Below, one piece after another: positions 1 to 64,000 of a stretch of DNA of 64,000 nt. The position numbers were made by a program, and so were the translations under genes. Source of the DNA: Naegleria lovaniensis (lineage: Eukaryota > Heterolobosea > Eutetramitea > Acrasida > Naegleriidae); NCBI RefSeq assembly GCF_003324165.1, contig NW_025407863.1, positions 328,060 to 392,059 of the forward strand. The letters run 5' to 3'. Below the pieces are notes generated by a model. The model was given only the letters and a program-made list of their open reading frames with translations, did not search any database and was not told where the DNA came from. Each line of letters begins with the position of its first letter. Positions within the stretch are counted from its first letter, which is position 1.

Positions 1-428
1 AATTATTGAATGAAATGCTACAGGACGAGCATGAAAAATGGATGCCACCATTCAAGTCTAAACGGAAAAAACAAGAAGAATCTGAAATGGTTCGACAATA
101 TCAAACGACCATTCAACAATTGGAGGAGAAAATTGTCAAGCTAGAGGAGTCACTGCAACAAGCTGTAAAAAAGGAGAAGAGTGTCGTACATGGTATGGCT
201 TGCAAGGAGAGAATGATTTCAGAATTGAAAATGCTGTTAGAACAATCCGAGAAAACGAGATGGGACAGAGAAGAGACCATACTTAGATTGGAAAATGAGA
301 AAAGTATGTGTGTTCCAATAAGAAGAATGAAGTCACGAGTAAACTGTTCACAACAGACTTCTCCAACGGAATGTCGTCACGTTAGTGATTCTATCGAAAC
401 GTCCAAAGTCAATGACGATGAATCCTAG
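1..428 (+). CDS. 3' end of a coiled-coil protein gene (5' truncated by window)
   Basis: The reading frame is already open at the left edge and no convincing ATG with an A-rich context is visible, so this is the C-terminal part of a longer protein. About 140 residues are present. The first 100 are highly charged with heptad-like spacing (IQQLEEKIVKLEESLQQ and LENEK motifs), which predicts a coiled coil. The last 40 residues are polar and look disordered. The stop is TAG at 426-428. It is convergent with the next gene, whose stop lies only about 110 bp away. No family can be named. Confidence 0.6.
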   Translation, partial: LLNEMLQDEHEKWMPPFKSKRKKQEESEMVRQYQTTIQQLEEKIVKLEESLQQAVKKEKSVVHGMACKERMISELKMLLEQSEKTRWDREETILRLENEKSMCVPIRRMKSRVNCSQQTSPTECRHVSDSIETSKVNDDES

Positions 429-536
429 CTGTTCCATACAAACATTAGATAATGTACATAAATTTTCCATCATTAAATTATAAGGTAATTATAGTGTTAT
501 TGATAAATATTTCCACACAAAATTTCCACATCAAAA

Positions 537-1766
537 TTAAAAATCAAAATCATCAGAAGGATTGGATTTTCCAGTGTCATCTTGAACTTCTACATCAATG
601 GTTGCTCCGACAACATGATCTTGCGACTCCTGTTTGTCAAACATTGAAAGGATTTGATTGGATTGGAAAATTTTCTGCCCTTCATTTGAAAAGTCTAACA
701 TTTCACCAACTGGTTCCTCCTGTTTCTTGGTTCCCAAAATTTGATCCAGATTAAAATCATTTCCTGTTTGTTGTTGTTTGTTTGAGTCGTCTTGTATAGC
801 ATCACCACCTAAAATATCGGAGACGGATGGAGGTTGAAGAAGCGAATCCAATCCTGGAGGTGCATTATAAATTCCTGAATCAGCGAATGGTGTAGAAGGA
901 GCTTGAACTGATGGTTGTGACATGGTGGTGGTAGTAACAGTAGTTTCAAAAGGGTCCAATAATTGTGCAGTAGGAATGTTACTGCTTGTAGCGGGAGGGG
1001 TTGACATTGACTCAGATTGCACAGGCACTTCGTTCTCTTGCCAAACCAAAATAGAGTCAATGGAATCCACTTGTCCTCCTCGTGAGGTGTTATTTGTTGA
1101 TGGATTTGATTGAGATGGTGCTTTAGTGGACGATGTTGTGAGTGCTTTTTGTCCACGTGTTGCCAGTGTTCCGAAACCACCTTGTTGTGGCGACTGTGGT
1201 GTTGTTGTTGCGCTCTTGTTAACTGTGCTTTGTGGAGCCTTGGATGTGGGTGGTTGAGTTTGTGAGTTTGACACTTTGGATGTCGTTTGTGGCGATTGTT
1301 GTTGTGAAATTGAGGGAGGCACATATTGATTCGTTGTGGCAGTCTGATTTGCTGATGTTGTTGAAACATTTTGTTTGAGCCTATGAATGAGTTTTTGAGA
1401 ATTTTCTCTCCTCAACTCACACAACTCAGCCAATTGTCCCGATAATACACAAATCAAATCATCAAGAGCTCGTTCTCCCTGTTCCAATTGAGAAAGGCTC
1501 GCATTGGAGCCTTGCAACACAGATCTCACTCGCTGAATTTCTTGTGGTAAATTATTTTGAAGAACGGAAAGACTTGGGAATAAATTATTGGACGCTGATG
1601 ATGATGAAGAAGAACCAGTAGGACGTTTGACCTGAGAGGATGATTGTTGTTGAGATGGCTGTGGAGAGCTTGAAGTCAAATCATTCACCATACTTTTGAG
1701 ACTTGAGAAGAGACCTCCTCCTCCCGATGATGATGATGATGAATTTTGTGCAGTTGGTCGGCTCAT
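537..1766 (-). CDS. Ser/Gln/Thr-rich protein with short coiled coil and DPF motif, function unknown
   Basis: The frame is open further upstream, but the likely start is the ATG at 1764-1766 (MSRPTAQ), giving 409 residues. The N-terminus is Ser/Gly/Gln rich. Residues about 65-125 are hydrophobic-heptad and charged (LPQEIQRVRSVL, LSQLEQGERALDDLI, LCELRRENSQKLIHRL) and should form a coiled coil. The rest is Thr/Ser/Gln/Pro rich and probably disordered. It holds a DPF tripeptide (LLDPFE) and several short leucine-acidic motifs, and the C-terminus is acidic-aromatic (DDFDF). DPF motifs are known AP2-appendage ligands in endocytic adaptors; an endocytic role here is only a suggestion. It is transcribed divergently from the kinase gene to its right. 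Confidence 0.65.
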   Translation of the reverse strand: MSRPTAQNSSSSSSGGGGLFSSLKSMVNDLTSSSPQPSQQQSSSQVKRPTGSSSSSSASNNLFPSLSVLQNNLPQEIQRVRSVLQGSNASLSQLEQGERALDDLICVLSGQLAELCELRRENSQKLIHRLKQNVSTTSANQTATTNQYVPPSISQQQSPQTTSKVSNSQTQPPTSKAPQSTVNKSATTTPQSPQQGGFGTLATRGQKALTTSSTKAPSQSNPSTNNTSRGGQVDSIDSILVWQENEVPVQSESMSTPPATSSNIPTAQLLDPFETTVTTTTMSQPSVQAPSTPFADSGIYNAPPGLDSLLQPPSVSDILGGDAIQDDSNKQQQTGNDFNLDQILGTKKQEEPVGEMLDFSNEGQKIFQSNQILSMFDKQESQDHVVGATIDVEVQDDTGKSNPSDDFDF

Positions 1767-2295
1767 GATGTAACAGTTATTTTTTTTGTAAGTTGATAGT
1801 AACAAACATTGCCAGCAAGATTCTAATGTCTGACATTCATTTGTTTTTAGAGAATTGGTCCAATGAATATCTCCCGTCTTGAAGAGAACAACATCTCCGT
1901 TTTCATATCTTTCATTCAGGCACCTCTGCTTGAAAAAGGGTCAAAAAATATTTAAAAAAGCCGTTGGCAAGTGTGTGGGTCTTTCAAACACTGTAAATTT
2001 TGGCTCCACTCACGAGCAGCAGACTCGCCAAGCCTTTGAAATTTTTGATAGTTTCGCTCGAGGAGATAACAAAACGAGCTTTTACGTAACGAAACAAGTC
2101 GAGTGTTCTTCTTATCATTGTTCTTTATCATCACTCAACCATCAAGGAGGTGAATTATTATTGTTGAACTCAATTTTGTGGTGATTCCGATGATGCCGTA
2201 ATCAACAACAGATCATCAACCAGAATTGTAAAATTGAACATCTCCAAAATATATTATCAACAACAACAACAATACTTTTTCATTGGGAGTGGAAA
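1767..2295. other. Divergent intergenic region, no gene seen
   Basis: This 530-bp stretch separates two divergent genes and should hold both promoters and 5' UTRs. A CAA-repeat tract at about 2258-2272 lies just before the kinase start. A 101-codon frame at 1879-2184 has no family signature and is not called. Confidence 0.4.
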
Positions 2296-5200
2296 ATGCT
2301 GGGGCAAACGCTCATCAAGAAGGGCCACCGGCAAAATCACCAAATGACTGCTGTCCGAAAAAACCCTCTCAGAATCAACAATCCCAATAACATACCCTCA
2401 ATTCTCACGAGAGATACAAATGTTACTGACACAAGCCCTCTTCCAAGCACAAACAATGTGGTTTTAGTTGGTACTAGTATTAGCAACGTCAACAACAATA
2501 CCACCCCGTCTCATCATGGTCAGCAAAAGAAAATAACCCTCAACAACATTTCCTCCTTCGATTTGGATCTGAAATCTGAATTACGGCCTTCGTCTGCTAC
2601 ATTCGATTTGGTTGATGGGCGAAAGAGTAACGTCAAAGAGGAGAATCAAGACATTTTCGATCACGAAGATGAAACGGTTTGGGAAGATGAGGTTGTTTCC
2701 CGAAAAACATCACAGACAACAGCTCTTCAACAACTACAATCTTCACAAAATACCAATGTCAACAACATGAGAAGCTCAAGGCAATTAAGCTCCTCCCTAA
2801 TTAATATTGCCAATGCTTCGACATCCAACAACATATCACCAAAGGCCTCTTTACTCACCAGAAAATCAAGTAACACGTCATTTCCTTCCATCAGCAATGG
2901 TTCCTCTTCACTTAGGCAGTCCATAGCCTCTGTCAACAAATTTACTTCCCTCACGCCCATATCTACATCCTCATCGTCTGCTTATAAAACTCCCTCCCCG
3001 ACATTATATGAAATGGTAGATACCGTGTCGAGTGTGTCTCGTCCTGCCTCAGTTTGCAGCAACCACTCCACAGACCATCAACAAAAAGAAGATGAATCGT
3101 TTGTTGCGTCTACACCGCTTAATACTGCCACCGAACGATCAGTTACAAGAGAAGGTGGTACACGAAGCTCACAAAGCAGACGAAGCTCCATTACACGCTC
3201 ACCTCATCCTTTCGACAATCAGCTCACAACAACTAACAACTCCTCAACACCTGACAGTCTCCCTGTTATTTCCTCACCCTCGACCGACCATAAACTTCCC
3301 TCGGTACGACCGACTTCCCTTAAAAAATCAACGGTGTATGGGAAGTCAGATATATTGTCGACACAACAACAAGAAGCCACAACACCACAACCTGTACAAC
3401 TACCTATTTCAAATTCATCTAGAACTCCTTCCCAAATTAAAAAATCATCGTCACCGTTATCAGTTCAGGAAATTAATATGCTGACTCAGTTCAAAGTTAA
3501 GAAAGCATCTCCTTCCACCAAATCGCCCCAGCCTGTCCTCCATCCTCTTCATGGAAAACGTTCTCTCAAAGTTCCTTTAACTCCCTCAATAGAGAATGAT
3601 ACCACAAGTGACATCACAGCTCCAATTACTACCAACACATCTTTGCATGATGAAGAAATAGCCCCAACACAATCAGACCACCAAATAATTACCACACGTC
3701 CATCATCAGATCTTGTACCTCACACTATTCGACATTTTTCAGAGGACATTTCTTCCACGTCTCCACAAACTCCAACTCATGTACAAAATTCGGCTTCTTC
3801 AACAATCCTCTCTCCAGCTAAAACAAAAACTCCTCTTATTATATCCAAGAAAACTGTTTCACAATTAGACGACAAGCCACAACAAGTTAATAATGAGCCA
3901 ATGACTAAGGAGCAACTGAAAGAAATTGCATTGGTAGACATTTTCCCTAATGGTTTCGATACTTCCAATAAGAAAATCAAGTATCAACAAACATCTGATC
4001 AGGAATTGACATACACAGATGTTGTTAATGAACTCAAAACGCTCAGTAATAGAGTTGTCATGCTAAAGAGAACAGAGAGTGGAAAGAAAAATAGCTTTAA
4101 AAATCTTTATCATTTCCAAAATAATCATCCTGCAATGGATGAGATTAACAATTTCGAAGTTGAGAAGATGGAAAAGCGAATCAAACGTCTAAATTACTAT
4201 CGAAAAATTCTAAAGAACGGACTATCTGGATGGAGTGACTATAAAAGTGAAAGGGACTCCTATGTCGCATTAAGACGAAGTAGTTTAGCTGAGGAGGGTT
4301 TCTCAAATGTTGAAATGTCAAAAGAGGAAGAAGAAGTGGAAATTAAACGTTTCGATGATGAATATAGAAGATTCAAGCAGCGTTTAAACCCAGAAATGTC
4401 CACCAAGTTCGTCAAAGCTGTTGAAAGAGTGGACCCTCATGAAGTGGCCTCATCTCTTCTTGAAAACCTGTTCTCAAGATCTGATAAGATCAAATCTGAA
4501 GAAGATAAGGTCGTTGAAAAAGAAAAGCTCACTGCAGAAATTTCAAGATGGAAACAACGATGGTCGCCTGCCACCACTCCAAAAAGATCTGCTCAAGCAT
4601 CAACATCGCCGAAATCGTTTTCAGAGCTAACTTCTTCATCAGATGACTCGATATTTTCTGACTCTGAAGGTGATGAATATGAGTCAGAAAGTACCTCCGA
4701 GAGTGAAAAGGATGATGGTGAAGGTGATGACGATTTTGAAATTGTTATAATTAATGATTTGGAGCCTCAAGATGAAGATGGATTCTTTTTAACTTCGACA
4801 TTTTCTGACCTCTCCAATGAAACATTGAACCAAGTCGATTCCAGAAAATTATTGAAAGCAATTGTAGATGCCTCTAGAAAAGAGGCCAAAGTCGCTCTGA
4901 CAAAGCCATCATTGTTGCAAGCTAAACAACAACCAGGCATGACACCCCTCATTCTAACACCAAGCATTTCTGTACCTAAAAAAGAGCACGAGCAATACAA
5001 AGTTTTGCCGCGCCTCTCACCGAAACGTAATGCTGGGATGAGCTTTGATTTCACACCTTCATCTTCAGATGCATTACGTACTACTGTTGACGAAAATTTT
5101 GTGATGAAGGTTAATGTAAGAGAATCAAGGGTAATTTCTGCAAACAACTTGTCGAGATACCATGGAAAGGAAGTTGAAGAAAACATGCCTCAAAAATTAT

Positions 5201-6791
5201 CGTCTTTGGAACCACCTTCCGAAAGAGAGATTGGAGTATACCACAGAGCCCCCTCGCCTTCTGCTTCTGACCTTGTACGACGATCAAGAGAAGTTGCAAT
5301 GGTCACTAATGAAAACGGCAGATTACGACAATCCTCATTTAACGCTACTGAAGACACCAATTTAGGCTCATCCGTCATGACGTCATCAGATCAATTGCTC
5401 AATGAATCGTCGTTCCTTGCAGAAAGCTTGGAGCAAAACGGCACCATTGACTGGAAAAAAGAAGCAGGTATGATGCAACAAAAGAGGAGAACGAGCGTGT
5501 GCGAGAAGGTGAGCGATGAGGATGATATGGTTCTCATGAACGATGAAGAAAAAACAAAGAGAGCCGAAGATGGTGATGTAATCATGACTGAATCTTTGGC
5601 TACGTTTGATGATTTGAGCTCACCACAAACCATGGGAGAGGCAGACAAGCAAAAATTCCAATTTAATCAGTTGCTGCAGCATTTGAATTCTGAAGTGGAA
5701 TATAGTGAAAAGACAAAAAAGAAGAAGAAAAAACACAAGAAACATTCTGTCAAGTCAATAGAAACGGTTCGCAATGATGAATCAAGACCAGAGTCTCCTA
5801 CAAACACGAGACATGACAATGACATTATTGAAGAGGATCCTAACATGACGATAACTTCTGACCAACAGCAATTGTTTCAACTACCTCCTGATGGATCCAA
5901 GAAGCTTATTATTGAACTCGATGAATTGCTTGGTATTGGAGCTCACGGAAAAGTGTTCAAAGGTTTCATTCCCAACTATATTACCAATACCAAGACCCAG
6001 TGGCCATTAAGAAGCTAAGCGTTAAGGCAGGCAGATTTTCAAAAAAGTTTATCAAGTTGGAAGTTGATATTTTGAAGCAACTCTATCATCCATACTTGGT
6101 GCAATATATTGGATGCAAATATAGCCCCAAAATGAAAGAGTATAGCATTGTTTTGGAATATGTAGACGGAGGAACTCTTGAACAATATGTGAAAAACAAT
6201 GGTCCCCTCGATGAGTCCACAGTAAGCGCCATTGTCTCTCAAGTTCTAATGGGTCTCGAATATTTGCATAGTAAGAGAATCATTCATCGTGATTTGAAAC
6301 CTGGAAATATTTTAATCAGCGGAAAAGGCTGTGTTAAAATTACTGATTTTGGTGTGAGTGCACAATTACTAAATCTTGAAGCTATTCGAACGTCCACAGT
6401 AGGCACTCCCCACTACACAGCACCTGAGGTCATTTCAGTTCAACCCTATAGCTTCACAGCTGACATTTGGTCGCTTGGATGTGTGATTTTTGAGCTGTTG
6501 TTTGGAAAACGCCCTTACAATGAATTTAATCAAGTTGCTGCCATGTATCACATGGTACAAGACGAAAAACCTCCTATACCACAGCCTAACAACTTGAGCC
6601 CGATTTGTCTCGATTTTATTAACAAATGTTGGACCAAAGATTGGAAACAACGTCCTGGAGCTCGAGAGTTGCAGTCTCACCCATTTGTCAACCACAGTGT
6701 TTTAACGATCGAGAAATTTATCAATCTTAATGGTAGAAAATCTGTCATTCTTTCATCCAGTCTTAATACGGATTATTCACAAGACAATTGA
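2296..6791 (+). CDS. STE/MAP3K-like protein kinase with very long N-terminal extension; frame broken at ~6000
   Basis: The protein starts MLGQTL at 2296. Residues 1-600 are Ser/Thr/Pro/Asn rich and low complexity. Residues about 600-800 are charged and helical, then an acidic Ser/Glu tract follows and a lysine-rich patch sits near residue 1140. The kinase domain begins near residue 1205 with the glycine loop GIGAHGKV. The frame then stops at 6016-6018. The rest of the kinase continues from 6000 in another frame, starting exactly at VAIKK, the conserved beta-3 lysine motif. It includes HRDLKPGN (about 6283), DFG, GTPHYTAPE and a complete C-lobe, ending at 6791. The active-site set is intact and typical of Ser/Thr STE-group kinases. 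One G appears to be missing at the junction (CAG/GTG read as CAGTG). Splicing of a 38-nt GTTTCA...CAG segment would also restore frame but would delete the beta2-beta3 turn, so a base error or true mutation is more likely. Confidence 0.8.
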
Positions 6792-6908
6792 ACCCTTTTG
6801 AGAGGATTCAGTAAATTATTTATTATTCAATGTGTTGTTCTTTTGGTCAATCAATATTAATGCAATTCTAAATATGGGCATTTTAAGAATTTCAATATCC
6901 GAAAAAAA

Positions 6909-8347
6909 ATGTCTTCTCAATCATCGGACGACCAAAAATCACCATCCAGAAACAAGGATGATCATCGTGAGGATGATATTCAAAATCGATCTCTATCCTC
7001 AACTCTACCAAACAACAATCAACCACCAACACCAATCACTCTCACAGAGAACCAAAAAAAGACAATTCAAACCTTACAATCCATACCTCCGGGAGCTGTA
7101 CAATCCATCTTTGGAGTCATGATGGCAGCAGAAGTTATAGGTGCTCGTGTATTCCTTCATCCTATTGATCGTATTTTGACCATTCTTCAAACTCAACATT
7201 CTTTACCATCGGCTTACAAGAGCCTTGTAACTCAAGTTACGTATTCTGCATCGGGAGAGGTAATTGCAAGAAGTTCTGTGACTCCATTCCGAGGAGCCAT
7301 TGATGCTATTAAACAATTACCAAAAGATCGAACTTTATGGAGAGGCTTAATGCCTGATATTTATGGGTAAGTGCTTGAGAAAAAAATATGAAAACCAATA
7401 TGCATTGTGGCCATCTATATATATTTGTTCCATGGATGGTTGGAATCATTTGATTCAAATAATTCAAAATTAATTTTTAATTATTTAACAATTTTTTAAT
7501 TAATGAAAAATGTTTGTTTTTTACATATTAATGCTCATATGAATTTTTGACCAATGATTGAATTTTGATCTTTTCAAATACTAGCCGAATTTTTGGAAAA
7601 TATCTTCAATTGTTCGTGGGAGACCAAGTCCAACGCGCTCTGTCACCAATGCTTTCTCGAGAGGAAAATCCTTCAGCATCCATTCAAAAATACTTGGGAC
7701 TAGTATTACTTTCTGGAGGTATTGGAGGTTTAGCAAGCTTGGCAATCACTTATCCCATGGCTGTTATTTCAGCCCGAATGCAAGCCAACATGATTCCTAT
7801 TAAGGAAACTGCCATGAGCTTTGAAGGTTCGCTCTCACCAATTATTCATCGAGATAATTTTAGTGGAGTTTGGCCAGCATTGAAATCACTGGTTAGGAGT
7901 GAAGGTTTTTCAGGATTATTCCGTGGTTTTTGGACAGCCATGCCAGGAGTGTCTCTTTATCGTGGCGTACAGTTTGCCATGTTTGATTTTATTCGGAAAA
8001 CTGGTATTGAGAAACAATTGAACTTTTTCCAAATGATGCTCTTGTCACAATCTGTGGTTCTTACAGCTGGAACTGTACATTATCCATTTTTAGTAATTAG
8101 TCGCAGGTTGATGACACAGGCTGGATTCCGTTTCAATAATAGCAACACTGGACTCATGAGCTCGTTTTCCACAGAAGAACCTGTATTTTATAAGGGAGGC
8201 TTAGATGCTTTTAAACAAATTTGGAAACAAGAAGGTATTAGAGGATTTTATCGTGGATACACCTTCTACTTGGTTAGGAGTTATGCATTGGGATTATTCT
8301 TTGCATTAGTGGGAGCAAGCTCTATGGCTCATGGAGTTCATCATTAG
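6909..8347 (+). CDS. Mitochondrial carrier family (SLC25) protein, divergent ADP/ATP-carrier-like
   Basis: Two exons, 6909-7366 and 7585-8347, are joined through a GTAAGT...CTAG intron of 218 nt, giving 406 residues. The start follows an eight-A run. The first 50 residues are polar and low complexity. Three carrier repeats follow: HPIDRILTILQTQ with LWRGLMPDIYG; YPMAVISARMQ with GLFRGFWTAMPGVSLYRGVQF; and YPFLVISRRLMTQ with GFYRGYTFYLVRS. The pattern is closest to ADP/ATP carriers. Only the first repeat keeps the acidic residue of the PX[DE]XX[KR] signature; repeats 2 and 3 have Ala and Leu there. The matrix salt-bridge network must therefore be altered, and the substrate cannot be inferred. 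It is convergent with the elongase gene. Confidence 0.85.
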
Positions 8348-8597
8348 ATTGTCATTTTCCAAATATTAGAAACTCTGATCATTTATTTTGTAACATACGT
8401 GTATGTGAACAGACAATACCATGCGCTCGAATAGCTTTCATTTCAAAGGAAAAGGGATGATGTGAATAAGGGAATCAAGTTGAGCACGGAACATTTGAGA
8501 AAGAATATAAATTCAAGTAGACACTTGATTTATTGAATTTTGTGATTTATTGAAAAATGTTGTGAATGGGTTGTTGTGTGAATTAGTGGGTCACTTC

Positions 8598-9482
8598 TTA
8601 TTCTTCCTTCTTTCCTTTTCCTCCACTCTTTTTATAACTCTTAAAGTAAAAGTTCAAGAACAACAACAAGAAAGATCCAACAACCACATCGACCAACAAG
8701 TAAGCATGATAATCACCAGTACATTGATGACCATCCACATACTTGAAATAGAGCCACAATTTAGGCACCAACAAATCTGCAACAAATTGTAAAATTTGCA
8801 TTCTCGTAATCCATGGCTTGACCACATTCAAGCAACCAGGAGTGAAAATGGAACTACCCTTCAAAGTGCACACATAAAAGTAATAATACATGATCACGTG
8901 AACACCTGCATTCAACATGGAAGGGAACCACATCATTTGAGACTTTTGCAAAATCACATACCAACACAAACACAAAGTCGAGACGTGATGGAACGTGTGA
9001 AGAAAAGTCAATGGTTTACACTTGACCATCAAAAACACAGTATCCAACAATTCATAATACTTGCTCAAATAGAACACATAGAGCCAGAATGGAATTGCTC
9101 CTCGTCCCATTCGATCCCGAGCATCACAAGTGACTGAGGAAATGACTTGTCCCAAGGTTTCACCTTTGGCTTCATTCATCACGTTGATGGCTTCTCCTGC
9201 AAATCCTAATACCATCAAGAGACTCAATCCACTCAAAAACAAGTTATGGAATTTAATGAACGAGTCTAATAATACGGAACGAATAGGCTCATTCTTACGC
9301 ACGTGTTTCATATATAAGGGCAACACAAACAAGGAAACGACATAGATCAAACTGAAAGCCAAAGGATAGTGCCAATGAAGGAAAGGAACCTTCTCAGGTA
9401 GAGTTTCATGAGAATTGATAAGATCGGAGAGTTGAGAAGCTACTGGATGAGGAATGAGTGAGAGAATTCCATCAATGATCAT
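8598..9482 (-). CDS. ELO-family very-long-chain/polyunsaturated fatty acid elongase
   Basis: A single exon encodes 294 residues, the usual ELO length. It should act as the 3-ketoacyl-CoA synthase of fatty-acid elongation in the ER. Visible signatures are KYYELLDTVFLMVK (KxxExxDT), the histidine box HTFHH, NAGVHVIMYYYF and TRMQILQF, with about seven hydrophobic membrane segments. The protein ends KGKKEE, a dilysine KKXX ER-retrieval signal, which supports ER location. The start at 9482 (MIIDGILSLIPHP) gives the usual short N-terminal segment. Chain-length preference cannot be read from sequence alone. Confidence 0.93.
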   Translation of the reverse strand: MIIDGILSLIPHPVASQLSDLINSHETLPEKVPFLHWHYPLAFSLIYVVSLFVLPLYMKHVRKNEPIRSVLLDSFIKFHNLFLSGLSLLMVLGFAGEAINVMNEAKGETLGQVISSVTCDARDRMGRGAIPFWLYVFYLSKYYELLDTVFLMVKCKPLTFLHTFHHVSTLCLCWYVILQKSQMMWFPSMLNAGVHVIMYYYFYVCTLKGSSIFTPGCLNVVKPWITRMQILQFVADLLVPKLWLYFKYVDGHQCTGDYHAYLLVDVVVGSFLLLFLNFYFKSYKKSGGKGKKEE

Positions 9483-9803
9483 TTTCTAAAGTTGTTGATG
9501 AGTGTGTTCGTTAGGCTGTAAAAGAAAGGATGAGAATGAGTTTCAAAGAAAGGCTGAAGTGGTTCTTGCTGTTGGTTGTTGTTGTTGAAATGTGTAGTAT
9601 GAGTGGTGGTGGCTTTCTTTTCTTTCAATTCAAGGTTCTTGAAGGTTCCTCAACAACAACAACAACGTTGATCAGCTCTCTACCGAAACCCACCACACAC
9701 TGACCTCTCTCAACGGTAGATTGCGCAATCGAGCGTGGGAGGACCAAATGTTGATGATGATGACTCTTCAAGCACTCACTTCTGTGCTGAAGATTGAGAA
9801 GTT
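9483..9803. other. Intergenic region upstream of the elongase
   Basis: This stretch precedes the elongase start and contains short (CAA)n/(GTT)n tracts at about 9575-9590 and 9651-9665. No gene is supported. Confidence 0.35.
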
Positions 9804-9992
9804 TCAAACAAGCCTTTCTTCATAATTCTTCGGCCTTGAAAAAAGAAAAAACACCAAATGGAATGTAAGGCAAACACAGATAAGATCCAAAAGATCAATC
9901 GCTCGAATTCGATCCGAATATAAAGAATTTGGGTCCAAGCCGAAAGTGTGCTTTTGAAAATTCAACGCGTTGAGGGTTGCAAATTCGGACAT
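9804..9992 (-). CDS. Possible 62-residue single-pass membrane protein
   Basis: A short frame starts with ATG at 9990-9992 directly after a run of A on the coding strand, the same start context as the carrier and 2H genes here. It encodes MSEFATLNALNF..., a hydrophobic segment (LICVCLTFHLVFFLF) near residues 40-55, and a charged tail. No family is recognised. The frame is open a little further upstream, but the A-rich ATG is preferred. It could be chance. Confidence 0.3.
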   Translation of the reverse strand: MSEFATLNALNFQKHTFGLDPNSLYSDRIRAIDLLDLICVCLTFHLVFFLFSRPKNYEERLV

Positions 9993-10576
9993 TTTTTTTA
10001 TTACTGTCCGGTAATGTCCTGGCGTTGTAAAACCAAAATATTTTTGTAATAAAATATTAATGTAAACTAACATTGAATGACATGTCATGTTGGATGTTTC
10101 AAGTGAGGACTGAGTAATACAGGATATAAAAAGAGTTATACATATTCAAGACAAAGTGTCAAGGTTGAAGATATTAATTGATCACTACAGTATGCTATGC
10201 AAAAGGCGCTATGGAACTTTATCATGACTTGATGTTGAATCAGAAAAGGAAAAGAAGTGTTAGCAAAATCGACATTTGACAACTGTTGAAAATAATAACA
10301 AAAAAAAATTAGAAACATTTCAAACCACACGCCATCATCTTTTTTGAAAATGGAATACGATGTAGGTTTGAAACTAGTTCTTCTCTGCTAACAACACTAT
10401 GAAACACTTTGCCACATCGGAATGAACACTGTCACTTGTCATCATCATGATGCTTCAACCATCAGTGGTCTGCCGTAGAAAAGAAAGAAAGTAAGAAAAA
10501 AGTGTAAGCATCCATTCTCATTTCAAAACATCTCATCTCACACTTGTCAACTATTTTGAATGTCATCATCATTCTC
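9993..10576. other. Intergenic, nothing supported
   Basis: About 580 bp of A+T-rich sequence separates the possible small gene from the next gene on the + strand. Short frames on the minus strand have no coding features. Confidence 0.35.
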
Positions 10577-11575
10577 ATGTCCGATGTTTTTCTGTCTCAT
10601 CACAGTGGCTGTCGAATATTTGTTGGTCTATGTATTCTCGGAACTTGTGCACTCGTGGTGATTGCAGCCATTGTATTGGCAGCAATTTTCATTCCTCGAG
10701 CACCTAATATTACCACTGTGTAGGTTGAATATTTCTTTTTTAAGTAATCATTTGAAAAATTATTTTCATTTAATATTTGTTTTCAAAAAATTTTAAATGT
10801 TTTACCGAATGGATAAATTTGGAAATTCACATTTCGATTATGTGAACCGAAAAAAATACCACACAATAGTGGATTTGGATTTGAGGCATTTTCAGTGAAT
10901 TTCTGTCCAGCTCAAGGAAAGAATAATTCTGCATGTTGTGACGTGAATCAATGTACTTTTACGTATCAAACCAATAATATGAATGTTGTGCCTTATATTA
11001 CATTGAGAGTGGCCAATGGAAATTTATTTAATATTACTGCGAATAAGTAAGTGGAAGGACGAAGAAAATTTTGATAATAATCGATTCGTGAATTGAAATT
11101 TGGAATATTGACAATTTTGAATTTATTATTTCTGTTGTTGAATCATTGATACTCATATTGAATAGTATTCAAGCAAGTTTGCAATATACTTCGAGTATAG
11201 TGGCTGCTGTGAATACGACCATGTCGTTTGGTCCTCAAACTACACAAGGTTTGTTATCATTACAAAACTTGCTGATTTTCACAAAATAATTATTATTTTA
11301 CGAAACTAACAATTCTTCATTTAGACTACCGAGTGTATTTAACGTGGGACAATACATTACCTGTCTCTACCATGAGACAAGTCATGTGTCAATTATCAAA
11401 AGCCAACAGTAACATCATTACCATGACTGTGAATGTTAAAATGCAAAGTGTGCAATATTTCCTTAATCAATTGCAATTCCCATCCCGATCCGATGTATTC
11501 AGTACTTCTGTGGATGCCTGTGGAACGAATGGTTGTGTCGTTGATACCAATTATCAATCCTCTCTTTGTCAATAA
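10577..11575 (+). CDS. Four-exon small type II membrane protein with LEA-2/WHy-like ectodomain
   Basis: Four exons can be joined with consistent phases: 10577-10719, 10870-11046, 11166-11248 and 11325-11575, giving 217 residues. Donors are GTAGGT, GTAAGT and GTTTGT; acceptors are ATAG, ATAG and TTAG. The protein has a 13-residue polar N-terminus, one strong membrane helix (IFVGLCILGTCALVVIAAIV) and an outside domain of about 160 residues. That domain has Asn-Xaa-Thr/Ser sites and paired cysteines (CPAQ, CCDVNQC, CGTNGC, LCQ). The pattern of a membrane anchor followed by beta-strand-like segments (VVPYITLRVANGNLFNIT) resembles LEA-2/NDR1-like and WHy domains; this is an inference from pattern only. 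No enzymatic motif is seen. Confidence 0.6.
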
Positions 11576-11842
11576 ATTGATTTTAAAGATCAATATTTTG
11601 ATCAATAAGAATTATTTTCGTTCAATTGATCGACCAGAAAGAGACATGAAAATATTTTGCCGCCATTTTCTACTACAAGTACGTTATGGGTACATAACAA
11701 GAAAAAATAACGCTTTATCGCAGTAGACACACACGCTTGTCTGGATTTTGAATTTAATATATTGTATTGTTTTTTTCCATAGACTCATCGTGTAAAAATT
11801 TAAAAAACACCAAGATCACAATCATACACTTCATAATACAAC

Positions 11843-14800
11843 ATGGGTTGCGGAAATTCCAAATCGACCATCAAAGTAGTAGCAGAGAATGAGGGACAGG
11901 TACCAGAAACTCCTCGGCACAATGATGCTCCAACTTCTGCTGCATCAGATCCTCAACAACATCTTTCAACAACTTGTGTCAAACAAGGAAAGAAGGAACA
12001 GGGCTATTGCTACTTCTTTGGTCTTGATGCTGCCTCAAAGGCCAACCTCACTGAAGGTAATAAGGACATGAGAGAATTATTGGGAGGAAAAGGAGCTAAT
12101 TTGTGTGAAATGTTAAATTTGGGAATTAATGTTCCTCCTGGATTTACTGTGAGCACGGAGGCTTGTGAGAAGTTCTCCTCTCATAACAATATCCATGAGG
12201 GCGATGATTCAAAGGGCAAAGAGAGAAATCTTCCTGATGAAATCAAAACTGAGGTTGATGAATATTTGAAGAAATTGGAACTAGTTTCGGGTAAGAAATT
12301 TGGAGATTCTCAACAGGGTGATGAAAAGATTCTCTTACTGAGTGTCAGATCAGGTGCTGCAGTTTCAATGCCAGGCATGATGGATACAGTTCTTGACCTG
12401 GGAATTTGTGACAAGAATATTCATCAATTAATTCAAAACTTTGGAGGAAATGAGAGATTTGCTTGGGATTCTTATAAGAGTCTCGTTCAAATATTTGGTG
12501 AAGTTGTGATGGGCGTGAAGAATGAATGTTTTGAGGACAATATTAAGAAACAAAAAGAAAAGCGAGGAATTTCATCAGACGCTGAATTAAATCTTGAAGA
12601 AATTCAGCAAATTGTACAGGATCACAAGCTCACTATTTTTGAGCAAACTGGTGAAGATTTTCCTCAAGGTAAGTGATCGCACTCAGTTGTTTCTCGCATG
12701 CTTAATTCCATCACGAACTTTTCAAGACGTGTATCAACAATTGTACAGAGCCATTATTGCCGTTTTCAACAGTTGGCATAACTCTAGAGCTATTCAATAC
12801 AGAAAAATTCATTCCATTACCAAGCTCAAAGGAACTGCAGTTAACATTCAATCCATGGTGTTTGGAAATGTTGATGAAAAGTCCGGTACTGGTGTTTGCT
12901 TTAGTAGAAATCCATCCACTGGTGAGAACAAGTTTTATGGCGAGTACATGACCATGGCTCAAGGAGAACAGCTCGTTGCAGGAACAAGAACCCCAGAGAA
13001 AATTGAAACCTTGGAAACCAACTTCCCTGAATGTTACAAGCAACTTACTGAAATTAGTTCCAAATTGGAAAAGCATTTCAAGGACATTCAAGACATGGAG
13101 TTTACCATTGAACAAGGCGTTCTCTACATGTTGCAATGTAGAAATGGAAAGAAAACAGCAGAAGCAGCTCTTCAAATATATTGTGACATGATTGACGAAG
13201 GTCTGATCAATGAACGAGAAGCCATTATGAAAATTGATCCTTCTCAGCTCGATCAATTGTTGCATCCCTACTTGGATCCTGAGGAAAAGAGTAGACATGT
13301 ACCTTTGGCTCAAGGTTTACCAGCATCTCCTGGAGTTGTGGTCGGCAGAATTGCTTTTACAAGCGAGCAAGCAATTGCCATGTCCGCTGACAGAAAGGAG
13401 GCTGGTGACGTGATTTTGGTAAGAGAGCAAACATCTACAGAAGATTTAGCTGGTATGCATGCTTCTCAAGGATTCTTGACAAGTACTGGTGGTATGACTT
13501 CCCACAGCGCTGTTGTGGCTCGTCAACATGGAAAATGCTGTGTCTCTGGATGCAGTTTGCTCTATGTGTCGGGAGAGGACTCGTGTACGATCAATGGCGT
13601 CTTGTTCAAGCAGGGAGACGTCATTACAATTGATGGATCAACAGGAAATGTGTATGGAGAGGCCTTAAAAACAAGTCAGCCTGGCTTGACCAATGCTAAC
13701 TTTGTTCGAATTATGGACATTGAGAAAAAGTATAGAACCATGGGAGTTTACGCCAATGCCGATAGTGCTGCAGATGCAAAGAAGGCCCTCCAGTTTGGAG
13801 CTGAAGGCATTGGACTCTGTCGAACTGAGCACATGTTCTTTGAAAAAACTCGAATTATTGATATGAGAAGAATGATTGTCGCATCAACTCCAGAAAAACG
13901 TAACCAAGCCATCAGCACCTTAAAGGAATACCAGAGAGCTGATTTCCTCAGCATTTTCCATGAGATGGGACCAAGAAAGGTCACCATTCGTTTGCTAGAT
14001 CCACCACTCCATGAATTTCTCCCAGAAGAGGAAAAGGACATTGCAGAGCTTGCTGAAGCTTTGGAAGAAAATGTTCATGAAGTCTCTCAACTCGTGGCAC
14101 AATTGAAAGAAAAGAATCCAATGCTTGGGCATCGAGGTTGTCGTCTCGGCATTACATTCCCTGAAATTACAGTCATGCAAGTAGAGGCAATATTTGAGGC
14201 TGCATTTGAAGCTGCTAATAGCAATGAAGTTAAGGTTGACATTATGGTTCCTCTTGTCTCATCCATTCAAGAATTGTTGCATCAAAAGGAAATTATTGAA
14301 AAAGTTGCAACCAAATACTATGGTTTGAACGATCACAAGAAGAGTTTGGTTCATTACCGTGTGGGAACCATGATCGAAAGTCCAAGAGCAGTAATCATTA
14401 GTAAGGAGTTGGCTGGAATTGCTGACTTCTTCTCTATTGGTTCCAATGATCTCACACAAATGACCTTTGGTTTTAGTCGTGACGATAGTGGCAAATTCAT
14501 GAAAAGTTACATTGAGCACGACTTGCTCGAGCATGACCCATTTGAAGTGTTGGACCAGGAAGGAGTTGGAAGAAGTATTCAAATGGCCATTCAAAATGGA
14601 CGTGAAGTGAAGAATCATCTCACTGTGGGTCTGTGTGGTGAGCATGGAGGTGAGTCCGAATCAGTCAAGTATTTGCATCGATTAGGATTGAACTATGTCA
14701 GTTGTTCACCATTCAGAATTCCTATTGCAAGGTTGGCTGCAGCACAAGAATCTATCAAGAACTGGAGAAAGGTCGTATTTGTGTTAGGTAAGTACTTGAA

Positions 14801-15510
14801 TCGTCGTTGTGTCTTCTATTGGTGAAATATGCGCATTTCAATATGGATATCATTTGAGCAGGAGGTCCAGGTTCAGGAAAAGGTTAGTATTTTGATAGAG
14901 TTTCATGAATTGCTCTAACTTTTGTACTATTGACTGATTAACAGGAACACAATGCGCCAAACTGGTTGAACAGTATAAATTCGTTCACTTGAGTTCTGGA
15001 GACTTGCTGAGAGCAGAATCTAAGAAGGATACCGAGCAAGGACGAATGATTGATTCTTACATGAAAGAAGGCAAGCTCGTACCAGGTCAAGTGACCATTA
15101 ATTTGTTGAAACAAGCTATTTTGGAGCATCCAAACAAGAACACTACCTTCCTTGTGGATGGATTCCCTCGTGAAATGCATCAAGGTGAGTATTTTTCACG
15201 TACGGATGTTGTTGATACATTCATATTTCACCCATTAGCTTATGACTTTGAGCAATTCATTTGTAAGGGCATGTTTGTTCTGTTCTTTGAGTGCCCAGAG
15301 GAAGTTCTTGAGAAGCGTTTGTTGGAGAGAGGTAAAACTTCTGGCAGAACTGATGACAACATTGAGAGTATCAAGAAGAGGTTCAAGACTTTCCTTTCTC
15401 AAAGCTTGCCAGTAGTGGAGCATTTCAAAAAGACTGATCGAGTACGAACTATTGATAGTACAGGAACTCCAGAAGAAGTGTTTGCTCAAGTCTGTAAATT
15501 GTTTGACTAG
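11843..15510 (+). CDS. PPDK: Pyruvate phosphate dikinase fused to a C-terminal adenylate-kinase-type NMP kinase
   Basis: Five exons join with all introns in phase 1: 11843-12668, 12727-14787, 14862-14882, 14945-15184 and 15239-15510, giving 1,139 residues. Residues 1-7 are MGCGNSK, a classic N-myristoylation/palmitoylation signal, so membrane anchoring is predicted. PPDK (pyruvate + ATP + Pi to and from PEP + AMP + PPi) covers about 50-950. It has the ATP-grasp region (GGKGANLCEM, SVRSGAAVSMPGMMDTVLDLG), the phosphohistidine motif GGMTSHSAVVAR (His535) and the PEP-site motif GLCGEHGGE (Cys912). The C-terminus continues into a P-loop (GGPGSGKGTQ), SSGDLLRAE, VDGFPREMHQ and RGKTSGRTDDN, an NMP kinase. 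The Gln after GFPRE matches adenylate kinases rather than UMP/CMP kinases, which usually have Asn there. The fused kinase could balance AMP/ATP/ADP around PPDK. Fusion is inferred from in-frame splice sites; no stop intervenes once spliced. Confidence 0.85.
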
Positions 15511-15667
15511 TTAAGACGGACTGATTTCCTGCATTAGGTATAACAATAAATTATGGTAAAATTCATAGAAAAAGTCTTGCGATATTATTTCATATCAACA
15601 TAATAAATTATGGGAATAGTAAGAGCTATACATGAGATGTGTACATTTGAACACGACGTCGTGACAA

Positions 15668-17536
15668 TTAAGTTAAATCATTAGGGTCAAAGACATCGCC
15701 TCCGTCCTCATCTTCGTCCTCATCATCCTCGTGACGTGGCTTAATAGTTGAAGGAGGTTTTTGGTAATCATTATCGTCATTGAAATATTCATCAATTGCT
15801 TCACTGTGTTTTGTTGACACATATTGAATATCGTCTTCATCTTCATTATTTGTTTGAGATGATGGGTGTGAAGGTTGAGTGGGTTGCATGGGTACAGTTG
15901 GTGTTTTTGTTGTAGTAGGTGTTGAAGTAGAGGATGATGCTTTCACGTTTGTGCTGCTACTACTGCTTGCTGTTGGAGTTTTTGATTTTGAAGCTCCAGT
16001 CAACTCCAAATCATCGTCATCGTCGTCATCTCCCAAATCTTCATCATCTTCTTCGTTAAGTTCTCCATTTCGTCGTTGACGTTGTCTTTCTTCATAGGCT
16101 TCCTGTTGTCTTCGTTTGAGTTCTTCCATTTCTTCCTTTGAAGGTAATGGTTGAAATGCTGTTTTTGGTTTGTTTGCAGAAGCCTTTGATCCAGTGCTTA
16201 GGAATGTATTTGTAGGTCTGTTTGATCGTTTCTTGTTGTCACCATCGTCTTCTTCCTCGTCATCATCCACAGCGAAGAGTGAGGCTTTTTTACTAGCAAT
16301 GTTCTTCTTGCTGTTCGCCATTGCAGTTCCTTCACCTGGTGCATTGGGTGTTGAGATCTTTTTAGGTTTCTCTTTTTTCACTTGTGGTGTTGTGTCAAAG
16401 AGAGGGTTCAATGACAATGTCATGGCTATTTTGGCAAAGGGTCCTTCGAGGTATTTCAATAAAGAATTTTGTCGAGTGGACTCTAATAATTTTTCATCTC
16501 TATTTTGGAAGGCACTCACAAAAGATACTGCCAAATCACCTTCGTCGCTATTTGAAAAATTAGCAGCTCCACTTTCATTGGTAAATCTTGTTAGAGCATT
16601 CTCGGCAGCGACTGGGTCATCATTTCTGAGATACAAAACAATGATGGACAGCATGGTCTTTCTCAAATTATCGGCTTGATTCAAATTTTGATAAGCAATG
16701 AGCTGTGTTTCACAATTCTTGATTGCATCATCAAATCTCTTATACTTGATCAACATGGTATTATATTGACGCAACAAGTCGGTCGTGTTGTGATACTTTC
16801 CATTGAGACAAGACATTTCAATTCCTTCCTTAAATAATTCAAAACATTGTTCCAATCCACCTGGTTCTTTTTCCATTGCTTTGGCAGCTTTCACAAGTAC
16901 CTCAGCAGCACGATCGTTCTTTCCATCATCGGAGTAGACTCGTGCAGCATCTTTATAATTTTTTAATGCACTGATAAAGTCTTTGATGGACGTTTGATAA
17001 ATGTTGGCTGCCGATTCGTAGCATCTTCCGGCAGAATAGAGAATTTTGTTCTTTTCATGACAATAACCTGAAGTAATAATAATCATTTGGATTTGTTTTT
17101 TTACGGACGTGGTAGAAATTATCGTGTGATGAATAATAAATGATGATATTGGAAAGTATGTAATATTGCCATCAGTTAAAGTAGGAAAGTTTGAAAAGAA
17201 TTACATACCAGCACTGACATAACAATCAACAGCTTTGTTTTCCTTTCCTAAATTCTTGTAGGCAATAGCAGCCTTTTCATATTTTGAAGCAGCTCCATCC
17301 CAATCGGGGCTCCATCTGAATACACTTCTCTCAGATCTGTTCAATTAGAGTGAGTACAACAATATCATCATTCAATTTCAGTAATTATAATGATTTGATT
17401 CAATATTTTCGGACCACCAAATATTCATTCCGATGATGATAGAATATATTCCAACCGATTTTGTTATGAAGAAAAAAACGTACAACTTTTTTGCTTCCTT
17501 CTCGAGATTTTCGGCTTCCTGTAGTTTTTGAGACAT
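15668..17536 (-). CDS. Gamma-SNAP (soluble NSF attachment protein) with acidic C-terminal extension
   Basis: Three exons on the minus strand, 17484-17536, 17209-17336 and 15668-17067, join in phase to give 526 residues. The start MSQKLQEAENL matches the usual SNAP start. Donors are GTACGT and GTATGT. TPR-like helical hairpins fill residues 1-300 (DWDGAASKYEKAAIAYKNLGKEN, YESAANIYQ, YKDAARVYSDDGK). The gamma rather than alpha/beta type is suggested by spacing and by the NSPLFKY-like segment (QNSLLKYLEGPFAK). SNAPs recruit NSF to SNARE complexes for disassembly after membrane fusion. Family members are about 310 residues; here about 220 extra residues follow, rich in Lys, Ser/Thr and Asp/Glu and probably disordered. 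It is convergent with PPDK (157 bp gap). Confidence 0.82.
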
Positions 17537-17925
17537 TTTTTCTGTTGTGCTTTTTGACACTTGAAAACGCGTTGAGAGAAAAGAACAAGACAACGAGATG
17601 ACGTATGTGGTAGTTTCTCAACGTTCTTCTAACCTATCCTTTGTTAATGTTACCATTTGAAAATATAAAGTTCGTTCAATGAATTCAATCCAGATCGAAT
17701 CGCGCTTGTACATTCCGCTCGGAGTGTTTCTTAGATTCCTAGTTTCCTTTTATATCATCTGGTCCAATATTCTTGACACACGCCCTTCCTCGTGAGGCCT
17801 TACTCATACGAAAGCCTTGATCTGTTGATTCATTTTCAAACAAAATACTTCTGCATCTCTGAGGCAATCACAGCCTGCTTTCTACCCAACAACACGACTT
17901 CAACACCACACCAGAATTGCAAAGC
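17537..17925. other. Divergent promoter region between gamma-SNAP and the 7TM-RGS gene
   Basis: About 390 bp between two divergent start codons. No gene is seen; this should contain both promoters. Confidence 0.4.
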
Positions 17926-20072
17926 ATGAACCTGGTGTTGTCAAAGAGATCAGATCCACCTCAGGTTCATCGTCATCAACCAGTATTGTTCAGAATGGAA
18001 ATTCCTATGAAAACCATGTCTCTTTCAACAAGTCAGAGGTATCAATCAAACATTCTCTCTTCTCTCTTCAAGCACTCTCTTGTTATTTGCTATTGGACCT
18101 TCATTTTCATACTCATTATGAACATGATACCAATCATTGATGGATTTCAGCAGAACGATTACGACGGCGATGACATGTCTGTTGGCCATCACGAAATTTC
18201 AACAAGTTTGACAACCACAAGAAAAATGCATTCGACCGGTGACACGGCTTTCATGAAAATTTCAGAAATAATTTTCAATGATATTCCATCATCGCAACAA
18301 TCAGCAGCAGACTCTATTCTTCATCAAAATCATCCTTTATTATTTTTCAAAACATTCAATGTCTTAGTTTCGAATTTCATTCTTGAAACTCCTGTCAACA
18401 TCTCCAATACCTCACAATTGCAAGGATGTAATCCAATTTTATTTCAATTAGGAAACTTTAGTCGTGATGGACCTGTTTTAACAGCTTCTGGATGTCCCGA
18501 AACTTGGCTCTCCTTTTCCTTTTCTCTTCTCTTCTTGTTGGGATATTTAGTGTTACTGGGATTGTGTTGCTTTGGATTATTTTGGAAACGAAAATCGAGA
18601 CATGTTCAATCGAGAGGAATTGTCTATATGGTGTTGACACTGGTGGCGAGTGCTTTTATTGTAATTTTGACTTGCTTGCGATATATTATTGGACGAAAGA
18701 ATTATCCATGCTTTATTTATGCAATTACGTATTTTGTGTTGCCACCTGCATTGATTTTACCTTCGATTTTTAGATGTTTTCGATTGTATTTGCTGCATGT
18801 ATTGAATTTAAACAAGACAAATTTAGTGTTTGTGAGAGATTATGATAAATCCATGTTTGTTGACAGTGGATTGGTGAATCCAAATCTTCAAGATGTCATG
18901 TCAACAAATTCATCGGTCGTCATGACAACCACCAACTCGGATCCAAGAAAGAGTTTGAAGCAAGAGTTTGTGACACAAGCTGTAGGAACGAACGAGAAAA
19001 AGGTAGATTTTGAAGTATCAGATGTTACGTCAGTTGGAACCATTGACGACGATATGAGAAGTGATGTCTTGACCATAGTCACTCCTTCAGCTCAAGACTT
19101 GAGGAAGGTGAAAATTTTGTCATTTTGGTGAGTGACAAGTTTGTGATTGGATCTTATGTTAGCCTCTTCATTTTTCATGCGAGTATTTATCTCATTTTGG
19201 GAGGAATTGAATATGCTCAGATCAACACTACTAACGCTACCATTTTCACAAATAAGGGAGTCTTTCAGGTGTCAGGATGTGGAATTTCAAATTCAACTTT
19301 CATTTTGGTTGGAGTTTTAACTTTTTTCTATATCATCGTGGAGACTATACTATTTGTGTTGTGTTTAATTTTTGCAAGAGACACTTGGTTTATTTGGAAA
19401 GAAACAGCAACTCTCATTGGACTTAAATTGGGAGCCATCATTTTGTTTATTGTTTTTGGATTTGTTCCAATATTTGCAAAGTTTTTGGACTTTTTCATAC
19501 CGTACGGCTATGTACTGCTGGTGTATTCATGTTGTGACGTTATTTTGAGTGTTTTGCTTCCCGTTCTGTATTCCATCATGATGGATCGAAAACAAAATCA
19601 CCAAATTGCCGCTCTCAATGCTCTCAATTCAACAGAAGAATCTGGATTGGAACAATGTTTGAAACAACGAAAAACTTTTAACGTTATATTAGAATTTGCG
19701 AGAAAATCATTTTGCCCCGAACCAGTTCTATGTTACAGAGATGTTGAGAGATTTACCAAAACAACGAGCTCTAAAAATCGTCGAAAATTAGCACTCCACA
19801 TTGCAAACACATATCTCAAACAAAATTCTCCTCTCCAATTGAACTATCCAAAAGTGAACGAAGTGTTTCATGAATCCATGTCAGTCATCAATCGTTGCTC
19901 CAACAACAATGAAATGATTCCATTGGATTTATTTAAGAACATTCAGCTGCATTGCTTGAACGACATGACTGACATTTTTGAGAGATTGAAACGACAAGAT
20001 CGAGACATTAAGGAAGTAGTGGCTCAATGGAATTTATCTTCGATTTCCAAACCTGTTCAAACGAGTGTGTAA
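17926..20072 (+). CDS. Seven-transmembrane receptor-like protein with C-terminal RGS domain; frame broken at ~19130
   Basis: The likely start is ATG at 17926. A hydrophobic signal or anchor segment lies near residues 50-70, followed by an extracellular part of about 110 residues with Asn-glycosylation sites. Membrane helices follow (LLFLLGYLVLLGLCCFGLFW, VYMVLTLVASAFIVILT, YAITYFVLPPALILP), then a long cytoplasmic loop. The frame ends at 19131 and continues from 19125 in another frame with three or four more helices. A C-terminal RGS-type helical domain (about 19660-20030; FNVILEFARKSF, RKLALHIANTYL, IPLDLFKNIQLHCLNDM) would act as a GTPase activator for G-alpha. Two explanations fit: one missing G (TGG/GTG), or an unusually short 35-nt intron 19128-19162 with a GTGAGT donor and TTAG acceptor. 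Receptor-RGS fusions are known from amoebae and plants. Confidence 0.72.
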
Positions 20073-20273
20073 CTGTGGTGATGGAATCACAAGCCATGAA
20101 AATAATTGTTCAATTTTTCATTAAGGACACTGGATTGATGATGATCATCAGGTCATGAATGGGTTAGCTCTGTAAGAGGTGCGGAAAAAGGTTTTTAAAA
20201 ATGTGAAACAGAAATTACTGGAACTATAGTATTGCAACATGAATATTCAAGTCACTAGATTTCAGAGAATTTA

Positions 20274-21362
20274 TCAATGATTTACTTTCCTTAAAGTAAC
20301 AATACAAGGCAAATGATCCGATGCACACTCTTTGTATTCCTGCAAAATGTGTTGCTTTTCAACCTTCCACTCTTGTTTCCTATAAAACACATGATCATAG
20401 GAACCCCACAAACTGAAAGAACCTTTCAATGGCCAATACCACGTCGTGGCATCTTGTAAGGCATCAATATATTCCAACTCATTTAAATATTTAGCAAAAG
20501 AGTCTTTCGAAGACAACACACCCACACTACTCTTCTCATTGAAATCACCCAATAAAATCAATGGAACATTGGGATGCTTTTGGAGAGCTTGTTCCACATA
20601 ACTTTTCACTTCATCTCTCCGCACCGATGTCGTTTTCCACAAATACGCAGCTGCATTGTCGAGAAAGTTGCTACTGTCAAACGATAAAGGCGGCCTCAAA
20701 TGTAAATTCAGAATTTGTAAAATGGGAGAGGATGCAGCAGTGCTTGTGGTGGCTGTGGAGTCGTCGTCCTCCATCATGAAATCCTCATGTTCTTCCAAAT
20801 TTGATTCCATTTCTGAAATTCCAATCTCTTCATGTTGCAATGTTGAAGAAGAGAAATCTCGTCGTCTCAAATCCTTAACGACGATATGCATGGCATCAAA
20901 AAATGAGCCTTGCACTCGACTCTCAAGCATTTGAACGTTAAGGTCGAAATGGCGACTCGCGAGGACAGCACTTCCACTCGCTAAATAATGATTGGTTTTG
21001 GTATGATCCCAGTATTGATGAGGAAAGGCGGATCGGAGTGAGGAGGGTGTGGTAACGGAAGTGGTTGTTATTGATGATGATGATACAGTGGGTTTGAAAT
21101 GATTCAAGGCATATTCCCAGCCTTGATGTGTTTCTTGCAAGCATACAATGTCCAACTCGTGAGAGTGTTCATGAATGGCTTGTAAAGCTCGTTGGCCTCC
21201 GAGATTTGCCACTCCGTCCCATGAAACACCTCCAAAGTTGACATTGTAGGTCATGATATTGATTTTAGGAAGGGTGATGAGTTGTTGTTCATTGGGTTTG
21301 TTTGTGAGAATCATGTTTGGTGTTGTGATGGCAGATCGGGAGGTTATTGGTCGAAATGACAT
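20274..21362 (-). CDS. Endonuclease/exonuclease/phosphatase (EEP) fold protein
   Basis: A single exon encodes 362 residues. EEP-fold signatures are all present: MTYNVN near residue 38, CLQETH near 74, an NLH motif, GDFNE near 272 and SDHLP near 349, the last being the catalytic Asp-His pair. These residues bind Mg2+ and activate water in phosphodiesterases and phosphatases such as sphingomyelinases, deadenylases and DNases. An acidic Ser/Thr-rich insertion (about residues 185-215) interrupts the fold. No signal peptide is evident. The substrate cannot be chosen from these motifs alone. It is convergent with the 7TM gene and divergent from the DOCK-RasGEF gene. Confidence 0.85.
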   Translation of the reverse strand: MSFRPITSRSAITTPNMILTNKPNEQQLITLPKINIMTYNVNFGGVSWDGVANLGGQRALQAIHEHSHELDIVCLQETHQGWEYALNHFKPTVSSSSITTTSVTTPSSLRSAFPHQYWDHTKTNHYLASGSAVLASRHFDLNVQMLESRVQGSFFDAMHIVVKDLRRRDFSSSTLQHEEIGISEMESNLEEHEDFMMEDDDSTATTSTAASSPILQILNLHLRPPLSFDSSNFLDNAAAYLWKTTSVRRDEVKSYVEQALQKHPNVPLILLGDFNEKSSVGVLSSKDSFAKYLNELEYIDALQDATTWYWPLKGSFSLWGSYDHVFYRKQEWKVEKQHILQEYKECASDHLPCIVTLRKVNH

Positions 21363-21760
21363 GATGATACGTTGGGAATGAGACTAACGTTTTGTTGTTG
21401 TTGTTTTTTGTTGTGTTGGAAATGAAGTGGGCTTTGCTATTTCAACAACGGACGGGAACTGGTTGTTCCATGTTCTCTTCTTGTTTCTCTCGTCGATTAA
21501 TTTTAGAGACCTGTATGAATACGTCATTGAGGGATTAAAGGAAACCTTCTTCTCACATTCATGAGAATCAACAAAATACGCACTGGGAACATTACGACAA
21601 TTTCCTAACAAACATTTAAAGAAGATGCATGAAGCTGTTTGGTGTTGCCACTTTTCTTTATCAAGTGACAAATGACGTGTATAGAAAGTATTTTCATGGT
21701 CTCAATGATTGGTTTTGTTGCTGAGCCAATACATCTCCCATCACAGCTAATATAAAACAA
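21363..21760. other. Divergent promoter region
   Basis: About 400 bp between two divergent starts. A 95-codon minus-strand frame at 21384-21671 lacks family features and is not called. Confidence 0.35.
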
Positions 21761-24700
21761 ATGTCAGCAAACCACCTTCAGCAGCAAAGAGTGACTTCTC
21801 CCACCTATTCGGATCCCTTGCAACGTTGTAGAGGTATCAGTTCTTCAACATCACCACAGCAAGAACAACAGAGCAGTAACAGCACAACAACTTGTTCTCC
21901 CTCCTCTTTCTACACGATTGACATACGCCCTAAACCATCCATTTCATATCCCTCGTTTTATTCACAACTCACATCATCAGTACCGCCACCACGATATTCA
22001 CTTTCATCCTCCAATAGCAATTTAAGAGGAGGAAACATTAATTTATATCATCAATTATGGCAGAATCAACCTACATCACCCACAAGTGGTGGCTCTGCTA
22101 CTTCACTCACAATCAACACTTCGAATACAAAACATCATCGGTCGATGAGAGGTGGAGTGTCTCCGAATAGTACCACTGCTACCTATTCTCCTGTGAATGG
22201 CCACCACGATTCACCAACGACACTCTTTCAACAACCACCTTCTCATCATCATTTGCAATCAAATAATGTCAACTCTGTCAACAATAATCATACAATGACG
22301 ACAACATCAACGATGACCATTCAACAACAATATGTTGAAAATACTAATAATTATTCACAAACGAGTGGTGGTGGTGTAAATTCTGGATCGTCTCCATTCT
22401 ATTGTGATACTGCAATGCCCTATGATGACGACTCGTTTCAATCGAGACTCTTGAATGCGGTTCCTCAAGGTCTCTTACCTCATTTCGAAAAGATTTATGT
22501 CCTTCCGAATCAACAACCACATCATCAACTTGCTACAGTGCCAACCACTCCGTGTGGTACTCTGCTCATTTCCACTAGTTCAGTGGTTTCTCAAGCACAT
22601 GGCACTCAGCAACTTCAAACAGCAAGTGTAGGAACAAAATCTTTCAATGAAAACGCCACTCCTCTGTCAATTTCATCTTCAACAGCTGCATCATCGTCGT
22701 CTACTACAAGTGGTCCTCGTTATCATCACCACCGTGGAGTGCTACCACCATCAACGTCAAGCTCATCAGTCCCTCTCAATTCCTTGATTCCAACATCGGA
22801 ATTGAGCTCAACAATAAGCAACTCCATGATCAACAATGGGAGTACAGATCTGGACAATGCAATTAATGGAGTTCAGTTGACAAGTTTTGGAAGTCGGAGT
22901 AGTGAGGAAGATTTATGTTCTCTCACATCCCCCACTGATAATAATTCTTCAGTAGTGACAGGTCTCTCTTTGTATGGTCACACCATGCAATCATCAGCAT
23001 CAGCGCTTGAGCAATTAGCAATGAAAAATTCATCATCGAATCAATCATTAGGAGGAGTATTCACAACAAATGATTCCGATCATGACGCAACTTTTTCAGT
23101 GCTAAATCCTCAAAATTTACGTGCCATTGGTGACACATCATCTTCTCAAGACAATTCACCTTTCACCAATAACAATTCAAATAACCATTGCAAATCAAAT
23201 GTAAATAACACAATCGGAAACGTGAATGCAACAACTAGCTCAAGTAACAATACCATGTTTTGTCATGTTTGGGATGTAAATGAAAATTTATTGTATCGAA
23301 AAGTGACACCTCCATTCCTTGCTGTCTCTGGAAATCAGTCACGAGTGGGAAGCATGTTGAATTTATCTGGATCTTTGGATTTGAACATGGAAAACAATAG
23401 CAATTTTTCGTCATTTAGCTACAACACCATTCACTCCTCAGACTCAAAATTGACATCACCACCAAATCAAGGCCTTTATATTATTGCTGGAATGAATATT
23501 CCTCAAAAATCTGCTTACAACTCGGATATTTTGAAACATGTGTCTGCAATTAGAGACTTGGAGGATGAAAGATCTTTGGAAGCAATTAATTCAGATTCTA
23601 GCCCTGTTCCACAGAGTTTTATGGAAATGTCATCGTCCCATGCTCGATCGAGAAATGGTTCTATTGGAAAAACACTCAAAGGTTTGATGGGATTGAAAAA
23701 AAAGAAATCTGAAAGTGATCTTCTCTCCTCCTCTGAACTCAACAAAAGCTCAGAAAATTTGAAACAAAATCTAAAGCTGGACATCCCAAAAGTAGACAAG
23801 CAAGAGCGAAGGTTAAAAACGCTCTCTATGAGAATTACAGGGCTTTGGAAAAATAATCAGAGCCAAAACGATCTCACCGCTAATAATGACCATAATTCTG
23901 GTTTTACAGCATCAGACTCTAGTGGTAACAGCGCTAATTTAAGTATGACAACAACCGATGTTAAAGCAACAGATCTCTATGATGAAATTGATATCAACAC
24001 AGAGGAAAGAAAACTCGAAGATGTCACAAAGGAGCATTTGAACGAGCAGTTGGTCACATTTATCAATGAGTTGACATATTCAGTGAATGGTAGCAAAAGA
24101 CTATCGGCAAAGTTTGGTAATGCAATTTTGAACAGTGCTCCAACTGTTGCTGACATGTCGATTAAGAATGAAATTTTGGAAGAGCGTTTGCTAATGCTTC
24201 TCAAACCATTCTACGAATACAAACCAATGGACTTGGTTCTATGTCATAGAACTTTACATGCTCTTGAATATCCAACAAAAAACAGAATTAGCATTAATCT
24301 AGGTTTTTCTGACTTCTCCCTTATTGGGGACGCCTCAAAGAAGGAACTTTTTACTTTTTCTGTTGCCCTTTATGACTGCAAAAGTGAGAAGAAGATCACT
24401 GAAGATTGGTACTTTAACTTTTTATCTGAATTGCAATTGCAAACATTGCCAACTAGTGCTCAGGACATCCTAAGAATGATGCCAAGCGTCACAAAAGAAA
24501 AAGTATTTAGCATTAGTTATCCACATGATCAAATATATTGCGTAGTTATTGTTCGTAGACTTGCTCCTCACACCACGGTTCAAGAAGCTGCAGAAGAGAT
24601 GGGAAGCATTTCACAAAAGAAACCACAACCAGAATTGGAAGAATCACGCAAGGCTCTATATCACTTTGAACAATCTTTCCTCTTGGGCTATTGTAAAATT

Positions 24701-27700
24701 TTCAGTTCAAAACGACCTCATGGCCACGTCAATGTATCAAGCTCATCGAGCGTTCTAGATTTTGGAGATGATCCAAAAGTAGACTTGGCATTCTCTTCCA
24801 CTATTATTGAAAAGTTTTATCCTATTATTGTGGACAGCAATATCGAAAATTTCAATATCGTTACATTGTTAAAGCATTTAGATACTCAGACAGCAACACA
24901 TTCCAGCATGCAAGCATACCATATTAGAGGAAAAATGGCTGTGGAATGTAAAATTATGCGCGATTGGAAATCTCAATCATTTTCAAGGACGAGTGTGACT
25001 CGACCAAGTTTTGTTGAGGAACCCGAGAATCCAATTTCTTTGGATGATTTGGATGTGGACCAATTACGAGTGGAATCGCCTTATGCAAGAAGAAGATTTG
25101 TTAGAAATACCTTTGTTGAGGAAGATATTGAGGATGTTGTAGAAGAGATTCCATGGATGAAATCTAGATATCCACATCTTTCGTTTAAGAACATACTATT
25201 TCTGAATTTAAAGCTTGCAAGATTGTCAGGATTGAAACATTGCAAAAATGTACTTATTGAGGTGTCAGTAAGAGATAGTGATCAATCCACACCAACCCCT
25301 GACGACTACATCTTGAATGCAAATACCAGTACAAAGATGCTGAAGCGATTTATAGGAAAGTTTAGTAACAAGTTGCAAAGATATCAATTTTCAAGTCTTT
25401 CTTGCAATACCAAAAAGAATGTACATTTCGTTGACGAAATTAAGATTGACTTACTCGGTTTAACTCCAGAGAATATTCATAACGGGCATCATTTACTTTT
25501 CACATTTTACAACATTGACACAGTGGACTTGAAGAAAAAAGGACAGAAAATTTTAGAAATCGACCTACGAAGTGGCCACTTTGGTCAAGGTGTTCATAGA
25601 AATATTGTTGGATATAGCTTTTTGGCTCTCTATACAAAGAATAGTGTCTATGAAGCAGATAAGGAACTCTATGGGGATATTTTATCTGGATACATGCCGC
25701 TTCGACAATCGGTATCGAATGAGACGATTCCAATTTATTCAAAACTTCCTCCTGGATACATGTCCATTAGTGAAAAGGATTTGGATTCTCTTAAAGTGAG
25801 CGAAAAATCCAAGCTGAGAATTGATGCAAACTTGGTTACCACATTACAACCACCCGATGAACGATTGCAATTATTTTTCGCTGCCTATGACGCATTTACA
25901 AAAAGTACCTCTTTGCAAAAGTCTTCGATATTGGAGTATATTGTTTATCATTTACTTTTGAAATTCCATATGACTGACTTTAGTAGCAGCATGCCGTTCA
26001 TGTATCTGTTGTTTGACATTTTACTAGAATTACTGAATTACTCATCCTCTGAACAATTCACTAAGGAAATTAACATGAAAAAGCTTCAAATGGATCTTCA
26101 AACCAAGTTATTCGAGGCACTATTATTGAGCTTGAGCAAATTCCATGAATTTTGTGGCAACAGCACTCGAGGTAATCGTTTCTTCTCGAGTTTTATCAAA
26201 TTCATTTTTAGTTTTGAGTCCTTACATTGTGAGTTGATGAGAGTATTTATCCAATATTTGACGTCTAACAGAGAAGCCAACGAGGAAAAGTCATCCGAAT
26301 CTTGTAGATATTCTTGGTTTGTGTTTGACATGGTGATCAAATCTCTCTTAATTGCCCAATCCAAGAGTATTTCAAATTATTTAGAGAGTGACTTGTTGGT
26401 CCTTACAAAAAATCTCATACAGGAGCTGTTCATGTGCATGGAAAAGTTGCTACAATCGAACAATAACAGCAATCACAACCTTGCTATTTATTGTAATAGA
26501 AACATCTCTCTATTTATCAGAGATCTATTACCAACGATTGGATATGAATCTGTGAAAGGAATATTTGAATTTTATTGCAGAAAAGTCACAACCGGCTTGT
26601 CCAAAGAAATCAGTATGAGACTTCTCAGCGAATCTCTCGCAATTATATCAGATTACCACGAAATGTGGGAACTTTCCACTACGAATATCTTCATTACCAA
26701 GATTATTTCATTATTTTTCGAGGCGATCGAGATGAAGAATGAAAAGATCATGTACAAGATTGGAAAATATTTGTTGGACATATTTTTGAAATTGGATTTC
26801 GATGAGAGATATCAACCAAGAGAGCAACGCGAACGAATCACATCTATCATTTTCACAAGTCTCGTTGATACCTTCTTCAATAAGGGAGAAGAATTGTTGC
26901 TTAAACTCAAACAATTCAATGAGATTAATGTCATTTTGAGCACTCTTTTATTATGGACCATGAGAAATTACAATAGAGATTCGCTCATTCGTTGGTGGAG
27001 AGAAAAAACATTGCACTGTTCTAACGAATTGAATGATTTGAGTATTGTTTTTTACATGCTCAAGTTTATGAAGAGTATTGTATTCGCTTTCAGAGGACTT
27101 ACAAAAGAACATGAGCAACAATCAAAGAAGATTGATTTTGTGAGTAAGGCCTATCAAGTGGTAGTCTATATTTTGAACGCCCTTTTTATTGGCAAGGATG
27201 GATGCATGATGACCTTTTTAATCTCTGTATTTAATGGATTGTCTGACACAGCAGCCGACGAGGATTATGTCGATTCATTGCTCTACAAGCTTATTCAAGT
27301 CATTCGCCACATTACCATCCATTCATTGCTGAGACATGATGGTAACACTTGCTTTTTGGTTGTAAAATCATTAATCACAGACTTGGTCACTCACTGTAAG
27401 AAGCTCATTAGTGTACATGAAATTGAGAATGCTCGAGATTTATCCATGAAATTTTTGAAGAAGGAAAGCAAATTTAGAATACTCATTGCTCTCTTGATTT
27501 TCATGGAAAAGTCACACAGTCTACTCATTTTCTGTCCAGATGCCAATGATTTAGATCATGATCCTGATGTTTTCAGAGCTCACTGTCTCAACTGTACGGA
27601 AATACTTTTGACTGAATATACCAATGGTGATGATTCACAGACAAATGTATCTCACGAAGCTGCGGAAGATGAATATATTGTGGATTCTGAATTGTGTTGT

Positions 27701-29050
27701 CTGAAAGCAGCTACTTTGCAAGCATCCATTAACAAAATTCTTGGATATAATCCTATCAATGACAAGGAACATACTGAACAATTTTCTCAAATGTTCTACT
27801 TGACCTATAACTTATTCAGTACTCCAGAGAAAATTATTGACATTTTAATTGCCAAGTACAGACACTTGAATCAGGACAAGCAAGATAAGAATGACTTGCT
27901 ATTTGCAAAAATTAATCTTGAAAGAACTGCAGCACGATTAATCAAGGACGGTTTCTATGCATTCAATAATTTAAGTATTGCAAAAAGTATTAATTTTATG
28001 AAAGAAATTGAACACATGTCGTCAAGCAGCACTTCGAGTATTGCCAAAATTCAAAACGCTCTCGTTCTGAATATGCTTTCCATTCAGGCCTCGTCCGGAA
28101 CTCGATGTGGAATTACCAGTCCAGGGCGTGACTCTTCAGCATCCGCAGAAGACAAAACTCTAAGAATTCCCAAAGGATTAACTCTGCAACAAGTTTCCAC
28201 ACCAGAAATTCCCATGTCCAAATGGAATCACGACAAGGACTTATATGTTCGATTGGGAATTTCAAATCCTTTCAAAATTCAATTCGACATCTTCTCTTGG
28301 CCTTCTGCCGAATTAGCTCATCAATTGACCTTGTTGGAAGCAAAATTCTTTTTGAAAATTAAGCCCTATGAATTTTATTATATTGAAAGCAAAGATAAGG
28401 AAATTCGAGAAAAGTACAGTAGTAACATTTTGTTCATGCAAGAACATTTCAAAACAGTACAACATTGGGCCAGCGAGACTGTTCTCATTCAACCCAATGA
28501 GAGAGATCGCAAGAAGGTCTTTACCAAAATTCTTTGCATTGCTCAGTCATGTTTCCAAGCAGGTAATTATTTTGGATTCATGTCCATATTGGGAGGTTTG
28601 AGAAGTTCTTCTGTTTTTAGACTCAAAGATCTCTATGAAGACAATAAGGAAGTACACAAACTGTTCCTCGAATTGGAAGAGAGTCAGAAAAAAGTCATCA
28701 ATGCAAAAGAAGTGAATCAACTGTATGACCATCTCTCTGAAAAACAGCAACCTTGCATTCCTTATTTAGGAAGTTTTCAAAGTCAAGTATTTTTCACAAA
28801 AGAAGGAAACAAACCTCTTCTCGAACATGCCAAACACAAAGAGGTCATTAATTACCGAATGATGAGAATTTTAATGAAAACATTGGGAAGAGTTTCAGAA
28901 TTGCAACAATTATGTCTTAATTATGATTTTCAAGAATTACCTTATTTGCAATTTGTATTTACTGAAGAATTGCAACGATTATTGAAAACAAAAACAGATG
29001 ATGAATTATGGGAACTTTCAACAAAGATCAAACCATCCAACAGACAATAA
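21761..29050 (+). CDS. Giant DOCK-like protein (DHR-1/C2) ending in REM + RasGEF (CDC25) instead of DHR-2
   Basis: A 7.3-kb single exon encodes 2,429 residues. Residues 1-700 are Ser/Thr/Asn/Gln rich and disordered. About 840-960 resembles the DOCK N-terminal region (SVALYDCKSEKKITEDWYF, KVFSISYPHDQIYCVVIV). A DHR-1/C2-like domain lies near 1140-1335 (FKNILFLNLKLARLSG, VHFVDEIKIDLLG, HHLLFTFYNID); DHR-1 binds phosphoinositides. A long helical region follows. Near 1995-2030 is a REM/RasGEF-N segment (FSQMFYLTYNLFSTPEKI), and 2175-2400 is a CDC25-type RasGEF (FDIFSWPSAELAHQLTLLE, NYFGFMSILGGL, CIPYLGSFQSQVFF). I see no DHR-2 RacGEF domain. The protein is predicted to be a membrane-recruited activator of Ras-family GTPases. 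Confidence 0.85.
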   Translation: MSANHLQQQRVTSPTYSDPLQRCRGISSSTSPQQEQQSSNSTTTCSPSSFYTIDIRPKPSISYPSFYSQLTSSVPPPRYSLSSSNSNLRGGNINLYHQLWQNQPTSPTSGGSATSLTINTSNTKHHRSMRGGVSPNSTTATYSPVNGHHDSPTTLFQQPPSHHHLQSNNVNSVNNNHTMTTTSTMTIQQQYVENTNNYSQTSGGGVNSGSSPFYCDTAMPYDDDSFQSRLLNAVPQGLLPHFEKIYVLPNQQPHHQLATVPTTPCGTLLISTSSVVSQAHGTQQLQTASVGTKSFNENATPLSISSSTAASSSSTTSGPRYHHHRGVLPPSTSSSSVPLNSLIPTSELSSTISNSMINNGSTDLDNAINGVQLTSFGSRSSEEDLCSLTSPTDNNSSVVTGLSLYGHTMQSSASALEQLAMKNSSSNQSLGGVFTTNDSDHDATFSVLNPQNLRAIGDTSSSQDNSPFTNNNSNNHCKSNVNNTIGNVNATTSSSNNTMFCHVWDVNENLLYRKVTPPFLAVSGNQSRVGSMLNLSGSLDLNMENNSNFSSFSYNTIHSSDSKLTSPPNQGLYIIAGMNIPQKSAYNSDILKHVSAIRDLEDERSLEAINSDSSPVPQSFMEMSSSHARSRNGSIGKTLKGLMGLKKKKSESDLLSSSELNKSSENLKQNLKLDIPKVDKQERRLKTLSMRITGLWKNNQSQNDLTANNDHNSGFTASDSSGNSANLSMTTTDVKATDLYDEIDINTEERKLEDVTKEHLNEQLVTFINELTYSVNGSKRLSAKFGNAILNSAPTVADMSIKNEILEERLLMLLKPFYEYKPMDLVLCHRTLHALEYPTKNRISINLGFSDFSLIGDASKKELFTFSVALYDCKSEKKITEDWYFNFLSELQLQTLPTSAQDILRMMPSVTKEKVFSISYPHDQIYCVVIVRRLAPHTTVQEAAEEMGSISQKKPQPELEESRKALYHFEQSFLLGYCKIFSSKRPHGHVNVSSSSSVLDFGDDPKVDLAFSSTIIEKFYPIIVDSNIENFNIVTLLKHLDTQTATHSSMQAYHIRGKMAVECKIMRDWKSQSFSRTSVTRPSFVEEPENPISLDDLDVDQLRVESPYARRRFVRNTFVEEDIEDVVEEIPWMKSRYPHLSFKNILFLNLKLARLSGLKHCKNVLIEVSVRDSDQSTPTPDDYILNANTSTKMLKRFIGKFSNKLQRYQFSSLSCNTKKNVHFVDEIKIDLLGLTPENIHNGHHLLFTFYNIDTVDLKKKGQKILEIDLRSGHFGQGVHRNIVGYSFLALYTKNSVYEADKELYGDILSGYMPLRQSVSNETIPIYSKLPPGYMSISEKDLDSLKVSEKSKLRIDANLVTTLQPPDERLQLFFAAYDAFTKSTSLQKSSILEYIVYHLLLKFHMTDFSSSMPFMYLLFDILLELLNYSSSEQFTKEINMKKLQMDLQTKLFEALLLSLSKFHEFCGNSTRGNRFFSSFIKFIFSFESLHCELMRVFIQYLTSNREANEEKSSESCRYSWFVFDMVIKSLLIAQSKSISNYLESDLLVLTKNLIQELFMCMEKLLQSNNNSNHNLAIYCNRNISLFIRDLLPTIGYESVKGIFEFYCRKVTTGLSKEISMRLLSESLAIISDYHEMWELSTTNIFITKIISLFFEAIEMKNEKIMYKIGKYLLDIFLKLDFDERYQPREQRERITSIIFTSLVDTFFNKGEELLLKLKQFNEINVILSTLLLWTMRNYNRDSLIRWWREKTLHCSNELNDLSIVFYMLKFMKSIVFAFRGLTKEHEQQSKKIDFVSKAYQVVVYILNALFIGKDGCMMTFLISVFNGLSDTAADEDYVDSLLYKLIQVIRHITIHSLLRHDGNTCFLVVKSLITDLVTHCKKLISVHEIENARDLSMKFLKKESKFRILIALLIFMEKSHSLLIFCPDANDLDHDPDVFRAHCLNCTEILLTEYTNGDDSQTNVSHEAAEDEYIVDSELCCLKAATLQASINKILGYNPINDKEHTEQFSQMFYLTYNLFSTPEKIIDILIAKYRHLNQDKQDKNDLLFAKINLERTAARLIKDGFYAFNNLSIAKSINFMKEIEHMSSSSTSSIAKIQNALVLNMLSIQASSGTRCGITSPGRDSSASAEDKTLRIPKGLTLQQVSTPEIPMSKWNHDKDLYVRLGISNPFKIQFDIFSWPSAELAHQLTLLEAKFFLKIKPYEFYYIESKDKEIREKYSSNILFMQEHFKTVQHWASETVLIQPNERDRKKVFTKILCIAQSCFQAGNYFGFMSILGGLRSSSVFRLKDLYEDNKEVHKLFLELEESQKKVINAKEVNQLYDHLSEKQQPCIPYLGSFQSQVFFTKEGNKPLLEHAKHKEVINYRMMRILMKTLGRVSELQQLCLNYDFQELPYLQFVFTEELQRLLKTKTDDELWELSTKIKPSNRQ

Positions 29051-29223
29051 TTCGTGTGTGGTTCCATTGCGCATGTCATTGTCCATTTGACTCCAAGATC
29101 AGCAATCCAAAATCATTTCTATCGTAACAGACTCGTGTATGACTGCAATACTGAAAATAAAAATGAACTTGCATGCATTTTCAAAAGTGATTCAAGTGTT
29201 TCAGAAATCGTTTCAAAAAAAAA

Positions 29224-29844
29224 ATGTCTGTTCAACCAGGATATGGTTATTCATTCTTGGTCATGCCTTCCGAGGCCTTTTCGAAATTTCAAGAAATGTT
29301 TGATGCTTTTAATGATGATTGGAAATTGGATAATCATGGAAAGGAATTTAAAAAGTCGTCATTGAATAATAATGACAGTACGGATCGACCACGACAGAAT
29401 TTTCATTCCACATTTGTTGGAAAAATTCCGAATAGCAAGAAAGAGGAAGCGATTAAAGCCTTGCAGGAATTGGTCACAAATGGAGCAGATGGCAAGAAAT
29501 TGTATCCATTCAAAGCAACCATTGAACATTTTATGATTTCTCCTGTTGAGAGAATTAAAAACAAAAAGGTGTATTGTTTATTTGCCGCTTTGAAAATTGA
29601 AACATTGAGGCAAGATCAAATGTCATTTGTACATGCTAGAAGAAAATGTGCAGAAATTACTGGTGGAAAAATTGTTTATAATGAGAACGAAGCTCATGTA
29701 TCATTGATTTATACTGATGAGACTCATGTAGAGGAATTAAAACAAATCGTTGATCGGTTTAACGACAAATTTGAATTCGAAATTGATGAAGTGGCGATTA
29801 AATTCCATGAAGATACAGTCAAAATTCCATTTATCAAGGAGTAG
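29224..29844 (+). CDS. 2H phosphoesterase superfamily protein
   Basis: The start follows an eight-A run, giving 206 residues. Two H-x-[ST] motifs typical of the 2H fold are present: FHSTFVG (His61) and AHVSLIY (His158), about 97 residues apart, the usual spacing. 2H proteins cleave cyclic or 2'-5' phosphodiesters (tRNA-ligase CPDase, 2'-5' RNA ligase-like and related enzymes). No fused domain is present. The substrate is unknown. Only 89 bp separate its stop from that of the convergent calpain gene. Confidence 0.7.
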   Translation: MSVQPGYGYSFLVMPSEAFSKFQEMFDAFNDDWKLDNHGKEFKKSSLNNNDSTDRPRQNFHSTFVGKIPNSKKEEAIKALQELVTNGADGKKLYPFKATIEHFMISPVERIKNKKVYCLFAALKIETLRQDQMSFVHARRKCAEITGGKIVYNENEAHVSLIYTDETHVEELKQIVDRFNDKFEFEIDEVAIKFHEDTVKIPFIKE

Positions 29845-29933
29845 GAAATGAATTTTAAAGATTATCGAAATTTTCGTGTATTAATTAAATTTTTATGATT
29901 AATTTACAGTTGTTCCCATAATTTACAACGCGC

Positions 29934-31643
29934 TTATTCATGCTCATTCCACCAGATGACACAATAATTCTTGATAAAATCGTCATAGGTCATCCAAAAA
30001 CATCCATCATCTTTCGCTTCATGATTCAATTCTTTTGAGAGTTGAGGATATTTCTGCCATTCCTTAGAATTGTCACCAAAACTTCCTCCCCATTCTGTGT
30101 TGGCCCATGTATTTCGTATTTTTATCAAATTCAGATTGTGTTGAGAAAATTTCCTATACTCGAGAATACTGTATCCATGATAATGCACAATTCCCAACGA
30201 GTCTACTGCACCATCCCCTCCATTCACAGCCTTACTTGTACAAACTGGCACGCTCTTTTCACTGTCCAGTAATCGTTCAATTAGAGGCCAAAACTTATTT
30301 TCGTTCATTAACCTTCTACCCTCTGAATTTTCTCCAGAAAACCATTCGAAATGTTTTGCCTTACCGCCCAATAAGGCTACCAACACATGAGCTGGATTAA
30401 AGGAATGTTTTGAAGGCGCAAGATCTATATATCCACCAACCATTTTTGCAAAAGCTTTTTCAATGAGGGGTATCCATAACTCTCCTTTCGCTGCGTATGA
30501 CTTGGCATACACAAAGTCACTATGCATTGGACAGTAATCATCGAGAAGAACGGTATATTTCTTTCCTGGTTCTTCAGAGTGGAACGTGACAGCATACAGA
30601 CCTAGGCTTGGATCCACTGATTCACACAAGCAAAAGACGTTTTGAATTTCCTTGGGACGGATGGCAGCTCCAGATAAGGATTGAATGAGCCAACAATTTC
30701 CAACACTGCCTTGTCTTGGTGCTGTGGCTGAAAATCCCTTTTTCACTATTGCCACATCTCCATGAAAGAAATCGTAGGCTCGCACCCAGTCGGATTGAGG
30801 AGGAAAATCTTCATCGACGAATCGTTTACCTTCCATTCGAAGATGAGATGCAAGGCCTTGAACGAGAGAAATGCTTGCAGGATATGAAAATCCCATATTT
30901 CTATGTGCTGTTCTCTCCGATATTTGTGCAGCAATGATTTGGTGACAGCTTGTCTCAGTCGGTTCTTCTAAGGTATGTGCACAGATGGAAATGGTGTCAT
31001 CTTCCAGTACCACGAGTGGCCTACTTTGTGATACAATCACCACTTTTTCATAGGACCGATCTGAAGATTTGAAAACAAAGGCATGATTGACACCACTCAA
31101 AGATGAAAAAGTACCATTCGGTTGCACTTGGCCATACGGTAATAATTTTCCTTCAAAATCAACCCAGTATGCGTCCAGGGTGTGTTGTGTCGTATTCTTT
31201 ACCGAAATTGGAGCTTGACTGAATCCACTCAATGATTTCAATCCAGTACTGTATCCAGGAAAATCATCTTTCTTTGAAAATTCATAGCAGACCTTAACGA
31301 AATTCTTGTCCAAAGGAGGAGGCACCGGAGTGGAAGGAACAAGCGATGGGTTATGAACCTGACCCGATTTCAACACACAACCATTCTCTAACGAAGAGTC
31401 CAATACAAAGAGTCCTACAATTTTCTCAGGCTGTTCCAAACTTCTCATCAAAAAGCAATGAGTCAAAAAGCTCTGTTGCCCGACCATATCTTTGGGAAAT
31501 ATGGTAGCGACCTCTATTTCCTTGCCTTCATAATTGATCCAGTACAGTTTGATGGTTTCCGAGGAGGAGTCATTTTGAAAATACACGACCAGTTTCTCAT
31601 CTCCCGCTATGGATCGTAAATTCGAGGGTTTGAAAATATCCAT
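29934..31643 (-). CDS. Calpain-type cysteine protease with two N-terminal VHL-beta-like domains
   Basis: A single exon encodes 569 residues. The calpain protease core (about 290-565) has the full triad: Cys317 in GSVGNCWLIQSL, His489 in HYHGYSILE and Asn511 in IRNTWANTEW, so it should be an active Cys protease. The N-terminus carries two related modules: one near 10-110 (IKLYWINYEGKE, LTHCFLMRS) and one near 150-230 (LDAYWVDFEGKLLPYG, GVNHAFVFKS). Their YWhxaaGK...H-F pattern resembles the beta domain of VHL. No C2-like calpain domain or EF-hands follow the core. VHL-beta modules may bind protein ligands; this is an inference from motif likeness. Confidence 0.85.
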   Translation of the reverse strand: MDIFKPSNLRSIAGDEKLVVYFQNDSSSETIKLYWINYEGKEIEVATIFPKDMVGQQSFLTHCFLMRSLEQPEKIVGLFVLDSSLENGCVLKSGQVHNPSLVPSTPVPPPLDKNFVKVCYEFSKKDDFPGYSTGLKSLSGFSQAPISVKNTTQHTLDAYWVDFEGKLLPYGQVQPNGTFSSLSGVNHAFVFKSSDRSYEKVVIVSQSRPLVVLEDDTISICAHTLEEPTETSCHQIIAAQISERTAHRNMGFSYPASISLVQGLASHLRMEGKRFVDEDFPPQSDWVRAYDFFHGDVAIVKKGFSATAPRQGSVGNCWLIQSLSGAAIRPKEIQNVFCLCESVDPSLGLYAVTFHSEEPGKKYTVLLDDYCPMHSDFVYAKSYAAKGELWIPLIEKAFAKMVGGYIDLAPSKHSFNPAHVLVALLGGKAKHFEWFSGENSEGRRLMNENKFWPLIERLLDSEKSVPVCTSKAVNGGDGAVDSLGIVHYHGYSILEYRKFSQHNLNLIKIRNTWANTEWGGSFGDNSKEWQKYPQLSKELNHEAKDDGCFWMTYDDFIKNYCVIWWNEHE

Positions 31644-31810
31644 GAATGCTGATTCAGCAATGAATAATTTTTTTTTGGAGCTATTGAATCTTTACTAGTA
31701 TTTGAAGTTATTAAATATTTACAAAACCAATGGTTGAACATGAGATTATAGAAAATGAACTTGTGATGGTGATCGACTCCTTTGAAAAGGTTGAAATAAG
31801 GTTAAAAAAA

Positions 31811-32110
31811 TTAAATCAATATAACAACGGCAGCAACGGTTCCAACCGCAACTGCACCTGTAAGGACTGCTGCTCCCACAGGTCCTGTTACGATTCCTGC
31901 TGCACCAACCATACTTGCGTGTTGAAGAAGAGAAACAGTGGAGCCTGCTGCAACTCCTCCTCCGTTGGCAATTGCAGCGGAAGACATCCAACTGGCAGCC
32001 CAGGAACCAGCAGCGATTCCTGTTTTGGTAAAACCAACAACTTAACTGGCCATGATGGTGGAAACGGAGGCTCCAACGAACGCAGAAGCACTTGCGAGGA
32101 GAGGAATCAT
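31811..32110 (-). pseudogene. ISG12/IFI27 (IFI6/27)-like small membrane protein, interrupted by an in-frame TAA
   Basis: Reading the minus strand from ATG at 32110 gives a 99-codon frame to TAA at 31811-31813, broken only by TAA at codon 23 (32042-32044). After it the frame encodes the hallmark of this family: GFTKTGIAAGSWAAS, then SSAAIANGGGVAAGS and Gly/Ala/Val-rich helices ending VAAVVILI. Before the stop is a hydrophobic Ala/Ser/Val segment that fits the family's first helix. IFI27-like proteins are small hydrophobic organelle-membrane proteins found across eukaryotes. No plausible intron removes the stop without deleting conserved residues. It is either a recent pseudogene or a base error. 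Confidence 0.6.
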
Positions 32111-32831
32111 TTTGGTGAGGAAGGTATGAAAATGTGAATTTTGTTTTTGAGTTGAGGAATGAATGGAAATAGAAGATTCTAAATTTATTGGCCAAGAGTT
32201 GAGAATTCCCAACTCTGGAAAAAGAAATGCTCCTTATTTCGAAAAGGTAATCTCCCAGGAGAAAGTGCACGATATAGTACAGTTCTACATGACAAGATGG
32301 TTCCTTTGCAATAGTTGTCATCCAGACCACAAACATATTCTTTTTTTTCATTCAATGATCGTGTTGATTTTTCGTTTGTTAACATTATTCACTTAGGGAG
32401 TTGCTCACGAAGCGTTTCCTATCTCCCTCACCCTCCATGGAGAATGAAAAAGAATGAAACAACATTGGTTCATGTTCTTTCATACATGTTCAAACTGTTG
32501 TGAATCTCTATGAAACTGACATTTTGATGCGTTGTGGATGAATTCAAAAACTCCAATAGCACTCTCGAGAGGAGGAGCGAAACGAAAAAAATAAGTGCGT
32601 CACTCCCTTCGCGTTATTGCCATCAAAAAGTATCTCCTGGAGCGATATTTTTCTTGGACGACTAGTACCATCCCCACCACGTTTGGTGCTCACTTTGAGT
32701 GTCGTTGTTGTTAAATATTCAATCAACAACAGAAAAACACGCTCTTCACTGATTGATAACTGTGAAGAATTTATATTGAAAAGTTTTAATCGGTTACCTA
32801 GTGTCGTTGAACAGTCATCATCATCGCTGAA
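32111..32831. other. Intergenic region, no gene supported
   Basis: About 720 bp between the IFI27-like locus and the first zinc-cluster gene, which diverge. Several short frames lack any family signature. It probably holds both promoters and a longer 5' UTR. Confidence 0.35.
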
Positions 32832-35503
32832 ATGAATGGACACTTTCCGACTGTTTCAAACGCATCGGGGTTAGCCTCTGCTTCACAAGGAAATACAAGT
32901 TTTTCGAAAACACAACCATCACCTCCATACCATGGCAGTAGTAGTAGTAATAATCATCATCATGGGCAAGCATGGACGAACCATCACAATTCCAATCAAC
33001 ATTATCCGCAACCAGCACAGCAACCACCAACGCTTTCTGTACCCATTACACCATCGTCATCATCAACACTTTCTCCATCATCGTCTTCTAATTTATTAAA
33101 TGTAAATTCGCCAGGACATCACCCTTCCTCTGCTCAGCAACATCAATATCCAAACTTTCATGGAAATAATTATTACAACACATCCAATAACAGTTCCAAC
33201 TATTCAGTGCCGCAACATTCACAAGGCTATAGTAACCAAAACACAGCCTCTTCTCAAATGAGCTATAATGGAAATTACTCCACGAGTTCCCAATATAACA
33301 ATAAGCCCTACTCCCATAACGCTGCTAATAATGTATATCCATCATCATCCAACAATTCTCATCAAGGAGTGATGCCGAGTAACGGAAGCGTTGCACAACA
33401 AGGTATGAACCAGGTCGGAACTCCGCCTTCACAAAAACAGTATACCTATAATTTAATGACCTCATTCCAAACGACTCCATTGCATCCATCTCCTCACAAT
33501 AATGAGACATCAATACTTCAACAACCACCTATGTCCTCTGAATTTCATCCTATTGCCTGTGTGCAGTGCCGGAAGCAACATAAGCAGTGTGACAAGGTTA
33601 GTATTTTTAAAAAAGTGTAAAATTTTAACAAAATGACTCATAATGCATTTTTATCTGCTGATTATTACTCATTGCATTATCTACTCGTTTAATTTCAAAT
33701 TCTCAAAATGTTAATGTTTTGACATTTCAGAGACTTCCAAGCTGCAATAGATGTGAATCAAAAGGAATTGCTTGTGAGTACAAAACTCCACGAAGAATGA
33801 GATATCCCAATCCTCAACTCAAACAGCAGAAAGAAGAAAACGACCAACCTAAAAAGAAAAAGAAGAAGACTCCTGAAGAAAATAATGAATCAACAGTGTC
33901 GCAACCACCAATGCAGTCATCTGAAGATTCTCTTAGTACACCTGTCGATACAACTTGGACATCAAAAATACCTCAAACTCTAACCAAGAAACATGTTATT
34001 GATCTTTATTATAAAATGATATGTGATCATTTTATCATTATAGATCGAGCTCTTCTTGAAAAACATATACTACATAAGAGCTCTGACGAAGAAGCTGAAG
34101 AAGAACTTCCATATAAGAAGGAGATGCAATGTTTTTATTTTGGGATCCAAGCTCTCGTGGAACAACGTTTAGGAATGGGAGATCAAGCTGAAAAAACAGC
34201 TAGAAAAGCACGTGACATGTTGTCTAAATTGTTTGACGAAGTTTCAAATTATGTTGTTGCGTGTATATATGCTACACTAGGTGCTTATGAAATTGGAAGT
34301 GGAAGGGTTAAGCTTTCCAAGTTTTATTTAAAAAATGCAAAATTTTACTTTGAGGAAATGGACGATACTGAAAAGCAAAATCTTAATGAGTATGAAAAAA
34401 CTCTACAAAAATACCTATCATCGATAGACATTGTTAACGCTGACAGCGAGCTAGGAATTAATACTTTTATTCATAATTTTCCAAAGGTTTTTGAGAATAC
34501 CACTGGTTTTCCTTTGCCTCAGGAAATTGTAAAGGCGACTCAACAAGAAGTGAGTCCTTCCAATTGTCTTGACTATTTGAAAATTATTGAAATGGTTGCA
34601 TCCTATCTCAACAAATACTTCCGCTCATTGGCTGCCAAGAACAGAAATGATAGAGAGATGGAAATTTATGATAGAGGATCTAACCTTTGTCAGTCATTAC
34701 TTCTCAACGGACTTCGCGTAGGAGTGCTTACAAAGGCCGGGTACGGAAAACAATTGATCGAAGAAAGTTCATTGCGCATTACATACTCATCACAAAGCGA
34801 GTTTTTCCCATTCCTACCTGTTATTGTGATACCGCATGTTGCTTTGGCGTCAAGAATTCACTTACAAATATGTAAAAAGATTGAGAGTGGCACAAGACAA
34901 AATAATCAGAAAGGATTATTATCGGATGGTCAGAGTTTTGGCCCTGTGGACTATTTTGAAATTTTAACCAAAGATTATCGAGCTTTGAATGTATTAAGCA
35001 AACGATTCAAACGTGTCTCTCTATGTTATGGATCATTGATGGATGAAATTGGTCAAATGTTAAAGAAGCGCTCAGCATCTCTCACTTCTGACAACAATAA
35101 CGTTGAAGACAATGCAATGTTGAACGTTCTATCCACAAATCAATCTCCATCAAAACCTCAAGCACCAACTTGTGACGTCAGCCAAGCCATGCAGCCCAGC
35201 ACTTTTGATGCAGGACTGCCACCACTTTCGTTCCTCATTGGTTATGTCAATGAAACAGCAGCTAATAACCCTAATGTGTTAAAACCTCCAACAACAGAAA
35301 ACAGATCTCTATTTTCACAACTTCTGGGCACTTCTGACAATACAAGCTCATCCTCACTGTCCCCTCTTATCACTACCAAATCACCCTCGCAACAAGAATT
35401 ATATTTTGTTGATCCTTTTTTCACGCACGAAGATTTGCAACAAATATTTTCACCATCCACCTATGGAGATTTTGAAGAAGGTGAATTGAATCAGTTCATG
35501 TAA
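32832..35503 (+). CDS. Zn2Cys6 (binuclear zinc cluster) transcription factor, copy 1
   Basis: Two exons, 32832-33596 and 33731-35503, are joined by a 134-nt GTTAGT...TCAG intron in phase 0, giving 845 residues. The first 235 residues are Ser/Asn/Gln/His rich. The zinc cluster uses Cys243, 246, 253, 260, 263 and 270 (CX2CX6CX6CX2CX6C), followed by a basic stretch (PKKKKKK). The intron falls between the third and fourth cysteines. A helical regulatory region of about 450 residues follows, then a Ser/Asn/Thr-rich tail. Such clusters bind DNA, often as dimers, and are best known from fungi. It lies in tandem with a paralogue 200 bp downstream. Confidence 0.82.
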
Positions 35504-35715
35504 TGACACGAGGTCAATCTCAATTACTATTCCAATAAAACCATATGGAAATTCTCTTGATTTGTGAAACAATCATTGTTTGCCAGACATTCTTGAAAGA
35601 AACATGTTGACAGGGTCTCGTTACAGATTCAAACACGAGATGGAAATTCCACGATGGAGTTTGTTAACCTTTCTCAACGGAAGCAGCCACGGAATGCGAA
35701 ACCCAAAACAAAAAA

Positions 35716-37848
35716 ATGCAAAATCATTACCCTGGTTCTTCGTCAGACGATTTCAACCCGTTATCATCCTCGTTTGGTAGCTCTTTGCGGGAATATGATG
35801 CATCCACATGGTCACCTACTTCCTCGTCTATGCAACACACTCCTCCAATCATCACGAATAATGGCTCGGAATCCCACAACCATCACACAACCATTCACTC
35901 CTATTCCAATACTCAACCACCTACAAATATTCCTCCATTCATCATGTCCTCTAATCATCATCCAGCACAACATCATAACAACCCTCCCATGAACATGAAT
36001 TATTTCATGATGAACCACACCAATCATCATCCCCCTTTATTCCTAACTGCTGCTGCCCTTCCTTCCTCTACTATAGTACCTACCGCATATGATGAATATT
36101 CAATGATCATTCCAACCGCAACTCCCACTAATATTTCCTCATCTTCTCCATTGTCATCGGAGGCTCAATTTTTCGCTATTGCTTGTGAACCATGTAGAAA
36201 GCAACATAGAAAATGTTCAAAACATCTTCCGAGCTGCATGGAATGTAAGCAACGAGGTGTAGAATGTGTATATAGAGAATCAAAAAGAATTAAATCGTCC
36301 TCTTCATCTTCATCAGTAGAAGAAAAACACTCGAAACGAAACACAAAAGAACACTCTACGAGTGTCAAAGACAAAAAATTGAAATACAAGCCTTATGAAA
36401 AAGCATCTACTGAAAGCAGCGATAAACGTGGGAATGATGTGGTGGGCCAAAATGAAAATCTTAATAGCACCGAGTTTGATGAAGAAACTGGTCATTTAAA
36501 TAAGAGAAATGTCATTGAGTTTTATTATGAATTTGCAAGCGATGGATGTCCATGTATAGCGAGAGAAGAATTTGAAAAATTTCTATTTTCGTCACCCTCT
36601 TTATCATCATTTGACTCGAGCAATTCATCAAACAGCAGTGAAGAACTCAACGATTCCAATTCAGTGGAACGTGAGGCATGGTTGGCCATCTTTTTGTCCA
36701 TTCGAGCCTTGTGTGAATGCAGATATGGGCTCACGGAATTGGCTGAAAAAAGCGCTCAGAAAGCAAAGAATCTACTCTCTAAAATGTTTGATCAGTTCAA
36801 TAATTATCATGTAGCTGTGGTCTATGGAAATTTAGCAACGTATGAAGCTTGGTGTGGACGGTTTGAAAATGCTAAATTTTATGTTCAAATTCTCAGTTAC
36901 TGTGTCAACAGTTTATTCCCAGATGCGACAAAGAGAGAACAAATGAATATTTATGAAAGAAATTTGGAATCTGTAGTTTTCTATTTTAATCGAATTATTA
37001 GCGATAATTTTGAAAAGATGGGCATTCAACAAGTAGTGCAACGAATTCCTGAAGTATTCTCCTTTTTCACAGGCAAGCAATGTCCAAGTAATTGGCTGAA
37101 ATTACTTCAACAAGAAATTACATCAGAAAATTGTTTTGAAATATGGAGTGTCATACAAGTAATTATCGAGGATTTGAAACAAGCAGTGATTGCTAATGTA
37201 AACAGCCCATCAACGAAGCAGATCATTCCTGCATGTTATGGTTACAGAAAAGAGTATAGCAGCATGATTGAGCCAGTGTTTACATTATTTTCGCACAGCG
37301 TTAAAATTTCCATTCTTGCCAAGTCGTCCAGTCCGTTGGTCAGAGGAGTAATTGAGAAGTGTGCTTTAGAAATCACTCAAATTACAGAACATGAAGCTTT
37401 TCCCTTGTTTCCTGTAGAAGTTGTGGCTTGTGTCATTGCTGCTAGTCAAATTCATATTCAAATTGTCAAGATGCTCTTACAACAAGACTCGGCTGATTTT
37501 ATGTACAATGGAAACAACTATTTTGAAATTTTACAGAAAGACTTGAGAGGTATTGACATTCTGCGCAAACGGTACAAAATTCTTTCAAAATTCTCCAATT
37601 TAATTGGAGAAATAGAGGATTGTGTGTCTCTAATTAAGGCAAAAATAGCATTGGGTTTAGAACGAGATGTCATCTACCCTCAACACGGCGTAATGGAAGA
37701 ACAAACAAGTTATCAGCCTACCATGGCCACACAAAGTGGCGGCGGAGATTTGTTGGTGCCAGAACAGAATTTCTTGCTTTTTGAAGACATTATTTCTGCA
37801 AATTTACTTTCTAGTGACGATTTGAACCATGTGTTCGATTTTGAATAA
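35716..37848 (+). CDS. Zn2Cys6 transcription factor, copy 2 (tandem paralogue)
   Basis: A single exon encodes 710 residues; the start follows a run of A. The N-terminus is His/Asn/Pro/Ser rich. The zinc cluster uses Cys157, 160, 167, 174, 177 and 184, the same spacing as copy 1. The middle region shares clear local likeness with copy 1: both have an A-rich helix ending LSK[LM]FD followed by YxVAxxYxxL. Unlike copy 1, no intron interrupts the cluster, so an intron was gained or lost after duplication. The stop codon is only 35 bp from that of the convergent next gene, so their 3' UTRs must overlap. Confidence 0.82.
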   Translation: MQNHYPGSSSDDFNPLSSSFGSSLREYDASTWSPTSSSMQHTPPIITNNGSESHNHHTTIHSYSNTQPPTNIPPFIMSSNHHPAQHHNNPPMNMNYFMMNHTNHHPPLFLTAAALPSSTIVPTAYDEYSMIIPTATPTNISSSSPLSSEAQFFAIACEPCRKQHRKCSKHLPSCMECKQRGVECVYRESKRIKSSSSSSSVEEKHSKRNTKEHSTSVKDKKLKYKPYEKASTESSDKRGNDVVGQNENLNSTEFDEETGHLNKRNVIEFYYEFASDGCPCIAREEFEKFLFSSPSLSSFDSSNSSNSSEELNDSNSVEREAWLAIFLSIRALCECRYGLTELAEKSAQKAKNLLSKMFDQFNNYHVAVVYGNLATYEAWCGRFENAKFYVQILSYCVNSLFPDATKREQMNIYERNLESVVFYFNRIISDNFEKMGIQQVVQRIPEVFSFFTGKQCPSNWLKLLQQEITSENCFEIWSVIQVIIEDLKQAVIANVNSPSTKQIIPACYGYRKEYSSMIEPVFTLFSHSVKISILAKSSSPLVRGVIEKCALEITQITEHEAFPLFPVEVVACVIAASQIHIQIVKMLLQQDSADFMYNGNNYFEILQKDLRGIDILRKRYKILSKFSNLIGEIEDCVSLIKAKIALGLERDVIYPQHGVMEEQTSYQPTMATQSGGGDLLVPEQNFLLFEDIISANLLSSDDLNHVFDFE

Positions 37849-37883
37849 AATGTTGAATTAAATAAATACAATTTTGATATTTA

Positions 37884-39983
37884 TTATTCAGTCTTTAGAT
37901 CAAGACGCACTAGTTCTTCAGTTAAAAACTTCACAACAAAGTCAATATTTCCTCTGTGAGCCTCATGCATGAGTTCATAATTTTCTCTGTATGTTTCGTG
38001 CTGTTTCAACTGATGATATAATGTTTCTTCATTGTCAACAGTCATCGAAATAATTTCTAACTCGGTACACAAACGAATTATCGTATTTGTCAATTCTGCA
38101 GAATCAACAGAATTGATTAATGAGCCTCCTCCATTGTGCACGGGAGAAGGAGTAGAAATGGACTGAGAGGAAGGAGATGCCACTGCTGCAGGAGACGTAA
38201 TGCTTGAAGATCCCATCGATGTTGAATTAGACTCACTAAATTTTCCTATTAAATATCTACGGTATCTTTGAATGGATTGGGTCTTGAAATTAAAGAGAGC
38301 CTTGGTATTTGTAAATATAAGAATGTTGGCGAGGACGGCCTTGTCATAATATGCATACTTGAGAGCTAGTGAGGCAACATATTTCAAAAAATCAATATTT
38401 TGTTTTAGCAGCAGGGCCGTACCACTTGTTGAAGGATTCTTTTCTTTGGGAGTGTTTTCAAAAATGTGTTTGGAATACATGGCAGCCTCGCTATATTGCA
38501 TACCTGAAGCCAAATAGGTGGAGATTGCCTCTGAAATTTGATGTTCTTTCTTGAGGTCATCGGCCTTGTGCTTTAAAGAGGTGGCCATTTTTCTCTTACT
38601 TTCTAGCTTTTGTTGAAGTGAATTAATGTCCCTGCTCAATGATGATGATGACCTTGTACTGCTATTATTGGTATGTGTACTAGTGCTGCTACTTGCTGTA
38701 GCAATACTATGCTCAGTTTTCATGCTGACATTCTTGTTATCCATGGATGTAGGCTGCTTATTTCTTTTTGTTTTTGGCTCCTCGTTGACACTAGGTTTAG
38801 ACTCAACAACGTCTTCTAATGGTCGCTTAGGGGAAGATGCCGTCTTTTTAGTATCCGATGATTTTTTACCTTGACTACTACTGCTGCTTTCCCCAACTTC
38901 AGCTTTTGTGGTTTTCCGCGATTTGACGCCCTTGATCTTGGTTTCTTTTTCAGCCTTTTTCTTTGCTTCTGGTTGTGTTGTGGATTTTTTCTTTTTACTC
39001 TTTTTATCACTGTGCTCCTCTGATGATTCATGAGAAATGTCCTCCATATTGTTTTCGGAATCGGATTCATGACTTGATCGTCTCTTTGATTCTTTCTTAC
39101 TGACAACAGGTTTTTTTGTTGAAATTTCATGATCACTTGATTCGTTATTAGATTCTTCATCTTGTTGTGGTTTTGGAGGTTGAGCAGTCATTCGATTCGC
39201 TAATAAAAGTGTCTTATTTGAAATTGTTGGTCTTGGAGGAGGTTCTACTTTTTGTTCAGTAACGCTGTTTCCATTTGTAGATGAGGATGCTGCTGTGGAT
39301 TTGGATGAATTAATATTTACGGAAGGATTTGTAGGTTGTTTAGTAGTTGCTGCTGTTGATGAGTTTTTAGTTGATGATGATGATGGCTGTTTCTTATTGG
39401 TGAGAGTCTGCTGTTGTTCCTCTACAATAACGTTATCAGCAGATAGTGGTGAGAGAAGTATTGGTCTCCTATAGGCTTCACCCTCTAGAAATTCTCTAAA
39501 GGTGTTGGAAGGACTTGATGGCTCGGATTGCGTATTTGTGGTGGTGGCAGTGATGGAATTAATTACATTATTATTGGAAGGAGGAATGGAATGATGATTC
39601 ATAGCTGGTGGAATGGATGCAAAAGGATTAGTAGGTCGTGGTGGTGCTTGAACAACTCCCTTCTTTGCAACTTGTAAATTCTTTTCTGGAAAGGATGGAG
39701 GCTTTGTAGTGATGGGAGAAGAAAAGTCATGCAGTCTAGAGGTAAAAGATCCATATTCATGAACACCCAATCCCGACTCTGAAAAGTTTTCCATGTGATC
39801 AGCTGGCTCAACATCCTCCGATGATGACATGTTGCTATTATTCATGTCTTCTCTTTCTCCGGAGGGTGGCAGGTAATAATCATTATTAACTCCGTTTGAA
39901 TGAATGTACGAAGATGTAGTGGAAGGATTAGAGAGAGTTAAAACACCGGATGAATTTGAATTTGATTCATTATTGTCTAGCAT
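37884..39983 (-). CDS. Ser/Lys-rich nuclear-type protein with AF4/FMR2-like C-terminal domain (tentative)
   Basis: A single exon encodes 699 residues. Residues 1-450 are Ser/Asn/Pro/Thr rich with Lys/Ser tracts (SDKKSKKKK), consistent with a disordered nuclear protein. The last 240 residues are helical: LKHKADDLKKEHQISEAIS, then a segment with the pattern MYSKHIFEN, a helical block with AYYDKAVLAN, a Ser/Pro insertion and a final helix set. The order and spacing, including LKHKAD and the Ser-rich insert, resemble the C-terminal homology domain of AF4/FMR2 scaffold proteins of the super elongation complex. This is a pattern-based call; a TPR-like fold without that ancestry is possible. Confidence 0.5.
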   Translation of the reverse strand: MLDNNESNSNSSGVLTLSNPSTTSSYIHSNGVNNDYYLPPSGEREDMNNSNMSSSEDVEPADHMENFSESGLGVHEYGSFTSRLHDFSSPITTKPPSFPEKNLQVAKKGVVQAPPRPTNPFASIPPAMNHHSIPPSNNNVINSITATTTNTQSEPSSPSNTFREFLEGEAYRRPILLSPLSADNVIVEEQQQTLTNKKQPSSSSTKNSSTAATTKQPTNPSVNINSSKSTAASSSTNGNSVTEQKVEPPPRPTISNKTLLLANRMTAQPPKPQQDEESNNESSDHEISTKKPVVSKKESKRRSSHESDSENNMEDISHESSEEHSDKKSKKKKSTTQPEAKKKAEKETKIKGVKSRKTTKAEVGESSSSSQGKKSSDTKKTASSPKRPLEDVVESKPSVNEEPKTKRNKQPTSMDNKNVSMKTEHSIATASSSTSTHTNNSSTRSSSSLSRDINSLQQKLESKRKMATSLKHKADDLKKEHQISEAISTYLASGMQYSEAAMYSKHIFENTPKEKNPSTSGTALLLKQNIDFLKYVASLALKYAYYDKAVLANILIFTNTKALFNFKTQSIQRYRRYLIGKFSESNSTSMGSSSITSPAAVASPSSQSISTPSPVHNGGGSLINSVDSAELTNTIIRLCTELEIISMTVDNEETLYHQLKQHETYRENYELMHEAHRGNIDFVVKFLTEELVRLDLKTE

Positions 39984-40281
39984 TTTGATGAAATGAGAAT
40001 TGTGTGTGTTATTGGAGGAGAATGTGGAGAATGTGATGGGTAGTTTCGGATTGATGATCTTTCCAATATGTTAAGTTATAATATACTACACGATTGTTGT
40101 TGTATGAATATAGTACTGTGTTAAACGTCTCTGAATGGATAATAGAAGTAGAACAATGACTAAATATTATTCACAAGTAAATGATGATAAATAGTCAATG
40201 AGTAGTCCAACACTCCACAACAAGTGTTTGTAGATGTCTACAAATTATTATCAATGAGAGATTACAATAATAAAAACATCA
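39984..40281. other. Divergent promoter region
   Basis: About 300 bp between the AF4-like gene (minus) and a possible small gene (plus). A+T rich; no other feature is seen. Confidence 0.3.
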
Positions 40282-40507
40282 ATGGTGGTTGTTGGTCAAA
40301 AACGTAATGTATCGTCGTCAACAACACCAACCAGAGAGAAAGAAGTGATTGTGCAGACAAAGCAGGTATGTTTGTTTTCGATTCAATATTGGGTGATGGT
40401 GTTGTTGTTCAAATTTTTGTTTTTGATTATTTTAGAAAATAAATGATGATAATGTGATGAACAATTTGGTACAAACACGGCTGAGTTCGCAAACTTTCTC
40501 TTCATAA
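40282..40507 (+). CDS. Possible two-exon 51-residue protein
   Basis: ATG at 40282 opens a 28-codon exon ending at 40365, followed by a 70-nt intron with a GTATGT donor and TTTTAG acceptor, then a 23-codon exon to TAA at 40505-40507. Both exons are in phase 0 and open. The product is Ser/Thr/Lys/Gln-rich (MVVVGQKRNVSSS..., ending SSQTFSS) with no recognised family. Good splice signals support it, but the short length means it could be chance. Confidence 0.3.
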
Positions 40508-40687
40508 AAAGCTCAAACTTACATTAACAATAATTATTATAACAACACAATTCTTCTCTCTGTTAACCGTATGTAATTGCGCTTTTTTAAATTTTTGAAA
40601 TCATGAACTGACGCCACGCTCCGTTATTGGGTGATGATGAAATTGGCAATGGCTGAATTTTTTTATTTTTGGAATTTAATTTGCAGC

Positions 40688-43600
40688 CTAATGTCTTGAC
40701 TCAGCCCTTGAGTCCTTTGGTGTTTCTTCTTCCCTCAATTGACTGGACTCTCCTGGCACCACAGAGCTTGAGGGTGGTACATGAGAATCAACCACTGTAA
40801 CAGTACTCTCATTTGAAAGGTTACCATTGTTGGATTGATCCTTATTCATCGAAGCAATAATACGTGGTTTCACATCCTCAACCAGTGAAGGCATTGTTTG
40901 GGAAAGCTCATTCTCAGTGACGGTCCATAATTGAGGATTAAACTTGAAGACCTCAATGTTGTTCATGACAAGGATCATGTTCTTAAGCAATTCAGGTAAG
41001 GCTTCCCTTAAATGATCACTCTTTGGTTTTACCAACAAAAAGCTGTACATGACTTGAAGAATCATAAGCCACAATGATTGAAAGCCATTCTCTTGTTGAT
41101 TCTCTGAAATTTTGAACATTCTTGGAAGAAAGTGAAGGAATATTCTGGCTAATAAATTGTTTGCACGGACACGAAGTTCTTCCAGAGATGAAATATCCAT
41201 TTCAGTATTGTGATTAGATTGGTATTCTGTTGTTTTTGGTTTCAAGCCTAATAGAGTTTGAAGGAAGGATTTGACCAATACCTTTTCCATACATAGCATT
41301 AATAATTGATCATTTAGCAAATACTTGAGATTCTCGTTTTCAGAGCCACCTATTAATTGTTGTTGGTTCAGAGATGAGGCATATTTAAAGTCACAACTAA
41401 CAATTAGAGATCGTTGAAGTGTTGAGAGGGCTTGTGTTCTAATGTCTCTTTGAAGTTGGGACAGCATTTGAATTTGATTGCTACTAAGTTGTGACATGAG
41501 TAAATTCAACGAATTTCCTGAACTCGACGAGCTGTTAATTCCTCCAGTGCAGCATAAAATTGAAATACCCTCTAAAATTGAGAGCCAAGCATTGATCCAT
41601 TTGTTGTCTAGCCGAATTACATTCTGAGACCCACTAACAGATGAAAATGCAGTTGAGACAATTCTTTTCAAAATTTCAGAAACTAAATTTTCTAATGTGG
41701 ATAAAATGTCTTGAGCGAGTGTCATCAGCTTTTTAAGTGTTCCAACAAATTGAGCATGGTTTGAGTTTGAGCTTTGAATATTGACATTGGTAGTTATGGA
41801 AGCACTGAGAATGGAAATGAAGGTTTGCACAAAGGTTGGAATATTGTCTGGAACAACAAACCAAATATTAAAGCTACTCTCTTGAGAGTTAATATTACTC
41901 TGTTGTAAGCTCAATGTTAAAATATCCAGTGATCTTGATAAGAGTTGTAATTGTTGGGAAGGCTTTAGCGAAGTAAATAGAGTACTACTTGGATTATTGT
42001 TGATCCAACTAATTGAGGCAGTTGAAATGCTTTTTAAGATCTTAAAAACTAAATGATCCCAAAATTCAACAATTACTTGTGAAGACGAGGAAAGAGTTAA
42101 GGTGTTGACAACATTGGTGTTGTTTGTCATGTTTGTTCTTTCATAAATAAATTTTTTGCCCATTGGTGATAATAAAGTTTCACTATGTCTAGATAGAAAC
42201 ATGTGAATCATGGGAAGTAGGCTCATGTGAAATACTCCAAGAAGGCCTTCATTCCACTGCTTTCCAAGATGATCAATAAGCACAGATAACATTTCTTTCT
42301 GTATAAAAGTCCATTCTTGCTGCTCTGATGCTGATTTCTCAGAAACTTGACTTAGTGAGGTTGAAGGAGTAGATAATTCCATACACAATCTCCAAATGCA
42401 TGTAATACATCTTTGAAGAATATGGTAATGTTGTTTGGTCATTCGTGTTCGCAAATTTGTTTGAGCGGAAGTAGAAATAGGGCTAGCTCTTTCTGTTGAA
42501 GCTACACTCGTATTGCTGCCAATTTTTGATGAAACAAGAGCAGAAGGAGCGCTTTGTGGGCTTGAAGGAACCTGATAAATGGATTGTATAACATTAATAG
42601 GCTCGTACATTTGTAAAATTGATATCATCAACTTGTATACATGACCATAGGCATAGTTCCAAATGAGTTTCAATCTATCTGTGATGGTATTTCTGTTTAG
42701 ATTGTTACTAATAAGCACGTCACAGAGTAAATCTAAACAAAACAATGAAGTTTCAATATCACGTTCATAATAGTAATAGGTGGTAACATTGGAATGGGAA
42801 GTAGATGATTGCTTTTGTTGGGGTGATGTACTGGTTTTGAGGGCAAAGAGATGTGGAGCAGGAATATGTATAGACATTACAACACCACTTGGTTTACCAT
42901 TTCTAATCAAAGCGCTAAGCAAATATTCTAACGAATGACCACTCAATTCTTTGGCATCCATCATCAATAGTTCAACAATACGGCATTGCTCAATACATTT
43001 CCTAGCTTCATCCAAAGCATGCTTAATCTCAATTGAAAAGTGCTCAAATTCTGTGTCTTGTCCTCCAAGAGCTTGAGACTCGTGATCATCGTCAGAGTCA
43101 TCAGAATCCAAGGTATTTTTCTTTTTTTCATTGGTTTCGTCGCTACTACTACCGTAGAAACCTCCAAACACACTAGATAAGAGTGAGAATGTTGCACTTT
43201 TAACTTGTGTTTGTGCTTGGTTTTGAGATTTAGGTTTTAACTTTTTGGTAGCGCTCTTAGATATGCTTGAAATTATATGTCCATATAGAGAAGATCCAGA
43301 TGTCAATAGTTGTGAAGAAGCTTGATTTGACAAGGACTGATCACCACTTTCTTTCCTTGGAGAAGAAAGTTTAGATTCGTTTGGTGTTGAAAATTGAAAT
43401 TCTCTGAGCTGTCTCACAAGTCGCGACTCTATAAGTGACTCTGGCAGTAATTCGAGTTCTCTCATTCTACAAATAAGATCAAGAATATTTTTCCATCCTT
43501 CACGTAAATTGTCTCCATATTTTCGAGTAATTGCAAATACAGTTCTACAAGCAAGTTTTGCCTTCTCATTATGTCCAAACATAACAATGGACCTATTTTT

Positions 43601-46600
43601 ATCTGTTCTTGATGTTGAATTAACTTTTCCAATGTTTGAATTAAACGACGAAGAAGAATTGATGATTTGATTAGTACTTGAAGGTGAAGCTGGAGATGTT
43701 ACGATGCCATCTACACCTCCATTAATTGTTGAAATGACCACACCATCGTGAGAAACTATTGTAGTTGATACAGATGCATTGGTTGGCCAAGTTAACCCAG
43801 TAGTATTTTCTAAAGATGGTTGATTGCTGTTACTGTTTGTACAGTTCACAACTGAAATAGAAGGAGGAGTAATTCCATCTAATAGAGTTGTAAATTTGCA
43901 AAGAGTAATGACCAAGTTGTCAAAAACATGATGAAGATGATAAGTTGCAGCAACTCTAGCACTATCAAGAAATCCTCTAATTGCTAATTCTAATAAATGA
44001 ATATCATCTGAATTTTCTAAAATGATTGTTGTAGCCAATATCACATGTCCCCACATGCTCTGGAACATTTCCATGTCATAAATATAGGGAAGGAGATTGT
44101 CTTTTTCATTGGAAAATGAGGAAGGTTTTTGAATAAAATTACTTTCATAGTATTCCATTGATCTTCTTACAATAAGTTCGTTCCATACTGTTTCACTTTT
44201 GTATGAATCAATCAAACCTGTCACCACTTCAAATTCATTCGTCAAAACATAATGGAAAATTTTTTGAAGTTCGTCCTTTGGCATTTCTTGAAGTTCTTCA
44301 TGATAACCAACAGTCCTTATGAAACCCTCTAGATTCATTCTATTGTTTCTATTGTGATGATGGTGTAAATCAGTGTGAAGCATCATGATAGCTACAGCCA
44401 AAATCCATGCTTGTTCACCGTTTGCTAAATAAGGAACAGCAGGAACTGTACGACCACTACATGACATGTTTCTTTCTTTTGCAAAATTTGTGTTATTATC
44501 TCTGTAATAACATTCTCCTAAAAGTTTAACAATTCGTTCTACTTGTTGTCCCTCACCAGAAATTTTGCATCTATTAATGAAATACCTCATTGCTTCATCT
44601 ATTCTCATTCCATAAAAATCAAAGCCATCCATAAACTGTCTCATGACTTCAAGTGGTAATACATTCCGTAGAGGATCTTTTTTTGATTTGCTAAGGATAG
44701 GAATTAAGTAGTTATTCTCTGTTAGTGTGCTGTTATTTTCTGTGGATGCACATTCCTTAATCTTAATATCGACGATTGTGTTTGCTGGTGATGAAAAGCT
44801 GTTGAAATAATCGACGATCTTTTGCTTGTCTAGCCAAACATTATATTCGAGAAGGAAATTGGAAATTTTTTCGGCTGCACATTGTAATAAACTAACTGCC
44901 TCGTTCCAATCTACAGTTACAGAATTTTCATCCACACTATTTTCATTTCTAATGAAAGAGGTTAAATCTTTTGGAATAACGATATTATAAATTTGTAATA
45001 ATTGTGTTACTCCTTCCAAAGGGCTGCTATTAAATAGAGAGACAATTTCCATCATTCTATGTTTTTGTTTTTTGTGTAGCTTGATTTCAGATGTCATGTT
45101 ATTGACGACATGCATATCTAGAGATTGTCTAATATTTTGTTCTTGTTGCTCTTGACATCGTTCTGCCAAGCATCGTACAACACTTAATAGACCTTGCCAA
45201 GCTAAAACATGTAATGTATGCAAATTGGGATTGCCTTGAGAGGAAGAAGAAAGAGATACACTGCTTCCAAAGTTGTTTAAATTAGTTGAACCACCCTGAC
45301 CTAACTGAATGGTATTTCCAACTGTGCTAGTTTGAGTTGAAGGGCTTCCCGTCATGTTTCCAGTAACAGAGCTATTCAATCCAATATAGCTGTTGAGATA
45401 TAAATAAATGTGCTCAAAAAGATTGGGTACCGTATTTACATTGATATTGGCTTGATTCTTGTCAAAACATCCATAGCAATCATAATGACGATACAAGAAT
45501 GCAATCAAGTTGGAGTCTCTGCAAACTTCTACAAGATATTCTAAAATTAATTCTTGCAGTTCAAAAGGTAAAAATATTGAACTATTTCCCAAAATTGGTG
45601 AGTTAGAAAATTGACTCTTTTTTGAACTTGATCCATATTGTTGTTGAGAGGGAGGGAGGTGTTGAAGTAATGAAAGAAGAATAGCTGCAATTTGTTCGTG
45701 TAAAAAACTTCTAATGTTAGATAAACTGAACAAATAAGTAATTGAACACTTCAAAGCTGCTGAAAGAAGCATGAGATTATTTCCATAATTAGAGTGGGTA
45801 GGCTGGAGATTTCCTCCATTTGCCGCACCAAGAATGCTTGAAGTTATGGTAGAGCTTGAGCCAAGTCCAGATTGAGTACTTCCACTAAACATCATTTCAC
45901 CGTTTGATAAGAACAAAATTGTTTGATAAGAAATGTTCACATTTCGTAACAATGCTCGGCATAAGTGATTGCAGATCATACTTAATATATTCTTGTAACT
46001 GGAGAGCGTTAAACGATCTCCTAATAGCTCAATCACATGACAAGCCAGGTTAATGCCTAAATATCTTGTTCCAATACTATTCACTGTTGTTGATATGGAG
46101 TTGGTACTTGATCCTAATTTCATGGATGGCTGTGAAGTGTTATCCGACACAACAGACGACGTACTGTAAATGTCACACATTTCACAAATAAATTCAAAAA
46201 TTATTTCTCCCATTGTGGATGATTCATTGGGACATTCATTTAATCTTCGCAAAAACACAATTGTTACCATCTCATGAATTGCTAATTCAGCAGTTTTTCT
46301 CAAAGAATCTTTACACAGTTAAAATTAAATATTGTGCTTGGTTGACTTACCTGTGGAGGGACGTGTTTCTCTTCCAATCCTCAAGACGCTTTTTAAAATC
46401 TCCAAGATTGTTGACTCATCCAATAATTTTCCTGCCTCACTTTTGATACAACATAAAAATGTATTGATAATTTGGATGAGAACTGATTCAAGGAGAGATG
46501 TTTCTGAAGAAATAGATGCAATTGATCCTAAACCACTCCCCAATGAATGATCCAAAATAATTGGACCTCCTGATTCAGACAGAGATCCAGCATCTGTTGC

Positions 46601-47286
46601 ATTAAATTCAAATTGACATTGTTGTACGCTTGTTACTATTTCTTCAATAATCGTCTTTGAGTCTTCCGTGTTGTTGTTCGGAGTAGATTGTGATACTCCT
46701 GTTTCTTGGCAAAATTATTCACAAAAAAACAATGAGCGAAACAATAATTAGCAAGAAGGATGCAAACCTACCAATAAAACCTGGAAATTCCAAGAATTTT
46801 TGAAGTGATCGCAAAGCCATTGATGTGAGTCTGCCTTCTGTATCTTCGGATTTTATGATGGCAAAGAACGGTTGCAATATGTCCATTGTTGATAACGTTT
46901 GCCACGTCAAATTGCTGCTGATCCTCTCTCGTAAATTTCTCATTCCGATGAGGATTGAACTTTCATTTCCTACAGCTCCTTGTTGTCTTGTTATATTTTC
47001 ATATTGCTTGATTATTCATTTAGGTATTATTATTGTTGAATGTAATATTACGCATATGATGATGATTTGCATATGAATATTTTCATGTAAACCACATCGG
47101 GCACAATGTAATCCATTCATCAACTGTAAATAACGAATTGCTAGCAATCATCATCACACTTACAAATCTATATCGATTGGAAAATCTCATGGAATGTACA
47201 TTCCGCATGCCCAAAATGAGAGCATTCACCTCTCCCAACACGAGTTTTTGTAGTGGGAAATGTTGTTGTTGTGTACTGTTATTCAT
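40688..47286 (-). CDS. GBF1/GNOM-type Sec7 Arf guanine-nucleotide exchange factor
   Basis: Four minus-strand exons join in phase: 47164-47286, 46772-47006, 46351-46698 and 40688-46308, giving 2,108 residues. The introns are 157, 73 and 42 nt. The N-terminus (LVLGEVNALILGMR, FFAIIKSEDTEG, LRKTAELAIHEMV) matches the DCB/HUS region of GBF1-like proteins. The Sec7 domain lies around 44240-44950 (FDFYGMRIDEAMRYF, GEGQQVERIV, VAIMMLHTDLH). The catalytic glutamate finger is kept (codon 44552-44554), although the usual PGEAQ motif reads SGEGQ. Long helical HDS-like regions and Ser/Asn-rich linkers fill the rest. It should load GTP on Arf at Golgi/ER membranes to start COPI coat assembly. Confidence 0.88.
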
Positions 47287-47851
47287 TGTTATTGTTGTTG
47301 TGTTTGTACAAGTACAGAAACCAGACGGTGAGCACAATCACAACAGATCGGAAGATGATGAAGATAAAACAGCCTCCTGTGATTTTTTTTGCTTGCGTGG
47401 CCTTTGGATTGCAAAGATACGTATTTTGCGAGTGGTTTAACTTCGAGCCAAAATTCTCCAGCAAGTTTGTTGGTGTGTTGATTGCGTCTCGCCCCTGGTG
47501 TGTTTTGTTGTGAAGTCTTTTTAATTTTGTAAAGATTTTGTGAAATTAAGAGTGACACTCATTAATTCACCATAGAGTACGTTGGTGTGTTTGATTTGAT
47601 AGATGGAACTTCAACCGTTGTGTTGTTGCAATCTTGGGCTAACAACAGTCGCTCTTGCAAAGAGATTCGTACATCTTTCCAAATACCTTCAATTTTCAAG
47701 GGACCTCCTTCTGTGAATGATTCATGTATAAAGAACAATTTTTAGCCAACAATGCTGCCTCACACACGTTCAAATTGGAACTAGTAAATTTTGAAATGAC
47801 AAGTGAATCAATTTAAATCCGTTTGCAACTTTCATTAAACTTTTGAAAAAA
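47287..47851. other. Divergent promoter region
   Basis: About 565 bp between the ArfGEF start and the F-box gene start. Several overlapping short frames on both strands have no family features. Confidence 0.35.
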
Positions 47852-50458
47852 ATGTTCACAACACATCCTCCATTCGATTACTCGCTCGACAACTTACCAG
47901 AAGAAATTTTAGCTCATGTATGCAGCTTCTTGCTCGGGACGGTGATATTACCAGACAATCATCACGACGAAGAAAATGCCATCCCCATGCTGAATACCAC
48001 CGATCAGGATCGATATTTTGCAGTGGATACTTTAGAGTATATTGGCTTCTCACATTACAATGATGTTAAAACCAAGAATTCTTTTTTAAATTTAAATGAT
48101 CTCGAGTTGGCTCATCGATTGATTCCGATAAGTGGTGTCAACAAAAAACTCCGTAACAAAATTAGACAAAACATGTTTTTGCAATATCATATACGAGCCT
48201 ACACTGCAAATATGCTCAAATTCGTTATGTGTGGAAATGATCAACAAAAATCCTCCTTTGGTCTTCCTGTGCTTGAAGTTCCATATGACCATCAGTATTT
48301 TTCATCGGTGCTCGATGTAGAGTCTTCTCAAATCTTTTCAAATACTTCAACCTTTGTGAAACCAAAAAAACGTTCAAATATGTATTGCTATTCTTTGGAG
48401 CTCGAGGTAGCCAAAGCATTCATTCATTTTATGAAGTGTGTTTTTGGAGAAGATAATTGTAGGGTAATGGTGAAAAAGTTGGTTATTCCATGTATTCATG
48501 AGAAAATATTTTTTGAAATGTTGGGTCTTTTTATTGATGAGTTTCCATGTGTTGAACACTTGATCATTGTAGAGAAAATTAGATTTAGTGACTGTTTACG
48601 ATTTCAAGCTGAGATCAAGAAGGAGTTTGATCTTTCTTTGGCCAAAATCTCTCTACCAAAGTTGAAAAATTTAAAGAGTCTGGTAATAGAAGGATCAAAA
48701 ATTTCTCAATTCATTCGAGATATTCTCTTAGATTGGGGAAAAGATACAATTGAACATTTTACTGTTGATTCTGAGCTCACTGTAGAACAAGTGAGACATA
48801 TTTTCTCTTCATGTTCTCAGTTAAAGACGTTTGGATGTTTTGGAATGGACATTCATGCATCGGGGTTTTCAAAGAAAAAGTGTCGTGCATTTATTAACTA
48901 TTTTGAAGATCATTTTACAAAGATTAGAAAGTATCACTGTAATGTCTTTCATTCAGGAACCTTTTTTCATGATTTTTTCTCAAAGAATGCAATGTTCAAC
49001 TTAGCCAACACCATTCAAGAATTATGTATATCTGCACAACATGGTAACTTTATTCTCACAGAAGATTTTCATTTTCCAAACTTAACGAGCCTGGTGATCA
49101 AACATTGCAACAGCTTGATTTTGGATGGTGTTGAATTGCCAAACCTTAGACGATTAATTTCAAGTTCTACCATATCAGTTACGGAAAAGCAAAAACCACT
49201 TACAACGTTAGAACATGTTTGCCTTCAAGATTTTCCATTGAAACAGCTTTGTATGAACACCCATCTACAAAGCTGTCACTTTTTCCAATATGCAACTATT
49301 ACGTTATCAGATAATTCTTCTATTCATTCTATTAGAACTCTCCATTGTACGGATATTTCAATTGATAATCTTTCCAATCTCAAGAATTTGAAACTTTGTG
49401 GAAACACTCAGAAGTTAGTGATCAAAAATCAGGAGCGCATAGAAAATATAAGTCTCGGACCTTATGGCCAAACAATTACATATCTAAATATTGAACTCAA
49501 GGAATGTGATACTTTTGAGATTGGATATTTGGATTTACTAATAGAAAGGTTTTACATTAGCAAAATTGGAACGTTGCATTTCCAATTTTCGACAAAACTC
49601 TTTTCGCTTCTCTCGCAAACGAATTTTAAAGGATCAACTGTTAAGATTCTCAAAATTTATAGTATTGACGCAGAAATTATGCAGGAAAGTGTGAGAAGTA
49701 ATTTTATGAGATTTCTTTCATTATTGGTGATCACAGAAAGCGTAGAGTTGGAAGTGAATAATATTTCCAACTTTACTTCATATCATGGAAAAGCTGTTTT
49801 TCCAGCGAGTGATCATTTAGAGATTGATATTAATGAATTCCTCAACAAGCAACAATTCTGGACTCCAATTGAAGACACTCCACAAATTTTTGATTGTTAT
49901 TCGGACCAAGTATCTTCACTTTGTTTTTTACTCGGTTCAAATGCGTATAATATTGCACACTGTCAACACTTGACGTCATTGGAAATAGAGAGAACACATT
50001 ACGCAACTGGATTCAGTGATCATTGTTTTATCAAATGGTCATCCATGCCTCTATTAACACGCTTGGTATTGAATAGAATTACTTTGATGAACCATTCCTC
50101 TTTTTACCATGACCGTCTACAAGGAGACATTATTACTCTTGGAGCGGTGCAAGATATTGATACAAGTAACTGTTTTGTTGATGAGTTAAATCTTGACACC
50201 TTTCCACTGTTAGAATATTTAGAAATTAGTAATTGTGAAAAATGCAAAGTTGTGGCAACCAAACATCTTTCCAACTTGGTATTTATGAAAATTACCACTG
50301 TTGGAAATCTATTTCTACATTTGCCTTCAACCTTAAGTGCTCCTAAATTGAAAACTTTGCTCGTTACCAATATTGAGAATTGGGAAGATGAATCGTGTGT
50401 TGAACTGACAAGGTGCAATAGTAAGAATATGATCGTACATCAAGTACACAAGTGTTAG
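47852..50458 (+). CDS. F-box protein with leucine-rich-repeat-like region
   Basis: The ATG at 47852 follows a run of A and is preferred over the upstream TTG, giving 868 residues. An F-box-like segment lies near residues 12-40 (LDNLPEEILAHVCSFLL); F-boxes recruit Skp1 in SCF ubiquitin ligases. The rest has irregular Leu/Ile-rich repeats (LPKLKNLKSLVIEGSKI, LSNLKNLKLCG, FPLLEYLEISNCEK), typical of a substrate-binding LRR surface. No transmembrane segment is seen. A large F-box/LRR family is plausible in amoebae; the target is unknown. Confidence 0.7.
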   Translation: MFTTHPPFDYSLDNLPEEILAHVCSFLLGTVILPDNHHDEENAIPMLNTTDQDRYFAVDTLEYIGFSHYNDVKTKNSFLNLNDLELAHRLIPISGVNKKLRNKIRQNMFLQYHIRAYTANMLKFVMCGNDQQKSSFGLPVLEVPYDHQYFSSVLDVESSQIFSNTSTFVKPKKRSNMYCYSLELEVAKAFIHFMKCVFGEDNCRVMVKKLVIPCIHEKIFFEMLGLFIDEFPCVEHLIIVEKIRFSDCLRFQAEIKKEFDLSLAKISLPKLKNLKSLVIEGSKISQFIRDILLDWGKDTIEHFTVDSELTVEQVRHIFSSCSQLKTFGCFGMDIHASGFSKKKCRAFINYFEDHFTKIRKYHCNVFHSGTFFHDFFSKNAMFNLANTIQELCISAQHGNFILTEDFHFPNLTSLVIKHCNSLILDGVELPNLRRLISSSTISVTEKQKPLTTLEHVCLQDFPLKQLCMNTHLQSCHFFQYATITLSDNSSIHSIRTLHCTDISIDNLSNLKNLKLCGNTQKLVIKNQERIENISLGPYGQTITYLNIELKECDTFEIGYLDLLIERFYISKIGTLHFQFSTKLFSLLSQTNFKGSTVKILKIYSIDAEIMQESVRSNFMRFLSLLVITESVELEVNNISNFTSYHGKAVFPASDHLEIDINEFLNKQQFWTPIEDTPQIFDCYSDQVSSLCFLLGSNAYNIAHCQHLTSLEIERTHYATGFSDHCFIKWSSMPLLTRLVLNRITLMNHSSFYHDRLQGDIITLGAVQDIDTSNCFVDELNLDTFPLLEYLEISNCEKCKVVATKHLSNLVFMKITTVGNLFLHLPSTLSAPKLKTLLVTNIENWEDESCVELTRCNSKNMIVHQVHKC

Positions 50459-50619
50459 AATAAGTATTTCTCTTGGTAAACTTACTAACAACAAATTACT
50501 AGTGATTTGCCGGGCATGAGCAGCAAATCGGTGCATGTTCGGGAGATTCGAACCAACCATCATTCCAGTTAGTAAATTTTCGCATTTCCACACTGGAATC
50601 GAGGTGCGAGTAGGATCAT

Positions 50620-51888
50620 TTGCCGCAACTACAGAGAACAAACGCATGCGGCAAGATCATGAAAAAGAATAGTATTAACCAACATGTTAGTAGTAGTACC
50701 AAGACCCTCCGTCGCACTAAGGTCACTAGCAACGAGGTGTTTATTTCAGATGAACAAAATCGAATCAATAAGATTTTGACAAATGGAACATGGTTGACAG
50801 TGGTGGGACAACCCTCTGGAAGTTTGAATGGATTTGGAGGAGATGGTTATCCTTCTAATTGGCTTCAAGTGTTAATTAGTCATCCTCAATCGGTTCATTT
50901 ATTGGAATCCTCATTTCCATGGTTGCAAAATATGTTATTTGTGGATGCAGGTAATTATAGAGTTCGAAAAGTTCACAATGGAATTATTTCCACAGTAGCT
51001 GATAACGGTATCTATCCATTATCTGAGGACGATGTAAAGAATGGAGTTCCTGCTGTGAATACTTCTTTCAGTAGTCCCTTATCGGTCTTTGAAAGGCAAA
51101 ATGAAATTTATATTTCTGACACATTTGAAGGAATTCGGAAAGTACTTGTGAATGGAACCATTGTTGCAGTATGTCCAAAATACAGACCTGAATGCACTGT
51201 TGGTTATAACGGTGGACTTTGGGTTGCATCGAATGGCGATGTCTTTTTTGAAGGTAGAGGACAAATCAACAAACTTGATGTGGCAACTAGAGTGGTACAT
51301 GTTTTGGTAAAGACTGGCCCAACCTCTGGAAGTCAAGGACAATATGGATCTGCTGCAGATCAATTCTCAGCCCATTTATGTTCACATGGCTCAAGGAGGT
51401 GGAGTTGGTGCTTTACTCTACATTGCAACTCTGAATGATTTTGTAAAGGTTTCATACGAGGATGGAAAAGTTTCTCAAGCAGTTCCGGGCATGGAGTATC
51501 CTCCTCCTTCGTCCATGTTCGTGACTTCGCAAGGAGAGGTTTACATGACTGTGCATCACACTATTCAAAAATTTAACAACAAGACTGGTCAATATACAAT
51601 CATCAAAGATGAACAAATCCGAGGTTGTTGGGGGAAGTGGTTGCCAAGTCCAAGTGCAAAGTTGCTCTCCAAAGCTTCAGCTGCTCGTACAGGCCTCAAA
51701 CAGATGATTACTCTACTGAAACAAGAAACTACAATCAAACAATAGTTGGTACTTGTAGAGGTGCATGTTTTGGAGTGTTGGTTATGCTTGTACCAGCTGA
51801 ACCTCTGTGTTCAACGAGAAATCGTTTGTCGAATGTGCTTGCCGAAATTTTCGGCGGGAAAACGAAAACTCGCCGACATTTTCAGTGA
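50620..51888 (+). pseudogene. Decayed NHL-repeat protein fragment with frameshifts
   Basis: The first frame (50620-51438) encodes NHL-like beta-propeller motifs: EVFISDEQNRINKIL, MLFVDAGNYRVRKVHNG, EIYISDTFEGIRKVL. The same similarity continues from about 51344 in a second frame (ALLYIATLNDFVKVSYEDGK, EVYMTVHHTIQKFN). A third frame takes over near 51625. Two shifts without splice signals, no good start and a short total length suggest a broken gene related to NHL-repeat proteins, such as the intact relative on the other strand. A real gene with sequence errors is an alternative. Confidence 0.55.
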
Positions 51889-52353
51889 GAACTCGCGGTG
51901 ACAAAAACTTCCATGATGAGGTCAATAGAAATATCAGCTGAAATAAGGTTTTGGTTTTAATATTCACAGATGGAGCATCAAAACCATGCTTCAATTTAAT
52001 GGAAAAGTAGTTACGCAATTAGGTGTAAACGTTCAGATATTTCTTCAAAGGCAAGTTAATCAACAAGATGGAGACAATTCAAAAAGAATTTTACATTCTG
52101 ATTGGTATTCGAACTTGGGTTGAAATAAGGTGTACTTTTTACATCGACCTTATTTCAACCCTTCATGTTTCAGCTTGATGTACGAACACCTATAGAATTG
52201 CCTTCTGTGACGACCAGACAAGTTGTGATAACAACTGATTTGATCACAGTTGGTGCTTGCTTGCTTCACACTATGGAATATATAACATTTTCTATATATA
52301 TAATATATATACAAGTTAACTTTTTAGTGGAGCCGAGATGTCAGAGCTAATAA
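51889..52353. other. Intergenic region with a perfect inverted repeat
   Basis: About 465 bp between two NHL-type loci. It contains the inverted repeat listed separately and an AT dinucleotide tract near 52290-52312. No gene is supported. Confidence 0.4.
52117..52161. repeat. 15-bp perfect inverted repeat with 15-nt loop
   Basis: The arm GGGTTGAAATAAGGT (52117-52131) is followed by a 15-nt spacer and its exact complement ACCTTATTTCAACCC (52147-52161). A related TGAAATAAGG occurs near 51940. It can form a stable hairpin; a role in 3'-end formation or as a foldback relic is possible but not shown. Confidence 0.75.
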
Positions 52354-54392
52354 TTACAAGTTTTCAAACTCTCTCAACAATTTGAGTGAAAGAGAAGCAG
52401 GTAATTGATCAAGATCAGAATTTTCTTTGAATAATTCATGTCTGTGATTCACTCCAAAATCAATCATGATTTGAATCACTTCTGAAAATAAATCATTTTC
52501 AAAATCCAATGAATTGGCAATTTCAAAATAATTATTGCAATCAATTTGAATGGATTTGAATGCAAGAGAAACTAATTCTGACATTTCATTTGCTGAAGCT
52601 GTTAAAATGAGTGAAATGGCATGTTCTGGTTCAATCTGCTCCAATTGATCATAACAATATTTGACAATATATTCCAAATTCATTGCATCTTCAGGTGTGG
52701 AAGGAATGAGTGTCAAAATTTCATCTTTTTCATCATATTTCAGATCTTCCAATTCATATCCACTGTTGAACATGGCTTCAAAAAGTTTTCCACGAGAACT
52801 CAATATGGTTCGATGACCATAAATAAATGAATGGTCGTTCTTATGAGAGAGTTTGATTCGAATGTCACTCGTACGTTTGTCATTCCACAATGACTTGATC
52901 ATTTCGTTTGGTGATATTGTATTTTCAGTTGACTCTTCAAGAACGATGGGAGATATCTTTGTAATTGAACTTTTTTCAAGAATTTCAACATTGTAAGGAA
53001 TGAGTCTTGGGTCTGTCATAATATTCAATCCTTCCCTTAATTTGATTTGAATAAATTCCAAACAATATTTCTTCAACTTAGTCATGATGGAATGAGAGGG
53101 TTGTTTTGTCAAGTGTTGTTCAATCATCAATAACGTATCAATGACATGATCAGAAGTCATGTGTTTCTTCAATAATATCGAAATTAAATAGTTTTTCAAT
53201 TCCATGAATTCACCGTGAGCAAGACCCAAAATGTACAAGTATTCAATAATTTCAGAAATCATTATAGGTTCCACAATCGTATCTGGATCATATAAAACAA
53301 AATCAATGACATTTTGAATCAATTCAAGTTCACGACAAGACATGTCAGAAAGTAAATTCAAATCTTTCAAAATGGTGGAATGAAAATGAGGACAAAGTTT
53401 TTCAAAAAGTGGTTGAAAAACAATGAGTTTGGTGTTGGGAATCATGTCTCTTTCATGCTTCGAAATGTGTGAAATGAAAGGAGAGAAATGTGAAAGGGAT
53501 GGTTGATAGGGGCTATCTCCATTATATCCTCGAGTTCCATTTCCTGCAATGGTTGTGATCATTCCATTCTTCATTATTTTTCTAATTCTATGATTCTTGG
53601 TGTCTGCAATATAAACTTCATCATTGGATGAAACAAAAACACTGTATGGATAATTGAGTTGTGCATTTGTTCCCAATTGATTGTCTCCATTGTATCCTTC
53701 AATTCCAGTTCCTGCAATGGTTGTGATCATTCCATTCTTCATTATTTTTCTAATTCTATTGTTATAGTTTGCAATATAAACTTCATCATTGGATAAAACA
53801 AAAACACTGTATGGTTCTTTGAGTTGTGCATTTGTTGCCAATTGATTGTCTCCATTGTATCCTTCAATTCCATTTCCTGCAATGGTTGTGATCATTCCAT
53901 TTTTCATTATTTTTCTAATTCTATGATTCGAGGTATCTGCAATATAAACTTCATCATTGGATGAAACAAAAACACTCTTTGGCCAATTCAGCTGTGCGTT
54001 TGTTGCCAATTGATTGTCTCCATTATATCCTCCAGTTCCATTTCCTGCAATGGTTGTGATCATTCCATTTTTCATAACTTTTCTAATTCTATGATTAAAG
54101 GTATCTGCAATGTAAACTTCATCATTGGATGAAACAAAAACACTCTTTGGACAATTCAGCTGTGCGTTTGTTGCCAATTGATTGTCTCCATTATATCCTC
54201 AGTTCCATTTCCTGCAATGGTTGTGATCATTCCATTCGTCATAACTTTTCTAATTCTATGATTCAAAGTATCTGCAATGTAAACTTCATCATTGGATGAA
54301 ACAAAAACACTCTCTGGACGATAGAGTTGTGCATGGATTGCCATCATTTGCGATTTAGATGCTTCCGATGATGATTGAAGAGAGAGAGCCAT
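52354..54392 (-). CDS. NHL-repeat/BTB domain protein, one-base frameshift in first repeat
   Basis: The likely start is ATG at 54392 after a run of A (MALSLQSSSEAS). Five nearly identical NHL repeats (SVFVSSNDEVYIADT...HRIRK..NGMITTIAG) span 53500-54350. The phase breaks in the first repeat near 54200: repeat spacing is 168, 165 and 168 nt between later copies but 167 nt here, and ACTGAGG replaces ACTGGAGG. After the propeller come a helical BTB/BACK-like region and a clear BTB domain (about 52690-52890; TSDIRIKLSHKNDHSFIYGHR is its core), then a helical tail. BTB proteins often recruit Cul3. The frame is 607 residues downstream of the break. The break could be a recent mutation or a sequence error. 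Confidence 0.72.
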
Positions 54393-54718
54393 TTTTTTGT
54401 CGTTACGAAAAACATGCAACCAGAGTCTTTGAAAGAATGAAAAACACTCAAGTCTTGCGAGGTTACAACATTCATTTTCGACTTTTCTTTTCGAGACTAG
54501 TTGCGACAAGTTCTTGTAACCTTGCTTTTTCGAACTTTTCAAGACTCATTGTCACACATTTTTCGCAATTCATATCGTTTTTTTCCATTCTTCGGTGGCC
54601 ATGAAATTTTAACAACAAACGTCTTTTTGTTTTTCATACTATTCATGAATTGAAACAGCTGTGTTTGGTTTCATTTGGTAATAACATGTTTTTTCTTTCG
54701 GTTCTGACTATAATCCAT
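54393..54718. other. Unique spacer before the repeat block
   Basis: About 326 bp between the NHL-BTB start and the first repeat copy, probably with the NHL-BTB promoter. No gene is supported. Confidence 0.35.
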
Positions 54719-57230
54719 GGGTTTGGATAGGTGCCCAGCTTGACTTGTAATCTTAATTTTTCGACATGCTTAATGATGGGATTTTTAATTTTTATGAAAT
54801 CGTCGGGGATGGAGGTATATCTATGTGTTGATATGACTTTCATCCATTAATTATGGGTAATTATTGAACTGTATTCGCTTAAAGTAGACCTCTCGTGCAT
54901 GGTCGGGTTTTTCGTCATCTTTGATGTTGACCTTGATCCAAGTACATCATTCGATAGATTTTGAAGAGTAGTACATTCGTGCTAGCGACATCATTGGATA
55001 GTGAGCTAAGTTGGTTGAGTCGTTCAACAAATGGTGACAGGTTTCAAATTTTTGATAGAATTTAAGCGACACCATTTTTGTAGATCTCACGAAAATAATG
55101 GGGGTCATGATAGAGCATTCGATCAGGTTTAGGTAGTTTTCGAGAAAATCAAGTTTGAAGGAGTTTCAACGAGGTCAAAAATGACATGAAATTTTTCAAA
55201 AAAAATTAAAAAAAATGAAGCCAAACTTCCTGATTTTTGAGGTGATCATCATCAACATCGGTCATGTTTCATTATCATCATGTCATATTCATATTGATCA
55301 CATCAAATGTGCACATCATGATCAACATTTATGAGGAATATTTTGTGTGTATGAATACACATGGAAATGATAATCATCAAATAGTACTGGTTGGAATTGT
55401 AGTGAATTGCTCCCGTTGGATGTGATGATCATGGAATGAATCTGATGATCGGAATGTTGTTACAGTGATCAGAAACCATAGAATTGATCGTTGGTTCGGT
55501 TCAAAGTGATGATCATTTCATGGCTTTGTGTGATGTGAAGTGCGATGGTGGCTCTAGGGTAGAGCTGAAAAGTACGATCGAGACAAGTACTTCACAGAAC
55601 TTCATGAAATTGTATCAGATGGATGTTCTGATCATTCAAACAACAGATCATCAGTTTTATTCATTGACATGATTGTTTCATGGAATGGGAGCACTTCGCT
55701 TTTCTCGGAAATGATCATTTCTTGAGAAAGGGTATAACTCTCCTCTCTAGTTCATGTCATTCATTCTATCATCATTACACGTTATGATCATCATTATAGT
55801 AGTGTTTCATGTGATTGTGATTGGTTGAAAGTGATCATACTGAATTGTTGTTGGTATGTATTGTTGTATGATTGAATGATCATTTTATAACAATTCACTG
55901 ATTCAGTTTTTCGATAAACCGATGATTGCAATGTTGTATAATACATTGTGGAGAGTATTTATATGACTATTGATGATGGATATGATCATGATTGGTGGAG
56001 TATCATCATGAATGTCGTAGTGATGTGACACCATGTCCTTCCGAGAGTGAGTTTGTCATGAAGAATACATATGAACATGTTCGTCATGATGGGTGTGATA
56101 CATCCATGTTGTTTCACTCACTGATTCATCAATTTGTGGAAGTGGTGTTTCACTCTTTCAGTTCATTTTTCTTTTTCACATGATATTACGATATTGAGCA
56201 ATTACAAGAATATCACAGTGATTTTTATGATTGTTACACTAGGATACTGTTATTTTGAAATTTGTGAATTTATCATATGAGTTGATTTTGTTATGAGCAC
56301 ATGAGCTGTGTTGAAAATGATTATTAATTAATTTTTGAAGATTGTCAGAGAGTGATGTAGATAGTTTTTTATGGTAGATGAGATGGTGTACAACACATTG
56401 ATATTAATTGTTGTATTTGTTTATGTCTAGAATGTATTGTTGTTGAGCACCTGAGAAGATTTTGTCATGAAGTGCATTACAATGTGAGACATGGTTGTTT
56501 TTTTGAATAGTTGCAATCATCCATGTGTTGATCTTGTTCCATTGTGTTATTATTGATGTTGTGGAGTGTTGTGATTCATTGTGTGATGGAAGGATTCACT
56601 CATGTCACATTTGACACTCTTTCATGGATAGCCTGTGTTGATTCATGATGGCTATGTTGAAAATAAAGAGTTAATTCAGTGATTTTCATGATCAGTGCAT
56701 GTGAAATGTATCGTATATGTGGTTGATATGCGTTAATGTTCATGTCATCTTGATTTTGAATTTTGTCTGGATTTACTAACCCTATACTTCCGCATTTAGA
56801 ATTTATCCAAAAAAATACTGTTGTGATTGATCAGTGTTGTTTGGTGTTGTGATGACGGAATCATGATTGAAATCATTTGTAGTGATCGTAGATGTGTCCT
56901 TCAACCGTATTGGATACGTCTATCATGTTCGATGCGATCACTCAACCGATGAGCGTTCAAAGTTGTTTATGAAGAGTGATGAGATGAAACATAGTTGTTT
57001 GAATGTTCATTCAAGTTGATAAACATGCTTGTCATGATGGTGTGATCACTTGATAGTGAGTGTGTTGATCCATCAATTGTATGTGTTGAGCAATGTTTCA
57101 ATCATTACAATAAAGTTTGATGTTGTGGTGGATGACATCTTTGTTTTGTATATTAAATATTCTTTCATGATCATGAAGTACTCATGTCATAGTGTGAGTC
57201 CTATCATTTTGAAGTGTTGCTCAATGTTGT
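54719..57230 (+). repeat. Dispersed repeat, copy 1 (2.5 kb, lacks recombinase gene)
   Basis: It begins GGGTTTGGATAGGTG, which recurs at 57231 and 62861. The first 500 bp are almost identical to copies 2 and 3, with scattered indels, and homology to copy 2 runs to about 56800. The last part (about 57040-57225) matches sequence at 62240-62410, beyond the recombinase gene in copy 2. Copy 1 therefore looks like copy 2 without its internal segment. It joins copy 2 directly at 57230/57231. Short frames inside are not conserved as protein. Confidence 0.8.
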
Positions 57231-59334
57231 GGGTTTGGATAGGTGACCGCCTTGACTCGTAATCTTAATTTTTCGACATGCTTAATGATGGGATTTTTAA
57301 TTTTTATGAAATCGTCGGGGATGGAGGTATATCTATGTGTTGATATGACTTTCATCCATTAATTATGGGTAATTATTGAACTGTATTCGCTTAAAGTAGA
57401 CCTCTCGTGCATGGTCGGGTTTTTCGTCATCTTTGATGTTGAGCTTGATCCAAGCACATCATTCGATAGATTTTGAAGAGTAGTACATTCGTGCTAGCGA
57501 CATCATTGGATAGTGAGCTAAGTTGGTTGAGTAGTTCAACAAATGGTGACAGGTGTCAAATTTTTGATAGAATTTAAGCGACACCTTTTTTGTAGATCTC
57601 ACGAAAATAATGGGGGTCATGATAGAGCATTCGATCAGGTTTAGGGTAGTTTTCGAGAAAATCAAGTTTGAAGGAGTTTCATCGAGGTCAAAAATGAAAT
57701 GAAAATTTTTCAAAAAAAAATTAAAAAAAAATGAAGCCAAAACTCCCTGCATTTTTGACAGGATCATCATCAACATCGGGTCATGTTTCCATTCATCATC
57801 ATGTCATATTTATATTGATCACATCAAATGTGCACATCATGATCAACATTTATCAGGAATATTTTGTGTGTATGAATACACATGGAAATGATAATCATCA
57901 AATAGTAGCGGTTAGAATTGTAGTGAACTGGTTCCGTTGGATGTGATGATCATGGAATGAATCTGATGATCGGAATGTTGTTACAGTGATCAGAAACCAT
58001 GGAATTGATCGTTGGTTCGGTTCAAAGTGATGGTCATTTCATGAATGGTATTCAAGTGAAGTGTGATGGTGGCTCTATGGCAGAGCTGAAAAGTACGATC
58101 GAGACAAGCACTTTACAGAACTTCATGAAATTGATATGGATGGATGTTCTGATCGTTCAAACAACAGATCATCAGTTTTATTCATTGACATGATTGTTTC
58201 ATGGAATGGGAGCACTTCGCTTTTCTCGGAAATGATCATTTCTTGAGGAAGGGTACAACTCTCCTCTCTTGTTCATGTCATTCATTCTATCATCATGACA
58301 CGTTGTGATGATCATTGTAGAAGTGTTTCATGTGATTATGAATGGTTGAAAGTGATCATGATGAATTGTTGTTGGTATGTATTGTTGTATGATTGAATGA
58401 ACATTTTATAACAATTGACTGGTTCAGTTTTTCGATAAACCAATGATTGCAATGTTGTATAATACATTGTGGAGAGTATTTCTATGACTATTGATGATGG
58501 ATATGATCATAATTGGTGGAGTATCATGATGAATGTTGTGGTGGTTTAATACCATGTCCTTCCGAGAGTGAGTTTGTCATGAACAATACATATCAACATG
58601 TTCGTCATGATGAGTATGACACATCCATGTTGATTGCACTCACTGATTCATCAACTTGTGGAAGTGGTGTTTCACTCTTTCAATTCATTTTTCTTTTTCA
58701 CGTGATATTACGATGTTGAATAATTACAAGAATATCACAGTGACTTTATAAGATATTATATAGTATGATATTGTTATTTTGAAATTTGGGGAATTTATCT
58801 ATACGAGTTGATTTTGGAATGAGCCACCTGAGAACTGAAGAAGATGATTATTAATTAATTTTTGAAGAGTTGGGTTGAGAATGATATAGATAGTTTTTTA
58901 TGGTAGACGACACGGTGGACAACACATTGACATTAATTGTTGTATTTGTTCATGTCAAGAATACATCATTGTTGAGCACCTGAGAAGATTTCGTCATGAA
59001 GAGCATTACAGTGTGAGACATAGTTTTTTTCTTGAGTTGTTGCAATGATCCCTGTGTTGACCTTCTTCAATAGTGTTGTTATTCATTTTGTGGAATGCTG
59101 TGATGCCTTGTGTGATTGAAGAATTCATTCATGTCATGTTTTGTTCTTTTTCATAGAGAGCATGTTGGTTCATGGTGGCTATATTGATAACAAATAATTA
59201 ATTCAATGATTTTCATGATCAGCGCATCTGAAATGTATGGTATATGTGGATGGTATGTGTCAATGTTCAGGTCATTTAGTTTTTGAATTTTGTCCAGAAT
59301 TATTGAACTCATACTACCGGATTTGGATCTCTTG
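57231..59334 (+). repeat. Dispersed repeat, copy 2, left part
   Basis: This is closely similar to copy 1 over about 2.1 kb and to copy 3 over at least the 1.1 kb visible there. It ends near 59335, where homology to copy 1 is lost, and the recombinase-bearing segment begins. The right part resumes near 62211. Confidence 0.8.
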
Positions 59335-62210
59335 CGAAAATCAAGTGGCTGAATCATTGGAAAACGATTAATTGATTGCATTTATTTAAGGACGGTATCA
59401 TATTTTATTGTCACAATTTATTCATACTCAATTTCGTCATGGTTACTGCTAGTTCGTTTAGATTTTAAAAACTCTACAAAGTGTTCGAGATGTAAAATCT
59501 CGGATTCTGTCAAATTCATGTCTAAAAGGTTTGTGATAAACCTTTTTTGAAATTCTTTGTGATGGATTGTAGAATAGTTTTTGTCATTGATTTGGTTGTC
59601 GATGATTGAATTTCCATTTTCAGTTGATGGTTGTTGAAAAATTCTATAATGTTTGTCTGCTGTGATTCTAGAATGATTCATTCCTTTGTCTAGGATGACC
59701 AAATCTTTGGCTGATAGGTTTTTCAAATCTTTTATGTGAGAGTTATAATGTGTTCTTATTAATTGGTTGTTGAGTGCAACTTTACCGTGTTCCTTTGTTA
59801 CTCGCTTCAACAGCTCTCGAAAGCCTTTTCCTCTTGAATTATGAATTGTTATGGGTGTTTTTGATGGAGTATAAGCTAATGCTAGTTTTTCATGATCATG
59901 TGAATCAATATAAATTGGTAGGAATTCAGTATAGAAGTGGATCAGCAAGCAATTAGCAATACCTAAAGGAAAACAAGCTTCATCTGGTGTTCGGTGCATC
60001 TTTTGAGCATTTCTAACTGTATCGAAAATGAAATAGAATTGATAATACTGTTCTTGTGTGACAGGATCTTTGAATTCAAAACATTTTACATCCTTCATTA
60101 AGCTTTGATAATAAACTTGTGCACGATTCGCGTAAGTGTACATGCTGAACCAAAAAATGAAATTTTCCATAAATTGATTTCCTTTGGATGTGACAAGCTT
60201 GAGTTTCTGCTCTTGAGTAAATTGTTCACTATAAAACATTTTAGTCCATGCAAGGATTATATGATATGATCTCTTAATGCATTTCCAAAAGTTATTTGGA
60301 GTCATGTATTTGCCATATCTTTGTAGATGTGACATTGCATGTGTCATAGCGAGCCATTCATCTCGTTCTTTGTTCGTTTTGGTGTAGTATGTATTAACAG
60401 TACTCTTGGCTTCCATTAATTTTGAACCAATGTCAAAATTATGAATTAAAGATCTTGTTTGAGATAAATAATTTAACACTATAGAAAGGGCTTCTACTTT
60501 TCTTCTTCTAGTGTTAGGAGAAAGATATTGAAGTTGTTCATCATCGTTCAATGCAAATAAGTACGAATCTAAAATGGTTGTATCAAGAAAATATTGAAAG
60601 AAATCCTCTGGAATGAGAAGCTTGTTGAGTACAAAGATTGCATAATTCAGAAATATTGAGAGTCCTGATAGGAAAGTCTCTTCACTTTCTAAAAAACCAT
60701 TCTTCTTCTTTTTCTTTCTTGATTTAGAGTTGACTGTATTGAATACATAAGTGCATATGTCATCAATTTGAGGAAATTGTTCTTTCAACCATTCAATGTG
60801 AGCTAGTCCATGCTGATTGAATCTCATTTTAAGAGTCTTGGATTTCTGTTTGTTGCTTCGATTGTTCAACCACTTTTCTATATGTCCGGTCAAAAATAAC
60901 CGTGCAACGTTGTTACTAATTAATTTCACAGATTCGTTCTCATTGTCATTGTGTTCTGATGGATCTAAATGATTAATTTTCAACGAGGCTTCTTGGTTCG
61001 ATGATTTGAATTCATATATCAAATCTTCATCAGGGAAGTCTTCTTTGAATTTATCTTTCCATTTGCCAATAAGTTCTTGAGACGGCTGAATTATCAACTT
61101 CCCTCCTGGAGGATTAGGGATTGGCCTGTATTGATATTGATACTTCTCCCTTGATCCATTGAGATGGTTATTAATGTTTCTGTTGTTGGATGAGTGAAGT
61201 TGTACTCTTGTTGAAAGACATGTCATGTGGTTCAATTGTTTATCACACTCAATGACTTCTTCACGCATTTCTTGTTCAATGTATAATTTCATTTTCTTTT
61301 GTGGGTCATGAATAGCACGAAATGGTACTAAATTGGACCTATAATATTTTTCGTACACTCCTTGAGAATTTTTCCAGGTTTTACAGTGTATCCATGCGAA
61401 CGAATACGATGGAGTACAAAAAGGTAAATAACGATGACGTTGATCATTTGGTAATCGAGCATTTCCGTCTTTCTTGAGCACAAACAAGTACAAAACTTGC
61501 TTGTTTCCTTGTAGTTTGAACCCTGATGGAAGAATCTTGTGATTGATGATGAACTTCATTGCTTCTAGTGTGTGTTTGTAATTATGAGCATCAGAAGATT
61601 CATTATCATCAGAATCGGAAGCACTCTCCTCATCAGTTGTGCTAAATTCCTCGAAATCATCATCATCATCATCAAATTGATCATCATTCTCTTCGATCAA
61701 CTCTTCCAAATCGTCCTCGTCACTTGTATCAATCATGTCCGTCTCATCGTCAATGATTACAGGGTCATTGATATTCTCACCAGCTCCTGATGGTGGTCGA
61801 TGTATTTTTTTTGTGGTTGATAAGTTCCAACTGAACGGATCATCGTTGTACAACAAATTAAACTCATCTTCTTCTGTCAATTGATTCAAACTTGATGACT
61901 CCGTTACAGTTGCTTTACGTTTTACTCCTCGTTTGTTGTTTGATGTTGATGGAAGCATTGTTGATGTTTTTTTTAAAATTAAAAATTGGTTGTAAGTCTT
62001 TGTTAAGTATTATTCTATTTAAGGATAGATGTTGAAATGACTGAAGTGTTTAGGATCATAGATAGCCCTTCGACAGAAGTGTTTGTCTCCTCAACGTTTT
62101 TCATGTCATTTCAGATTGTTTTCAATATTCATTTTCAGCAAAGCGATGAATAATACTGTTCGCGAATAGTGATACAATAATGAATCCAATTGTGTGTTCA
62201 ACATGCTGAA
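59335..62210. mobile_element. Crypton-like tyrosine-recombinase element embedded in the repeat
   Basis: This segment interrupts copy 2 relative to copy 1 and carries one large gene encoding a tyrosine-recombinase-like protein. No reverse transcriptase, RNase H or DDE transposase is visible, and no terminal inverted repeats are obvious. That combination fits Cryptons. A 10-bp direct repeat TATTTAAGGA lies at 59383-59392 and 62016-62025, just outside the gene, and might mark the ends. Boundaries are approximate, judged by eye. Confidence 0.55.
59418..61958 (-). CDS. Tyrosine-recombinase-like protein (YR), 846 residues
   Basis: A single exon encodes 846 residues. The N-terminus is polar with a long Asp/Glu tract (about 65-115) and no known fold. 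A Lys/Arg patch lies near 415. The C-terminal third resembles a tyrosine recombinase catalytic domain: an arginine in YTYANRAQVYYQ (about 612), a second arginine in QLIRTHYNSH (about 735), and MNHSRITADKHYRIF with the candidate nucleophile Tyr near 771. The usual His before the second Arg is Gln here. The enzyme would cut and rejoin DNA through a 3'-phosphotyrosine link. The frame is intact, so the element may be recently active. Identification rests on motif order only. Confidence 0.62.
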   Translation of the reverse strand: MLPSTSNNKRGVKRKATVTESSSLNQLTEEDEFNLLYNDDPFSWNLSTTKKIHRPPSGAGENINDPVIIDDETDMIDTSDEDDLEELIEENDDQFDDDDDDFEEFSTTDEESASDSDDNESSDAHNYKHTLEAMKFIINHKILPSGFKLQGNKQVLYLFVLKKDGNARLPNDQRHRYLPFCTPSYSFAWIHCKTWKNSQGVYEKYYRSNLVPFRAIHDPQKKMKLYIEQEMREEVIECDKQLNHMTCLSTRVQLHSSNNRNINNHLNGSREKYQYQYRPIPNPPGGKLIIQPSQELIGKWKDKFKEDFPDEDLIYEFKSSNQEASLKINHLDPSEHNDNENESVKLISNNVARLFLTGHIEKWLNNRSNKQKSKTLKMRFNQHGLAHIEWLKEQFPQIDDICTYVFNTVNSKSRKKKKKNGFLESEETFLSGLSIFLNYAIFVLNKLLIPEDFFQYFLDTTILDSYLFALNDDEQLQYLSPNTRRRKVEALSIVLNYLSQTRSLIHNFDIGSKLMEAKSTVNTYYTKTNKERDEWLAMTHAMSHLQRYGKYMTPNNFWKCIKRSYHIILAWTKMFYSEQFTQEQKLKLVTSKGNQFMENFIFWFSMYTYANRAQVYYQSLMKDVKCFEFKDPVTQEQYYQFYFIFDTVRNAQKMHRTPDEACFPLGIANCLLIHFYTEFLPIYIDSHDHEKLALAYTPSKTPITIHNSRGKGFRELLKRVTKEHGKVALNNQLIRTHYNSHIKDLKNLSAKDLVILDKGMNHSRITADKHYRIFQQPSTENGNSIIDNQINDKNYSTIHHKEFQKRFITNLLDMNLTESEILHLEHFVEFLKSKRTSSNHDEIEYE

Positions 62211-62420
62211 TTTGATTACCATGATGATGTGTGATTATATGACAGTGATCGAGTTGGTTCATCAGTTGTATATGTTGAGTAAAGTTCCGACTATTGGCAT
62301 TAAACACGATGGTATGATGGATGAGATTTTTGATGTGAATGTGTAATATTCTATCATTATCGTGAAGTACTCATGTTGTAGTACATGTCATATCATTTTG
62401 AAGTGTTATGAATGGTTGAA
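62211..62420 (+). repeat. Dispersed repeat, copy 2, right part
   Basis: This stretch resembles the end of copy 1 (about 57040-57225), for example TCATCAGTTGTATATGTTGAG against the same motif there, and GTGAAGTACTCATG in both. It shows that the recombinase segment lies inside a repeat unit. Confidence 0.6.
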
Positions 62421-62860
62421 TGTATGGTGTTGTATGAGTGTTCGAAAAAATTGTGAGCATAAATGTATATATGGATACATGAGAGTGATGGTATCACGAA
62501 ACACTCATGAACTGTCCTTTGATGTGAGTGTTGCATGTTGATAAAGTTTGGTTTATTGTGTATTTATAATTGTTGAGTAAATTGAAAAATGGTGATTTGA
62601 AATAGTAAGGGTTCATAAAAAATAGTTAAGGATTTGAGGGTTAGTTACAGTCATTAATGGATTGAGGGTTAATTAATTATATTAAGATTTTATAACATAG
62701 ATAAGGGTTAATTAAAAAAGATTAAGGACAATTAAAATTAACAAACCTTCTTGGTCTTAGTCTTTTTACATGGGTTTGATAAAAATTCCACTCTTTGGGT
62801 TTACTCTTTGGGTTTACTCTTTGGGTTTACTTTGGGTTTACTCTTGGGTTTGGATAGGTT
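62421..62860. other. Unique spacer with G-rich telomere-like tracts and minisatellite
   Basis: The part at about 62600-62740 holds several degenerate (T)TAAGGG/GAGGGTTA blocks. From about 62790 to 62860 there are three or more tandem CTCTTTGGGTTTA units, then two TTGGGTTTGGATAGG units that merge into the start of copy 3. Nothing here looks coding. Confidence 0.55.
62790..62860. repeat. 13-bp minisatellite bordering repeat copy 3
   Basis: CTCTTTGGGTTTA is repeated three times, followed by one shortened copy, then TTGGGTTTGGATAGG units. The last unit overlaps the conserved repeat start, so the minisatellite may have arisen from the repeat end. Confidence 0.7.
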
Positions 62861-64000
62861 GGGTTTGGATAGGTGACCGCCTTGACTTGTAATCTTAATT
62901 TTTCGACATGCTTAATCATGGGATTTTTAATTTTTATGAAATCGTCGGGGATGGAGGTATATCTATGTGTTGATATGACTTTCATCCGTTAATTATGGGT
63001 AATTATTGAACTGTACTCGCTTAAAGTAGACCTCTCGTGCATGGTCGGGGTTTTCGTCATCTTTGATGTTGAGCTTGATCCAAGCACATCATTCGATAGA
63101 TTTTGAAGAGTAGTACATTCGTGCTAGCGACATCATTGGATAGTGAGCTAAGTTGGTTGAGTAGTTCAACAAATGGTGACAGGTGTCAAATTTTTGATAG
63201 AATTTAAGCGACACCTTTTTTGTAGATCTCACGAAAATAATGGGGTCATGATAGAGCATTCGATCAGGTTTAGGGTAGTTTTCGAGAAAATCAAGTTTAA
63301 AGGAGTTTCATCGAGGTCAAAAATGAAATGAAAATTTTTCAAAAAAAAATTAAAAAAAAATGAAGCCAAAACTCCCTGCATTTTTGACAGGATCATCATC
63401 AACATCGGGTCATGTTTCCATTCATCATCATGTCATATTTATATTGATCACATCGAATGTGTACATCATGGTCAACATTCATCAGGAATATTTTGTGTGT
63501 ATGAATACACATGGAAATGATAATCATCAAATAGTAGCGGTTAGAATTGTAGTGAACTGGTTCCGTTGGATGTGATGATCATGGAATGAATCTGATGATC
63601 GGAATGTTGTTACAGTGATCAGAAACCATGGAATTGATCGTTGGTTCAGTTCAAAGTGATGGTCATGTCATGAATGGTATTCAAGTGAAGTGTGCTGATG
63701 GCTCTATGGTAGAGCTGAAAAGTACGATCGAGACAAGCACTTCACAGAACTTCATGAAATTGATATGGATGGATGTTCTGATCATTCAAACAACAGATCA
63801 TCAGTTTTATTCATTGGCATGATTGTTTCATGGAATGGGAGCACTTCGCTTTTCTCGGAAATGATCATTTCTTGAGGAAGGGTACAACTCTCCTCTCTTG
63901 TTCATGTCATTCATTCTATCATCATGACACGTTGTGGTCATCATTGTGGAAGTGTTTCATGTGATTGTGAGTGGTTGAAAGTGATCATGATGAATTGTTG
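62861..64000 (+). repeat. Dispersed repeat, copy 3 (truncated by window end)
   Basis: It is nearly identical to copy 2 from its first base, more so than to copy 1, so copies 2 and 3 diverged more recently or were homogenised. Small frames at 63360-63575 and 63628-63822 match those in copy 2, but their differences are mostly amino-acid-changing, which argues against coding. Confidence 0.8.

Follow-up and report, generated by a model that had tools for sequence, protein, structure and literature searches.

A predicted Naegleria lovaniensis gene joining pyruvate phosphate dikinase to a short nucleoside monophosphate kinase domain behind an acylation-type N-terminus

The window analyzed in this work, i.e., the whole 64,000-nt stretch of Naegleria lovaniensis contig NW_025407863.1, carries on its plus strand, at positions 11843-15510, a gene whose exons and splicing were predicted from the DNA. 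Joining of the five exons (826, 2061, 21, 240, and 272 nt) gives a 3420-nt coding sequence for 1139 residues without an internal stop, in agreement with the in-phase splicing proposed in the first-pass annotation. All four introns (58, 74, 62, and 54 nt) are of the GT...AG type and all lie in phase 1; their sizes are ordinary, since a median intron of 80 bp was reported for N. lovaniensis (PMC6125883). Exon 1 (11843-12668) encodes the MGCGNSK start, an extension of about 54 residues without a family match, and the first part of the nucleotide-binding domain of pyruvate phosphate dikinase (PPDK). It is followed by intron 1 (12669-12726; 58 nt, GTAAGT...TTCAAG) and by exon 2 (12727-14787), a single, unbroken open frame for the remainder of PPDK, including the phosphohistidine and PEP-binding domains, together with the junction and the first strand of a kinase domain (NWRKVVFVLG). 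Beyond intron 2 (14788-14861, 74 nt), there is a 21-nt micro-exon for the P-loop (exon 3, 14862-14882), intron 3 (14883-14944, 62 nt), exon 4 (14945-15184) with the NMP-binding part of the kinase and both of its base-recognition positions, intron 4 (15185-15238, 54 nt), and exon 5 (15239-15510), which encodes the short-LID segment RGKTSGRTDDN and the C-terminus and ends with the TAG stop. Two AATAAA hexamers within 15545-15607, starting 35 and 92 nt past the stop, are candidate polyadenylation signals. As regards the beginning of the chain, the MGCGNSK start, which had also been claimed earlier, is hard to avoid, because an in-frame TAA (11834-11836) precedes the ATG at 11843 with no AG between them.

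Pfam searches with the deduced chain indicated PPDK_N, PEP-utilizers, PEP-utilizers_C, and ADK domains, each above its cut-off. The NCBIfam model TIGR01828 (pyruvate phosphate dikinase) matched residues 69-951 with 1167.6 bits, far beyond chance and above the equivalog cut-off of 843.45, and this part of the predicted protein is a complete PPDK. It shares 335 identical residues with PDB chain 9pzl over 659 aligned positions, as counted in seven of the nine alignment blocks, with query residues 172-374 left out. At all 16 of the positions checked, the residue is identical to that of 9pzl; they include the catalytic His535 (His455 of C. symbiosum), which the alignment of the checked positions places within GGMTSHSAVVAR at 13503-13505 (plus strand). 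The positions chosen are the catalytic His and residues of the nucleotide and PEP sites that are functionally relevant in PPDKs. Like the PPDKs of known structure (PDB 1kbl/9pzl, 2x0s, 1vbg), the N. lovaniensis enzyme is full-length and keeps the catalytic His, Thr, and Ser and the other checked residues, but it differs from them in having an additional C-terminal nucleotide kinase domain and an acylation-type N-terminus. Among the best 60 of 126 PDB chains, none covered both the PPDK and the kinase parts, as judged from the best stretch of each chain.

The junction between the two enzymes (14757-14787, plus strand; IARLAAAQESIKNWRKVVFVLG) lies inside exon 2 and consists of a linker of about five residues (KNWRK), the kinase strand beta1 (VVFVL), and the first base of the next Gly codon, which is the first Gly codon of the P-loop. 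Exon 2 reads PPDK through SCSPFRIPIARLAAAQ-ESIKNWRK straight into VVFVLG, the first strand of the kinase, and the fact that one exon encodes the PPDK C-terminus and this strand without interruption is the strongest evidence for a true fusion. A separately made kinase would lack its first strand, since the latter sits in the PPDK exon. The first-pass annotation had named a start codon between the domains as evidence that would speak against a single chain. Between 14700 and 14945, no exonic ATG was found (the ATGs at 14829, 14843, and 14905 are all intronic), nor any AATAAA or ATTAAA. A scan for bacterial promoters and terminators across 14650-15000 gave nothing, which carries no weight here, as eukaryotic promoters lie outside its scope.

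It is conceivable that two products arise from this locus, PPDK ending by intron retention and the kinase being made from a start of its own, or that the arrangement is an assembly artefact. A retained intron 2 would indeed stop PPDK at the TGA at 14823-14825. Separate PPDK and kinase genes are nevertheless unlikely, given the position of the junction and of strand beta1 in exon 2 and the lack of an exonic ATG or polyadenylation signal in the region scanned. Moreover, an unfused kinase paralogue (described below) can be modeled with introns at the sites and in the phase of introns 2 and 3; the exon structure thus looks genuine for a kinase gene. As to the assembly, the junction falls within one exon and its sequence is unlike both paralogues, which makes a simple repeat collapse unlikely. 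We consider two products or an artefact highly improbable; the presence of a PPDK-kinase fusion gene, with one spliced reading for both enzymes as originally proposed, is confirmed at the level of the DNA sequence, and the gene would be transcribed as one unit.

The assignment of the second enzyme is less straightforward. Profile searches identified residues ~957-1139 as a short-type nucleoside monophosphate (NMP) kinase domain with the P-loop GGPGSGKGT. The first-pass annotation had called it adenylate-kinase-type, and this description stands at the level of two residues only: the domain failed the AK1 equivalog TIGR01360 (207.9 bits, cut-off 284.1) and passed the UMP-CMP kinase family model TIGR01359 (231.1 bits, cut-off 207.6), so the adenylate kinase label depends on the base-recognition residues Ser987 (14995-14997) and Gln1049 (15181-15183). 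These two positions set the choice of base in such kinases. In the five PDB chains compared, the pair is Ser+Gln (3umf) or Thr+Gln (3adk) in adenylate kinases, Ala+Gln in the uridylate kinase 1uky, and Ala+Asn in the UMP-CMP kinases 1qf9 and 1tev. Ser+Gln of the fused domain corresponds to the AK1-type pattern (Thr/Ser plus Gln) and not to Ala+Asn, although the latter does not hold family-wide, as 1uky has Ala+Gln. The P-loop, the short LID, and the whole domain length are shared with all of these short-type kinases; what sets the N. lovaniensis domain apart is its fusion to PPDK and the combination of a UMP-CMP-family overall score with AK-type base-recognition residues.

These scores leave room for a chain whose kinase is a UMP-CMP kinase unrelated to PPDK chemistry, the fusion serving mainly as a membrane address for pyrimidine nucleotide kinase activity. 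Besides the TIGR01359 and AK1 results, the best PDB match of the domain (1uky, a uridylate kinase) and the family scores of the unfused paralogue, which likewise passes UMP-CMP kinase and fails AK1, point in this direction. On the other hand, both aligned UMP-CMP kinases have Asn where the fused domain has Gln, and Ala where it has Ser, and yeast uridylate kinase phosphorylates AMP too, which we counted against a pyrimidine-only function. We regard such a function as unlikely and, judging from these two residues, suggest that the fused kinase likely takes AMP as its acceptor.

To place the fusion in its genomic context, the assembly from which the window derives (30.69 Mb, 97 contigs) was searched. 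Its enolase matches PDB 7ugh, the N. fowleri enzyme, at 461 of 469 residues compared, as expected for a heterolobosean closely related to that species. PEP-utilizers_C matches were found at two places, the second being an unfused PPDK copy on the minus strand of contig C3 (about 925.8-928.7 kb). It aligns to the fused PPDK in three separate pieces (67% identity over 618 residues, 71% over 173, and 55% over 125), and the match of the fused chain to it reaches query residue 960 with three TAG codons read through. The copy ends with AAAQQSILSKK and a stop, with no kinase following; no ADK match was listed on contig C3 in the searches of the assembly, and no MGCGNSK start was seen at this copy. 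As assembled, its frame is broken near the start and in the nucleotide-binding domain, which could reflect either a decaying gene or an assembly or sequencing error.

The closest relative of the kinase part is an unfused gene on contig C11 (244 residues as modeled), 70% identical over 184 residues, while the remaining kinase matches to the fused protein are only 34-40% identical. Elsewhere in the genome, eight ADK-family matches were listed, two of them adjacent on contig C28, and the C11 gene is the only one modeled as an unfused enzyme. Its two introns (284 and 99 nt, phase 1) occupy the same sites as introns 2 and 3 of the fusion gene and flank the same 21-nt P-loop exon, the site of intron 2 corresponding to the first modeled intron of the paralogue; intron 4 is absent from its open frame. 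The presence of an unfused PPDK and of an unfused kinase sharing both P-loop introns suggests that duplicates of local genes probably gave rise to the fusion, in that a kinase gene, introns included, was copied behind a PPDK copy. The base-recognition pair of the C11 kinase is Ala+Gln, so that, since their divergence, one of the two kinases has undergone a substitution at the specificity position, where the fused kinase shows the adenylate kinase state. Residues 1-60 of the C11 kinase form an N-terminal extension with weak, sub-threshold Pfam matches to DUF5586 and Tex55, which presumably resembles a docking motif of flagellar proteins. Another ADK match lies in a 1315-residue open frame at about 312.5 kb of contig C30, which resembles the ciliary SPEF2/CPC1 type.

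The first 21 nt of the coding sequence (11843-11863, plus strand) encode MGCGNSK, a candidate N-myristoylation site (Gly2, Ser6, Lys7) with a palmitoylatable Cys3. Its codon pattern, with Ser as TCN (AGY serines fall outside it), occurs once in the 30.7 Mb, and the looser MGCxxSK pattern gave 12 matches compared with 3 in a reversed control, three of the 12 having an in-frame TGA and some being near-duplicates. The chain starts with Met-Gly, has a small residue at position 6, and is accompanied in the genome by an N-myristoyltransferase (NMT) gene on contig C13 (217.7 bits). Hence, of the acylation-signal N-terminus described in the first-pass annotation, the MGCGNSK start was found together with an enzyme that could use it, while the acyl group itself is a motif prediction: the N-terminus is probably myristoylated and palmitoylated. 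Visual inspection of the C-terminal CKLFD gave no match to a peroxisomal PTS1. Acylation and membrane location of the fused chain are plausible in view of this motif and of a precedent in T. cruzi, in which, as described in PMC7082770, a form of PPDK is found at the glycosomal membrane, although that form, unlike the chain predicted here, is a cleaved, inactive 75-kDa one.

Precedents for the fused architecture were sought in prokaryote, viral, and plasmid collections, which are not meant to hold eukaryotes. Among 80 prokaryote PPDK loci (the best 80 of 273), none had a kinase-domain match in a kinase-only tblastn (E <= 1e-3). The PPDK matches at these loci end at query residues 941-986; seven end past 960, the furthest (L081) at 986, and they run slightly into the kinase part. 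In viral contigs, three pattern matches were obtained, none of them a relative, with a single-protein query that reaches close relatives only. Plasmids gave 532 records with a match, and in none of the eight looked at did it extend past residue 961. In several spirochaete PPDKs (L042, L053, L064, L077, L088, L089, and L107), the frames extend by 94-190 residues as Lys/Ala-rich tails. No earlier report of a PPDK-adenylate kinase fusion was found in the texts of the literature searched, supplementary tables aside, and neither "dikinase" nor "adenylate kinase" occurs in the main text of PMC8296547, PMC4082629, or PMC6125883. Both enzymes are classical, and it is their fused architecture that seems new; it may already be present, unremarked, in annotated Naegleria proteomes.

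PPDK interconverts PEP, AMP, and PPi with pyruvate, ATP, and Pi, and adenylate kinase interconverts two ADP with ATP and AMP. PPi-linked glycolysis needs adenylate kinase for a continued supply of AMP to PPDK. In line with the PPi-linked glycolysis invoked in the first-pass annotation, the sole phosphofructokinase (PFK) match in the genome is PPi-type, with 558.6 bits against the equivalog cut-off of 550, and carries the GGDD motif. Two loci each were found for H+-pyrophosphatase and for pyruvate kinase. Given the PPi-type PFK, the two H+-pyrophosphatase loci, and the activation of N. fowleri PPi-PFK by AMP described in PMC12203962, the setting is consistent with a PPi-linked glycolysis in which AMP serves as a shared signal.

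In this context, we favor, with a probability of roughly 60%, a bifunctional enzyme in which PPDK is connected through a linker of about five residues to an AMP-preferring short NMP kinase, behind an acylated N-terminus, and in which AMP is handled locally. A loose metabolic partnership of two energy enzymes appears to have been built into a single chain, the likely role of which is local AMP/ADP exchange for PPi-linked glycolysis. The two active sites, if active simultaneously, would share AMP and ATP: the kinase domain would interconvert two ADP with ATP and AMP beside PPDK, or, in the gluconeogenic direction, would clear AMP, and AMP would stay close by as a result of tethering, possibly at a membrane, where the only PFK detected in the genome is PPi-type. 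Corresponding but separate proteins are known elsewhere. The coupled stoichiometry of PPDK and adenylate kinase, with the same two reactions, was written for Clostridium thermocellum in PMC7657619 and used in PMC8863071, and both enzymes were detected in glycosome preparations of T. cruzi (PMC7082770); in these organisms they form a pair of free proteins, whereas here they share one chain. PMC7657619 argues, however, that a 5-ATP glycolysis, taken as an entire pathway, would lack driving force and that 2 ATP are not obtained through PPDK in C. thermocellum in vivo, which calls for caution against equating the coupled stoichiometry with a net gain. The flux might just as well be directed toward PEP, and the preference for fatty acids reported for N. 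gruberi (PMC9928731) is compatible with either direction.

Two observations weigh against local exchange: with two pyruvate kinase loci, PPDK is not the sole route to pyruvate, and with eight other ADK-family matches, tethering may be unneeded. Both enzymes might also work in a fusion without metabolic consequence, since nucleotides would equilibrate freely. Such neutrality would be in keeping with the further ADK-family matches and with the existence of the unfused PPDK copy, albeit a frame-broken one as assembled. Yet the joined enzymes are mechanistically matched through their common use of AMP and ATP, a specificity position distinguishes the fused kinase from the C11 paralogue, and the checked PPDK residues are intact, so that we find a neutral fusion rather unlikely and retain the bifunctional enzyme with local AMP exchange as the preferred reading. 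A natural PPDK-kinase fusion would indicate directly, at the genetic level, that coupling of the two activities can be selected. As a single purified protein, it would allow measurement of channelling, of the direction of flux, and of what tethering contributes. It would also exemplify an enzyme of central metabolism that acquires a membrane address through acylation.

The P-loop micro-exon, common to the fusion gene and the C11 kinase, is in phase 1 on both sides, so that skipping would be in frame, with the loss of seven residues from the ATP-binding loop. An enumeration of splice alternatives around the P-loop, run with limited intron sizes and, for two-intron solutions, with GTRAG-type donors only, gave six one-intron and six two-intron solutions that stay open, and GGPGSGKGT is present in two of the latter. 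The intron solution 14788-14944 drops exactly the micro-exon. Such skipping would leave an intact PPDK and a dead kinase. It is tempting to imagine that the enzyme is tethered to a membrane, channels AMP, and contains a splice switch at the micro-exon, but this we consider very doubtful; if true, the strength of the link between PPi glycolysis and both the adenylate pool and the AMP activation of PPi-PFK would depend on splicing. Of the two solutions with GGPGSGKGT, that with acceptor 14858 inserts an extra Ala, and the chosen one, with acceptor 14861, matches the paralogue exactly. Downstream of the fusion gene, a convergent gene on the minus strand (15668-17200 of the window) encodes a SNAP-family protein, the C-terminal part of which is long and acidic.
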